DNA of 64,000 nt. Origin: Membranipora membranacea (lineage: Eukaryota > Bryozoa > Gymnolaemata > Cheilostomatida > Membraniporidae). The first letter of the stretch is position 1. The number at the start of each line of letters is the position of its first letter. The notes under the pieces were generated by a model. That model did not search any database. It saw only the letters and a program-made list of their open reading frames with translations, and was not told the DNA's origin. The position numbers were made by a program, and so were the translations under genes. The stretch is taken from assembly GCA_914767715.1 (NCBI GenBank), contig OU612069.1:18721387-18785386 (forward strand). The letters are read 5' to 3'. Positions 1 to 64,000 of the stretch are shown here, piece after piece.

Positions 1-167
1 TATAAATGTTTCTAGGGTAAAAAAGGGTGCTGAATTATCAAATAAGGGTGTACCCGGTTGTATCAGTCATTGTCAGCGGCAGCATCTCACAAATTTTTCA
101 CAAAATCACTTTTAGTTAGTGAAAATTGTAGTATTTGTTACAGTCAACTAGAACTTTTATTATTCGG

Positions 168-1974
168 TCACTCATTTTCCTCATCTTCATCATCCTCGTC
201 TCCGCCAGCCTCCTCCTCCTCCTCATCAAGACTGTTCTCACAACTCTTGCACATGCAGAGGGGTGTGCATTTCATATTGGCTTTGTTGCAGGAGCATCTT
301 CCGCCAAGACAATTGCTCACTTCGCATTTGCAGTTGTTGAGCTGGAGAAGCTCTGGTGGCGCTGAGGGCTTTGTCAGCCACTGTATGGATAGTTTGTTGT
401 TATGTAATAACCAACCATGGTCTTGAGGTGGTGGCAGTTCAGTCATTGGTATCAAACACAGCCTCCAAACTCCTGCCTGGTAGTTGGCTCTTTTAGTGTG
501 CTGAGCCATTGAGTCGTCGTTTGGGGGCAGACTCTTTTCCAGAGGAGTAGTTGTGCAGAATATCTTGTATCGTGCATCATTAACAGTGTCTTCCTTACTG
601 TTATATAGGGCACAGACAAATTTCTCTAAATCTCTTAATACGTCCTTGTCTACCTCGAATGTTTGGCCAAGAGTTGAAAACATGTCAATAAACTTTGCCG
701 ATGACAACATAACTTTCAGACAAGTTTTCTTTCCTTTACCTGCAAAGGATGAGATAGTATCACACCCCGTGAATGCATGGAATGCGACAAGTGCCTGACT
801 GACTTTCGCACCCAAAGACTCAGCAACAGAGGTAAGGCTGATGACCCGTCGACTATTCCCCCGACCAGTTGCAAATAGAAGTTCTGTGTCCAGCTTTGAT
901 GCAACAGAAATCCCTAGTATGGCCACGTCAGTATCAGGGGAGTGAATGACGACATATTTAGAGTTTTCGGATGCATGCTTTGCATGCAGTAAAAGCCTGG
1001 TATCAGCTTCCTCTTGGTTACTCTTTAGCTCATTGATGAGAGATGCTGTTGGCTCCTCATTATTTCGCCACTTGAGTAGAGTTGTTTCTTCTGAGACGGC
1101 CACATAAATGTCAATACTGAGCCCTGGAACTGCATGCTTCCATTGTTCAGCTATAAATACCTGAAGTCGTTTTTTATTGTCCGCTCCACTCAAAAACTTC
1201 TTCCACTGTTTGGGAAGTTTTTGATCAGGTCCATATATAGTTATATCTTGCGACTGGTTGCTGGTTCTCCTTGTTCTTTCGATATTCTTTATGCTTATGT
1301 CACGATACTGATCTCCGACAAAGTCAACACGTGCCGATTTAAAGCTTCTAGCTAGTGATATAATCTTGCGTAGAATGAGGTCTGTCAACTCTCCGAAGGT
1401 ACTTGGAAGCTCTGCTGCAGTGAGGGCTTGAATAATGGCCATTGCATCGACAATCAGAGCTGAGTCATCGATCTGCTGCACTTGCTGAATAAACTCTTCC
1501 TTTTCGAGACTATGTAGTAATGCTGCCTTGTAGGTTTTGCTGGGGCCATTGAGATCAGCGCTAGCAAAACAAGCCGGAACCTGGGATAACGGGTAGCCCA
1601 AAATCTCTTGCATATCAATAGCCCTGCTTTTCGCCACAAGAATCATCCTAGCAAACATAGATCGTTCTAGTTGCACCTGCCTTTGTGATACCTTTGATTT
1701 TATTTTCTGGTTTGTGGTAGCGAAAGTTTTGAGCTTAGTCTGCCTGATAGTGTCGAAGACTTTAGAGCTGTCGTCCTTTGCTCGGGTGTTAATAAACTCC
1801 ATCAGCTTCTTCTCACCAACATTCTTAGCACTGAGTAAATCTCTCGTTGTTTCTTCACTTGATATTGTACCTGAGCTAAGTGATACCAAGTCATCATAGG
1901 CACAAGACCATGGGTCAATCATGGACTTGATGGTACCGATGATAATGTGAATGGATTCTTCGTCTTTCTTTATT
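168..1974 (-). CDS. Last exon: FEN1/XPG-like (PIN-fold) nuclease domain plus CXC-like cysteine cluster
   Basis: This is an open exon of 602 codons; the acceptor is after TTGTAG and the stop is at 168-170. In model numbering the motifs follow the FEN1/XPG order. LIVDAMAIIQAL (Asp about 1248) resembles the N-region DxxALL. VDFVGDQY...NIERTRR (Asp about 1289) resembles the DG...K...R region. EEADTR (Glu 1394, Asp 1396) resembles the I-region EAEA. HSPDTDVAILG (Asp 1419 and 1421) resembles DxDxL. FTGCDTISSFAGKGK (Asp 1477) resembles GxDY...GxGxK. The spacings 25, 2 and 56 are close to those of human FEN1 (21, 2 and 52). After this comes CKCEVSNCLGGRCSCNK followed by CTPLCMCKSC, like a CXC/tesmin zinc cluster, then a Glu/Asp tail. 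The assignment to the nuclease fold is my inference from motif order; structure-specific cleavage is not shown. Confidence 0.85.
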
Positions 1975-4900
1975 CTACAATCAGATCCCAATTAAACGAA
2001 CGTCTTAAAATACAACTAGATATTTATTGTATTATAAATGTTGTGATCCAAGTATACCTGAGCATTCCAAACTGATGCATTGTGGGAATTTTGTTAAAAA
2101 AAGCTTTCACCAGCTTTGCAATTATTGTATCATATGAATGGTATTGGAAAACTCGAGTGTTGCATTGTGGGTATTAATTCATCTGAAAAATACAGAGTAG
2201 TATACTAAAACAGTCAATGTTACAAGAAAAATGTTTGGCAAAATTTAGTTGTATACGGAATACAACTTAATATGTGATGGGCAGTACCTTGTTTGATCAG
2301 ACTCCTTGTGTAGACGGTATTCGGTGTCAATCCCTGCCATCTTAAGACAAACACTGGATATCGCTGCTTTGTACGGCTGAGAAAGAACCCATCTCTGAAC
2401 AGCCGCTACAATCGTAACATCAATTTCAAGATAACTCTTTACTGTATCAAATATTTACTGAGCTAATATACTTACAGTTGGGCTAATTTTGAGCTTCATA
2501 CCATCTGCAATTGCCATCTTCATTCATTTTGTACCAGTTAACAAGAAGACAGCGCACATTAAGAAATACATGTACAACCTGTATGTCATCATTAATTTAA
2601 AACATAGACTCATTTACCTCTATTTAGAGTGATGCCTCTGATGCCACCTGATGTTTTAGATTCTCGGTTTATTGTTACTTCGATTGTCTGGTCTGCAGCT
2701 AAACTGGAGAAACCAGTTTCACTCTGGCGCTGAACCGTCCAACAACCTGGGGTCTCCTTGATCTGTGAGTACATCCATGGATGGGTGTCCTTTAGTTCGC
2801 ACATTTCGAGCCAGTACACTGTTCCGTATCTGGTGAATCAAGATCGTTTATTTTAAATATTTTATCTACTAGAATGCTTGTCGGCCCATCATAATAGCTC
2901 AACACACATTTCAACTCTCTCTTGGAGTACTAAAAATTTAGCTTTTTTGTAACGGTATATTATTTGAGCTATCATCTGTCCATCTTAGATCAACCAAGAC
3001 CCTACGTTCAGTATAATAGAGGAGTCATACTATCTACCATCCTTACACTTCACCAATTCATGGTGATTTTACTTACCTAGAATAATTAGTCCGATCATAG
3101 GCAAACATCCAAGGTAGCATGTCACGTAACGATGAAAGGTGGAGATCCCAGTCACTTGTCCTCGTCGCTCTAATGAAGGCAAGAAGTGTCATCATCATAT
3201 CTAGGTACGACTGCCAAAACCTGAAGGTGAGACTAGTAGAGGATGATTGCAGTATGAACTCTTCTAATCTCTCACATACTTCATCTGGGATGGCGTCTCC
3301 ATCACACTCAGCAACTTTTTTGGCTATCAGATCTGCCTCCTTCTCTTCAAGCGAGTCGAGAAAACTAGAGAACTGCATCCTAGAGAGAGCTTCAAAGAGT
3401 TGTTTATGAGCTCGCATACTTCGATTATAGCAATGTCCAGATAGTACACCATTCACTGATCCTAAGGCAACAACCTCGCTCTCTACCAATATGTCCTCTA
3501 AGCCGGAGAGTGCAAACCTCTTTCCAATGGCACTGAGGAAGCACATGGCTGTATGGAATTCTCCTAATCTTAGTGCAAGCTTTGACTGGAGTTCAGGTCG
3601 GCACCAGCGAATCTGTTGTGCTTTACTGTATATGGCTTGATCCATCACAACCATTACAGACTCGCATTGCAGCTTCTCGACAACAGCCAGTGCAGATTCC
3701 AGTATGTGGTTTACAGTGGATAGTTGCGTAGGAGAGGCCTCGATTACTGGTAAGTAATGTATGATTGATACTGGGAGCGGTTCACTGTTCAGGATGTTGT
3801 ATGCGGTCCAGCCAGGTAAGGTTTCAGGTGATAACTTGAGTGATTTACGTGCTATGTAGGTTCTGTCATTGGTGATTGAACGTTTCAGTGGGCGGTGAAC
3901 ATCTGCTTGTTGGGGTATTATTGAGGAGGTCAGATGTGGTCCCTGTTTAGTAGACAAGAAATATGGAGCAATCTCTGTTGAGGGCAGTGTGAGTTTTCTG
4001 CATTTTCTAGGAATCGTGTGCTCCACAGATGGTGCAGGTGTGTTTGACCTCAGTTGAATCATCAGCCCGTTGGTATGATGTGTTGTTCCATGACCTGAAA
4101 GAGTTTCTTCACTAAAGTCAATGTTGTCATATACTAGCATTGTGAAGTTCTTTTGAAGAAATCCTGCTGGTAGACTGAAAGCTGTATTTGCAGCTTGCTT
4201 CAAAGCAAGTGCTGTTTCGAGCCTAATAATTGAGTCATAGCTGCAAGAATGACCAAATCCATGAATAAGTTTGGCTAGCAATTTAGACCCTGTCATATGC
4301 CTCACTGTTAGGCCGATGGCTAAAGACTTAGGAGTAACAGCAGCACCTTTGGAGCTTAGCTGTACAATGTCTTGGGCTAAGCTGAGAATTTTTAGGCGAA
4401 CAGAGGCGTCCAAATTATAGTAGGTGTTCCAGTCACAGACCACATCAGCATGACCTGTCATCATAGCTAGAAAATTAAATAGTGGTGGCGGAACAAATTC
4501 GACACAGGCCTCAGCGTTTAGGTTGTCTGCAGTAGGTGGCCAGGGGATCTCGACTTTTTTGGTTTGATCTATATACAAACGGAGTGAAATTGCTGCCTGA
4601 TTGAGTTGATATTGATTGGATTGGGTTACACTATTGAAAGGGATTTCCTCATCACATGAGCTGGCAGTGTCGACCTCGCTCAAGAGGCTGGATGTGTTTG
4701 TGAGTACTGATGTATCAGTCACTAAATCCGTCAAAACTGCATTGCTGCTCGTCACTATATCACCATGAGAGGGATCAGAGGCTTGATGAAAACTAAGGCG
4801 GCCTTTAAACTCTCTCTTCAGGCGGTAGACAAAAGCTTTTCGGCTGTAAAAAGATGATAGTTTTGTCTGAAAGCACAATACATGTTAGTCCGAGGAAGAA

Positions 4901-7900
4901 AAAGATTTTGACATAACTTTTCATATTTTTTTAATTAATCCTAATCTGACAAGGCCAAAGTTTGATCAATGCATTTGAGTGTTCTCAAAACGGCAGGTTG
5001 ATAATGCTTGCACAATGCAACTTCAACCTGGAAACCCCAGTCTCGCAAGTTTTTATCGCCCTGATCTCACTGGGAATTCCAGGAAATTGCATTGTGGGAT
5101 ACTAGTATATATAAATACATATCATAGTCTTACCTGGTCTCATCTTCTCTGTTATCTCTACGTAGTTTATTATATAAGCAAAGTAAATCAGATACGGTGT
5201 AAGAACCCTTCTCGCGCTCTATCTTTGAGCTAACCAGGTCCTCAAGTTGTCGCCATGATGCAGATATCACAAAGCGAGCTTTTGATTTAGATCTAAAACA
5301 ATTGGAATAACAATTTTACAGCACTTCATAAGAACTCACCTCTACGCCCAAGTGAACTTGTTAACAATTTTCAAAGAGGGACAGCATAGGAATGTAACAC
5401 ACATAATGTTGAGCCAGACAAATGACAATGATAAGTGGCAAACAGATTTTATAGTTTTTACCTGAGCTGGTTCGTAACAGTTGCGATATAATTCTTGTGG
5501 CATGCACGATGATATCTCATTTCACGGGCAACAGGATCTCCTAACTGAAAACTTGACAACAGCTTTGTGTCATTCTTGGCTTCTGCGGCAGGAAGTAAAC
5601 CCCCTAAATAAAAGGATAATATTTTTTAAAGCTGCCCCCTCATTGATATATCATTCGTCTCCAGATAGTTATGATTGATGCAGCTTTGATCACAATTGAA
5701 TTGAAAAAGTTCCCTCAATTAATCAACCAACCCTACAGAGTCTGCAGAAGGCAGAATAAAACCTGAGATTATGGTGTAGCAGTTTATTGTACTTACCAGC
5801 ATCTAAAGTCTCAGCTCTAGAGGTCGGTAGTTTCTTGCGGTTTTTGTACTTCTCCTTATTACATATGACACAGGTAGAAGAGAATGTCTGAGGCTTACTA
5901 GTACTCGGTTCTGAAGACCTGAGTTTCTTTGGGCTCGGCAAATTGGCTCCATCCTCATTCTTAAAAACAGGATATTATTAGAGCAGGGTTAATGATTAGC
6001 AATTACAAGGGTCAATCAATCAAGACTGAAAAAAATTGAAGGCATCTCAGATTTTCCAACCATGATTTAATTCAGTGTTGTGATCATTCTGTGGTAAATA
6101 ATAGAGTTCTATCAAGGAGTAAAAGTCTTTTACTCATTGATAGAACTCTCTTATTTATCACAGAATGATCTTCTTGGCCCTAACACTATCTCTGACTGAG
6201 AGCAACGTCACACAAAGTTTCATATCGGTTCAGACAAAGCAACACAAGGTGGTCTTCCATACAGCATCGTGGTCATCAATTAATACCTTGAGAGTAAATC
6301 CTGAGTCATGAGCACGTTCTATACATACCTTTCTCTTCATGGCACTTTCTTGGACTCTTTCTAGCTTGGATTTAGAAAATCTGAACATACAAAGACGATG
6401 GTATTTATAGGTACTACATTCATCCATTGTTGTCATTGTCAATAGATTTTTGGCAATGAAGCATTCCGGCTCTTTCCCAGTTTTCACCCACTCTTTAGCC
6501 ACATATTTGAGTTCAGCAAGCTTTGAGGCTGACAAAACAACACTCTCAGCTGCTTCATCTACTTTCTCAAAGTGATAATACACTCCATAATGTTAGTCAA
6601 AGTGATACCGTCATTTTGTTAGACATGTTCATGCTTCCTTGTATTATGTCATCTGCTAAAGCATGAGAGTTAAATTTAACAAAGGCTGGGCGTAAGTCAA
6701 TAGCACCGTAAAAAGATGCATTATTAATATTTGCTATGTCAATGCCAAATTCAAGTTGATGAGATTGAGTATTTTATAAATAGATTTCGTTATTATCACA
6801 CTGATGATTGGTCCTCTATACAAGTAGGTCAGCTTGAGGATTTATGTTCTCTTCATTTAAATTGAAAACGAATTGCCATTTATTTTCAAAATATGACCAC
6901 TACAACTGGGTACACCCGGTGAATTTTACAGAACATATATTGATGTAGTATAAAAAGTGATCAGAATCCTGCCATCAAATATTGTCCGTGCCATAACAAC
7001 TTAGGCTATAGCTGCTTCTGGCCTACCACTTCGGCAATCAGATAATATTTTTGTTATGAATGAAACAGATATGTTTCCGGTTGACCTAATTTGATGACCA
7101 ATAAGGTGGGAATCAGTAGGATATTTCAACATCAGCTGTAAAAAAGACAGAGTGAATTGTCTTCCTCCTGACATTGAAAAGACAACTTATCTTATTGTTT
7201 CATGATCAATGCTGTCATTACCCTCTGATTGCCATGCCCAAAGCAGTTGTTTGTGTTATCAGACTGCTATTACACCAACCATTTCCAGCTGATAGCTGAT
7301 TTCATACACTGCTGATATAGCTCGTTGCGTCATGCGCAAAGTGTGAATAATTTCATTCATAAATAGTTTTCTCGCGCTCTGTTTCATAGTATTCGTATTA
7401 ATTGTAGTAAATACTGTAATTAGCAAGAAAAAATAAGCCGATGAAGATATTGCAAACATTTTTTTTGTGTAAGCAATAGTTTCAAATAACCTATCCGACC
7501 ATAAAGGTATTATGAAAATTCACCAACACCGCTACTATACCTTAAGGGCTCAAGAATACACTTTACCTTCATCTTTGAGAATGCAGTCACTGATGAGGGA
7601 ATCAACAGCTCAGGCTCAGTGGGCTCGGTGTATGAAAAATAAAACTCTAAGTAAATCACAGATAAGTTTTTATAGCAGTTGTAGAATGTCAATCAAGACA
7701 ATATTGTCAGTTTACACATGGTGACAAACATGTATACAAGCCTAATCTTACAAGCAGACACCTTAATTTTTACAAAGGAGGTTCATCACAATCTTTTTAT
7801 GTTTACACAAAAATCTTACCTGACCTAGCAGATCCTGCAGAGTGGTAGCTGCCTCAGGTGTCGCAGTGTTCTACAAATGGCATTGTAAAAAATATGAGTA

Positions 7901-9475
7901 AGCTTCATGTATGAGCAAAAGGTTCATTTGGGCATTGGACATGGGTAACAACTGAAATAATCTATAATTTTGAAACGGATTAGGAGTTGCCTCATGTGTG
8001 TCAAGGGAAGCACAACTCCTGTTTCGAAGGATATAATGAAACGAGACCTAATTTGTGATTGCTGTAAATTAGCCAAAAACGTAATATATCTTAAATTAAT
8101 TCCAGGTGGCTCCTGTAACTGTGTCATTGTGGGCAGCCCTTCTTTGTCATTGTCACCCTCTAATCCTTCACTCGTCATCTAAAGGTATTTCATTAAACAA
8201 CTAATACAAAATCTACTAGATAATGTCTCTTAGCTTACGGAATTTGTATAAGTCTATAACCAGTGCGTCAGAAAGTAAAGAGTGACTTATTACCAACACA
8301 TAGACACCTATGGAGGTACCATCAGTCATACCACACATTTGCAAACTGCTTACTTTGCTCACCGTTCCTAGTAGGTATGTTAGTGTTGTCGCTTCTTTAG
8401 GGGTACTCTGGATGGTATCCTGAAAAAGAAAGAGTTCTGATTTTTGGTCTTGACACATTGTCTTTAAAGAATTTCTCTATTATGATGAGGCTATTTTGTT
8501 TTCCTTAACTCTCATGTGAATGGCAGCTTTGTGCCAAACCAAAGGTCAAAATTCAGCAAAGAACATGTACAACTAAGAAATATTAATGTCAGTCAGACTT
8601 ACAGGAGTCATGTGTGGGGGCTTATTCTAAGCGTTATCCTCTTGATAAGACGGTAAAATCTACAAATAAAGGGATTTGGCAAAGGTAAAATTGACCCAAC
8701 AGGACAAGAACAATCATTTATGTTAAATGATGCAAACCATCTCTCAGTAAAAAGTAAGATATGAAAGTTACTTAGTGAGTCTGTACCCGCAATAGTTTAG
8801 CTTTATACTCACAATTGCATATGACCCACTAATTATTTGGTGCGGTATTTCCAGGAAGTGAAACAAGAATTGCAGGAATTTGCCTATATTTACAGATTGA
8901 GGTGGCTAGATACTTACAGGACAGGCAATTGAATGGAGCAAGCTCTTCGCTTCATCCAGATAGCTTTCTGTTGGAAAGTGCAGGCTGCACACGGAAGCGG
9001 TAGCTAGATCAATGTCTTTTGAGCTTATGCTCAAATACTTAAGCCACCAGAACTCGTCAGCTGTAACCCTGTGATGGAGATGACAGTATAAAGAAACAAC
9101 ATGCCTGCTTGAATTCCATGTTGTACTGAATTGAAATCGTATCTTGTTATTTTTCCTGAGTAAAGAAACGAGCACAAAGTTTAAACTCTTTTAGTTGTCT
9201 GATGACATAGTTGGTCGCCTCAGTAACATTACTAAATAAAAGATGTGATGCTTGAGTGGGTCACCTATATCATCCAGTACACCTTAGCACACATCTAGTG
9301 ATGTCAATAAGAAAATTGTTGGCAGCACCTAAAGTGCTACAAAATCGTTTTGTTGTGTCATTCATTATAAACAGATGCTACACTGAATAACTTACACATG
9401 GTGAGGTCGGAAATCTTTATCTTTCTGGTCTTTCCTTACTGCCTTGCAGACAAGACACCGCAGTCGTTTACCCAT
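168..9475 (-). CDS. Large multi-exon gene: THAP-like N-terminus, conserved core, FEN1/XPG-like nuclease C-terminus
   Basis: Hand-built model of 14 exons: 9396-9475, 8918-9068, 8603-8626, 8363-8419, 7820-7870, 7567-7623, 6329-6565, 5797-5959, 5462-5603, 5134-5292, 3077-4843, 2618-2829, 2288-2405 and 168-1974. All junctions are GT-AG and phase-compatible, giving 5025 nt or 1674 residues. The part from 6565 down to 168 is the strong part: its junctions restore continuous protein such as NYSR-YGTVYWLEM and HKESDQT-RIKKDEE. Joining the THAP exons to it rests on phase-0 compatibility and is less certain; they could be a separate gene. I recognise the core and C-terminus as a family found in many copies in invertebrate and some fish genomes, without an established function that I can name. 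The protein has a THAP-like domain, two C2HC-like modules, the core, a PIN-type nuclease, a CXC-like cluster and an acidic tail. It is probably nuclear. It could be a domesticated or still mobile element gene. Confidence 0.7.
2288..2405 (-). CDS. Internal exon of the THAP/FEN1-like gene
   Basis: The acceptor GATTGTAG ends at 2406 and the donor ACAAG/GTACTG is at 2287. The exon encodes AVQRWVLSQPYKAAISSVCL and then AGIDTEYRLHKESDQT. Phases 1 in and 2 out fit both neighbours. The segment corresponds to the family block before the nuclease domain. Confidence 0.8.
2618..2829 (-). CDS. Internal exon of the THAP/FEN1-like gene
   Basis: The acceptor is CACCAG at 2830-2831 and the donor AATAGAG/GTAAAT is at 2617. 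The exon encodes YGTVYWLEMCELKDTHPW and then RQSETGFSSLAADQTIEVT and TINRESKTSGGIRGITL, a block strongly conserved in this family. It enters with one base completing the previous codon and leaves in phase 1. It joins 2288-2405. Confidence 0.8.
3077..4843 (-). CDS. Central 589-codon exon: conserved core of the THAP/FEN1-like gene
   Basis: The acceptor CATCTTTTTACAG ends at 4844 and the donor TCTAG/GTAAGT is at 3076; both join in phase with their neighbours. Conserved blocks that I recognise from other family members are FNFLAMMTGHADV, LSLAQDIVQLSSKG, LTVRHMTGSKLLAKLIH, FGHSCSYDSI, MLVYDNIDFSEETLSGHG, VMVVMDQAIYSKAQQI, LRLGEFHTAMCFLSAIGK and GVLSGHCYNRSMRAHK. The VYDNID and MDQ blocks are rich in acidic residues and could be a second enzymatic fold, but no named catalytic motif is visible. 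The first 100 codons are Ser/Thr-rich and unlike the rest. The exon is fully open, which argues for current or recent function. Confidence 0.8.
5134..6565 (-). CDS. Exons encoding two C2HC-like zinc modules of the THAP/FEN1-like gene
   Basis: There are four exons: 6329-6565, 5797-5959, 5462-5603 and 5134-5292. The first encodes a module ending KYHRLCMFRFSKSKL, preceded by two Cys residues. The second gives KKLRSSEPS then CVICNKEKYKNRKKL. The third completes that module with EMRYHRACHKNY. The fourth encodes SWRQLEDLVSSKIEREKGS and a short helical segment. The YHRxC signature occurs in both modules, so they look like a duplicated C2HC zinc-binding unit. Donor-acceptor phases are 0, 1, 2 and 2, all consistent. 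The exact start of the 6329-6565 exon (acceptor TTTGAG at 6566-6567) is the least certain junction. Confidence 0.75.
6082..6170. repeat. 89-bp near-perfect palindrome in an intron
   Basis: The left half beginning GATCATTCTGTGGTAAATAA and the right half ending TTATTTATCACAGAATGATC are reverse complements with a few mismatches. They meet at about 6126. The palindrome lies between exons 5797-5959 and 6329-6565. It would form a long hairpin and most likely is a tiny foldback/MITE remnant. Confidence 0.7.
7567..8626 (-). CDS. Small symmetric phase-0 exons between the THAP-like module and the zinc modules
   Basis: Four small exons can be read, each bounded by AG and GT and each a whole number of codons. 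8603-8626 gives NKPPHMTP. 8363-8419 contains TPKEATTLTYLLG. 7820-7870 contains TPEAATTLQDLLG. 7567-7623 contains LIPSSVTAFSK. The second and third are clearly repeats of one another. Another candidate beginning at 8178 (MTSEGLEGDNDK) lacks a convincing donor and is left out. Being phase 0 at both ends, these exons could be skipped or repeated without breaking the frame, so alternative splicing is plausible. Supported only by splice sites, phase and mutual similarity. Confidence 0.45.
8918..9475 (-). CDS. THAP-like zinc-finger exons
   Basis: Exons 9396-9475 and 8918-9068 join in phase 2. ATG is at 9473-9475. The product begins MGKRLRCLVC and continues to HHVVTADEFWWLKYL and ATASVCSLHFPTESYL. 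C7-x2-C10, 43 residues, then C54-x2-H57, with a Trp between the pairs, fits the C2CH plan of THAP DNA-binding domains (C-x2-4-C-x35-53-C-x2-H). The usual AVPTIF tail is not clear, so I call it THAP-like. THAP domains are common in P-element-type transposases and in host genes derived from them. This block is either the amino end of the nuclease gene or a short gene of its own. Confidence 0.6.
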
Positions 9476-10078
9476 GTTACCTAACTCAATGCAATTTATA
9501 AAATTAAACCATCTGTCATGGGTTTATCGTGATGAATTGTGAAAAGAGTTGCCAAGAAAAGGTGGTTTGAGAATCTTGGTGATTCTTAAGTGAGGTAGGT
9601 TGACCTGATTAACCCTTAGCAGGATTTATATGCACAATGACAAATTTTGCAATCTAGTATGAAGTATGCATAACTTATTCAGGAGTTGCATTTCCCTACA
9701 CAGGACTACTGGGAGCCCTGCACCATCAAGAATAACTGCAGAACAAAATCCCAGCATATCTAGACAGATCAGGCTGACACCAGCTTGATATGTGTATCTG
9801 TCTTGGTTGCTCAATCAGAAGATATAACTTGGGGAATAAGCAGTGTAAGATTTTGGTCTGTTTGTGGAATCCAACTGCTCTCGCAATAGCTATCAATCTC
9901 TTGTCTCATTGTTTACAATCACAATTGAACTGATTATTATTGCAACAGCTTGGGTTTAATATCATCCCTAAAACAACATTTATTGTCCAGTCAGAAAACA
10001 GTAATATTTTTGGAGTTGTGCCAAGTATCGCAGAAATCTCCATCAGCTGCAAAAAAACACCAATCCATGTTTTATAAA

Positions 10079-12578
10079 TCAGTGGTCGTGCCACATCACC
10101 ATATTGCGAGACGTTAGCATCTCTTTTAGTCTTGGTTTTTCATTATCAGTAACATCTGGTTTACCTGAGAAAAGCAAAAAATTATTACACTAATTAATTA
10201 GGAAAAACCTTTATAGGTCATAGCAAGAAGGTGTCATTGAGGCAATTATTACATCCAATAATGCAATGGGATTACCCGTGACTACAGACAGAGCTATATA
10301 TTCGATTCATACAATAAATCGTCTGACTGTGCGTGGCAACTCCAACCCACAATTCCATTGTGGTGGTGGTGGTGGTTATATCACTTCCACTGTCACATAC
10401 ATGTATTAATAAGAAGTTCTACACAACGAAAAAATCAGCCTCTGCCCTTATTCCTGCTGACTGCTACCTCCCAATTTATTAAAGAGCTAAGAGTAAGACA
10501 ATTGAATCAATTTATTTACAGATTTAACCCACCATGCTGATGAAGAAATTCCATAACATCTGCCTGTGACATACTGACCACATCTAAATCCCGTGCCAGA
10601 TTAAGTTTCGTCATCCTTGAAAGGTGATCTTGTCGTAGTGACCTCAGGCTAAATATCCTCCCGGAAATTTCATGGAGCGTCTTTACCTACAATAAATGGA
10701 ACCAGCAAACAGTGTTAACCGGTATGTTAGATCATGTGATTACATTTATTGACACCCTGAAAGTAGCAGAACATTGCCACAATTTGCCACATTAGGCAGC
10801 GATAAAATCACAGCAACCATCCTATAGGGAATTGTTTTTATTTGCTCAAAGGATGTTAGTTTAGTTACATTTATTGTCAAACTTTGGCTAGCTGCTTAGG
10901 GAGTCTGAATAAAAATGAGAACGAGACTATGGGAAATGGCAATCTATTCCTCCTGCAAATACCTTACAACTTGAGGATAAATCATATTCTTGAAAACAAA
11001 GCATCTTATTATTACTAAGAGCTTCAATCACAATCTATTACTGTTTCTATATGGAGTGTCTGTTACCTAACAGATTTATGCCAACACGCCTAACTTTTTA
11101 AGAAGTAGATACCATATTTCCATCGGGATCTATCCTCATGACTTCATACTCCACTGGCCCAATCTTCTCACTGACAGTCAGCTCACCGCTAGCTATCATT
11201 GTCGATTCTTTGCCCTCAAAACTGCTACAGATGTCCTCCTTGGTGCATTCTTATCATAGTCCTTAAAATTCAAGTTGGCATGCCGAAGTTTTCTCTTTGT
11301 CGTGACATCAAATCCATAGTTGCTTGGCATCTTTTTTACACAATCATTGGTATAATAAAAATGTACTAAGTTATGTTTATCCCCCCCCCCCCTCCGCCTC
11401 TAGTCACTAAGTATATTTAAAGCAATCTACAATATTTGTTTGCTTTCATCTTCCCTGTGAACCAAATCTCGAGATATGACCCGCATGAATTGTTAGGTTT
11501 AGAGTTTCTCAACAATATCAAGTTCAATTAACATAAAGGATAAAGTAGGCATAGGAGTATCATACTCTCTGGTTAAGTTAAAGAATGTTATTGGTTCTCA
11601 CCTGTCCACCATTTCTTGGCCACTCTCCTATACCATTCTGGAGTCTCAATTCCCTAGACATCCTACTCCAATTCACGCAGCAAAATCATCCTGCGAGTCA
11701 ATTAGACTTTCCGTAATCTTTACAGTGTCCAACTGATACTGTTCGATAGGAGCAGTATGTGACTTGACTCTTGTAGGTCGCATTGTGGTGTCTTTCTGGG
11801 CAAGGAGTCGTGCTCTATCGTAACCTCTCGCTGACTGGTCATCTGTGTATAGACTGATGAAATCGTTATTGATACTGTTATCTTTTATAGATTCCAGAGC
11901 ATCGACCAGGATGGCTCTCCTCCCTTTATACACCACCTCCTCAGCTGACCTGGATTTGCGCTTCTTAATGGTGTCTTGAAGCCGCGTTCCATGCTCATAC
12001 TGAGCAGTATGACTGTCAAAAGCCTTCTCTATCACAGACCCAATGCCCTGGCATTCTTTGTCGGTCGACAGCTCGGGAGTTGTCTCAAGTAGCTTCTCGA
12101 ATCCTTCCTTAAAACCAGCTTAAGGCGTTCCTGGGGCAGGAGCAGCAGCGGCGGCAGCAGGAGCAGCAGGAACCGGAGCAGCGACATCAGGAACTGGAGC
12201 AGCGACATCAGGAACTGGAGCAGCGACATCAGGAACTGGAGCGGAGGTGTTGCATTTCAATAACAATAATGACGCCTTATTTTTAATGATCTGACACTGC
12301 TCACAAGAGGTGAGAGTGTGTTGCCTTTGCTCAAGTTTTGTAAAATTGTCTAAATGGAAGTGAGATTTAAACGAGGTGTCCTCTGCATTTTTCGAAGCAT
12401 TGATGAATGATGATTTACGGAGTAGATATTTGTATACCTTTTTACGCTTTTTCATCCAGAATTGTTCTGTTAAATCTTTTCTCTGGTATTTTTCGGTAAT
12501 GTACCGCAGATCCTGAAGCCTGTTACAGTGAATATAGTATGCACAAAGCAAAAACCCACACTGATTACTACTCGCCAT
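10079..12578 (-). pseudogene. Four-exon gene of unknown function with one nonsense codon and two frame breaks
   Basis: Exons are 11602-12578, 11113-11330, 10533-10686 and 10079-10164. ATG is at 12576-12578 (MASSNQCGF) and the stop at 10079-10081 follows MWHDH. The splice sites are good and the phases agree (0, 0 and 1). Three defects interrupt the frame: TAA at 12120-12122, one base short near the A4 run at 11682-11685, and one base short near 11247-11256. Allowing one base at each short site makes all exons phase-consistent, about 479 codons. The N-terminal part has a CEQC motif and an APVPDVA repeat, then a region rich in charged residues. Later blocks are VNWSRMSRELRLQNG, EYEVMRIDPDGNM and FLHQHGG. 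I do not recognise the family. The three defects could be sequencing errors, but the nonsense codon is not at a homopolymer, so early decay is favoured. Confidence 0.5.
12175..12237 (-). repeat. 21-bp coding minisatellite, three units
   Basis: Three identical 21-bp units start at 12175, 12196 and 12217. On the minus strand each encodes APVPDVA, and they are followed by a degenerate Ala/Pro stretch. The unit length is a multiple of three, so copy-number change would keep the frame. They lie inside the broken gene 10079-12578, just before its in-frame TAA. Confidence 0.9.
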
Positions 12579-13119
12579 TCTGTCTTGTGTGTGCTTGCGA
12601 AATCGCAGTGAAAAGGGCCAACCTCAGATAAAAGACTCTCTTTTTTACAAGCCCCCAAACATGTGACATTTTGACATCGAGGTGTAAATAAAACCATCAC
12701 CCAAGTTTTAACCCATGTGCTGACCTCACAAACAATCCGTAGGAAGATATTATGATTTAGCATAGAAGAACCAAAATCGCATCCCGCAGAGGTATTACAG
12801 TAAAATAAGTGACATCTAGCTGGAAAAATGACGGTACGTCTTGCCGAATTGACACCAAAACCTACTGTTCTTTTCCCACCAGAAAATCTACTGACCCTCC
12901 ATATATGGATATATAGATTTTTCCCGCCAAAACTCTTCTGACACTCTGACAGTCTGTATTTTATTTGATGATGTCACGTAGGTCTGTGACAGGCTGTACA
13001 AGTTGCCCCAGTTGTTAAAGAAATAAATTGTTTTGTGTGCACTGATGACACAAATTTGTTTTCTGCGGCACGACTTGTGACTCATTACAACAATACCATA
13101 GAGTACCATAATGACCCAC

Positions 13120-14590
13120 TTCTCAACTATTTAATTGTAAATGATGAAGTCTTTCTGCTTCATATATTTTATCAAGTTATTGTAGATTGGTTACAAGTCA
13201 TCTCAGTTCAAGGTTCATTCTTGTTATCATATTTTAATAATATTCATGGATTGAACCAACAATCCGCTCTGAGCCTGTAAAGAAGAAATTGTGCAATGTT
13301 ATATTGGAGTTGGGGTTCACCAAGTCATAGGATCTTTTAATCCTGCCTATTTTTGTTCATCGAGTTTTCATTTTCTCTTGACAAGGAGTTTTGCCATATC
13401 AGGGGCAATAATATTACAAAATCACAGAGGGGGGAGAGTGATGAGATTGTTAACTGGGCTAAATAAAACCAAATTCATTTCAGACCCTGTCTCTAACTTC
13501 TTGTTTTGTACTATCAGTAGAGTAGTCTCCTAGGATATCACTATACCAGCAAAAAGCTACATATTGACCCCGACAATACTACAGCCTGGACTGCATTGTA
13601 AGTTCTTTGCATGCGATCATGCAATTATAACAAATGAGTATTCACAACGCGGGAGACAATTTTATAGCTGCACACATTCATTCACGATTGTAAACATGTG
13701 AGGAACGGTGGTAGTGGTATGGGCCAGGCTTTTCAAACAAAAGGTTGTTGGTTCAAACCCATGCATGGACTAGCATTTATGTAGGAAAACTTATACTTGA
13801 TAAAGATAAAATGTCATATGGATACATGATGGCAAATATTTGTACGCTGCCAAGCTGCGCTCAAAGAATTGAAACTCAAAACAGCACAAAAATGTTCGTA
13901 ATATGCCACATCTTCGCTAAATAAATGAAAAAGTTCAACTATATCCGCTTCATATATTTATTTTTCGTACTTGTAGAATGGTTACAAGTCATCTCAGCTC
14001 AAGGTTAATGTTCGTTATTGCTTGTTATCATATTTTAATGTCAAATTTATAGATGGAAACAATTCTCTGCTCTGAGCAAGTTAAGAAGAAATTGTGCCAG
14101 TCGTATTTGAGTAGGGGTTAAACTAGTAATCAGATCTGTCAGCCCATTCTCCCTGGTTAGTCTTGCCTATTTTTTGTGGATTTATCATTCAGTCTCTTTT
14201 CAAGATTGCAAGAACTATTGCCATATCAGGGGCAACAATATTGAGGTTGTTAACTGGGTAAAAAATATCATAATTCATATCAGAGCCTGACGGCAGACCA
14301 TACTTCTAGAACAAATTTAATCCAATTTGCCCTTGACTGCAGTCTTCCAATTCTACTTGTGAGCAGAGGCCCAAATGCAGGTATATTGGATCATGCTTCC
14401 ATCTAGCAGTATTTTATTCATACCTACATAATGACCCATACAATACTGTAACTGGGGCCTTTCATTGAGAGTTGTATGTAATGTGATTATACAATGATAA
14501 CAACCGGTTATTCTCATACACCGCAACATGATTCATGATTAGTGTGCAGGAGGTCGTGGGATCGAATCCCAGCAGAGGCAGGTTTTGATA
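13120..14590. repeat. Diverged tandem duplication (about 0.8 kb unit) ending in tRNA-like promoter pieces
   Basis: Stretches near 13150-13620 and 13945-14510 resemble one another. Shared landmarks include GGTTACAAGTCATCTCAG, TTGTTATCATATTTTAAT, AAGAAGAAATTGTGC and CATATCAGGGGCAA, interrupted by many substitutions and small gaps. Each copy runs into a sequence with a Pol III B-box look-alike: GGTTCAAACCC near 13751 and GGGATCGAATCCC near 14558. No coding capacity is visible. Probably an old duplicated repeat containing SINE fragments. Confidence 0.5.
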
Positions 14591-17500
14591 TTGTGCAGGA
14601 TAATCAATTCATCTCAAAAAGTGAGGAATCTGACCTTAACTACACTGTGTTGCTACTTTGCGATGTCATGGTGTTGTGTAATGCTGTCTGGTGTTCTCAG
14701 TTTCTAACACTAACTGGCCAACATGTCAAAACATAATTTGAATTAGACAATCCATTAGCAGTGAAACTGGACATGGACTATATTTTATGGCAGGTAAGAA
14801 AACACTATAATTTCTGTATTGCTGAAAATGCTGAAATTTGATGATAAATGAGTCAATCCTATCAGCTAAGGTTTAAGAAAAAAGGAAGTGGCTGTGAACT
14901 TAATCAGGCGGTTCAGTCAAACAGTGCTTATGTGGATTTCGTATTCATATGCCATAGTTTCATTTAGTACGAGATAATGAACGGGCACCGTTTTTGGCAA
15001 ATTGGAGTTTTTCTTCAAAGGTGTCGTCTCTGTAACAGCAGAGATTAATTCTCTGTTTCTTAAAATTTGGCAAAGGTTAATGCATGGCAAATGTTATTGC
15101 CAACATAGTCAAACATCAGGATATGGTTACCTCGGAGTATTCGCAATTAAAATTTCCGAATTTATATGATTGCGAATTGACATATAAATGAGAGTTGTTC
15201 CGCACTTAGAACTTCAATTTAACTAATAATTAATACATTAATTCAAAAAACAGTGCATAAGTCTATGATGTAGTCAGCGCATAGGCTTGCTGGACTGTTT
15301 ATTGGCGGCTCAGGTGATTCAGATACTTGCAAACAGTGATCACACCAGGGAGTCTGATGGCACTAGTTGTTTCTGGGAAATTGTCTTATAAGAGAAAGGA
15401 AGAAAGAAGGAAGGAAGAACAGATTCAGAGAATGACTTTGCAATGCAAAGTCAATGTATTCAAAGTAAGGCACCTGACCAGATTTATCAACCACCGATTA
15501 TTTCTGATAGATGTTCACATAAACCTCCGGAGATTTCTCATACAACTTATTTTATTGTCATTTAACTTTCATCTCATATATTAATGTGAATTGTTGGAAA
15601 CAGCGGAAATTTGATCAATTTTACAAAACAAGACAGGATTTGTAGACAAATTGTGTGCCTTATTCGCTTCGTCGTAGCTGAATCTATTTTTTCGCTATGT
15701 AATATCACTTTCGTTCCGTCTACATCCTTACATTTTGAATAAGCCATTTAGAACTCTCCTGTTAACCTATCTATTGTTCTCCCCTGTTTTCAACCTTGAA
15801 GGTTTTTTGCAGCCTGCTCTGGGTTTTCCTTCTTCTGACTAATCAGAAGTCAATAAGCAAGAGGTCATAGGGTTAAATAACGGGTGTTGTTATTCTCTTT
15901 CTTTTTAAAACAAAAAGCAAACCGGAGCAATGCACATCATCCCTGTCTTCTTTTATAAAATTAGCAGAATGTGTAGAATCAAGTAATTAAATAACGAAGG
16001 CACTTAAGGGCATATTCAAAAGCAATTGGTCATCATTAGCAGGAGCTCAACCTGAATATTCCCATTATAGTTTAACATAAGAATCCTCCACAGTCGGTGT
16101 GTTGACATTGCCATCTCAATTTTATTTAGCAAATGAAGCATTAGTCATCTCCCACTACAATTTTACGATGTGTTGTCTACACTAGATATTTCTATTAGAT
16201 CATAGTTATCCTCTCTCTGAATTGAATATAAACCCTGGTCACATACCTATATAAATACCCTTCTTTGACTCTGCATATACAATTATTGTCAGGGCTCCTA
16301 ACCAAATAGGTTTTTGGGTTCGACTGAGGCGACACAGGGTATTTTTGACTATGAACTAAAAACTCATCATATTCATTTAAGATGGTTGATCCTCTCAGTG
16401 TTGTCTCATTGTACGATTATAAAGAAACATATTGATGTTGTAATGTATAAATAATTGGGAGAGGGGCTGCTACCAATTTCAGAGTCGGTTATTTTAACAG
16501 AGTTATTTGCATCCACAACTGCCTACGTTTTGCCGTGTTTGTGTCAATTTTTGTTTGTTGCCCAGTTCACTGTGTCGGGTTATAAGTTATCTATTGATAG
16601 CAAGGAGTAACTGTTACTCCTTGTTCAAAGTGAATGCATAAACAAATAGATTAAGTCAATATGAGAACATAATAATCAGGCACAGCCTATCCCATGGATT
16701 AATGGTTAAGTCTAACTAATGTGATTGAAAAGACCATTAGCAAATCTCCTTGTGGATTATGATCTGGTACACAAACTACAGCTACCTATGTTTTAGTATT
16801 TTAATTGGTTTACCCAATTATCAGCTTAACGAATAATATGTGGATGAAAAGTGAGAGATTAAAGTCCTTTCTGAGATTAGCAGGTGTACATCTGCTGGAG
16901 TTATTCGGTATTCGGCATCAAAAGGTGAAACTGATAATTGATGTGTCCTTATTATTTTTTCCTCAATTACAAGCTTACTAAACGCCATACCAATTTTGTA
17001 ATTGTCCAAGATTTGCTTCCCTTAGCATTAGCTTTGGCATTAGTAACATTGTACAGCCTAAATGACCTAAGCTGACAAACAAAACAAAAACATGAATAGT
17101 TTTACAGAAGATCTAAGAATTTAAATCTTCTGTTTGTATCTTTGATCCCTAAAAATTTAGGTTCTACTATTGGTAAAATGTACTGACCAAATTATTGGAG
17201 TCCGAACACCTTCTTTGACATTAAGAGCATACAGACATTACCACCAATCCAACAATAATCTATCTGCTGATATTATCACATAGAATATGATTGCTTTGTT
17301 GGATATTTAGGACAACAGAGCAATTACCCTTATGACTGGCAATGTAAGTGAAAATTACCGAACACTCTGTGCATGTGAATGATTAATAGGTCATACTCGT
17401 AGCTAAATCTTCATTGTGCACTTATTTTTAAATTCTTACTCTGTATATCAGCAAGCCTCAAACTTGCTTAGTAGGCTAAGTAGTTTTCTTTTATAATGTG

Positions 17501-18964
17501 TCATCTCAAAGTATCTGTTTGCAATTGATTGAATTAAATTAGGATGGTTGTCCACAAAACTTCAGTTTTGTGTTTGTGAGAAACGCATGTGTATACAAAA
17601 CCCAATCCAGTGCCTCATATCATATCATATCAGAAATAAACGGCTGAATCACAGTCCTGTGTTCTACCACGTATGTATAGTTAAACCAGATGAGGGTATG
17701 CTATTCATATTTTTTGTCTGGTTTATGCCATGAAAGCTTGAAATTAATTATAAACTAAAAAACAGCCTACTTTACCCATATATCTCCAACATACATCAAT
17801 GAAAATCAGTAAGCTTCAGCTGCGTGGGTGGCCGTGTGGCTAGTGTGGCTAGTGTGCTCGATCACAGCGCAACTGGCCCAATTTCAATTCCCAGTTTATA
17901 CCAACAAAGGAACAACACAGCAGAGGGGTGAATGTGGATAATATAATACTTTTTACTTATACCACAATTATAACATGCTTGTTGCGCGAGAGGCCTGAGT
18001 CCGAATCCATGTTTTATTTGGCAATGAAGCAAAACTGTAAATCTAAGGATGGATGAGAATCGACTATGACAAACTGCGATGCACATATGGAAGATTTTAT
18101 ATCCTGCACTGGAGAGATTACCTCAACAGTGCTCTTACTTAGCATCACCAAGGATTATCCTTGAATAAAGAACGCAATATTAGTTTCAAAATTGTAGACC
18201 AGCAATGTCATAATCTGAAACTTTTTCGTTAAAAACCAGGTCAGTCAAATCGTAAAAGATCTCTCAAAGTAGCATTTTCAAGTTGGCCAGTGTTTGGCAG
18301 AATAAATTGCGAATCCAAATTAAAATATACCATAAGGTGAGGGGAGTAATGTTATTTCGAGTCATGAGAACACAGCTCTTCCATAGTTCTCATTTTCAAC
18401 AACTTGTATTTAAAGTAGTTTCAATTTTTCTTGAACTTGAAACTTTCTGTCAGATGAAATAAGTATGTATTTAGCTTTTGATTCAGGAATTTGTCATCAC
18501 AGGATTTCTTATCACTGTTGATAGCGCAGCTCTCACTGGGTAATTGACTATTAGCCAGCCCCAATACTCCATTTGCTGGTAATGACATAAAGCGTGAACC
18601 GGTTCAACAATTAGTCATACACTAATATCAAACAATACCCAAATGCTAAACCCAAGTATGCCACCTTTCTCATTTGAAAATATCGCCCTGTTTTTTCTCC
18701 TTTCGGAATGACTTGAATTGAATGACGCATTATCAATGCAGCTAACTAGAAAATATAGGAGTCAATTTAAATTAACATCGGTTAATGAAAGGATAAGTAA
18801 GAAATAAAATTTTCAAATAAATATCTTGGATCAAATATCAAATATATATTTTGGAGTTGGCCCTCCTTGATTAATTTAAGTAATCAATTTATGAGAAATT
18901 AATCTGTGTAGTGTTGCAAGGGGTCCCAGCAATAGGCAATGTAACGCCAATAATCCTCACAATC

Positions 18965-19112
18965 ACTCTGTGTTGCGTAGGGTAGCTACGGTGGTACAGA
19001 ATAGGCCTGTCTGATGAGAGTGCATGACTTCCAGTAGTTTCTGAGTATGATTCAAGTTTGGCTGGGGGAGTTTTCAAGGTTGATGGTTCGAGACCCCAGC
19101 ACCTTTTGGTGT
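18965..19112 (+). repeat. tRNA-like SINE candidate
   Basis: The B-box-like GGTTCGAGACCCC lies at about 19086-19098. A possible A-box (TGGTACAGAATAGG) lies about 100 bp upstream. No full tRNA cloverleaf was found, so this is not a functional tRNA gene. Other sites with similar B-box-like words are near 13751, 14558 and 58443. Confidence 0.3.
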
Positions 19113-20661
19113 ATCTCTCTCGTGATTAGTAATCAATTCATGATAAGTTAACCTGATTAGTGATATTAAAGCACATAATTTTAATTCCTTTGAAACATAA
19201 ACAATATAAAGGTATCACTCCTTTGACAATATAGTTACTGCTCATCATAATCTTTTTACAATATGACACAGAAACTTTGAAAAAACAATATATAGCAATG
19301 ATCCTTCCTGCATAATTGACTGATGCTTCTTTCACAAAACAGGTAAATGTGATGAGACAAATTATGTGAGGAATTGACTGATTTCAGTATAGTGCAACAC
19401 CACCCATGACCACTTAGATAAAAAGAGTTTGTAATTAATCAACTTACCCTTTTCCTTCTCAGTCAAATAAAAATTTTTATCTCACTTTGGATTTGTATTA
19501 TCATTGATCAATTGCTTTATGTCAGTCACACTTTACTTGTACCTTAAAAAGTTGATACCACCTATTGATTCTGCCCCAAATATGAATCTGAACGTTGAAC
19601 AAATTGAGTCTAGCATGTCTTCAAACTGTTGAAACACACTGTTTGGTCATTTGAGTTAACTTGAATACAATTCAGATTATCGTCTGAATCTTTCACAATA
19701 TGAAGAAGGCTGGCATCATGGGGCTATAATCTTTTTTGAACTTAGGAACTGGCAGAGCATTTGCTTTCAAATGTTGATTGCCACCTCATAGGAATTTTGC
19801 AAATATGAGTCGGTTAAGCTAAGTTAAGTAGTTGGAGCGTTGGCAAAGTTGATGAAAAAATTCTCTCAGCTATCATTTGATTAAATTGAGCAATGGAACA
19901 AGTTTTCCCAGTCCTGAACAGGGTTTCAAGACACACCCACAAAAGTAAAGGTCCTGATTGTTGAGTTATATATTAGCTCAAATTACAAGCGAGGTATTGA
20001 TTATTACAGCCAAGAGATCATTGCATCAAACATTGAATCCTGTCATATGTCAAGTTTGCCAACATATGACTAAGGCAGTTTGCCGCACAAAGCATCGTTT
20101 CAAGCTGGGTCTGTTGCTTTCAGAACTGAAGAATCGAAGTGATACTTGATACCTGCTATTCAGTTTGAAATATATATTTATTGTTATGGAAAATAGAAAG
20201 TTGATTGGAAAAGTTGTAGCTGCTTACTGAAAATAAAAAAACAGCGAACAATAGTCATGATCGTAACAGGAAGGTTTTTGCATTCAACATAAAAATAAAA
20301 GTTTGTTTTATGGAGTTACTGTAGCACAAATACACCAGATAAAAATAAATGTTGTAAGATTGCAACAAAACAATCTTGCAGGCCAAACGATTCTTCTCAA
20401 TGTTCAAACAAAAAAACATACTTAAAAAAACATCAGAATAAATAATTGGCTATCTGGAGCTAGCCAAAGAATGACAAAAAAGTAATATCCCAATATCATA
20501 TTATCTCTCATTAGACATGATGCGAAGAAATGTCCTCAGTAGGCGCTGTTAACAAAATTGAGGTTGTTAGTGTTGAATTTGAAGAGATCACAGGCTGCAG
20601 AGATAAGACTACATATTTTAATATAAATATATAGGACATTTACAGCTCCGATCGCTTGATT

Positions 20662-20997
20662 CTATAGTATTATGCATCTGAAAAAAAAACAAGATACATT
20701 GTGCACTAATTGTTGGTTGGTTGAAATATCCCATCCAGGACATGAGCAATAAAAATGACCATCCAATATATTATGAGAATTGAGAGCAATCACAAACTGC
20801 TATGAGTTTTCATGTTTTCAAGGTGTAAGTCATGAAGTTGTATTGTAACTACCACAATTGAGAGACACTGTTATTGTTATGATAACTTACCCATTCCCCT
20901 TGGACTCGCCACCACTCCCAACATTGCAGCTACTGCCTCCGTTACTTATATTTGCTGCCTCAACCCCATTTGGTCGGCTTGGGGAAACAGGAACCTC
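20662..20997 (-). pseudogene. CaaX micro-protein copy A, lacking promoter and start exon
   Basis: Exon 2 (20891-20997) and exon 3 (20662-20677) keep good splice sites and an open frame ending GNGCIIL-stop. They are almost identical to copy B at 23401-23920. The counterpart of exon 1 (MKPA) and of the upstream promoter is missing: about 600 bp are deleted and replaced by a short insertion at about 21115-21155. No ATG in frame is available in exon 2. Unless an alternative upstream exon is used, this copy cannot make the protein, although the body is not otherwise damaged. Confidence 0.75.
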
Positions 20998-21114
20998 CTG
21001 AATGAATAAATTGCAGACCTCATAATATTGATAATAAGACTTAAAAACCTTAATTCAGAACAATGAGTCATTAATGTTGCAAATATTGTAAATAATAAGA
21101 AATCACATTGAATT

Positions 21115-21158
21115 ATTTTTGTTTTTTGCTGGTGTGCGTCAGCAGTTTTTCTAAGGAG
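21115..21158. other. Templated insertion at the copy A deletion junction
   Basis: Where copy A lost about 600 bp, the break is filled by about 40 bp. Of these, 33 bp from TTGTTTTTTGCTGGTGTGCG onward are identical to sequence at about 21718-21750, 0.6 kb away in the same unit. Such filler is the mark of end joining with short templated synthesis. Confidence 0.75.
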
Positions 21159-23400
21159 ATTGTTGATGATCACTAGCATATGGAGTTACATAAATATTGT
21201 CTTTCTTTTTAAACAACATATCATTGCTTGTTTTTTGGGAATAAAAGTGGCTGAGGGTGGGAAAGGTGCTCTATAAGAGTTTTACTAAATTGTTCACCTC
21301 AGCAAAATACCAATGCAGTTGTCGCATACACAGCAGCAAACAGGAGAATTGTCTATACCAACATCCGACACAATAACAACATCCAATATCTTTGCCAGTA
21401 TCATCATCAGTACACTCAAACCTTGACTTGAGGACACACAGTTACCAGCCGGTGCATATCACCTCGAATCGGGGATATGCAAATAAATTCAAATCTAAAT
21501 TCTATTCTTAACACCGATGCCACCCTAACGCCAGAACCGTGACAACCATGACAATGCAGTGAAGGTGGCGCCAACAGAGACAATTCAGAATTAGCATGAT
21601 GTCTAACTTACACCAACCAACTCTTGCTGCCGATCAACCCACGCTTGCGGCCGATCAACCCACTCTTGCGGCCGATCAACCCTCTTTTTGCGGCAATTGA
21701 GAAATGTGTTTTATTCTTGTTTTTTGCTGGTGTGCGTCAGCAGTTTTTCCAAGGTGTCTGGAACCATGCCATATAAGAGCATGGTACACCAATGTAAGGG
21801 CCTCTTTGTTTGCAACTTCATTTGGAGACAGGTCAGTTTTTTTAAACATGAAAGTTCTACGAGTTATTACCATAATATTTTCATTTATTGTACGTTAGTG
21901 ATATTTATAGGGAAATAGAACTTGCCTTATTATTTAATAATGGCACAGTATAACATTTGGTTGGATTATCTATACCATCAACTAATTGAGTTAAATGAAT
22001 TAAATCCAGCATGCATGGCATCATTAACAAGAAAGTATGACTTGTAGAAATAAGACATGCATTGTTAAGTTGAATTGCGTTTGATGTTAAACTTGATAAG
22101 AATTAAAAGGCATGCTCTTGAGTCAAGTGTTTGATCTCGAAATAAATGAGATATCAATTATGTAAATAAGTCAGTGTCACATAGTGAGAATCATCATACC
22201 GAGCTCGTGAGCACAGATCTCACTGGCGGAGAGTTAATGTGGTGACTCCATAACCCGGAATCCCACACAGTCACGTCACATGAACATGCCAGGATAATCG
22301 TATTGGGACTGAACCCAAGTTGGATCCCATTGCATTAGGATTAACAGTGCTAGGTATGTGATATGAAGAGTGACGTTGGCAGAACTAGCATATCTTGCTT
22401 CGCATTATGCTCGATTCATCACTAGTATTGACCTAAGGGTCACCATTAGACATGAATAATAACAATAAACATTATATCAAGAAAACCGGAAAAGGTGTTG
22501 GCGATCGGTAATATTTGCCTGTGAAATTATTATATTATTTGTATTCTCATTTATAGTAAATAAAACATTGTAGCATACTGATTCTGGCTGAGATATCTCA
22601 TCTCACAACAAGGTGTGTCATAGGATTTCATAACAAAAATTCAGACAAGGTCTTATTCAATTGCATGATCACAACTGCTGATCTGGATAGTTACAAGTGA
22701 TAATGAAATAAATTGAAATTGGCCATATGTATTAAATGCAATGAATTTTTGTAGGAATACAGAATGCAATGCACATCTAAAAAAAATATGAAGGATATTA
22801 CGCTGATAAAAAAAAATATCAATGAATAATGGTCACAATTTATAAACCTGCATTCTTATATTACCACACAGTCATATAATATTTGACTCTTTGTATCATT
22901 GCAGAATCACGCATTTCTCCATGAATGCTATAATATGATTACTAATAGTATAGTGTAGCTGCTTACTGAAAATAAAAAAACAGCGAACAATAGTCATGAT
23001 CGTAACAGGAAGGTTTTTGCATTCAACATAAAAATAAAAGTTTGTTTTATGGAGTTACTGTAGCACAAATACACCAGATAAAAATAAATGTTGTAAGATT
23101 GCAACGAAACAATCTTGCAGGCCAAACGATTCTTCTCAATGTTCAAACAAAAAAACATACTTAAAAAAACATCAGAATAAATAATTGGCTATCTGGAGCT
23201 AGCCAAAGAATGACAAAAAAGTAATATCCCAATATCATATTATCTCTCATTAGACATGATGAGAAGAAATGTCCTCAGTAGGCGCTGTTAACAAAATTGA
23301 GGTTGCTAGTGTTGAATTTGAAGAGATCACAGGCTGCAGAGATAAGACTACATATTTTAATATAAATATATAGGACATCTACAGCTCCGATCGCTTGATT

Positions 23401-23920
23401 CTATAGTATTATGCATCTGAAAAAAAAACAAGATACATTGTGCACTAATTGTTGGTTGGTTGAAATATCCCATCCAGGACATGAGCAATAAAAATGACCA
23501 TCCAATATATTATGAGAATTGAGAGCAATCACAAACTGCTATGAGTTTTCATGTTTTCAAGGTGTAAGCCATGAAGTTTTATTGTAACTACCACAATTGA
23601 GAGACACTGTTATTGTTATGATAACTTACCCTCCTCCCTTGGACTCGCCACCACTCCCAACATTGCAGCTACTGTCTCCGTTACTTATATTTGCTGCCTC
23701 AACCCCATTCGGTCGGCTTGGGGAAACAGGAACCTCCTGAATGAACAAATTCCAGACCTCATAATATTGATAATCAGATCACCGGCACTTATTCTTCATT
23801 GAAATGACTTAAAAACCTTAATTCAGAACAATGAGTCATTAATGTTGCAAATATTGTAAATAATAAGAAATCACATTGAATATAAATGATTGATGTATGT
23901 CAACTTACCGCTGGCTTCAT
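23401..23920 (-). CDS. CaaX micro-protein copy B (44 residues, ends CIIL)
   Basis: There are three exons: 23909-23920 (MKPA), 23630-23736 and 23401-23416. Splice signals are GCG/GTAAGT, CATTCAG/GAG, GGAGG/GTAAGT and TTTTTTTCAG/ATGC; phases are 0 and 2. The product is MKPA, then EVPVSPSRPNG, a Ser/Gly-rich middle with one Cys, and GESKGGGCIIL-stop. The last four residues form a CaaX box. A C-terminal Leu in this position normally directs geranylgeranylation by GGTase-I, so a small lipid-anchored membrane peptide is predicted. There is no signal peptide, membrane segment or known domain. It resembles only the tail of G-gamma or Rho proteins, without their bodies. Three paralogues lie beside it. 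Function unknown. Confidence 0.75.
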
Positions 23921-24028
23921 TGCAATAACCGTGCAGCTAAAGAATCATGTTTCTAGTCTAGAGGATATTCTATAAAGCTACCTTTGCAAAACACACTCCG
24001 CACTGGAATTGGATCGGTCTTGGTGCAG

Positions 24029-24119
24029 TATTTATATTTGTTATGTCACGTGTTCAATCAGAAGCAATAACAATTTGCGTTGCTACAGAACTTCATGGCG
24101 TGATGGTTTTTCGTCCAAT
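24029..24119 (-). promoter_or_regulatory. Promoter of CaaX copy B: TATA, GTTGCTA and CCAAT elements
   Basis: On the minus strand TATAAATA lies at 24029-24036, about 110 bp before the ATG. Plus-strand GTTGCTA is at 24079-24085 and CCAAT at 24115-24119, 36 bp apart. The same pair recurs upstream of copies C and D with spacing 37. GTTGCTA resembles an RFX half-site, an inference only. Confidence 0.5.
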
Positions 24120-26314
24120 AGGACACTTCATCATTAGACAATGGAGCTGTATTTCTCACGCAAGAATTTTCCGCACCCTAACTATGTTCCACACATCTTA
24201 GCATGAGAACTCACAAACTTCCGTCATGATGACAACTATCGGGAAATAGAAAAAGCAATATTTGGGTGACTACAGCCGTCATTCATGTGAAGAAGCAACG
24301 TCATAAAAGTGCAAGCGCATATGGTCGATTACATAAAGTTGTTTACTCTGAAAACAGGATAACCACTGTTCATTGTAGGGTTTACTAAGCAAACATGCCA
24401 GTGAGTTTCAGAATTGGTTGTAGTTAGTTATAAATGAACAGCTCGAAAAACAAGCGCAATAAGTACATTTCTTTTAACTCTAACAGAGATTGTTGGTGAT
24501 CACTAGCATATGGGGTTACATAAATATTGTCTTTCTTTTTAAACAACATATCATTGCTTGTTTTTTGGGAATAAAAGTGGCTGAGGGTGGGAAAGGTGCT
24601 CTATAAGAGTTTCACAACATAAATTCAACTGTGCTTCTGTTTCACTAAATTGTTCACCTCAGCAAAATACCAATGCAGTTGTCGCATACACAGCAGCAAA
24701 CAGGAGAATTGTCTATACCAACATCCGACACAATAACAACATCCAATATCTTTGCCAGCATCATCATCAGTACACTCAAACCTTGACTTGAGGACACACA
24801 GTTACCAGCCAGTGCATATCACCTCGGAGATATGCAAATAAATTCAAATCTGAATTCTATTCTTAACACCGGTGCCACCCTAAAGCCAGAACCGTGACAA
24901 CCATGACAATACAGTGAAGGTGGCGCAAACAGAGACAATTCAGAATTAGCATGATGTCTAACTTACACCAACCAACTCTTGCTGCCGATCAACCCACGCT
25001 TGCAGCCGATCAACCCACTCTTGCGGCCGATCAACCCTCTTTTTGCGGCAATTGAGAAATGTGTTTTATTCTTGTTTTTTGCTGGTGTGCGCCAGCAGTT
25101 TTTCTAGGGTGTCTGGAACCATGCCATATAAGAGCATGGTACACCAATGTAAGGGCCTCTTTGTTTGCAACTTCATTTGGAGACAGGAAAAGTTTTTTTA
25201 AACATGAAAGTTCTACGAGTTATTACCATAATATTTTCATTTATTGTACGTTAGTGATATTTATAGGGAAATAGAACTTGCCTTATTATTTAATAATGGC
25301 ACAGTATAACATTTGGTTGGATTATCTATACCATCAACTAATTGAGTTAAATGAATTAAATCCAGCATGCATGGCATCATTAACAAGAAAGTATGACTTG
25401 TAGAAATAAGACATGCATTGTTAAGTTGAATTGCGTTTGATGTTAAACTTGATAAGAATTAAAAGGCATGCTCTTGAGTCAAGTATTTGATCTCGAAATA
25501 AATGAGATATCAATTATGTAAATAAGTCAGTGTCACATAGTGAGAATCATCATACCGAGCTCGTGAGCACAGATCTCAGTAGCGGAGAGTTAATGTGGTA
25601 ACTCCATAACCCGGAATCCCACACAGTCACGTCACATGAACATGCCAGGATAATCGTATTGGGACTGAACCCAAGTTGGATCCCATTGCATTAGGATTAA
25701 CAGTGCTAGGTATGTGATATGAAGAGTGACGTTGGCAGAACTAGCATATCTTGCTTCGCATTATGCTCGATTCATCACTCGTATTGACCTAAGGGTCACC
25801 ATTAGACATGAAAAATAACAATAAACATTATATCAAGAAAACCGGAAAAGGTGTTGGCGATGGGTAATATTTGCCTGTGAAATTATTAAATTATTTTCAT
25901 TCTCATTTATAGTAAATAAAACATTGTAGCATACTGATTCTGGCTGAGATATCTCATCTCACAACAAGGTGTGTCATAGGATTTCATAACAAAAATTCAG
26001 ACAAGGTCTTATTCAAGTGCATGATCACAACTGCTGATCTGGATAGTTACAAGTGATAATGAAATAAATGGAAATTGATCATATGTATTAAGCGCAATGT
26101 ATTTTTGTAGGAATACAGAATGCAATGCACATCTAAAAAAAATATGAAGGATATTACGCTGATAAAAATAATATCAATGAACAATGGTCACAATTTATAA
26201 ACCTGCATTCTTATATTACCACACCGTCATATAATATTTGACTCTTTGTATCATTGCAGAATCACGCATTTCTCCATGAATGCTATAATATGATTACTGA
26301 TTGTATTTATCTTC

Positions 26315-26845
26315 TTATAATATGACACATCTGCATCTAAAACAGAAAGAATTTAATGTTCCTTAATCTAATGATAGACCTACTATCACTCGATATTTCC
26401 TCCTCAATCATCTGCATGTTATGTTATAGTGGCTGAACCTAAAGGAAAACATTCATTGAATCGAGTACGACAGTCAACGAAGCTTTCAAGAAGAAAAGGT
26501 TGAATTTAGCATATTGCAGCACATTTGCCAAAATCTACAAACAATGTGACAAACAGACTTACCCTCCTCCACCGCCCTCACCACCACCTCCTACATTACA
26601 GCTGCCGCCTCCATTACTCATCTTTGCTGTCTCAGCCCCATTGGGTACGCTCGGGAAAACAGGTATCTCCTACAAGTGCGATTATAAAAGTCAAATTGTT
26701 CAGTGATGAATCACAAAGAGTATCCTGATGTTAAAAGCGAATCAATTTATCTAAGATGGTGAAAACATTGTTGGAAAAAAATCTTTTCAAAAAATTATTG
26801 TTTCTCAATAATGATGATTGTATGACACCTTACCATAGGCTTCAT
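26315..26845 (-). CDS. CaaX micro-protein copy C (46 residues, ends CRCVIL)
   Basis: Exons are 26834-26845 (MKPM), 26563-26669 and 26315-26336, with donors ATG/GTAAGG and GGAGG/GTAAGT and acceptors TTGTAG/GAG and GTTTTAG/ATGC. Exon 2 has exactly the 107-nt length of copy B. The product begins MKPMEIPVFPSVPNG, has a Gly-rich run GGGGEGGGGG, and ends CRCVIL. The Cys at -4 is the prenylation candidate and the Cys two residues upstream a palmitoylation candidate. Exon 2 and 3 sequences differ a good deal from copy B, while start, phases, length and CaaX end are kept, which argues for selection on the protein. Confidence 0.75.
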
Positions 26846-26977
26846 TGCTTCAATGCTGCAGTTTGAAAATCGAGGATCAAGTTCTGTTTTTGGCCACAAA
26901 ATGAATATGTATACCTTTGTAGCGAATTTTTACTTCGGATGGTATCGCATGATCAAGTAGTCAAGAAAACAGTCCGT

Positions 26978-27019
26978 GTTGCTAGAGTACTTGTATGGTT
27001 TGATTGATTTTTATCCAAT
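26978..27019 (-). promoter_or_regulatory. Promoter module of CaaX copy C: GTTGCTA and CCAAT
   Basis: GTTGCTA is at 26978-26984 and CCAAT at 27015-27019, 37 bp apart (start to start), about 130-175 bp before the ATG at 26845. The flanking TATGG and CCAATAGG words are also shared with copies B and D. Confidence 0.5.
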
Positions 27020-27080
27020 AGGGCAAGCGATTCCTCAGCATTAAGACTAAACAGCTGAATTCCACAGTATTCTATACCTA

Positions 27081-27318
27081 CAGGGCTGTAGTTAAGAAAA
27101 ATGGCGGGGAGGAAAAAGTCTGAGGCGAGTCCGGAGCAGGACCAGGAGGGGTGCTGTAATTTCCTCCCTGTGCAATTTAAGGCATATAATTAGCAAATGG
27201 AAATCTTAGAGGAGGTGATTCTGACATGGATTATTCAATTATTGTGTTTTTGTGCAACTCTATTTAGCTTTTTTAGGGGAGGCAGTGCCTCCCTGCCTCC
27301 CCTAGAACTGCGGGCCTG
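27081..27318. mobile_element. Possible hAT-type MITE
   Basis: The left end CAGGGCTGTAGTT and the right end, read in reverse as CAGGCCCGCAGTT, form imperfect terminal inverted repeats. Purine-rich GGGGAGG stretches follow on both sides. CAGGG ends are typical of hAT elements. The flanking 8 bp (TATACCTA and TAATACCA) match only roughly. No transposase is present. Confidence 0.35.
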
Positions 27319-28157
27319 TAATACCACATTTCATTCATCGTAGGGCTATGATTGGATATTTAACACACATTATGATAAGTGATTGCGAGTTACATTCATC
27401 AAGAAATAATAATCCAGTGAACAGTAGTAATGCCAACTGATGGGTTTTTTATTATTTTGTTCACCCAAAACAAATGATTGCCATTTTCCGCACTTGATAA
27501 CTATTTTGTGTCTTGTTATCTGAGCAAACAAGCATATTAAATGCTGACTTTTTTGGACTTGTATCACAGCCCGTCTAGTTTTGACTTCAATAAAGGCATA
27601 CCTGGCTTACTCAAGTAACATGATATGGGGCAGTGTAAGCTTATCTAGCCCCCTTTGCACAGTGAGTCGGTATCGGTAAATCTTCACTAAAATTAGGGTA
27701 AGGTTTCGTTTGGTGAAATCAAATGAACATCAGCCTTCCCTCACTATTAGGATTGCAAGCTTCGCATTTAGCAGACTTCAATCAACAGCTCATAGGTGAA
27801 TCCATCGTGACAGCAATATCAATTTTGACTTTCATTCTGACATTTCATTAGTAAATTGATCAAGCAAACAACATATTTTTTACAGCTATAACAATTTTAT
27901 TCACACCAGGAAAGAATGAAGATATCTAAAACATATGATAAATGTGAAAAAAGGTCACAGAGGAAAAACCACGTCTATTTTTGTTGAATAACAAGCAGCA
28001 CACTTTTGGTTTGTTTTAAATTCTTCATCGTGAAGCATTAGCCAACAGTCTCTGAATATTAGACATGTGAGAGATGAGAAATCCTGGTTAAGCAGTATGT
28101 GTTAAGAAGTTCAGTCAGCAATATAGTTTCTGTGCATTGAGTTATGAGCGTTGGATT

Positions 28158-29511
28158 CTACAGTATGACACAGCAGCATCTGTAAAAAAAAGCAATAAAA
28201 TAAGATTTTGTAATAATATCTGGCATTACTGAGCTTGAATTAGATGACAAGACTAAATGAACGCTCAGTATTGGACAGGAGGCCACGGATTAGTAGCCAT
28301 CAAGACACATGCCAATTCATTATCAGAGTTGAGCTTGACAGGTCTTCAACCCTAATCCTAGATTCTACACAACCATGCAGGGGAAGACTATCACTCAATC
28401 CTATGTTAATGATAGATGCCCTATTGCTAGCAAGCGGGAGTCAAACTTTGAGGCTAAATTAAGCTATAGCCAAACACACTGAAAAGGATTATTATATATC
28501 TTGAACTGAGGGGGGTTGCTCATATAACACCTGACAGTGGGGCAAAAATACATATTATGATCAGTCCTCAAACCTGATCTCCTGTCTGTAACAACCTAAG
28601 CCCTATCTAGGCATGAATATGCCCGACTACTTGTAATAACATCAACATACATCAACTCAGTTTAAACCAACCATTAGGCATACTTGATCGCACTAAACAA
28701 GTAAAATTATCAAACGCTTGATTACACAGGCTACAATGTTCTATTTTTTATCCCCACTTGTAAGATATAGTGGCCTCCCAGTTAATATGGTTGGTTGCTT
28801 ACAACATTGAACAGAGAAATTGTAAGAACAGAAGCCTTAAACGCTGAGCACAGCCACAGAGCTTCAAAATGAGCTCCTATTCCACAAATAATAATAATCT
28901 CCAGCATTTGGGGCTTCCAGTGATGTTGATATTATTCCTCAATGAATCAGGCATCAATACTATCTTTCATGCATCAGCGTATAACAAACCAAAAAAACCC
29001 AACCATCGGGTTTACTTGACAATGTTAAGCAACTAACTCAGGGATTTTGAGCAACAAAAGTAAAGATTGAATAAAACCTGGTACATAAAGCTCAATCAAC
29101 AGGCTATGAACTCTCTATTAAATGCTGTACATCTGACAAAACAGCACAACTTAACTCTACAATGTAGCTCATAAATCAAATTGAGAGAATGCAAATTAAT
29201 CTAAAGGCAAAGAATTTATCACCATAAAGGATTCTACATACCCACTTCCTCTTCCTTCAGATCCACCTCCAACACTAAGCTTTCCGTCCTTGATTCCTGT
29301 CGGGTCTGGCTTGGAGACAGTGAGAAAATCCTACAAGAATAAAGCTGAGATGATAATTGCTATGCCTTTTATGTAAAGATAGGAAAAATTAAGATCACCT
29401 TCATGATTTTCACATCATTTCAAAATAAATTAAGGTAAAACTTGCTAAAATATGGTAAAAAATTAAAATATTCTTTTGAATGACATGCAAGGTACTTACA
29501 GTCGGCTTCAT
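28158..29511 (-). CDS. CaaX micro-protein copy D (40 residues, ends CCCVIL)
   Basis: Exons are 29500-29511 (MKPT), 29242-29330 and 28158-28179. Donors are ACT/GTAAGT and AGTGG/GTATGT; acceptors are TTGTAG/GAT and TTTTTTACAG/ATGC. The product has MKPTDFLTVSKPDP, a Gly/Ser-rich middle and the end GSGCCCVIL. It is the most diverged member, with exon 2 shorter by 18 nt (six codons). The intron before exon 3 is about 1 kb. Three adjacent Cys just before VIL resemble doubly lipidated Rho/Rap-type tails. Reading phase 2 at the last junction is needed; it gives the CaaX end in all four copies, which supports it. Confidence 0.7.
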
Positions 29512-29634
29512 GGTTATGTTTTCGTAAGCAGTACCTGTCAACTCAAGCTTATAGGTACAATTCTTGAAGAGCAGAAATACGAATCGCAGATCAATAGCTG
29601 AAATTAACCCCTGCTGCGTGGCAGGTGTTTTGTC

Positions 29635-29706
29635 GTTGCTAACCGTAGTTTATGGCGCGATCAATGATCAGCCAATAGGAATTATTTGAGGTTCAAGGCA
29701 TTTATA
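29635..29706 (-). promoter_or_regulatory. Promoter module of CaaX copy D: GTTGCTA, CCAAT and TATA-like
   Basis: GTTGCTA is at 29635-29641 and CCAAT at 29672-29676, again 37 bp apart, 125-165 bp before the ATG at 29511. A minus-strand TATAAAT at 29700-29706 lies further upstream and may not be the functional TATA box. Confidence 0.45.
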
Positions 29707-29709
29707 TTG

Positions 29710-32035
29710 CTGTATTCCACACAAATCATTTAGCATGCTTTCTAGCCTAAAACAACATAAAACTGTTAATTGGCCAAATGTATAAATATTATGATGAATT
29801 GGGTAACAATTGAAAACAAACAAATTGATACTGATTTGTAAAAAGTTAGAAACCAGCTATCGGGTTAAATCAAATATTATAATTAGGCATAATTACCATG
29901 AATATAAAGCAACTGTTTTTATTGTAAACAAAAAGGTGAAATTTCTAATGTACAGGGTATGTTTAATAATAATTTGTTATTGTAATTTATATAAGTTGGG
30001 TGCAAAATAACTGATTGCTAAGATGTATTTTCATTATCGATTATATTGCAAGGTCATTTTTAGAGAAACTTTGTTGTCTGTCAAAAATGCTGCCTCAATT
30101 TTTGTTGTATTGATTATCGGTAGCAACATTAGGCTATCATAAAAGCAAAATAACAACTCCTTAGATACGGAAGTATCAAGCTAGCAGACTGACTCCGCAA
30201 GACATCGATTTCAAATACACATCAAATTCAGACAAAGCGCTTTTCTGCCGTATACTTATACTCATGTTACTGATATCGATTTATGACACTAAAACATTCT
30301 CGTTGAGCGGCTGATCAGAATAGGCGAACCTGTGTGTTTGACCCGGGATATATTTGAAATTCTATCACTTGTTAATTTATGCCTCTTTTCAGCAATTATT
30401 GTCAATGGATTAATCATCAGACTAAGATTAGAGTGATAGAAGATAGGCCAATTTACTGCCATTAACAGTTCTGTACTGTAATGGGGCAGCGTTAAAAGCG
30501 TTGATAGTGGATAAGGATAGCGCTGTATTGATTTGGAAGCCATAAATTCTGGTCTTTTCACCATACCGATACAAATTTACAAGAATTGATTTGTTGTACA
30601 TGAAAAAAAACATAGCAACACCAATAGGCGCTGAATGAAATTTAAAAATACCGAACACTTGTAGGAAGACTTAATTAGTCCAGTTTCCGCTTGTCTGGAA
30701 GGGAATAGGTATGTCACTGTCAATATCATGGATTTGATCTCAGCAGACTTTCAGATACCAGCAAAGAACAAGACAACTTATAATACACCAAAGCTGACAC
30801 ACTACGCTCTAATGCCGAGACATGAATACAGCTCACAGTCTATCCTCAACAGCTGATTCTTTTGTTCAATAACAAGTTATGTTCTCATGAACATGGGTAA
30901 GACAACTCCTAATGCAGATATTAAAAAAAATGTTGGTATAGTGTGGTAAGTGGGTGTAAGTAATGATAGACTGTCAGCTTTTGGTGATATGTGCTGTTTT
31001 CCAGTCATCCATCTTTAAGTCTAATCTGAATATATAACGGTACATCAGATTCAGCAAATTTTCTTCTGCATCGCTACCCCACAATGCCAGCAAACCTATT
31101 ATGATTGATCTGATCATTATGCTTCAATGAAAACAAGAGATGCTGTTTCTAAACATAACTGCAGCGGCCATAAGCATATTTTTGTGACAAAAACTGTCCC
31201 CATCTTAAACTCTGCACTATCATCAAGCAATCTTGCAAAACATCATTACTACCATCATGAGATTATTGCACTCACTATGTATGTGTGTATATGAGTAGCA
31301 AGTGCTAAATGAGGTTTGGAATGTGATGGTGTGGCATTTGTAGTTACAACAGTCCCTGTCATTTTACTGAAAGTCAACATATTAATCATCTTAGGCTTAG
31401 CTTTATTGGTATAACTTGTGTTTGCTCTGCTCAGGTAGGACTGGCCTACAAGGATAAGCCCTCGTGTTCAGTTCGGGTGAAATGTGATCAGTATTTACAA
31501 CCCTCGGTCAGTAGATGTCTAGTTAGAAAATTTGCAAATTTTGATTGCTTGTCACAATATTTAAACCAAGAAAAAGAAGAAAGTTCCAATAGCCAAGCTT
31601 ATATAGTCATGCAAATGTGCAGAACCATGATGGTTGAATTCTTATCATATTTTTACACTGATAAGAGAATTATTTGCAGTAGCAATTGGTAAAATTTTGA
31701 TACGGTGTCCTTATCAGAGCTTTGACGCGCACAGCAGCAGTCTGGTTAGTTATTCATAATTTGAGTTTAGCTACCCTCTAATACTGCCATTGATAAGAGA
31801 TATGAATTTCAACAGTAATCAGCCCCAAGCAGTGAAAGGTTTTCATATCACTCTTATCAGGAGTGTGACGCACCCAGCGGATACTAAGTAGTAGAGTGGT
31901 TAAAATAGCAGCTTTACTTTGCTGTTGGAGTTTGTGTTTCCTAGAGCTCTATTTGCAGTCACTTCCCTCTGACGATTGACCAGAGGTGTTGAAATTTAAT
32001 ATTGTGCTAGTCGATAGAGGAATTAGCAGGAGAAG
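29710..32035. other. Gene-free stretch
   Basis: Between the CaaX array and the NHL gene I see no supported exon. Two short related sequences near 31700-31780 and 31840-31960 share TTATCAG..GTGACGC-like words and may be repeat fragments. Confidence 0.4.
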
Positions 32036-32039
32036 AACT

Positions 32040-35000
32040 ATGCTGCTGAAGTTGGTATCTGCTGTTGTAAGTATGGTAATAATATTTTACATTTTTGCTT
32101 TAGATGTAATATTAACACTGAAATCATTCTTGTTGGTTCAACTACAAGCTTGATCAAATCATTCAAGTTTCTGTGTCAGACTGCAGAATTAAGGTGTGTT
32201 GAAGCTACAGCTGCCATATCAGCCCAATTTTGTTATGGTTTGCACGCAGATTAATTCACTTCACGTGGTCCCAGTATTTAGCAGATTGCATAGGGAATCT
32301 AACTTCGGGCCTACGACCCTTGCATGTTTGAGGTTGTGTGTCTCTAACCGTTTGAGCTAACTCCTACCTTTGTTGCTTGAGAACATTTATCTAATATCGG
32401 TTGAAATTGACGTTTCACCTCAAAACCTGCAACTATCTCATGAGACACGACTTCAGCAAGCCTTATCAAATGTAATGAGCACATTGTCTTGTAGTAATTG
32501 TTGTAGTTTGCTGATGTCAGTAGGGATACCAAAATGGTGTTTGATCATGGAGATTTTTTATCAAACTTATTGATCTAACAGATGATGTTTTGTGGTGTGA
32601 CCCTGAAACCTGGTTGGTGTATGGATCCGGAAACTCAGTCTCTGGTGGAACGGTGAGTCAACTGCCAAATGTATCTTTGAAATGCTTTCAGTCCCTTGAG
32701 CTGGATCTGCTGGCATGGTAAATGGAAGTATTGATCATTGAACATTCACATTACATGTGATTGGAATGGGAATGCTATGCAAATCTGATGGCCAAAATAT
32801 CTTCTGTACCAATGTATCAAGATGTAAGCAACTAGAACAGCAGATTGACTGACTTTCATCTTCTGAAGAGCTTTTTCCGTGAGCCAAAACGGATTCACAA
32901 CAATAGGTTTTGTCACATAGTATGAGTTAACACCAAAACTTAGTTGTTTTTAAAGCAGGAATGGAGAAAGACACTATGTCAAACACCCATCATAAGGGCG
33001 CACTGTTTTTTTCCGGTTCCCCTCGATGTTAGTTTTATTGTTGGCACAAGCCTGCAAAGTTAGACATCCCTGTGGATGTAGAAATATAATTTTGACCAAT
33101 ACCTTTTTTATAATTAAAGCCTCAACAGTGCATTGAGTTCCATTTTAAGGAGTTGCAGATAAAATGTCACAGGTGCGGAGAGTTGGTTGAGTTGAAAATT
33201 AATATAAATGAGGCATAAAAATTCAATTTAAGATTTAATCAGAAACGCTTCACATAGTGTATTACAATTTAACAGATTAGAAGGATCTAGAAATTCAACC
33301 CTCATCAACGATAATTCTGGCGCTGTTTATGTCATGAAGATGAACTCGTATAGACCCGGTTTTGTCCTTTACCCGGACCAGTACTCACTCAAGACTAGCG
33401 ACGGTAGAACCTCACATATAATAGCAGGAAGTACACTTGTGCCAGGATATAGAGGAAAGGGGAAAGAGGGGAAAGGCTCTAATGCTCGGTTCAATACTAT
33501 CACTGGGATCGTCCAAATCACCGATACGCATATAGTTGCAGTTGACTCTAATCTGGATTGTTTGAGACTTGTTGATCAGTTTACAGGAATTACTCCTGTA
33601 TTCAGCGGAGTTTGTGGGTCAGAAGGGTACGCAGATGGTCTACCTGGACAGTTTAACATGCCATATTTTGTAATTAGAGACAAAAATGACCACAGTCAGC
33701 TTCTTGTGACTGATATCGAAAACAAAGCCGTGAGAACCGTTGATATCAACACTGGAGCTGCCGGCACTTTTGTTAGTTCCGACTCTCTCCTTGATATCTC
33801 TCACCTAACACAAGACAAGGTTGGTGATATATATCTCACAGCATCCCATGCTATTTATCGTATAACATATAAAGAGAAGGAGATCAAACTCATCACAGGT
33901 TCTACCTACGGCTACAAAGACAGCTCTCTCCTAGATTCTCAATTTATCTTCCCAATCGACCTTGCATTCATCGGACATCAGGTTCTACTGGTAGCTGACA
34001 GCAACAATAACAAGATTAGACTGATAGATATCAACACAGACAAGGTAACAACGCTGAAACTCTGCTCAGGATGCCTGAACCGTCCAGCCTCTCTACTTCT
34101 CACAAAGGACTGTCTTTATGTCGGGCAATGGAGAAGAATCTTGCAGTTTACATGTGAGTGGAAATAATATGCATAGAAATGATGTTCTCATTCATGTTGT
34201 CCCACATGTGGGGTTAACTCTTGATGATAAATCATTAAGAAAAATTTAAAAAGCTCCCCTTAGAAATAGGTTGATTTGAACTGTTTGTTAGAATTGTTTA
34301 ACTAAAAATTCACACTCTGATCAGATGTTACTTATCTGTGTTCCTGCACAACAGCAGCTGGAATTCATCCACGAGTGAGGATAAATTTGATTGACTTGGT
34401 TGAAACGATGAAGAAAAGTGATGCACAGACATGCGGTCAGCATAGAAATCCATGAAATTTCACAAAGACCCGGTCACAAGCTAGATCAAGCACGATCTAG
34501 TTTGTCTGCATTTAGTGATTGAGCGGCCAGCAAAAGGCTGCTCACCAGTAGCATAAGAATGATCAGACTGTAGGCAAATTGGATCAAACTTTTTCTAGTC
34601 ACAAGCAATACCGACAAATTTTCTCAGACTCTATCTATGTTATGTACACCAATCCTAGGAACATCACAGTTTGTCATACAAGATTTTGAGGACTGAAATG
34701 TGAAAATTTTGATGATTTGATTTGTTGATTGACCGGGCAGCCCAAAAATCAAGTGTAAACAACGTAGGGAGAGGATTATCATGTGAGCTGCCTTAGCTCC
34801 TTTGTTAAAATAAATGAATCAACTAATCATCTAGTTTGATACTTGTGCGGTCAAAAACCAGGATATCAACTAGGAGATCAAGCAAAGATTCTCTTCTGCC
34901 GAACACTTTTTAAATTCAAAATTAAGAAAAGTATGAATAATGTTAAAACAGTCAGGTAACGTTGAAAAAAAAGGACTTCTCATAATGCTCAAATTTTTAT

Positions 35001-38000
35001 TGTGTCAGTAAGCTGTGTATTATTTTAGATCCTAAGCTGACCACCACACCAACGACCACCACATCAACATCTACCACAACAGAAACTACCACACCAACAT
35101 CTACCACAACAGAAACTACCACACCAACAACTACAACCAGCTTGACATGTCAAAATAAAAACATAACATTATATGTCACATCAGATATGGAGAGAGCTTT
35201 AGTGCAGATAGCTCCTAATGTACAAACTGAACTCTCTGTCTGTAGTCATGTGATCCATAGAGATATATGTACAATAAATGTCAAAGTTATAAATAATGGT
35301 GAGTAGAATTCTGACTTTTTACAGCCAAATTTCTTGAAGTTCTATAAGCTTAACTATCACAATGAGGCCGGCTAAACCTTTTATAAAAAATAAGCTCTAA
35401 ATTTGATTTACGATAAACAAAATGGCTAATCATCACTAGTGTGGCTCTAACACCGAGTTCATACAATGCTGCACTGTAAAAATAGATTTGATCACGGCAT
35501 TTCATTTTCATTTTTACATATTTTGGATGACATCATATATTTTTATTGATCCCTTCAGCACCATCAACGAGCACACCAACCATGGGAGTGGATGAGAGCA
35601 CAACAAGAACCACCACCCCAAGACCACCTTGTCAGAACAGAAATATGACATACTATGTGTCATCTGAGGAGGAGAGAGCGTTGGTGGAGATAAGTCCTGT
35701 TATAAAATCTGGTTATGCAGTCGGTAATCACGTGATTTACAAAGATGGATGTAAAGTTTTCGTGGACGTTATCAATAAGGGTATGCATTGTCAAACAACT
35801 TCTGTTTGAGCATTATGATTGGAAATTTGTTTAAATAATCAAGACAGAGCACCACTGTCAATACTGCTTGATACACTCATAAACCTCTATCAACAAAACA
35901 TGTTTGTCATAGAGTTGATCATTTGATTTCAAATTTAAGTTATCATTTTTTGACAGGTACCAGCTCTGAGAAAAGTGACTGCCCAGAAGAGATAAGAAGG
36001 GTTGTCTCCCCTACTACCAGACTATCGTCACTTGATCTCACATTAGATGGTGCGATACACAGACTAGAATTACCTGTGGGAGACTATAATTATCAAATAT
36101 ATGGAGAGAATAAAAACTGCTCACTCAAAGTGAAGATCAAAGGTAATACTTCAACAGTCCCCATTTGTGAATTCGCACATCTTGGTTCTCATAAACTCAT
36201 TTGTATATACGCTTTGCCATCCCAGATGAAATGGATATTCAAACAGAAATGAAAAATGGTTCAGGCCTATTGGCTAAGATCGAAATGTCACTGCCAGTGG
36301 CTGATTAGTGCCTGTTTCAGTTTCTGGCAGCTTGCTGCACACTCACGATTAGGATGTCCACCATGGCCTCACCTCTAAGATACATTCTAGTTTACTAGGA
36401 TGTATCACACTCTCAGTACGAGGACTCCGGGCAACTTGCGTCCCTCTTTAGGGGCAGCCCACCCTCTGTTTTGTCATAAACAGGAGGTTCATGATGTGCC
36501 TGCAGATGTCCTCAGGAAATAGTCACGAAACAATTATTATCATCGACCTCTTTTCTTTTCGATTAAGAAGAGCAATTTCCAATCAGTTTAAAAACTTATT
36601 TTGTATTCGACCCGGTTAACATAGCTCCGCCCACCTGATCTTGCAATATCAGCAAATTATGTATGAAGTCCTAATACGAATAATGCCATGCTCATTGTAA
36701 GTCCCAGTCCATTAACATTTCAGACTATTTGTTGGTGAGATACATCGAGATAGTTGCTAGATATGATATAAAGTGTTCATTGCTTTCGGGTAATATTGCC
36801 TTATCCACTCTAACAAGTGTCGCTAACGGAAACATCAACCAGATAAGAGAAATATGTCAACAAGGTAAGTGATTTCGGTAGGGTATTCTATTGTGAGGAT
36901 GTTTGTAGTTGGAGTTGGTTCTATCTTTCATAAAAGCTTCCCAGTGGGATTAATCTGGCAGTAAATTAGCATGCATGCTAACTGATTAGTCAATCTCACT
37001 GTAGTAAGAGTAAGTGAGGATTAATGGCTTTAATAAGGAAGAATCCTATATTCACTACACAATTGTGTGGGTTTATCACACATTCTGTTTCATCATTGGA
37101 ACTCTTTGACTCATCATGGGGACCCCTGGTACTTTAAACTTGTCTTTACCAGCTTGTCAGGGTGCTTTTCCATGCTGCCAAATGCCTTTCCATGAGTCAG
37201 TCAGCGTAGTAGTACAGCAGACATGCATATATCCATGAGTGTTGGGTTTCCGAACATTATCTCAGGATAGCTCCTCAAGTTTAACTGGACCCACTGCCTC
37301 CTGTGGCACTAATACCAAGCTTTTTAACCGCCATTTTGCTATCACCAAAATAATGATGGCCTGATGGGGCCAATTGACGAGCCTCTTGTCATCTTGTCTC
37401 AAATGAGGCCATGCAATTACTGTTTTCTTAAGGGAAAATATGCTCATTTAGACTCAATTTCCAGGCACCAAACAAAAGGGCCAAGAGATCATTCTTGAGA
37501 AAAAAAAGGCTTTTTGCAATTATGAGCCTGACGTTAGCCCTTTGTCCTAACCCAATTTTAAAAGAATGCAATTTATTTTTATTTATAGACTGCAACCCAC
37601 AGGATGGTTCTCAGGCTAGGCTGAGTTGTGAGAATGATATACTGATGGTAACCTGGTCTACTGACGTCACATTTAATGGTACAGTTATAGAAATACCTCA
37701 TGATCTAAATCAGAGACTAACAGATAGAATCATAGAGAAGAGTAGATACCCAGCTCTGAGTCTTGTAGTCATCACTAAGATTCCTCCGTGAGTGATCGAC
37801 TTTTCATCTGTTCGTTAATGATTCACTGGGATGTATCAACTATTGCATGTATATCTCTGATTGATAAAGTTGAAATTTAATTCATGTAGCAAAAGCTTCT
37901 TTGGAGCAAATTCAGTGTGACAACTTGAGATCAAATATATACCTTAGGGTTTGTCATTGGAACAGGTTAGGTACTTCGGCTAAATTGACTCTTACGAGTT

Positions 38001-38386
38001 ACGTGTGGTTATGGTGCAGTATTGATGCGAGTGTGGTTGTGTATCGGACATTTTGATACATACCATGTATGATGAAGAATCATAAACAGGCAAAAATAAT
38101 TACAGAATCATGTTGCTCCTGTCAGCATCTCTGCCTTGACTAACTGTTTTTTAGTCATCAGTGGCAAATCCATATATCATTTCACTATATTATGTATGTA
38201 CATGCATATATGTGACAACGAATTAAACCAAACCGAACCAACAGATTGAGTATTATTTATTTCTTCTCATTCCCCAGGTTGGTTTATCCTATGAAGACAA
38301 AGATCGGAGCTTATGCAGAGCTGGTGTTGACTTCTTCATGCCTACTCGATGAGTCATACGATGAAAAAACAGATTCCTGTGTATAA
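32040..38386 (+). CDS. Secreted NHL-repeat beta-propeller protein with Thr-rich linkers and Cys modules
   Basis: Nine exons: 32040-32066, 32582-32652, 33276-34153, 35029-35298, 35559-35780, 35957-36142, 36724-36864, 37589-37787 and 38278-38386. All are GT-AG and phase-consistent, giving 2103 nt or 700 residues. The start MLLKLVSAVMMFCGVTL looks like a signal peptide. Residues about 53-325 form NHL-type propeller blades: repeated GxxG.ADG, N/DSQFxxPxDL, LLVADSNNNKIRLIDINT and VTTL. Then come a Thr/Pro mucin-like linker and two homologous modules starting CQN(K/R)N(I/M)T. Three further exons carry paired Cys and N-glycan sites (NCS, NGT). The modules sit on exons with phase 1 at both ends, the classic arrangement for exon shuffling. 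No membrane segment follows, so the protein is probably extracellular, with a ligand-binding or innate-recognition role as a guess. The start exon is only 9 codons and is the weakest call. Confidence 0.8.
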
Positions 38387-38580
38387 ATAACTAGAATGCG
38401 ACATTACTGTGATTGGCTATAAATATATTTTGGGGAATGAAAATTTATAGTATGGTTCGGTGTTGTCTGTATTTTGACTTGCTCTGGTTCCTATGATAAT
38501 TTGCAGGCCTAAGGCGGCTTTAAATTGGGCAAATTTTAATTCCTAGAAAGTAAATGATTGTTTGTATGTAACAGACGTTA

Positions 38581-39266
38581 AGCTGTAGCTCCACGTAACG
38601 ATGTAATCACAGGCCGATGGCATGTCTAGACATGCTAGGCCGATCTCACACTGCTACACAGGCCTATGAGTTAGTAATCGATGGTTTAGTGAGTCATAGT
38701 GGGGTAATAAATCAGGTGCCTAGATTGACCAATTAACTCCCTCAGTTCAATCGATTGACCAATGATATTTAATGGGCGTGTTAACAAATGACCGGATTTG
38801 ATGTCATATTAAATCCGGGTCTTTGTCACTTAGAGTCTTCACCAAATAACATTTCATTCTTCTGTAAAATTGATTTTCCTATGCTATACTATGGATGTCA
38901 TTTCAGGACAGCTTCCATTTCCAAGTGATACAGCTATTACCTTCCATATTTTCACTACAGCACCACTCCTATCTTTGTAGTTATGGTCTTTTTTATCATA
39001 AATAGGAGGATGTGATTTAACTACAGATATTATCAACTCCTCCATTTTTGATAGCCTGTCACGATTTGATAGATGACGTGTTTAACCGCGTAATTATTTA
39101 AGCAAGCAATCAACAACCAATCAGCATAGAGGATCGTCTAGATCACTCGGGCAAAAGACCAACAGGTTCGATGTCCACTTAACACGAGTAATCACTCGTG
39201 CAGATCCACCGATTAACCACTCGTGACCCCAAATCGATGTAAAAATCGTTACGTGGAGCTACAGCT
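38581..39266. mobile_element. Non-autonomous PIF/Harbinger-type MITE, 686 bp
   Basis: The ends are perfect 22-bp inverted repeats beginning AGCTGTAGCTCCACGTAACG. They are flanked by TTA at 38578-38580 and TTA at 39267-39269. A 3-bp TWA duplication is the signature of PIF/Harbinger. The interior has no open frame of note but contains internal repeats (ATCGATTGACCAAT-like and CACTCG words). It lies just downstream of the NHL gene stop. Confidence 0.8.
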
Positions 39267-39299
39267 TTATGTTGATAACCTGACACTAATTTTCAAGAA

Positions 39300-42100
39300 T
39301 TTTGTTTCTCTTTTTTCTTGAATTATGCTCTGATTTCAATATGTAGGAGTTCTCAGAACGAAGTTATGAAGGAGAACTCACTGACGTCAAAATTGATTAT
39401 AAGCAGTGAAAAGTGATAGGAAGTTCAATGAATAATCAAAATAAATAAATCTGAAAAAAAACATGCTGCAGATACATCTTTACAATATATCTACGCTTAC
39501 AATTGTGTAGAATACAATAGAATCGATAATTTTGCTTGTCGTGAACATAGGTCTATTCGAAAAAAAGGCATGCAAACTGCTTTCTACAATAAGCAAATGA
39601 TAAAACCTTTTTGACAATATGTTGGTACCATTGTACCATGTACCAATGTTTTCTCTTAATCACCGAATATTTTGGTTCTTCAATGGTTTCTATAGAGATC
39701 AAGTAGATAGAGAGAGTCGGTAGTTTACACTACTTATTATCAATTGTTAGATAGCATGAATGCAGGCTTTACCGAGGACAAACCAACGCTAGTAGTAACA
39801 CTGATACTTGATATTGTCTAGGAAAACTATGCTGTTATAGGCATACATGTTACTTTTGTGTTATGTTGTGTGAAGGATAGAGCTGCCATGTAGAGTCATG
39901 CTGTAATTAGAATTATTGGTATCAACGAAATTGTCTCAAATTTGATGCGAAAAGTGAGTCAGTATTGCATGTTTCTTGGAATTGTCTTCCCCTTTCCCTG
40001 TTATGACTCGCATCAAATTAATCATGCAAAGTGAATTATTGTCTGATTGTCTTCGGTTGGTTTGTGATCACAATATGTTGTGTCATGCTTGGCTGCTTTG
40101 AGAGGTCACACCTCACTCCTGCATTCCATTGTGTTCATAGACCCGTTTTCACCACCAGCAATAACATTCTCACTTTTCAATGACATTATTTGCAAAACAT
40201 TTTCAGGACTTCATTATGCCTATTAGTAAGATTACCCAGGCTCATAGGATAGTTGGACAATGTATGTCGAAGTTTGCCCTCGGCAGAGCACTGGGCTTGT
40301 TAGTTGAAATCAATACCTGGTACAACTAAAATTTTTATTTCCAAGTGATCCTCTCTTTTTAATTACGGAGACAACACAGAAACCTTCAGACCCGGAGAAA
40401 ATCTTTACCCCCCCCCCCCTTCTACCTTCTATCATTCCTTGGCCTAACCCGAAGATAAGTGTACAAACTTATTGAGGAAACTACTAATCTACTGAAAGAC
40501 CAACTAAGGATTATTCAAAGGACAATGAAGTATGCTTAAAAGAGGGACAATCCACAAGCACAATGAGGCAGCATTTGACCTGAGATGTTTCTATATCGCA
40601 GAGAAGTGATTATTGTGATCTAAAAAAAAAACTCTGGCTTATATTTATCCCAATTGATTATCAACAACAATGAAACAATTGTACTGGGTAATTGAGCATT
40701 GACAGGAGAAGTTTTTTTAAACTCAAGCTTCATATTGTTTGTGTAAGAGTGCAAGATAATGAATAACTAGTTTGTATATGATAATGGAAAAGGTAGGAAA
40801 TACCATTAAGGGCTTCCTATTCTTGCGTAGCATCATGATATTGCAACGCAACTGTCTGATATTATGCATGAATCAATACTGTTATCGCATCCTTATCAAA
40901 AATAACTGGTGAACACAAGACAAAAGGGCCACGATGAATCAGCAACAAATATATTTAAAAAAATTATCTCCTCATTATGACACAGAATGCTGCAACTTAT
41001 GATTCGTGGAGTTTCTATCTGATTTTGAGCTCAAACTGTGTTGTCATCTCCTCGCTCACCCTAGAAAACTGCATATGTTGCGTGGTCTGAGATTGCATTG
41101 AAGCTTCAAAAACATCTGCCGCTGTCAGGTAACAAACTCGGACCTCCCAAACTACAGACGCTCACCACTCTGCTGGGATTTATATCCATGGTTTTCATAA
41201 CCTTGAAATCGGCTCAGGTTGATCCATGGAAACACAGAGATAGAGCAGAGTATCTTGCTTATAATTAGAATGCGCTTTTTTTCTAGCCTACACTTGCCAT
41301 TGGCCATCAGTCCTAAGGAGATATTGATTCTTGCCTGAACTAAGGCTATTACAAATCACGCCGTTGACAGTTTATGACTGTTTATACTTTGTGTGTAGTT
41401 GAAACTAAATCGAGAATCACATGATGTCTCTTATAAATATTCAATGCAGTCCTTATATCCAAAAAACATTGGGAGGCATAATTGGTTTTCAAGACATGGT
41501 TTTATGAAACTAGGTCATTGACACACTATTTGTTGCTCTGTTTTTAATTCTTAAAGGTATGCCATAATCTTTTGCAACATTTTACATGTTAGTGGTAGTC
41601 AAAATATCAATAGATATTTGTGTCATACTCATTTTATTAGTTCAGTTGCATTCTCGCAAGGGACATCATAACATTGATGAACAAAATTTACAGTGATGGA
41701 TAAGAGGATGACAGAGTGGTAATTACTAAAGAAGGATTAGGCTCAATTTTAGGATTAACATAGTTTAGTTTTAGAAAATAATAATGTTGAAGCACAAAGT
41801 TGTTCTGCTGTGACTTTTCATCTGCTTTTCTCATAAATTATGTCAAAACTAGGAACTAAAATCACATTATGGCGATCGACACAAAAATGGTAAATTTGTC
41901 CATGCAAGATGTATAAATTTGAAGCTAGATGGTGCATTGAATATCTTTACGAACTCTCTGAGATCACATATTCCTTGTTGGCATAAAAACAGTTTTAGTC
42001 TATTTAGGTTCTGGTAGAAGTATTCACAATCATAGATATGTATTATAATGCATATTGTAGTGATCAGCATAGTATGCACAAATGGGTGGACAAAGTTGTC
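39300..42100. other. Gene-free stretch
   Basis: I found no supported exon. It contains a run of C at about 40411-40420 and AT-rich sequence. Open frames are short and without recognisable protein. Confidence 0.4.
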
Positions 42101-42133
42101 TCAAACTGTAAATAGTTTTTTTGCAGATTTGGT

Positions 42134-42784
42134 TCATGCACAGTTGTGATAGCTCTCGCAGCAGCACACCCTCATGAAAGCCATTTTCCCTGTATGAGGG
42201 TTGTATTTTCTCTGATATATTGGTTCCTGTTTCTCATATCGTTCGATTCCACGACAATCACCACATCTGTAAATATTTATTAAATAATAATAGTGAGCAT
42301 AAAATAATTTCATATCTTACATATTATTATTTCACGGTAAACATTAGTTTTTATGATTTTAAGCACAATAAGTGAGCCCAATTGATTGAGTGAATACGAA
42401 ATTTATTATCAAAAGATGTGATATGACAGAATTAAATTTATGCATACAAACACAACAACTTCTGATGCTTGGTGTCCTATGTTTATTCAAAAATCAGAAG
42501 GATTCTCACCTTTTCGAATTGAAATTGTCAGATATCAAACTAACCATACAAATCCTCAACAATTTCTGCTTCCGGTCAATTATAAATATAATTCTGAAAT
42601 TTCAAGGCATCACAGACTTAAAGAAAGCTGATAAAGTTAAACTCTGGGGACTGTTGCTTGTAGCAAAAACTACTATTAGAGTCAAATGAAATACTTACAC
42701 TAATTCCCTGTAATTAGGAACATAATCTGGATACTGGCTATATGTACCGCCACCGTAACTTGTTGTTTGCTGGTCTTGTGGCAT
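42134..42784 (-). CDS. Small CxxC protein, paralogue 1 (72 residues)
   Basis: Two exons: 42699-42784 (ATG at 42782-42784) and 42134-42266. The donor TTAGT/GTAAGT and acceptor TTTACAG/A join in phase 2. The product starts MPQDQQTTSYGGG, then YSQYPDYVPNY, then CGDCRG, YQRKYNPHTGKMAFMRVCCC and ends NCA. A CxxC pair and a later CCC...C could bind zinc or form disulphides. There is no signal peptide or membrane helix, so it is probably intracellular. The Tyr/Gln/Gly-rich N-terminus looks disordered. It is not a family I recognise. A paralogue with the same exon structure lies 9 kb away at 51184-51922, and both have a TATA box. Conservation of the Cys block and of YNPHTGKMAFMRV between the paralogues argues that it is real. 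Confidence 0.75.
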
Positions 42785-42837
42785 GACAATTGTGATTTGA
42801 ACTCTTACTCAATGCTCTTGATATCATTGTTCGCTCC

Positions 42838-42844
42838 TTTTATA
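42838..42844 (-). promoter_or_regulatory. TATA box of CxxC paralogue 1
   Basis: TATAAAA reads on the minus strand in CTATAAAAGG, 54 bp before the ATG, a close match to the consensus at a normal distance. Confidence 0.6.
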
Positions 42845-42849
42845 GTCAG

Positions 42850-45600
42850 GTGATTGGATGTTATTATAAACTAGTCATAGGTTGGCTGTTGGATGTGGAA
42901 TGGGAATTAAGTACCATTATATTAGCAGAGTTTAATGTAGCCTTATCAAAAGGGGAGGTACTAAGGGTCAGGTGATGTAATTGCGCAACCAAAACGCAAT
43001 CGCAACAAGAGCAGACTACAAAATAGTGGAGTACATTAAATAGTACACATCAGCAAATTGCAAGGAGAAGTTCATTCCATCTGCGGCACATTGCATGACA
43101 TCATATTTTTACCCTTTCTCAAGGATGTTTCTGCCTTACACGGTCTCTATTAATCTGAGGGTAGCTGATCTCTTGGTAAACCAGACATAAATCAGTAAGT
43201 TATCAATCAGCTAGTGCAAGTATTTATATACAAGATTTCCAACCAAAAAAATGATTCCTAATTCTTTGGTTGCATAATTTTTTGCAAACAAGAACAGCTG
43301 TTCACTTCAACTTGGGTCAAGATCTTATTGTTACATAGAACACTTATAGCCAAAAAAATCCGATGAAAACAGCAACAGCTATTCATTAAAGATAAAACAA
43401 GCAAAACAGACCACTTTGGGGCCCAGCAGTCTCCAAACAAAATCGATGTACGATGTAGGGTTGAATAAATTACAATCAGGGGCTAAGCAGTGAAAAAAAA
43501 GCATCGGATATGTAATCACTGTTGAGATGGCAAAGATTTTTAAGTAATGAAATTCGCTTGCGCATCAATCCAATTAACATTGAAAATACATAACAAGTAT
43601 TAAACTAAACTTTTATTTTGCAAGCAAGGTTGAGAAAATACCAGTGCAAGCTACTTTTCATTGAGTTCAAACCCATAAACAAAGTCATGGAGCACCTAGT
43701 ATCAATAAATTGTGTGAAATGAAATGACAAAATTGAATAAATAGGCGGATAATTTTGGCAGAAATATAAAAAAAACATCAAGAAAAAACTGTTAAAGATC
43801 TCCTAGCAGGGTTCCGTACAAGACAAATCAGCAACACCATGTTGTGCGCGAGAGTCTTTTACATATGTGGTCAAGCTTTCATTGCATTTGAACAAATAGG
43901 GGTCCCTTGGCAGCTTCAAAAATACACCCATGTCTATCAGCCGCCTCAAAAACATGCCTCAGTTGATGAAGGCTTTTGATGATGCGTGTTGTTTCCTCAT
44001 AATTATATATACCATTCATACTGTGTTCCTATTGGCTAATAACTAAGCATAAGTCATGTGACCTTTGGGGTATAATGCCTGGTTAAAATCAGATATAATT
44101 TGATTATTTCATCATCCAGAATGTGTTGGTGACTTTGAAATGAGAATACAGACATAAATGTTGAGGATTAAATCCACTGATACATTAAAAGTACCATAGT
44201 TTAGTGCAAAATTCAGAATTCAAAGAATTTGGGGTAGTTTTACATTCTTCATGAGAAGTGTGGATATGTACGATTATTTATTACCACTACATGATAAGTG
44301 AATAAGATCCCTTCAATCGCAAGTTACAAAATTTATAATGATGTTGATGTCAAAACATACAGATTTAAACCAATACTGAATAATGGGCTTTTGCCAAATT
44401 CTAGCACGACTTTCCAAAGTTATAGGGTTTCCAGCTGCGGTGTGATCAATCAGTGGAATGCTTTGTTATTGAATTTCATATCAACATCCTGAATAAAATT
44501 AGTCATCAATTATTTCCAAAACATACCAGCTGTCAAATGTGGCACCACTTCTGATGTTATTGGACAACTGACATGTTATCTAAACAATCAAATTGACAAA
44601 GAGAACAAAGTACACACTACATATTTCATTTGCCATATAAATTAAGTGTTATTAGAGATTATGAGTCAGCAAAACCCTTGGTATTTCCATAAGACTCAGA
44701 TTATGATAGCAAAAAACGTGCCTCATGACACAGTTAATGCAAATCTTTAAGCCTCATTTCAATCTTATCTTCCCTATTTTCGTCATTAGAGGTAGAAACA
44801 AGGTCCTGGTAGGTTTTGTTTGCCAAAAATTAAGTACTTAATATGAAGTGCTAGACTTTGTGAACAGGGTTAAGCGCTTTGTTGGCTTTCTGCCAGACCC
44901 AGTCAAGTGAAACTTACAGTCATGTCCCAACAAGGACCTCACAAGAAACATCGAACAGGGAGTCACTGCCTTCTTTCAGGAGTCAGCCTTTTATTATCGT
45001 ATTCTAGATGGTTTTTTTTTCCGGAATTTACATTGTGTATATACTCACAATAATCTGTAAAGTATATACGGTAATCACCTGACCCCCCAACAACCGATGC
45101 CAGGACTTGGGTGGTCTCAAGACTTGATAACAATTGGTGCGTCAAGCTCAAGTAAGCCTTATCAAATTTCATATAATTTTGAAGTTAAGGGTGTGGGGTT
45201 TGCATAGCCTTGTATGGTAAATTAAATAGAGAAACTGCCATTGTCATGCATTTTTCTCAAACAATCTGACCTAATTTGCACTCTGTGACTACCCCTGAGG
45301 TTAAACGGTTGCTGAGTGCAAACAAGGCACTGCTTGCTCTTATACATTGGGCATTGTAGTCTGTCAGATGTCAAATTAGTAATACCTGTGATCAGATGAT
45401 GGGCCACATTGCTGAGTCACTCAGCCATTACTATGCTGTCTCTAGTAATTATGTAATGCAGCTTTTAAATGATGCAATACCGCTATACAGAGTTCCACAT
45501 GTGTCATACAAATCGAACATTGAGCAATCTCCTTACACACATGGGCCTGTTACAAAAAGAAGCCTTGATTTGGTCGTCTGCTCAACTGACATTACATCAT
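42850..45600. other. Gene-free stretch
   Basis: No exon chain is visible. The short open frames have biased AT-rich composition and no homologues among the other genes of the window. Confidence 0.4.
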
Positions 45601-45639
45601 GTTTATTTTGTCATAAGAGAGAAGCAGGAAATATTGCGA

Positions 45640-45790
45640 TATTTGCAGTTTTAGCCTCCTTGACCCTTGACCTCCTGAGTTCTGATGCCATCTATAAGGC
45701 CGGCTATAAGACGCTCAAACACTTGTTCTTGCTTATTGGCTTGCTGTCTTTTGACTCTCTGACGCTATCACAAATTTTATTTAAGTAGCA
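45640..45790 (-). pseudogene. Decayed copy of an STXBP4 coiled-coil exon
   Basis: This stretch aligns with the STXBP4 exon at 56967-57131. Shared words include GCCGGCTAT.AGACGCTCAAAC, TTGGCTTGC, TTTTGACTCTCTGA and CACAA.TTTT. On the minus strand the frame that would read ASESQKMAS...EFERLIAGL is disrupted by indels and lacks the splice sites. No neighbouring STXBP4 exons are evident, so it is an isolated duplicated exon fragment about 11 kb downstream of the parent. Confidence 0.65.
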
Positions 45791-45799
45791 TTGTTTCTT

Positions 45800-48700
45800 C
45801 CAAAGTTTGGATTCATCGAAAAAGTTAGCAATGGAATACTAGGTCATATCATAACAAATTGAAAGACGCTCTCGATATGATAAGATTTAAAACAAGTGGA
45901 CAGATTTGCAAGAATCTTAGAGTCTGAATAGTTATTCTGATCTTAAAATGAGTGATTGGAACCAAAATTTGAGATATTCATCATAATGTATTGTATAATG
46001 TTTCATGTATAATCAAGATTTTCTCCATCAGTTTAGGTTTTATCTCGACATTTAGAATCAACATCTGCATACATTATTGCGTTGCCATATAGCACACAGC
46101 AAACAAAGACAGTCAAAATAAGTGTGCTTAAAATGCAAACATAGGGTTATGCAGCTAGGCTATAGTGTGACTGTGCTGATGATGATTTTGGCAGTCTTTT
46201 GTCTCTTCTCTATGAGTATTTGCCAGGTTGTCTATTCAACTCTGAATCCTGCTGTATGAAATCTCTCCATTGCAAACTCCTTTACAAAGTTCTACGCTGC
46301 AGATTGTAATGATGCTGATGTAAGGACAAAATTGGGGGAACAAGTTTTGATACTGATCAGCATTGGCAAACTACCAAGGGCTTTATAGGGGTAGATAACG
46401 ACTTCCGCTTCAATATAAACATGTATGGAAATTTTTTTGTGTCATTTACATTAATCATTGGCCCCTATCCTGTGGGATGAATATAGCTTGAATATCAACA
46501 AAAAAGATCACATATTGGAGCTAAGAGACTGGTGTACGCACAGATACTATTATTTACCACACATAGGTTAACAGGTGAGTGTTACTGGGAGGAGAGAACC
46601 ATAGCCCATATTTGCCAACCTGTACGCATAAAGCGTTTATGAATGCTTATTTGACACTAATTGAGTTTTAAACGGAAAACGCTAGCTGTACGCATTTATG
46701 GTTTTTCAAACACCTGTTCATCTAATTAGGTAATCAAAAACGCATCTTTAGTGTTTGCTTCAGTTTGCTTCCATAATCTTGTCATTGTTGATTGATAGTC
46801 TAAACAATGAGTAACTCCTTGGTCTAAAACTCTGGTCTTGCCTTCAGAAAACCATTGTGTTTATTATATATGGACTTTTTAGTTTTACCTGTTCCAGTCG
46901 TAAATGAGTCAACTTACAACTTTTATTTAATGAGAGTAACAAAGTTGCCCACCTCCTTGTTGGGGTGAGATAACTCAGATCTCCTGCCCCAGTGTTTCAA
47001 GGGCAACCATGGATTCAAATAGCCTGTCTTGGCAAGACAGGCTAGGTTTCAAACAACTTCTGATTGATTATCAGCAGATTGCACCTTACACATAGGGAAA
47101 AGGACAAGTGTTGAGCGATCTGCATTCCTATCCTACCAAGGACTACGTTCTGTGATAAAAGCACTATTCGCGCGTAGCGCGAAAAATTCTTTGGGACAAT
47201 TTCTGGTCATTTAAGGCACCCTGGAGTTTTGTAAGCATGTTCAAGCATTTTGCAAATTTTTTTAAGCATTTTGGAAAAATTAGGTTGGCAAGTCTGATAG
47301 CCTCCCAACTTCAATATTTTAAAAATTATGAAAAGAAGTTGTAATTTGTTTGGACCCGTAAGGCGATGAACTCTGTTGTTTATAGTCTCAAATTTTTCTT
47401 TCATGCATTGGTGAGGGTTTGAAGTTATAGGTGGAAGTTGTTTGAATGTTCTTAGTGGTGTTGTTCTGTATATATAAGTAGATGGATAGTATGTTATTTC
47501 AATTGTGCAAAATTTTAAAACTAAACAAATTGAGTTCCTGGCCCGTCTCCTTAGCAGTGATTGATCCCTATATGATCAGAATCTTGCTGAATATGACTTC
47601 TCCACTGGGTTGTGCACACAACAAGCCCAGTTTTGCCTAGATTGGTCACTTTGAAGCGATATCTAGGTGCAATTTTGGTGAGTCCCTCCCTCCACTGTCA
47701 AACTGCATCAAATGACAGGTTCCTTAGTGCTTAAGTGTGGTAAAAAAAGTAATTTTGTGCTCTAATTGATCTCCTAGCTTGTTCAAACACACATATACCA
47801 TTTGGAGGATAATTTTGTTGCATGCACCATGCAGCCCTGTACCATCTACTGTTTCTTTTAGATGCATTTGAGCTAAGATTTAACTACTGAGGACTAATTG
47901 GGTAATTTCAAGGCATCAAAGGACCTTCAATCCAAAAAAAAAAACAAGTATCTCATAAACAAGGACATACAACTAGTCAGGGTCAACTGTTGTTGAGTGT
48001 TGATCAGTTTCATCGAATTGCACTGGCAAAAATTGATCATGATGAAATGGAAAGAGAAGTCCCAATGGAATTAGAGTACCACAGAGGGCGGTACGTAAAG
48101 CCTGATACTGGTGCCCGGCCTTCCAAGTTCCCCTACTGCCGGCGGGCTACCCACCCTAGTACAATCGGGTGAGTCTCACCACTATGTACCCATTGTTGCC
48201 ACTCAGGGTCGCCCCTTTCAATCACCCAAGAACTATGACCAACCAGTCTTAGACCAAGTCTTTCTCTAGAGGTATACATGGTATCCTCTTCTGCCTTACT
48301 CCTGGTGATCACAGACAGAGCTGAGTCAGAGTGCAAATGTCTGAATGCGAAGTCTTAACTGATGCTACTGTCATTTGTGCTTGTATACAGCATTGGTTTA
48401 CTGCACTGTACACTATTATTAGTCTCACATTATTCCATTCAGTTATGCTGTACTTACAAAGTAGTAGGAATGGGAGAAATACGGACATATAGTCAGAAAA
48501 TACAAACAAATTCTACAAATGACAATAAGAAAATGTGAGTATACCAAATAAAAACGTAATGTTGTCTCCGAAAACAATTCATAAGTCTCAGACATAATCA
48601 TAGATTGTCTCTGTAATTCCAGGTGTGGGCATATGTGACAGTTTCTTTATTGATTGAGCCTCGTTCTGTAAGGCAATCAGTAATATTCTCAATTTTTTCA

Positions 48701-51150
48701 GAGTTATAGTTACATTACATGCGAAAAGTACTTACAAATGAAATGAATGAAAACAGGAACTAGAAACATGATACAAAGACGTACAAGGATGAAGAATTCA
48801 GACCATCCGTTATATAATAATCTACAAAGAAACGAGAGTAGTTATAAGTTCCTCACATGGCACATACATGATGATGAGTATGCTTCAAATGACTGAACAA
48901 TACACCCATTACGGATCAGTATGCGCTGGTGGAGAGGATTAAAGTTGAAAATTAGTATTATAGAATTTGTCATCAAATTCACTGTAACTTGAAGTTGTGT
49001 CCTCATTGTGTAAAATAAGATAATTCTCAATTTTTATAGGGTGAGTGAAACAGAGGGCTAGAGCAATAGCTGAAATAGAAACAGAAGGACCACACTCACA
49101 TTATACGATATGGCTGTTGCTGATTGTCTCAATGAGTTTATCTGCGAAAAATGGAAGTAGTATAGGTGCCAGTTCATCATGTGTACAGTGGAAAACTAGC
49201 TACCCAGTTGGAAATGGTTACTTGAGCAATTTTTTCATCAGGAGCTTCAATGGTTTTCCCTTTCTTAATTATATATTTTTGTAATTTTGGTTATAACCAT
49301 GAGCCTCAAACCTTCATTACACAGGCTATTTTCTAACCTCTGTAAAACATTAAGTTCCTTGCATATCATATGATGTTTAATTTATTTTGTCAATTCAATG
49401 AGTTTCGTTCTCAGTAAAAAATATAACAGGTCAAACATTTGAGAGATGTTTCAACAATTATTGTCTCTTGTGGAGCAATGAGCCGACGTATGGAGCAGCA
49501 TAGGTTCCTGTATTGTGCCAGGCTAGTATTGTGCATGCAACACGATTGATGAAAAAAAGTATCACAGCTAGGCCAAAAGTATTTTAGATTGGGGAGTTGG
49601 TAATGTATGAGGAGTATTTGGGGGGGGGGGCACCTGCTATGTAACGAGATATGTTCATGTCATGGCTGGGGACAAAACATCAACTTTTGTCACAAGCTAT
49701 ACATATTGGTGATGAACAATGATGAAACTTTCGGAATTATGAGCTCTTGACCTTGGCCATGAAATAAATTGTAAAATGATTGAATCAAATGGCTACTCAG
49801 TTAATCACCTAATGCTGTCAGGTCTTCAAGAAATATTGTTCTTGCTCCAATATATATTCAACTGCTTTGTGTTAACTTTATTAGTCTTTCAGTTTGTCTG
49901 CTTACTCACACCAGGGGAGAGAACGCAGCAACATTGTAATGGGCAATAGTTCATCTTGTTGCTAAGATTCATGTAAACACCAATAGCATGTACAGCTACG
50001 CTGGTCCAACTGCATGTAAATATCACTGGTTGTTGGGAAGGTTTACCTGCAAACTAACTTTGGACTATTTAGTCCTACAGAAAGTATGTGTTGAAAATCG
50101 AAAAAATCTGAGTTCAATTGAATGATTCAATAACAGACTACTGTAAGACTACTCATTTCGTTGTCTACCCCTACACCATGCCCTTGAAACTACTATTTGA
50201 TATAAATAAGGAGGTTGAATCGCTCAGGATGGTTTTTCCAGAGTTGTGCTTCTGGGCATTTAGAAAAAAGTATTGAGATACAATGTTTTAATTCAATGGA
50301 TAAAGGGTGGAAACTGCAAAATGAAACATATTCGAAGTCTATCGAAGTGCTGAGAATTTAACAACATTGACTGACGATCCTCAAGACAACAGGTATGTGA
50401 CAGTAATCCTGTTGACGTAGGCATTGCAGTTTTACACAGGTAAGTGTCTGATTCGCTAGTAGTTTGAAAATGCTGCATTTAAATGTTCTGAGATCAAGAA
50501 ATCTGGTCAGAGGGTGCAAAGTAGGTGCCTTGAGAAAATATGAGATAGTTTAACTGATTCTAATTTCTATAGATTGAAGTGTTGGTTTATAAAGCAATGC
50601 AAAAAAACTTAATCATATATATCTCGCACTACAATTATATAATTATACAATTATACGATTTATTAATAAGGTTTCGGTCGTCAGATGTATATATGCGATC
50701 GGCGATATGATACATTGTTTGATCATCACAGCAATTTTTCCAGAGAACTAATTGTTTTTCACTCATATATATGAATTTATTTTCAGTCATTTTTGAGGAC
50801 GCTTCACATGCAGTGATAGAGAAAAATATCACAACAAATAAAACAATCTGAATTGATAGACTTGATAATTCCCATGATACATCCCCCTATAGGATTGACA
50901 AATAGACTGCAGAACGATAGCTAAAATACCTCGCAAGTTTTCCTCCATCCTCTCCCCCTGAACTATGATCAAATTTGATGTAAATTTTTTTATCTTAAAA
51001 ATTTAAGGAAAAATATACATTATATTTTTAAAAATTGGGTGATCTCCACGAAAAAAAAGTATTGGTGAAAAAAGTAGACGACACCGTTGTTTCCTCTCTT
51101 ACATATCGGAGCAAACTTATATGTGCAAGCCGAATATGATTGTCCATTGT
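45800..51150. other. Gene-free stretch
   Basis: No supported gene. A GC-richer block at about 48050-48330 with an open frame (YHRGRYVKPDTGARPSKF) stands out but has no convincing splice context. A G10 run lies at about 49621-49630. Confidence 0.4.
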
Positions 51151-51183
51151 TGAATAAAAGAAAATCTTGTTTAGCATGTTGTG

Positions 51184-51922
51184 TCAGCTACAGTTGCGAT
51201 CTCCACAGTAGCAAACTCTCATAAAAGCCATTTTCCCGGTGTGAGGATTATATCGGCGCTGATAAATCGGTTCATTCTGCTCATATTGCTCAACCCCACG
51301 GCATTCTCCACACCTGAAAGTGACAAGTTCTCAATCACCAGATCTCACATAACAATTGATACAAGGTGATTTAATGCTATGGAATATAAACCTTTATTGC
51401 ATGAGGGTTGGGGGGCAGTATTTGACTCTTTTTTTACTAATCGCATCTACTGTATCTTCTATAGAATTGGACCATAAGGTTAAACACTACCAAGCGAGTC
51501 CTTGTGGCCGCTTAGAATGAATTATGGGTATGCAGATAGGGAAACTACAACTGGTATGACTCAAGCCTTTATAACTGTGGGTCAGCAATTTTAAATTGAC
51601 ATGAGTCCCACATGTAGCAGATCTGGCCAGCTTCAATAGAGCTGAATGGCACAGAAGACATTTATATAAATTTGCACTGAGTGCAAAACATTTCCTATGA
51701 GATGACTTTGGTTGCCAATAAAAGTATATAATTATAATAGAGCAGAATTCAATATAACATTCATTCAAACAGCAATTTAGACAGTTTGCATAATAATTTG
51801 CGCGAAATGAAAGATTTACAAACTTACGCGACAGCTTTGTAGTTCGGGACATAGTCCGGATATTGGCTGTAAGAATTACCCCCGTTATTGTGATCTCCAC
51901 TGTAATTCTGGTCCTGAGGCAT
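51184..51922 (-). CDS. Small CxxC protein, paralogue 2 (74 residues)
   Basis: Two exons: 51828-51922 (ATG at 51920-51922) and 51184-51313. The donor GTCGC/GTAAGT and acceptor CTTTCAG/G join in phase 2 at the same place as in paralogue 1. The product starts MPQDQNYSGDHNN, then YSQYPDYVPNY, CGECRG, YQRRYNPHTGKMAFMRV and ends CYCGDRNCS. The two paralogues share the MPQDQ start, the YSQYPDYVPNY block and nearly all of exon 2. They differ in the Gly/Asn-rich spacer and at the extreme C-terminus, where paralogue 2 has CYC for CCC. Function unknown; a small zinc-ribbon-like or redox-active protein is a possibility. The gene is intact. Confidence 0.75.
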
Positions 51923-52011
51923 AATAATCACCAGAGTGATTATATGTGATAGCTGTGCTGAGCGATGGCAGAATGAATCAATCTGACAGTTTGTAACTTC
52001 CTTTATATAGC

Positions 52012-52019
52012 ATTTAGTG
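52012..52019 (-). promoter_or_regulatory. TATA box of CxxC paralogue 2
   Basis: TATATAAA reads on the minus strand about 90 bp before the ATG at 51922, in the same relative place as the TATA box of paralogue 1. Confidence 0.5.
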
Positions 52020-52029
52020 ATATGTTTGG

Positions 52030-53570
52030 GAATTCCCAGATAATGATGAAGTTTGTTTACTTAGCCAGTGGATTTCAGTGGAGTATTGTAGTCAATGGGG
52101 GCCTTTCATAGAATACCTTACTACACAATATAGCCTTAGTTTGGTGCTCTGTGTTGACCTACATTTGCAGAAATCACACAAACAAGCTGACTTTTTAGAC
52201 CATCATATCTCAAATTTGGGGATGGGGATGCCAGTGCCCTTCCATGAGGTTGCAGTTGAAATGTGGGTGCATAGGCTCATAGTGGAAAATGAAAATCAGC
52301 ACCTTAGATTTTCTGCTGTATTGAATACAAGATAGCTCTGTTTGTTTTGATTTTACAATAGGCTGATCACTCAAACAGCTCTCTGAGGTCACAAAACGTT
52401 AGCCTGGCTTGATGTGAGCGTTTTCGGGAAGGCCTCTACTGCGATAGATATAAAATGCACTAAGAGTGGACCAATTTTCTAAAGAAGCACATCATTACGG
52501 AGCTGAAGAATCAGAGAATAATTTGATACATGAATAAAAATTGATCTACCTAGTTGTTTAAAGAATAAATTTTCTCATGCGGTTCTTTTTACAAATAATG
52601 ACATAACGACAATCTAATACAAGTTCTTGTTGACGCCGACGACCACATACATATGAAGCTGATTGTGTGTAGTAATCAGACAAAAACACATTTATTGCAA
52701 TTTAAATGTTTTATAAGCTATCGTCAAAGAACCTATATAGTTATAGGACCAAAAAACTGCTTGGCTTTGTTTGCTGAGATTATAGGCAAGCCACAACCGC
52801 AAACGTGGGACCACACCCACCAACTTGGGACCACACCCACCAACTTGTGACCACACCCTTCTGTGTCCACACCCACCAGTGACAACACCCACCCATTATT
52901 ACTCATTCCACCCATGCGCTCACCCGCCCATCAATGCATACCGGTCTAACCATATTGTTACCATTTATCAATGCTTCATAATTATGTTATCAAAAAATAT
53001 CATGTCATACGATACACAGTGCCATAGCAAGGCTGCGCCCCCACAGCTACATTGATACATAAATTGGCTGGTATGGACAACCTTTTTGACACAACAAAAT
53101 TCTTCAAATCTTATGATGTACGTTTGAACCAATAAAATAAATATAAATCGGGAGTGCCATAAAATTATTGCGCATTGGCAAAACAAAGTGAGGAATGGCA
53201 GCATTAGTCAGGATTGAAGCATTGATTTTAAAAGATGTGTTGAAAATTTATTTCACACGCTAACATTAAAGTAGTTTGCTTGGAGATCGCAGAAAAGAGT
53301 CTGTTAAAAAGAGGCTAAAGGACGGAAGATAAGAATGTACAGATAACATTGAGTAAGGATGCCGGGTTAAAATATCTACAACACTACAAACTTTTCATCT
53401 ACAGCCGCAGCAGAACATAACGCCAAAAAAGTCAAGCAAAGAAAAATAATTTAACAAAATATAAAGAAAAAATTATTCTACACTCTAATCGTATCACGCT
53501 CATTGTGTCATATTGAGTCAGAAATACTGGAGAAAAATTTGTTTTGCAAACCCTTACAAGGCTCTCTCAC
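52030..53570. other. Intergenic stretch between CxxC paralogue 2 and STXBP4
   Basis: It holds the CCACACCCACC minisatellite and no supported exon. The open frame at 52078-52335 on the plus strand lacks features of a real protein. Confidence 0.4.
52807..52866. repeat. Short 20-bp tandem repeat
   Basis: The unit GGGACCACACCCACCAACTT occurs twice exactly (52807-52846) and is followed by a third degenerate unit and further CACACCCACC words to about 52915. Non-coding minisatellite. Confidence 0.8.
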
Positions 53571-53578
53571 CGGATTAG

Positions 53579-54238
53579 TTAGTATATTCTCTTGGTCTGG
53601 GGACCACCTTGCCTCGTGATTGGATGGTGCCAACTGGTCTCCTGTGTCACATGACTAAAATAAGAAAATAAGATAAGATAATCTAATTTGTAATAAGCAT
53701 CAGAGATGAGGCGATACTACTTAACTGTTAGGTTTAAAATCAAATGCTTGTGGGAATAAAACTGTTGAGATACCTGGTCGTTTTGCTTATGGCACAATTA
53801 AAACTTCATCTACCCCTCTTGTAATAGTGGTTTAAAACATGGTCAGAGTCCCAAATGTTATGTTATGTAACGTATGCTTTATAAGGGTGTACTGCCTGAT
53901 TATGTCTAATAGAAGAGTAAATATCAAATCAAATTGATTATGCACAAGCGGTAGGCCTATTTTAATCAACACAAAAGAGGCTAGGTATGACCTCATATCG
54001 AGGAGTGCCAGCTATATATGGGTTCATTACACAGCAAAACATGTGAGCTTATATTTAATCTATTAAACATGAGTGCCACCATATTTAAAAATGACATTGA
54101 CATGACGTTTTTATTTTTAATTTGATGTAATTCGCTGTGCCAAATAGGTGGGTAAAAAGTCATCAGATGACAAATCTTACTTGATGTAATATTTGGACCC
54201 TTCCTCATCAAAGCACTCTTCCCATCCGAAGGGTAGGG
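53579..54238 (-). CDS. STXBP4: WW domain exons of STXBP4
   Basis: Exon 54181-54238 supplies the first Trp and the aromatic block (FGWEEC, KYYI). Exon 53579-53654 supplies NHVTQETSWHHP with the second Trp and Pro. The intron interrupts the domain in phase 2. The stop is at 53579-53581. Both signature Trp residues are intact, so binding of proline-rich motifs should be possible. Confidence 0.9.
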
Positions 54239-57200
54239 CTGCAAGATATGAAAATAGATTAAAACAGCGATGTTATGGAAGCCATGTGCAGAGGATCGTT
54301 GCAAACTCCACCAATGTCAGCTAAAAAAGATGTGGAATGCTGTGGAAAAAGAGAGTCATGACTTGCCGAATCCAATCAATGGACTTTAGAGTGTTTTGAT
54401 AACAAATTTGGTATTTGTTTTGTGCAAAACTTCCCCTTGCATTCTCATCTCCACTACCTCATTGGAGGAGGTCACGTCCAATAAAAAACGTTAACACGAC
54501 AGAAATTTGTTTTTAAGAATCAGTGGTGATTCATTCCTTTTTGTGAGTTGAGAAGAAAGACTCACAGCCAGAAGGGAGATTTATAGAACCTGAATTTTGT
54601 GACCGCTAAACCACGCTTTTCAATCACAAAGACAACCAATCCATTCTACCTAAACCTCTGGTATTGGTCAAAATAGCACTCAGTACAAAGAAAAAACCCA
54701 AACCAATTTTTTCTCGGATGTAAACAATGCTGATGAATTATGACACCAAGGAAATATTGTAGTATTAATATACTCAATGCCTATTAAAAGAGGTTTCAGT
54801 CAGTCGTCATGACAAAGACATATCAGAGGAGTCTTTTTCAGGTTGATGACTTTCAAGATGCCATAAAGGATACCTAGGAACTGACCACAGTCTCAGAGGT
54901 TCATTTAGAAGGCAGCACCTGCCCCTTATGTTTAATGTACACTATGTATATAAAATCTATTGATAATTCCCGATGAGTCATGGAAAACTCCCTCTATTCT
55001 ACTGAATGATGACTCATAGATAATCAAACTTAAACTATTCTTCTCAGCAAGGATGACATTGTTCGCTCAATGTGCAATTTTTGTCATTCTCATTGGACAA
55101 AATCTGAACAGCTGCGGAGATTATGACAAGCAAAATCATTATTATTTGATTAAATCAATATCACATACCGAACTTGGTGATGAAAGAATGATAACAACAA
55201 TGTTTTTCATCGTAACAATTTTTGTCCTATTGTGCTTACAGAGCATGTGACTAATTATGCTCATTTTTCATTTATATCAGTATGGCATGTTCTCGTGATA
55301 AATACATCCTGCACTTAACTTAAGTCATTTGTAAACTCTTTCTCAAGGCCAAGGTGTCATCGCCGTTTAAAATACGAGAGGGAAACAAGTATTCAGTTTG
55401 AATTGGTTTGCATATTAATCGCCTGAATTTAGCTCGGTTCATTGATAGTGACAGTCCATCATTGATATGAAGGGATGCTGCCATCAAATTGGTGGACAAA
55501 ATCTAAGCACATAAACCAAAATTTTGATCTGTTTGGATAAAACTTGACCGTTGCTCAGGGTATTTCTGGGCTGAAAAAAAATTTTCTCTTCATAACAACA
55601 GATCCTTAGCCTAAACTGCAGGTCTTCCTTTCACCGGCCTGATGAACAAGGTATGGTCAGGCTACTATTGTAGCCTACTCCGCACATGCAGCATTACTAA
55701 ATAACACAATCTCTGACGATACCCTTTTGTGATATTGTACCCAAATAATTGTCGGGGAAACTCATGTTACCATGCAAAATCAATCACACTTACGATCTCG
55801 TTCCAGGAGAGTTCTGACAAGAGACATCATATCAAGAGATTCAGCAGCCATAGCGTGAGGCGTCATCCTGGTGTTGTCTCCTCCCAATGATCTCCCTGAC
55901 ATCGTGTCATGTACATGCTGACAATAATCTACAAAATATATGTTAGATACATTGGTTATGATCGCACTGAAATTTGAGCACTAAACATGGACCCCGACAA
56001 GGTTATAGACAGGATAATGGGTGTCTCTAGAGTAACGAGCCCCACTTACCTAGCAGTTTCTGTGTAGCCACTTGGTAGGTCTTCCGGCTCTCTTCTGATT
56101 TCCTCAGCTGGGATCCCATGACGGCAAGTTTCTTCCTTACAGCTGGACTCTCCTGGAAAGAAAAGTTTGTAGAAAAATACTTAGAAGCATGTCAATAATG
56201 CAAAGTGTGTGTTCGCTTCCAGCTTTGCAATCGATGTTATGGACAGCAACATAGTTTTGGTAACAATATTGAAGGTTTTTGTAGTATAATGGGTCACCCC
56301 GACAATAGAAGACCTCGGTGACATAAAAATTTCCTTAAAAATTAGTTTAGATGGCTCCTACGATTGTCCCATTGTCTTCCAAAGGAAATTAGAATAGGGA
56401 GATCAAGTCTTTTAGATATCAAGGACGTTATTTAACGCGGAAGGGAATTGAATACCGATCAGGGATGAATGAGGTGATTAGACATTCCAGGAGTTCTAAA
56501 CATTTCAAGAGGTTACAGAGCATCATCATCACACGAGCTTATCAGACATTCCACTGACATGAGAATGCTCAGAAATGATAAGTTTCTATTGAGCGATTGG
56601 TATTTAAACATCCGACTTGACATTAGTCCTTTGTTCAAGTGTATCGCAAAAGGATAAGCCATCTCGGCTTTCGTGATGAGAATTTTGGGAATGTCAAAAA
56701 TTCATTGAGTGTTGTATCCTGTTGCAAGCTCATCCTTACATATGTACACCGATTCAAATAGGGTACATGACCAGGAGCAATGACTAGCAGGCTCGCTAAT
56801 GGCCGAAACCCACCCGTCTCTCCGTGTTGGCAATGCTTGCGTGCTGGCAAATCATTGCTCAGTGTCAGGGGTGTTCAAGTTCAAGTCCCCTAAATGGAGT
56901 ATCTGTGACTGTCTAACTAGCCCAAGCACCCTATCGCTATATAATTACACTAGAATTCATTCATACCATTTGTTTAGCCTCATTATCTTTCAGTGTTTTG
57001 ATCTCATCCTCGAGGCCGGCTATGAGACGCTCAAACTCCTGCTCTTGTTGGCTTGCCATCTTCTGACTCTCTGAGGCTAGCACAAGTTTTTCTTTGAGTA
57101 ATACAGTCTCATCTAACGCTTGCTGAGCTTCCTGGAAATACATAGATATAAAAATATATTCAGCGGAACATGATAGTGGTGTGTCATTAAATAAATCCTC

Positions 57201-60200
57201 CAAATTAAAGTCACACGTATTGGCCACTTAAAATTTCATGTGTTACAAATCTTGTTGAATTTGCGAGTTGTTACCACCTACCGATATTTATCATAAGTAA
57301 AAGTTAATTCTTATTTTCAATTGGATTTCACTTTTAGGAGTTTTCACTTTTGGCTATATATAAGTGTTATTGATAGATAAACAAAAGATTGGAAATCTCA
57401 TTTTCCAGGAAGTTAAACTACTGCTGCCACAGCTGGGCTTTGCCCAGCATAGCCACCAGTCAAAAATTTGAATAGAGAGTTGCGGCATCAAAACATCTAG
57501 CCAGTAGATTTGCATGGAGTTATATGAGCTCTCAAAATGTAGGGAGTATCTTCTTCCCCAGCCATCCACCATTAGGGATGACAAATGTTGTTGTTGACCA
57601 ATCAGGTGCCTTATCTAGCTGAGATCCAGCACTAATAAAAATGTTGGATCTCAGCTATATTTTAAAGGCACCTGATTGGTCAACAACAACATTTGTCATC
57701 ACTAATGGTGGATGGCTGGGGAAGAAGATACTCTCTACATTTTGAGAGCTTATATAAGTCCATGCAAAGCTACTGGCTAGATGTTTTGATGCCACAACTC
57801 TCTATTTAAATTTTTGACTGGTGGCTCTGCTGGGCAAAGCCCAGTTGCGTCAGTAGTGGTTTAAGGACAATCCCAATCACATAATTGGGTTTTCAAAGGT
57901 CCAAAACATGGTCGTAGTCAAATCATCCAATAAGTTCAATGTGGACTATTCTTTCCAGCATACAAAAATAATGTGAAAGGTATACTCTCCACACTTCATA
58001 GTATGACTCACTGTTCTGAATTTATGGAGATCTTTCTCTGAGGTGTTTGTTAGTTGTATCTGCTCGTTGAGTTGTTTGCTCAGCCCATGAATCTGTTTCC
58101 GCAGGTTGAAATTCTCTCTCTGTAATTGTTTAATCTCATCAGACAGGTCGCGGGTCGCCATCGCAGCAGTATTTGTAACCTACAATCAATGTTAACAGAA
58201 CACACATGACTTACAGAGCAACAGAAAGATCTTTTAGTTCTAATCCCAATTCAGATTTTATTTCGAGACATCGCCCTCTATTATTATACATTCGTTTCAT
58301 ATGGAACTACCTTTTATCCCTGGCCGAATGTGTGGAAGAGAATATAAATCATATTTCTGGAGATCTGAGAAAGATACTCTCAGGTATATCAGGTTCTAGG
58401 CGTCACCATTGATCACATATGGCTAGTTTACAGGTGATCCTGGGTTCAAATCCCAACAGGGCTAATTGATTTTCTTGGAAAGGAAATGCACTACGTTTTT
58501 GTGAATCCATGAACACATGAAGGACAAAAGATCATGAGAGATGAGCCGAAATGGTTTGAATCGGCTGTCATTTGACTCTGAGTTATTGTGCGAGCCAGTC
58601 AAATTTTCATTTGACCAAGATCATAGGGTCTAGATCCAATTTTATCAATTAAACCTGTATTGTCAGTTGTATCCTCAGTGTGTAAAACCCTGCATATTTG
58701 AATGAGGGAGAGATGACGGAAGAATACCAATATTAAATTGCATACATATATAATGATGGAATACTTGACACTATGATTGGTTAGGATCAGCTTGACTTAT
58801 TGCCGACATAAAACATAAAGTTGGGTCTAGTTGCCTGCAACTGAAGTTGCCCCCTTCTGAAGAACCATTTGTCAGTAGAAGGGAGCAACTCTCAATGTGG
58901 GGAAACTGGATCAAACTGTCCTTATATACATTGAACAGCGAGGGGTAAAAGCACACAGAAAGCAGCTCACATTGAGACATGTTCTAACCTCTAAATCACT
59001 GAAGCTGTCAGATATATCATGGGTAGATTGGGTGAATAATGTGTCATTACTGAGGTCAGCATGCAGTGCAGGCTAGAATAAAACGAGTATCAGTAAAAGA
59101 GGTGACAAAGATATAGCAAAGCGGTGACCGACAAAAAAATAACCGAATATCATTCCAGGTTCAAATTATATTGACATTGATTTTGGGATGTAACTATACG
59201 CCTGTCCGTCACTACTTTGATGTTTGATGTCTTAGCGCAATGGTGGTATGTGTAAGAGGTAGGTAGTGGTTATATCAAATCCCTCTTTATTAAAATGTGG
59301 TTTGATAGCAAAATCGGTGTGGATGCAATGTGCTTCATATCATGAGGATATAAAGTACAAACTGGCATGCAATTGTTAAACGTTTATGCACACTGTGTAC
59401 AAACAGTGGGTCAGATGCAGCATGGCTCTATATGTAATAGCCAGACTATACCAGTTTGAATACGTTTGACTATAATTATAGTATTTTGGAAAGTGAGCAA
59501 GATTGAAATTCTGCACATTTGGACAACTAAAATTAACGATATCAAGTATCTCTAATGATGACTAAAAATCTGGGTAAATCTAAGATGTAAAGGTTGTCAA
59601 ATTTGCCAACATTAGAAGTTGCCAGCCTCCTCACTTAGTGTCAGCTAGCCAGTAGAACCAGAGCAACTTGAAATGTAGTCATGTTGCATTGTGCTTGATC
59701 GAAGATTTACACAACACAAGGTCATCCACAAAAAATGCTCAAGTGTTTTTTAATTGAAGGGAGCTCAATGATTGAAGAACCAATCTTGCTTACTTTTATA
59801 TAGTCTCATATCAAGATGTTTGAAGTCTGAGGATAAGCTAGTACTAGCAGGGGTTCGGTTGCAAGCCAAATGAAATTACAGCTGCAGAGTCACAAACTAT
59901 ATCTGAACATAAAAAATTCTATAAGGTGGATATATAAAAACGCAAGACAACCACATAAGTGTGTATCTTACCCTAGCGGCAGCACCATGCCTGTGTTTCT
60001 GAGTGAATGTAGCCTGTGTTTGTTCAGGTTCAGCCGGGTGAAGCACTGGTACGTCCCAGTGTTTGAGATCTTCATGGAATAGTTGTTTGGCCATTTGTAC
60101 AAACTGAGCATAGCTGACAAATCCCTGACTATCAGCCTGTAGAGAGTGCCTCAGATGGGCCTGCCAATAAAATTATATGAGTGATTAAGCAAAGTAACAA

Positions 60201-63200
60201 GAAGCGGACAGTGGAGTTGAGGACAGTTGGAACACTATATATGGATTATGGCCAACATCAAAGATAACAGCCACATTTGAATCTGAATCTCTACATTACA
60301 TGGTTAGAGATGTAAAAGTTTGTGGCTGGTGGTTCTGCTCAGATATGAACATACTAAAATATATTGCTGCTTTCGTACCAGAGGGAGTTGAGGTTTGATT
60401 TGAGATCGGAATACTGATAAAATGCTTTCTAGCATACAATTCAAATCAATGCAAACATACGGTAATAAAATTTCAGTTTTTTCCCTGTAACACAGATATA
60501 AAGGAGACATAAAACGTATTGTGTTTACATCACAAAAGATTGCACGAGCTTACTACTAACAAATCTATTAACTATTGCGATTTTTTATCTTCAAAGAAGC
60601 AGAATAGAGGTTTCTAAATCTTGCAGGTAAATTTTTTTTGTCACACCCCAAAACAAAATATTTAACACGATATCACATAGGCCTACCATCTGTTGTTCTG
60701 TGGGATTGACTCCGAGAAACCTGATAGCTGTTTCAAGTCGGTCAAAACTACACCTCATATCATGTTGTATACCTATACGATTCGTGGAAGACTGCTGTGA
60801 ACCTGTGAAATGGATATCATACTTTACGGGGCAAAACATCATATTCACATCTACATATACAAGATGTACAATGTAAAAGGTATATACCACGCAGGCCTAC
60901 AATGTATGAGACTTTTCCAGTCTAATTTTTCAATTTTGTCAGACCCTGATTATCACATCATCAGGACAACTTGCTCTGTCAGATGCATCTGCATATGTAT
61001 ATATTAAATTACTGCTGCCACCCAAGGAAATATGTTCTCTTTGAGTTCTGTCTAGGTCTAAGATAACTAATTGACTTTAATCTCATAGTTGTCTCCTAAT
61101 GGGCAAATAATCTGCACAAACGGATTGTCAAAATCAGGGTATGCAATTGATGCACTAGGTGATGGCATCATAGTTTTTTATTTAGTAAGACAGTAACTGA
61201 GTCACTAATTCAAATTCACTTTCATGCTTTTTAAATTTATTTGCCCATTAGGTGAAAAATCTTAAATGGCAGCCTCATGATGTTATTCCTGAGCTCTACA
61301 GAAGTCAATAACCACATATTTGCCTGAGTGGCAGCAGTAGTTGAAGGATATACCACAGTGTCCAAAAATGGTCTAAACATGAACCATACATTTGTGTTTA
61401 CATCAGTATCTTCAGTGTACAACAAATGGTGGAAAAGAAAATATGAACTGGTTTGTGTATAAAGCTGACCCCACATGACTGGTATTACCAAGCATGTGTT
61501 TACATTGTCTCTGCTTGACACTTTCAACGCTATGCACTAAGACTACTCACCTGGATGCATTGACTGCTGAAGCTGTCTGGCAAATAAGCTGTCTGATTGT
61601 AAGTGATTATTAGCTGTTAAATGATTGGCTGTTCGGCGATTCAAAGAACCAGCAGGAGTTGCCATCCCTCTTTGTTGATTCGTATCTGAAAACAGACATA
61701 ATGACATAGGTGCTAATAACATAAAGGTAAATTGATGACATAACCAGTCTTTATGATCTTCATTGTTGCTGTGAAGACTAAATCAGAGGTGCGACTTTAT
61801 ACATCTAATATAAAATCTTTGTTATGTTCGGTTTAAGTAACACAACCTTCTAAGTCAGATGAGGCAGTGATTTTTGTTGGACACGGTAAAGGCGCAGTTC
61901 CTCTGAAATTGAAAATATTTTGATTGATCAATGTTGTCACTCTATTGAGAAAATTAAGAATTATAAGTCTATGTTATGATCCATGTTACATCATGCTCTC
62001 AGCGATATGTAAAAATGTTGTGTTTGGAGGTGGCGGTGCAGAAACAAACTGGTTCAAGATAAGATGCAGCAGTGGAACAAGACATTAACATTCATATCTA
62101 AAGTGGGCCAGTATCCAAATTTTGTATCTTTTGTGTTTAGGGTAAAATATTAACTGGCTGGCAAAATGTTCAATCCTTCATTTAACATGCTAAAGGCCAC
62201 ATTCCATGTCTGTGATCTCTTATGAGAAAGAACAAAACCACAATGTCAAAGATTTGAAGATGATGGGTTAAGAAATTTGACACAAAAAATGCAATAATAT
62301 TATTCGAGAACAGTGATCAATTCATTAATTTATGTCATGCAAAAATTGAAGACTTCCCAAAGACCAAAGCATGTGATATTCAGGTAGTTACCTATGATAT
62401 AGCTGTGGCTCAGTCCCTGAGAAGTGCAACACAAGAAACAAGCACTTCCAGGAGACTGTGACATCATAATGTAGAGAATGGTAGAATGATAGAAGGCACT
62501 ATTTCCTCCATCAATATTTCATGCCAAGTAGAGCATTGAATTTTATTACCATGCAAATCTGACACAACTTTATCATAAAGAACTGCTTGACCATAACATG
62601 CTTTAGTCTTTGGGTAGCCTTTAAAGATGAGAAGCATGCAGACCTTTGGCTGTGAGATCATAAGGTGTACTACTAGCCATACCACCAGTGGCTCCATGCA
62701 GCTGGGAGGGTGAGAAGAAGTTGGCTAGCCTCTGAATTTCCTGTCTGTTACCAGAATTATGGCTTGGAGATCGAGTTAATCCTGAGTTATTCATGACTGG
62801 TGGGGAGACTGCTGATTGGTTGGTTTGTGGTGAGGTCTGCTGGGATTGGCTGGGATCAGTAACAACTGTCTCTGATTGGTTACTGTGCTCTGATTTAAGG
62901 GTTCCTTCAGATGATCGGGTAGTGTCCTAAGAGAAGATACAACAGGCCACGGTAAATAACCAATCAATTGAGACAATGAAGGCAATGGATGCTGAGTGCG
63001 ACAGCGTTTTGATTTACGGACATTGTTTAATTATACTTTCTGATTGGATAAATCATTATGAATATGTAAATGCAAATTTGTGTTTGGTAAGTGCAAAGCT
63101 TTCACATACAAGAAAATTAATTTAAGAAGCACACAACACCTGTTTACCAGGTATCATGATCTAACCAGAAATTAACTACATATCAATATTAACAAGATAC

Positions 63201-64000
63201 CCTAAAAAAAAGATCAAATGTATGTTTAATTGATATCAATAAATTCCATATCTTTTCAACAGAAATGATTTATTATGGCTTTGAAAACATGCCATGTACT
63301 CTGGGGTAACTGTTGAGCTAGCATAAAAGAAGTTCGACCTTTTCATAAACATATCTCTTTAAGCTTTATGTTTTATAGATATTTCTGGGTATAGGGAGGC
63401 AGTTTTGCTCTACATTACCATAGTATTGAGCGGAGTGGTGGCTCTTGAACTTTCAGAGGCTGTGGTCAATTCATCATCCATAAGTGCAGAAAATTCTCGC
63501 CGGGATTTGTCATCACGTGTTATCACAAGTGTAGCCTGACCTGCCAACCAGAGTTATTAGTGTTTCATGATTATTTATCCGTTTGAGCCTCGGCGGTATT
63601 ACAACAGAGGACAACTTTTAATAGGTACAAGACAAATTTGGTTTGTTTTCAATTAACAGTCAGTCATGTCAGTCATCACATGACATTTACGAGGGTTTGC
63701 ATTTCGTTGTCAAGAAATCTAAGAGCTTGACTTACAGTCACATTATTAAATCATTGATTTATCTCAAACTTGTTTGAAATTCCATCAAAAGTATCAACTT
63801 TGTTAATGTCCCTCCTATGAACAAAACAAAATTCATGCAATTCAGAGTTGCCTGCTCTAACACCTTCTGTCACCATGAGAACACAACCAACTAAGCGCTG
63901 TGGTCAAGTCAACCGTGAATCATTGCAAGACCTCAGGATATTGTCAGATACAAACAACACACTATGTTCCCTAATTACCAGAGACATTCAGCTGTGTCAG
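53579..64000 (-). CDS. STXBP4: Syntaxin-binding protein 4 (Synip) orthologue, 5' end outside window
   Basis: Thirteen exons, all GT-AG and in phase: 63979-64000 (continues beyond), 63419-63540, 62683-62926, 61551-61685, 60687-60802, 59972-60160, 58989-59072, 58012-58179, 56967-57131, 56050-56152, 55794-55928, 54181-54238 and 53579-53654. About 538 residues are present. They read: end of PDZ (QATLVITRDDKSRREF), a Ser/Gln-rich linker, and an EF-hand-like module FDRLETAIRFLGVNPTEQQM then HLRHSLQADSQGFVSYAQF. A coiled coil follows, with LRKSEESRKT matching vertebrate LRKSEMARKT. The protein ends in a WW domain split over two exons (LPFGWEECFDEEGSKYYI, then NHVTQETSWHHP). Vertebrate STXBP4 binds syntaxin-4 and restrains insulin-stimulated GLUT4 vesicle docking; it also binds p63. 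Exon 62683-62926 might instead end at 62644 through a weaker donor in the same phase. Confidence 0.9.
55053..55250 (+). CDS. Possible small two-helix membrane peptide nested in an STXBP4 intron
   Basis: A 65-codon frame on the strand opposite STXBP4 starts with a signal-like MTLFAQCAIFVILIG and ends with a hydrophobic MFFIVTIFVLLCLQ. A TATATAAAA lies at 54947-54955, about 100 bp upstream. There is no homologue in the window and nothing recognised. In AT-rich DNA such a frame can arise by chance. Confidence 0.2.
   Translation: MTLFAQCAIFVILIGQNLNSCGDYDKQNHYYLIKSISHTELGDERMITTMFFIVTIFVLLCLQSM
57413..57864. mobile_element. Foldback element of about 450 bp in an STXBP4 intron
   Basis: Two arms of about 215 bp, 57413-57632 and 57643-57864, are reverse complements with few mismatches around a loop of about 10 nt. 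Shared words include CTGGGCTTTGCCCAGCA, GCCACCAGTCAAAAATTT, CAGGTGCCTT/AAGGCACCTG and GTTGTTGTTGACCAATCA. Both outer ends carry TTAA, possibly a target duplication of piggyBac type. It contains no transposase. It lies between the coiled-coil exons 56967-57131 and 58012-58179. Confidence 0.8.
58405..58470 (+). repeat. tRNA-like B-box fragment in an STXBP4 intron
   Basis: TGGCTAGTTTACAGG is followed about 15 bp later by GGTTCAAATCCC, as in the A and B boxes of a tRNA-derived SINE. It is too short and unpaired to be a tRNA gene. Confidence 0.3.
59972..60802 (-). CDS. STXBP4: EF-hand-like module exons of STXBP4
   Basis: Exons 60687-60802 and 59972-60160 join in phase 0. They encode RLETAIRFLGVNPTEQQM and QADSQGFVSYAQFVQMAKQL. 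The loop DSQGFVSYAQF resembles one EF-hand but keeps few Ca-binding acids. The segment is a close match to a vertebrate STXBP4 region that I recall as LEMALNYLGIQPT and ADSKGTVSFGDFV. It is diagnostic for the orthology call. Confidence 0.85.

Follow-up and report, generated by a model that had tools for sequence, protein, structure and literature searches.

A minus-strand array of candidate three-exon micro-genes with Leu-type CaaX ends, and a truncated tandem copy

Four minus-strand units lie within the 64,000-nucleotide stretch of DNA analysed here (the window), all with GT/AG exon borders and common splice phases (phase 0, then phase 2). Three of them (A, B and C) are complete, and the fourth (D) is a truncated tandem duplicate of C, of recent origin. 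The original prediction of minus-strand paralogues with identical phases and products of 40–46 residues agrees, for the complete units, with exon coordinates, borders and frames alike, and its limits are exact, 20662 being the final base of the D stop codon and 29511 the opening base of the A start codon. Its count of four genes holds for A, B and C but not for D, which is without exon 1 and promoter block and sits in a 97–98% identical copy of the C region. The features are as follows.

29635..29679, minus strand: gene A promoter block, CCTATTGG ... ATC ... CCAT ... TAGCAAC (composite pattern match)
29500..29511, minus strand: gene A exon 1, MKPT (exon check and exon-1 pattern)
29242..29330, minus strand: gene A exon 2, 89 nt (weakly similar to exon 2 of B, C and D)
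28158..28179, minus strand: gene A exon 3 with stop, end CCCVIL (exon check and CaaX-end pattern)
26978..27022, minus strand: gene B promoter block (composite pattern match)
26834..26845, minus strand: gene B exon 1, MKPM (exon check and exon-1 pattern)
26563..26669, minus strand: gene B exon 2, 107 nt (exon check and alignment/HMM comparison)
26315..26336, minus strand: gene B exon 3 with stop, end CRCVIL (exon check and CaaX-end pattern)
24079..24122, minus strand: gene C promoter block (composite pattern match)
23909..23920, minus strand: gene C exon 1, MKPA (exon check and exon-1 pattern)
23630..23736, minus strand: gene C exon 2, 107 nt (exon check and alignment/HMM comparison)
23401..23416, minus strand: gene C exon 3 with stop, end CIIL (exon check and CaaX-end pattern)
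20891..20997, minus strand: unit D exon 2, in the shortened copy of C (exon 1 and promoter block absent)
20662..20677, minus strand: unit D exon 3 with stop, end CIIL (exon check and CaaX-end pattern)
22954..26306, minus strand: duplicated unit 1, the region downstream of B plus gene C (self-comparison)
20215..22951, minus strand: duplicated unit 2, the same region and D (lacking about 600 bp that hold the C promoter and exon 1)

Coding exon 1 measures 12 nt and reads ATG-AAG-CC(N) in 3/3 complete units, giving the Met-Lys-Pro start that had been predicted wherever this exon is present, and introns in the array reach about 1.06 kb. The predicted proteins of A, B and C comprise 40, 46 and 44 residues respectively, with 8–13 Gly per protein and a net charge between -1 and +1. 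Searching the window with the exon-1-plus-donor pattern returned three zero-mismatch matches, all in A, B and C, and two extra matches outside the array units at one mismatch. An exon-2 DNA HMM found just the four known units above threshold in the 64 kb, Rfam gave no match in the window at gathering thresholds and neither AATAAA nor ATTAAA was found within 700 nt of the B stop. Near 19255, a CVIL-stop lookalike had no clear acceptor and no exon 2 by HMM; it was discounted as a probable chance match.

Given the predicted splicing, all four units place Cys-aliphatic-aliphatic-Leu directly before the stop codon (CVIL, CVIL, CIIL and CIIL), the fuller ends being GCCCVIL in A, GCRCVIL in B and GCIIL in both C and D. 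A pattern of acceptor, phase 2 and Cys-a-a-Leu-stop, written after the units had been seen, occurs four times in 64 kb, always in an array unit, compared with a mean of 0.03 and a maximum of 1 in 100 Markov sequences; because D is a copy of C, these amount to three independent cases. The CaaX ends predicted for the units exceed what chance would give. As for the extra Cys residues said to flank the box, CVIL is preceded by CC in A and by CR in B, and C and D have none; double lipidation by prenyl and palmitoyl groups is plausible for A and B alone. A polybasic second signal occurs in none of the proteins.

The promoter blocks of A, B and C consist of an inverted CCAAT box followed by a second element, with TAGCAAC lying 29–30 nt after CCTATTGG in 3/3 complete units. 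A composite pattern, itself drawn from A, B and C, has three exact matches in the window, all at complete units, and none in 100 shuffles. Scanning with a 29-nt model from B and C only ranked the A site third, after B and C, with only a narrow lead over the site that follows (37.0 vs 36.0). Taken by itself, TAGCAAC is about as frequent in the window as expected (9 vs 8.7). In a published study, the RFX5/RFX7 X-box is given as CCTAGCAACA, often close to CCAAT boxes (PMC11344851); counted by eye, B matches it at 9/10 positions, and A and C at 7/10. The array sites, which are predicted from sequence, resemble RFX5/RFX7 plus NF-Y promoters in the proximity of an inverted CCAAT box and TAGCAAC. Reading TAGCAAC as a ciliary RFX X-box, and with it the idea of a link to cilia, was dropped because the same study gives it as the non-palindromic RFX5/7 type (PMC11344851).

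Between B and C, 32/132 coding bases differ, and the dN/dS comparison proposed for B, C and D yielded a ratio of about 0.33 (0.21/0.64) for B–C and values of 0.24/0.74 for B–D; A–B and A–C gave 0.40/1.13 and 0.47/2.40. The 32 differences between B and C cause 14 amino-acid changes, where 20.0–20.7 are expected under random placement (P 0.00125–0.0051, in a crude neutral test of one pair and 44 codons with stops allowed). When the B and C gene bodies are compared by BLASTN, exon 2 alone aligns (115 nt at 78%), and the conserved N-terminal part reads MKP.E.PV.PS.PNG. Frame 0 is the only sense frame of B and C exon 2 without stops; all three antisense frames are open as well, and the wobble-sharing one equals the sense frame in conservation (24 vs 23 of 35). 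Exon 2 alone therefore does not fix the strand, which is fixed by the predicted splice sites, exons 1 and 3 and the promoter. Gene A is more distant: compared with B over single-base shuffles, it scores z values of 5.1 for the promoter block, 4.5 for exon 1, 6.3 for exon 2 and 7.2 for exon 3, all overstated, since intron 1 likewise exceeds the shuffles (z 3.8). A protein HMM built without A placed A exon 2 as the best non-member piece at a marginal E=0.052, and the corresponding DNA HMM did not match it.

Searches for relatives in Pfam, PHROGs and PDB sequences gave no convincing match for the array proteins. In Pfam, where HMMER filters discard most weak matches, the sole match for 4/4 proteins at E<=10 was YxzE, for B, at E=7. 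A family alignment run against 5.8 billion predicted proteins produced 112 candidates, none at E<=10. As a comparison, a neighbouring beta-propeller-like ORF found 39 proteins at E<=0.001 among 2374 candidates in the same set, 36/39 of them at 1.8e-34 or better; relatives of that neighbouring exon are therefore present in the protein database. Micro-exons there would probably hardly be called as genes, and for that reason the negative result says little. In GTDB contigs, 573 pattern matches gave no confirmed case and the promoter pattern no match, and 110 pattern matches in viral contigs (IMG/VR) likewise gave none. Titles and abstract openings of literature on CaaX microproteins, prenylated peptides and invertebrate small ORFs describe no such family. 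The lack of convincing matches in Pfam, PHROGs, PDB, predicted proteins, GTDB and IMG/VR is compatible with an undescribed family but does not establish one, because such collections are ill suited to finding animal micro-genes of three exons.

On this evidence, A, B and C are read, with a probability of roughly 0.6, as genuine three-exon genes for Gly/Ser-rich, near-neutral and probably disordered peptides of 40–46 residues with a Leu-type CaaX box. The predicted gene structure, common promoter block and B–C coding constraint are legible in the DNA itself, and together with the common frame and phases they back the claim that these are coding genes whose products end in CaaX boxes. The agreement between the promoters and the conservation of the coding sequence point to a real gene family, whose products would be little more than a linker and a lipid-attachment signal. 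The preference of GGTase-I for X = Leu is established biochemistry, and array products are probably geranylgeranylated membrane peptides, with A and B perhaps palmitoylated too. From known enzymology, GGTase-I would geranylgeranylate the CaaX Cys, the last three residues would be cut off and the Cys methylated, and the lipidated peptide would settle on the cytosolic face of membranes. The neighbouring Cys in A and B may serve as a palmitoylated second signal; C, because it has none, would be expected to swap between membranes or bind prenyl chaperones. The likeliest role, tentatively, would be that of a membrane-tethered short-motif peptide, in which partner binding falls to the N-terminal part conserved in B and C and Gly/Ser acts as a flexible spacer, with expression perhaps set by the CCAAT box and RFX5/7-like X-box module. 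The results speak neither for nor against the decoy or competitor role first suggested for these peptides. A precedent is the RhoB C-terminal tail CINCCKVL, an isolated prenyl/palmitoyl tail which, according to one study, targets chimeric proteins (PMC4160200): it too has Cys beside a Leu-type CaaX box, a feature shared by A (CCCVIL) and, less closely, by B (CRCVIL). The RhoB tail, however, is part of a GTPase, whereas in the array the tail ends a linker of 30–40 residues, and C and D have no extra Cys.

Provided that the genes are transcribed and their products prenylated, a genome that looks animal-like by its long introns and neighbouring genes would contain very small proteins dedicated to prenylation, on which the action of a lipid-anchored peptide standing on its own (partner capture, prenyl-chaperone competition or export) could be tested. 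They would also suggest that similar genes hide in other genomes, as annotation easily overlooks genes with a coding first exon of 12 nt and a last of 16–22 nt. An animal family of dedicated prenylated micro-peptides, each a lipid anchor plus short motif, switched by RFX/NF-Y, is a speculative and improbable extension; its boldest form, a counterpart of fungal pheromones, would make them a candidate class of exported prenylated signals in animals.

Fungal pheromone precursors (a-factor and those of basidiomycetes) are very short, have CaaX ends and occur in multi-gene arrays, and in the mature a-factor the stretch ahead of the CaaX box is hydrophobic. That the array encodes precursors of such lipopeptide signals, passing through CaaX maturation, N-terminal trimming and export by an ABC transporter, is nonetheless quite improbable: short precursors, tandem multi-copy arrangement and divergent bodies with similar CaaX ends would fit, but the genes have three exons, inspection by eye reveals no processing site, the residues ahead of the box are rich in Gly and Ser, and no pheromone family matches any of the four proteins in Pfam at E<=10. 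G-protein gamma subunits carry helices that bind Gbeta, for which 40–46 residues with a Gly-rich body leave no space; with no G-gamma match in Pfam at E<=10 for 4/4 proteins and none among PDB sequences, truncated or extremely divergent gamma subunits are very improbable, despite the shared small size and Leu-type CaaX end. A Drosophila study bears on both alternatives: fly Ggamma1 ends in CTVL, with the geranylated CaaX Cys at position 67, and germ-cell attraction needs geranylgeranylation; its authors left room for a target other than Ggamma1 that would act together with a second attractant, but the attractant they favour is Hedgehog, released with the help of Ggamma1 (PMC2607556).

Closer to the locus, exons 2 and 3 might belong to larger transcripts as alternative terminal exons, or the array might be decaying, with D dead already. 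The missing exon 1 and promoter block of D are in keeping with this, as is an exon divergence between C and D (6/123 sites) no lower than that of other compared sites (19/733, Fisher P=0.16). Every complete unit, however, comes with a promoter block and a 12-nt start exon of its own, and the B–C coding constraint speaks against decay, making such relics unlikely. Heterozygosity in some marine invertebrates reaches the 2–3% range of divergence seen between the duplicated regions, and the 97–98% identity over 3.4/2.7 kb would accordingly fit two alleles of one gene set in tandem by the assembler, the true array being A, B and C. This, too, is unlikely: the units join head-to-tail within two bases (22954/22951), D has a large deletion of its own with a 44-nt filler resembling 21711-21754, and ordinary unequal crossing-over accounts for a tandem copy. 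The allele reading of C and D is independent of the other alternatives.

Three complete three-exon genes, termed A, B and C, and one truncated unit, D, are predicted to encode Gly/Ser-rich proteins ending in a CaaX box, and their exons could be located base by base as follows:

29511-29500, 29330-29242 and 28179-28158, minus strand: exons of A, 40 residues, ending GSGCCCVIL
26845-26834, 26669-26563 and 26336-26315, minus strand: exons of B, 46 residues, ending GGGCRCVIL
23920-23909, 23736-23630 and 23416-23401, minus strand: exons of C, 44 residues, ending GGGCIIL
20997-20891 and 20677-20662, minus strand: exons 2 and 3, the only ones present, of D, ending GNGCIIL

Introns of all units have GT/AG borders, with intron 1 in phase 0 and intron 2 in phase 2. 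The start ATG-AAG-CC is common to 3/3 complete units, and the pattern of exon 1 plus its donor matches without mismatch only at A, B and C, with two further matches elsewhere at one mismatch. When both strands of the window were scanned for the CaaX end (a pyrimidine-preceded acceptor, up to three in-phase codons, Cys-a-a-Leu and a stop), four matches were found, all within A-D; Markov sequences with about the same dinucleotide make-up averaged 0.03 matches, and none of the 100 had more than 1. The pattern was designed after the units had been seen, and the independent cases number three because D copies C. The original prediction of four CaaX micro-protein genes between 20662 and 29511 stands for A, B and C, D being a truncated copy without a start exon, and the structural observation itself is real, with stronger support from this excess of CaaX ends, from the promoter and from constraint between B and C than its reader could know. 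Poly(A) signals lie 257 nt past the stop of A (AATAAA) and 40 nt past those of C and D (ATTAAA), with none within 700 nt after the stop of B. At 19228-19270 (minus strand) a CVIL-stop stretch resembles the end of B with its 3' flank (77% over 43 nt); it has no detectable exon 2 and no clear acceptor, and is probably due to chance.

A composite promoter block, CCTATTGG-N10-ATC-N3-CCAT-N9/10-TAGCAAC, precedes each of the three complete genes and occurs at no other site in the window; it ends 123 (A), 132 (B) and 158 (C) bases before the ATG. It had no match in 100 shuffles, a figure that is not independent because the pattern was derived from A, B and C themselves; in a more independent scan built from B and C only, the A site ranks third behind those two, though barely ahead of the next site (37.0 vs 36.0). 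By itself TAGCAAC is about as frequent in the window as expected (9 observed, 8.7 expected); CCTATTGG, an inverted CCAAT box, is enriched (6 observed, 1.5 expected; equalled in 1 of 100 shuffles). According to one study, RFX5 and RFX7 bind a non-palindromic X-box, CCTAGCAACA, with the core TAGCAAC and often close to CCAAT boxes (PMC11344851). B agrees with this X-box at 9/10 bases and A and C at 7/10 each, and we infer possible RFX5/RFX7 binding at the putative X-box of the block. A fourth co-occurrence of both promoter elements, with TAGCAAC and CCAATAGG one base apart (TAGCAACACCAATAGG), is found at 30613-30628 (plus strand), between A and a plus-strand beta-propeller-like gene.

Within the gene bodies of B and C, exon 2 alone aligns (115 nt, 78%; BLASTN, E<=1e-5). 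Global comparison of gene parts, with 40 single-base shuffles each, gave z values that are all inflated by such shuffling in AT-rich sequence: for B vs C, 14.2 for exon 2 (77% identity), 10.4 for the promoter block (76%), 4.5 for exon 1, 4.3 for intron 1, 3.1 for the 5' leader, 1.8 for intron 2, 0.3 for the distal upstream part and -2.1 for the 3' flank; for A vs B, 7.2 for exon 3, 6.3 for exon 2, 5.1 for the promoter block, 4.5 for exon 1, 3.8 for intron 1 and -0.3 for the 5' leader. Of 132 aligned coding bases, 32 distinguish B from C, with 10 at first, 7 at second and 15 at third codon positions, and the amino-acid changes, counted without two B-only codons, number 14 vs 20.0-20.7 under random placement (P 0.00125-0.0051, by transition bias). 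NG86 dN/dS was 0.21/0.64 for B-C, 0.24/0.74 for B-D and 0.041/0.085 for C-D, and 0.40/1.13 for A-B and 0.47/2.40 for A-C, where the underlying alignment of A is uncertain. Evidence on the other side is that every antisense frame of exon 2 is open, and that the one sharing the wobble base is as well conserved as the sense frame (24/35 vs 23/35). The plus-strand open frames over exon 2, at 26443-26706 (B, 87 codons) and 23575-23802 (C, 75 codons), are probably a side effect of the Gly-rich codons in the sense frame. It is the splice sites and promoter, together with exons 1 and 3, that fix the strand, and not exon 2. With models built without A, exon 2 of A was the best non-member for the protein HMM (E=0.052) and was not found by the DNA HMM. 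A is the weak member, and its place in the family comes from several features combined: the promoter, the MKP exon, the phases, a Gly-rich body and the CVIL end.

Self-comparison with BLASTN and a repeat finder showed that the region downstream of B plus C (26306-22954) is duplicated head to tail as 22951-20215, the copies being 97-98% identical in aligned pieces of at least 134 bases. The second copy is without some 600 bp (23882-24485 in the first) holding the promoter block, 5' leader and exon 1 of C, and it is this deletion that left D without a start exon of its own. At the junction the repeat finder detected a 44-nt filler, 21113-21156, 95% like 21711-21754; similarity to a stretch about 600 bases off is a pattern as in template-switch repair. 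D could serve a longer transcript as an alternative 3' end, which its splice phases would fit, or be dead, or an allele misplaced by the assembler. C and D differ at 6 of 123 exon sites and 19 of 733 other sites (P=0.16), with no sign of post-duplication constraint and changes too few for a decision.

The proteins contain 8-13 Gly, carry a net charge of -1 to +1 and have hydrophilic bodies, which we infer to be disordered. A Leu-type CaaX box is the mark of GGTase-I substrates, and, without a polybasic stretch, stable residence at the plasma membrane would need palmitoylation. The proteins have no polybasic stretch, and a Cys that could be so modified neighbours the CaaX box only in A and B. 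For RhoB (CINCCKVL), the isolated prenyl/palmitoyl tail is reported to be able to target a chimera to endolysosomal vesicles, in several species (PMC4160200). Conservation of the N-terminal part between B and C points to a possible partner-binding motif and, taken with the CaaX box and the hydrophilic Gly-rich bodies, makes membrane-tethered short-motif peptides the tentatively favoured reading of the A-C products. A much less likely alternative, suggested by their likeness of shape to fungal pheromone, is that the peptides are exported as a prenylated signal; in flies, one study left open a geranylated target besides Ggamma1, its authors preferring Hedgehog, with release aided by Ggamma1 (PMC2607556).

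No convincing match was found in Pfam, PHROGs, PDB sequences or predicted proteins, nor in GTDB or viral contigs, collections that are weighted towards prokaryotes and viruses or based on gene calls that probably miss micro-exons, and to whose scope these negatives are bound. Titles and abstract openings, in a literature coverage mostly outside subscription papers, gave no description of such a family. Small CaaX proteins are a known class; a dedicated promoter-sharing family of 40-46 residues in an animal-like genome would be new within reach of these searches.

Elsewhere in the window, plus-strand exons at about 33.2-36.3 kb comprise Thr-rich ORFs and, at 33232-34167, a beta-propeller-like ORF that matches SGL weakly; of 2374 candidates, 39 were relatives at E<=0.001 (best identity 56%), 37 of these 39 without a source-given name. 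Minus-strand ORFs at about 57.0-60.2 kb resemble exons of a coiled-coil protein, and for the one at 59897-60172 a weak match to an EF-hand (P2R3B_EF-hand) falls under the Pfam cut-off. Two long minus-strand frames, 168-1991 (607 aa; a weak CXC, Tesmin/TSO1-like, match under the Pfam cut-off) and 3073-4884 (603 aa; no match), are possibly one mobile-element-like gene.
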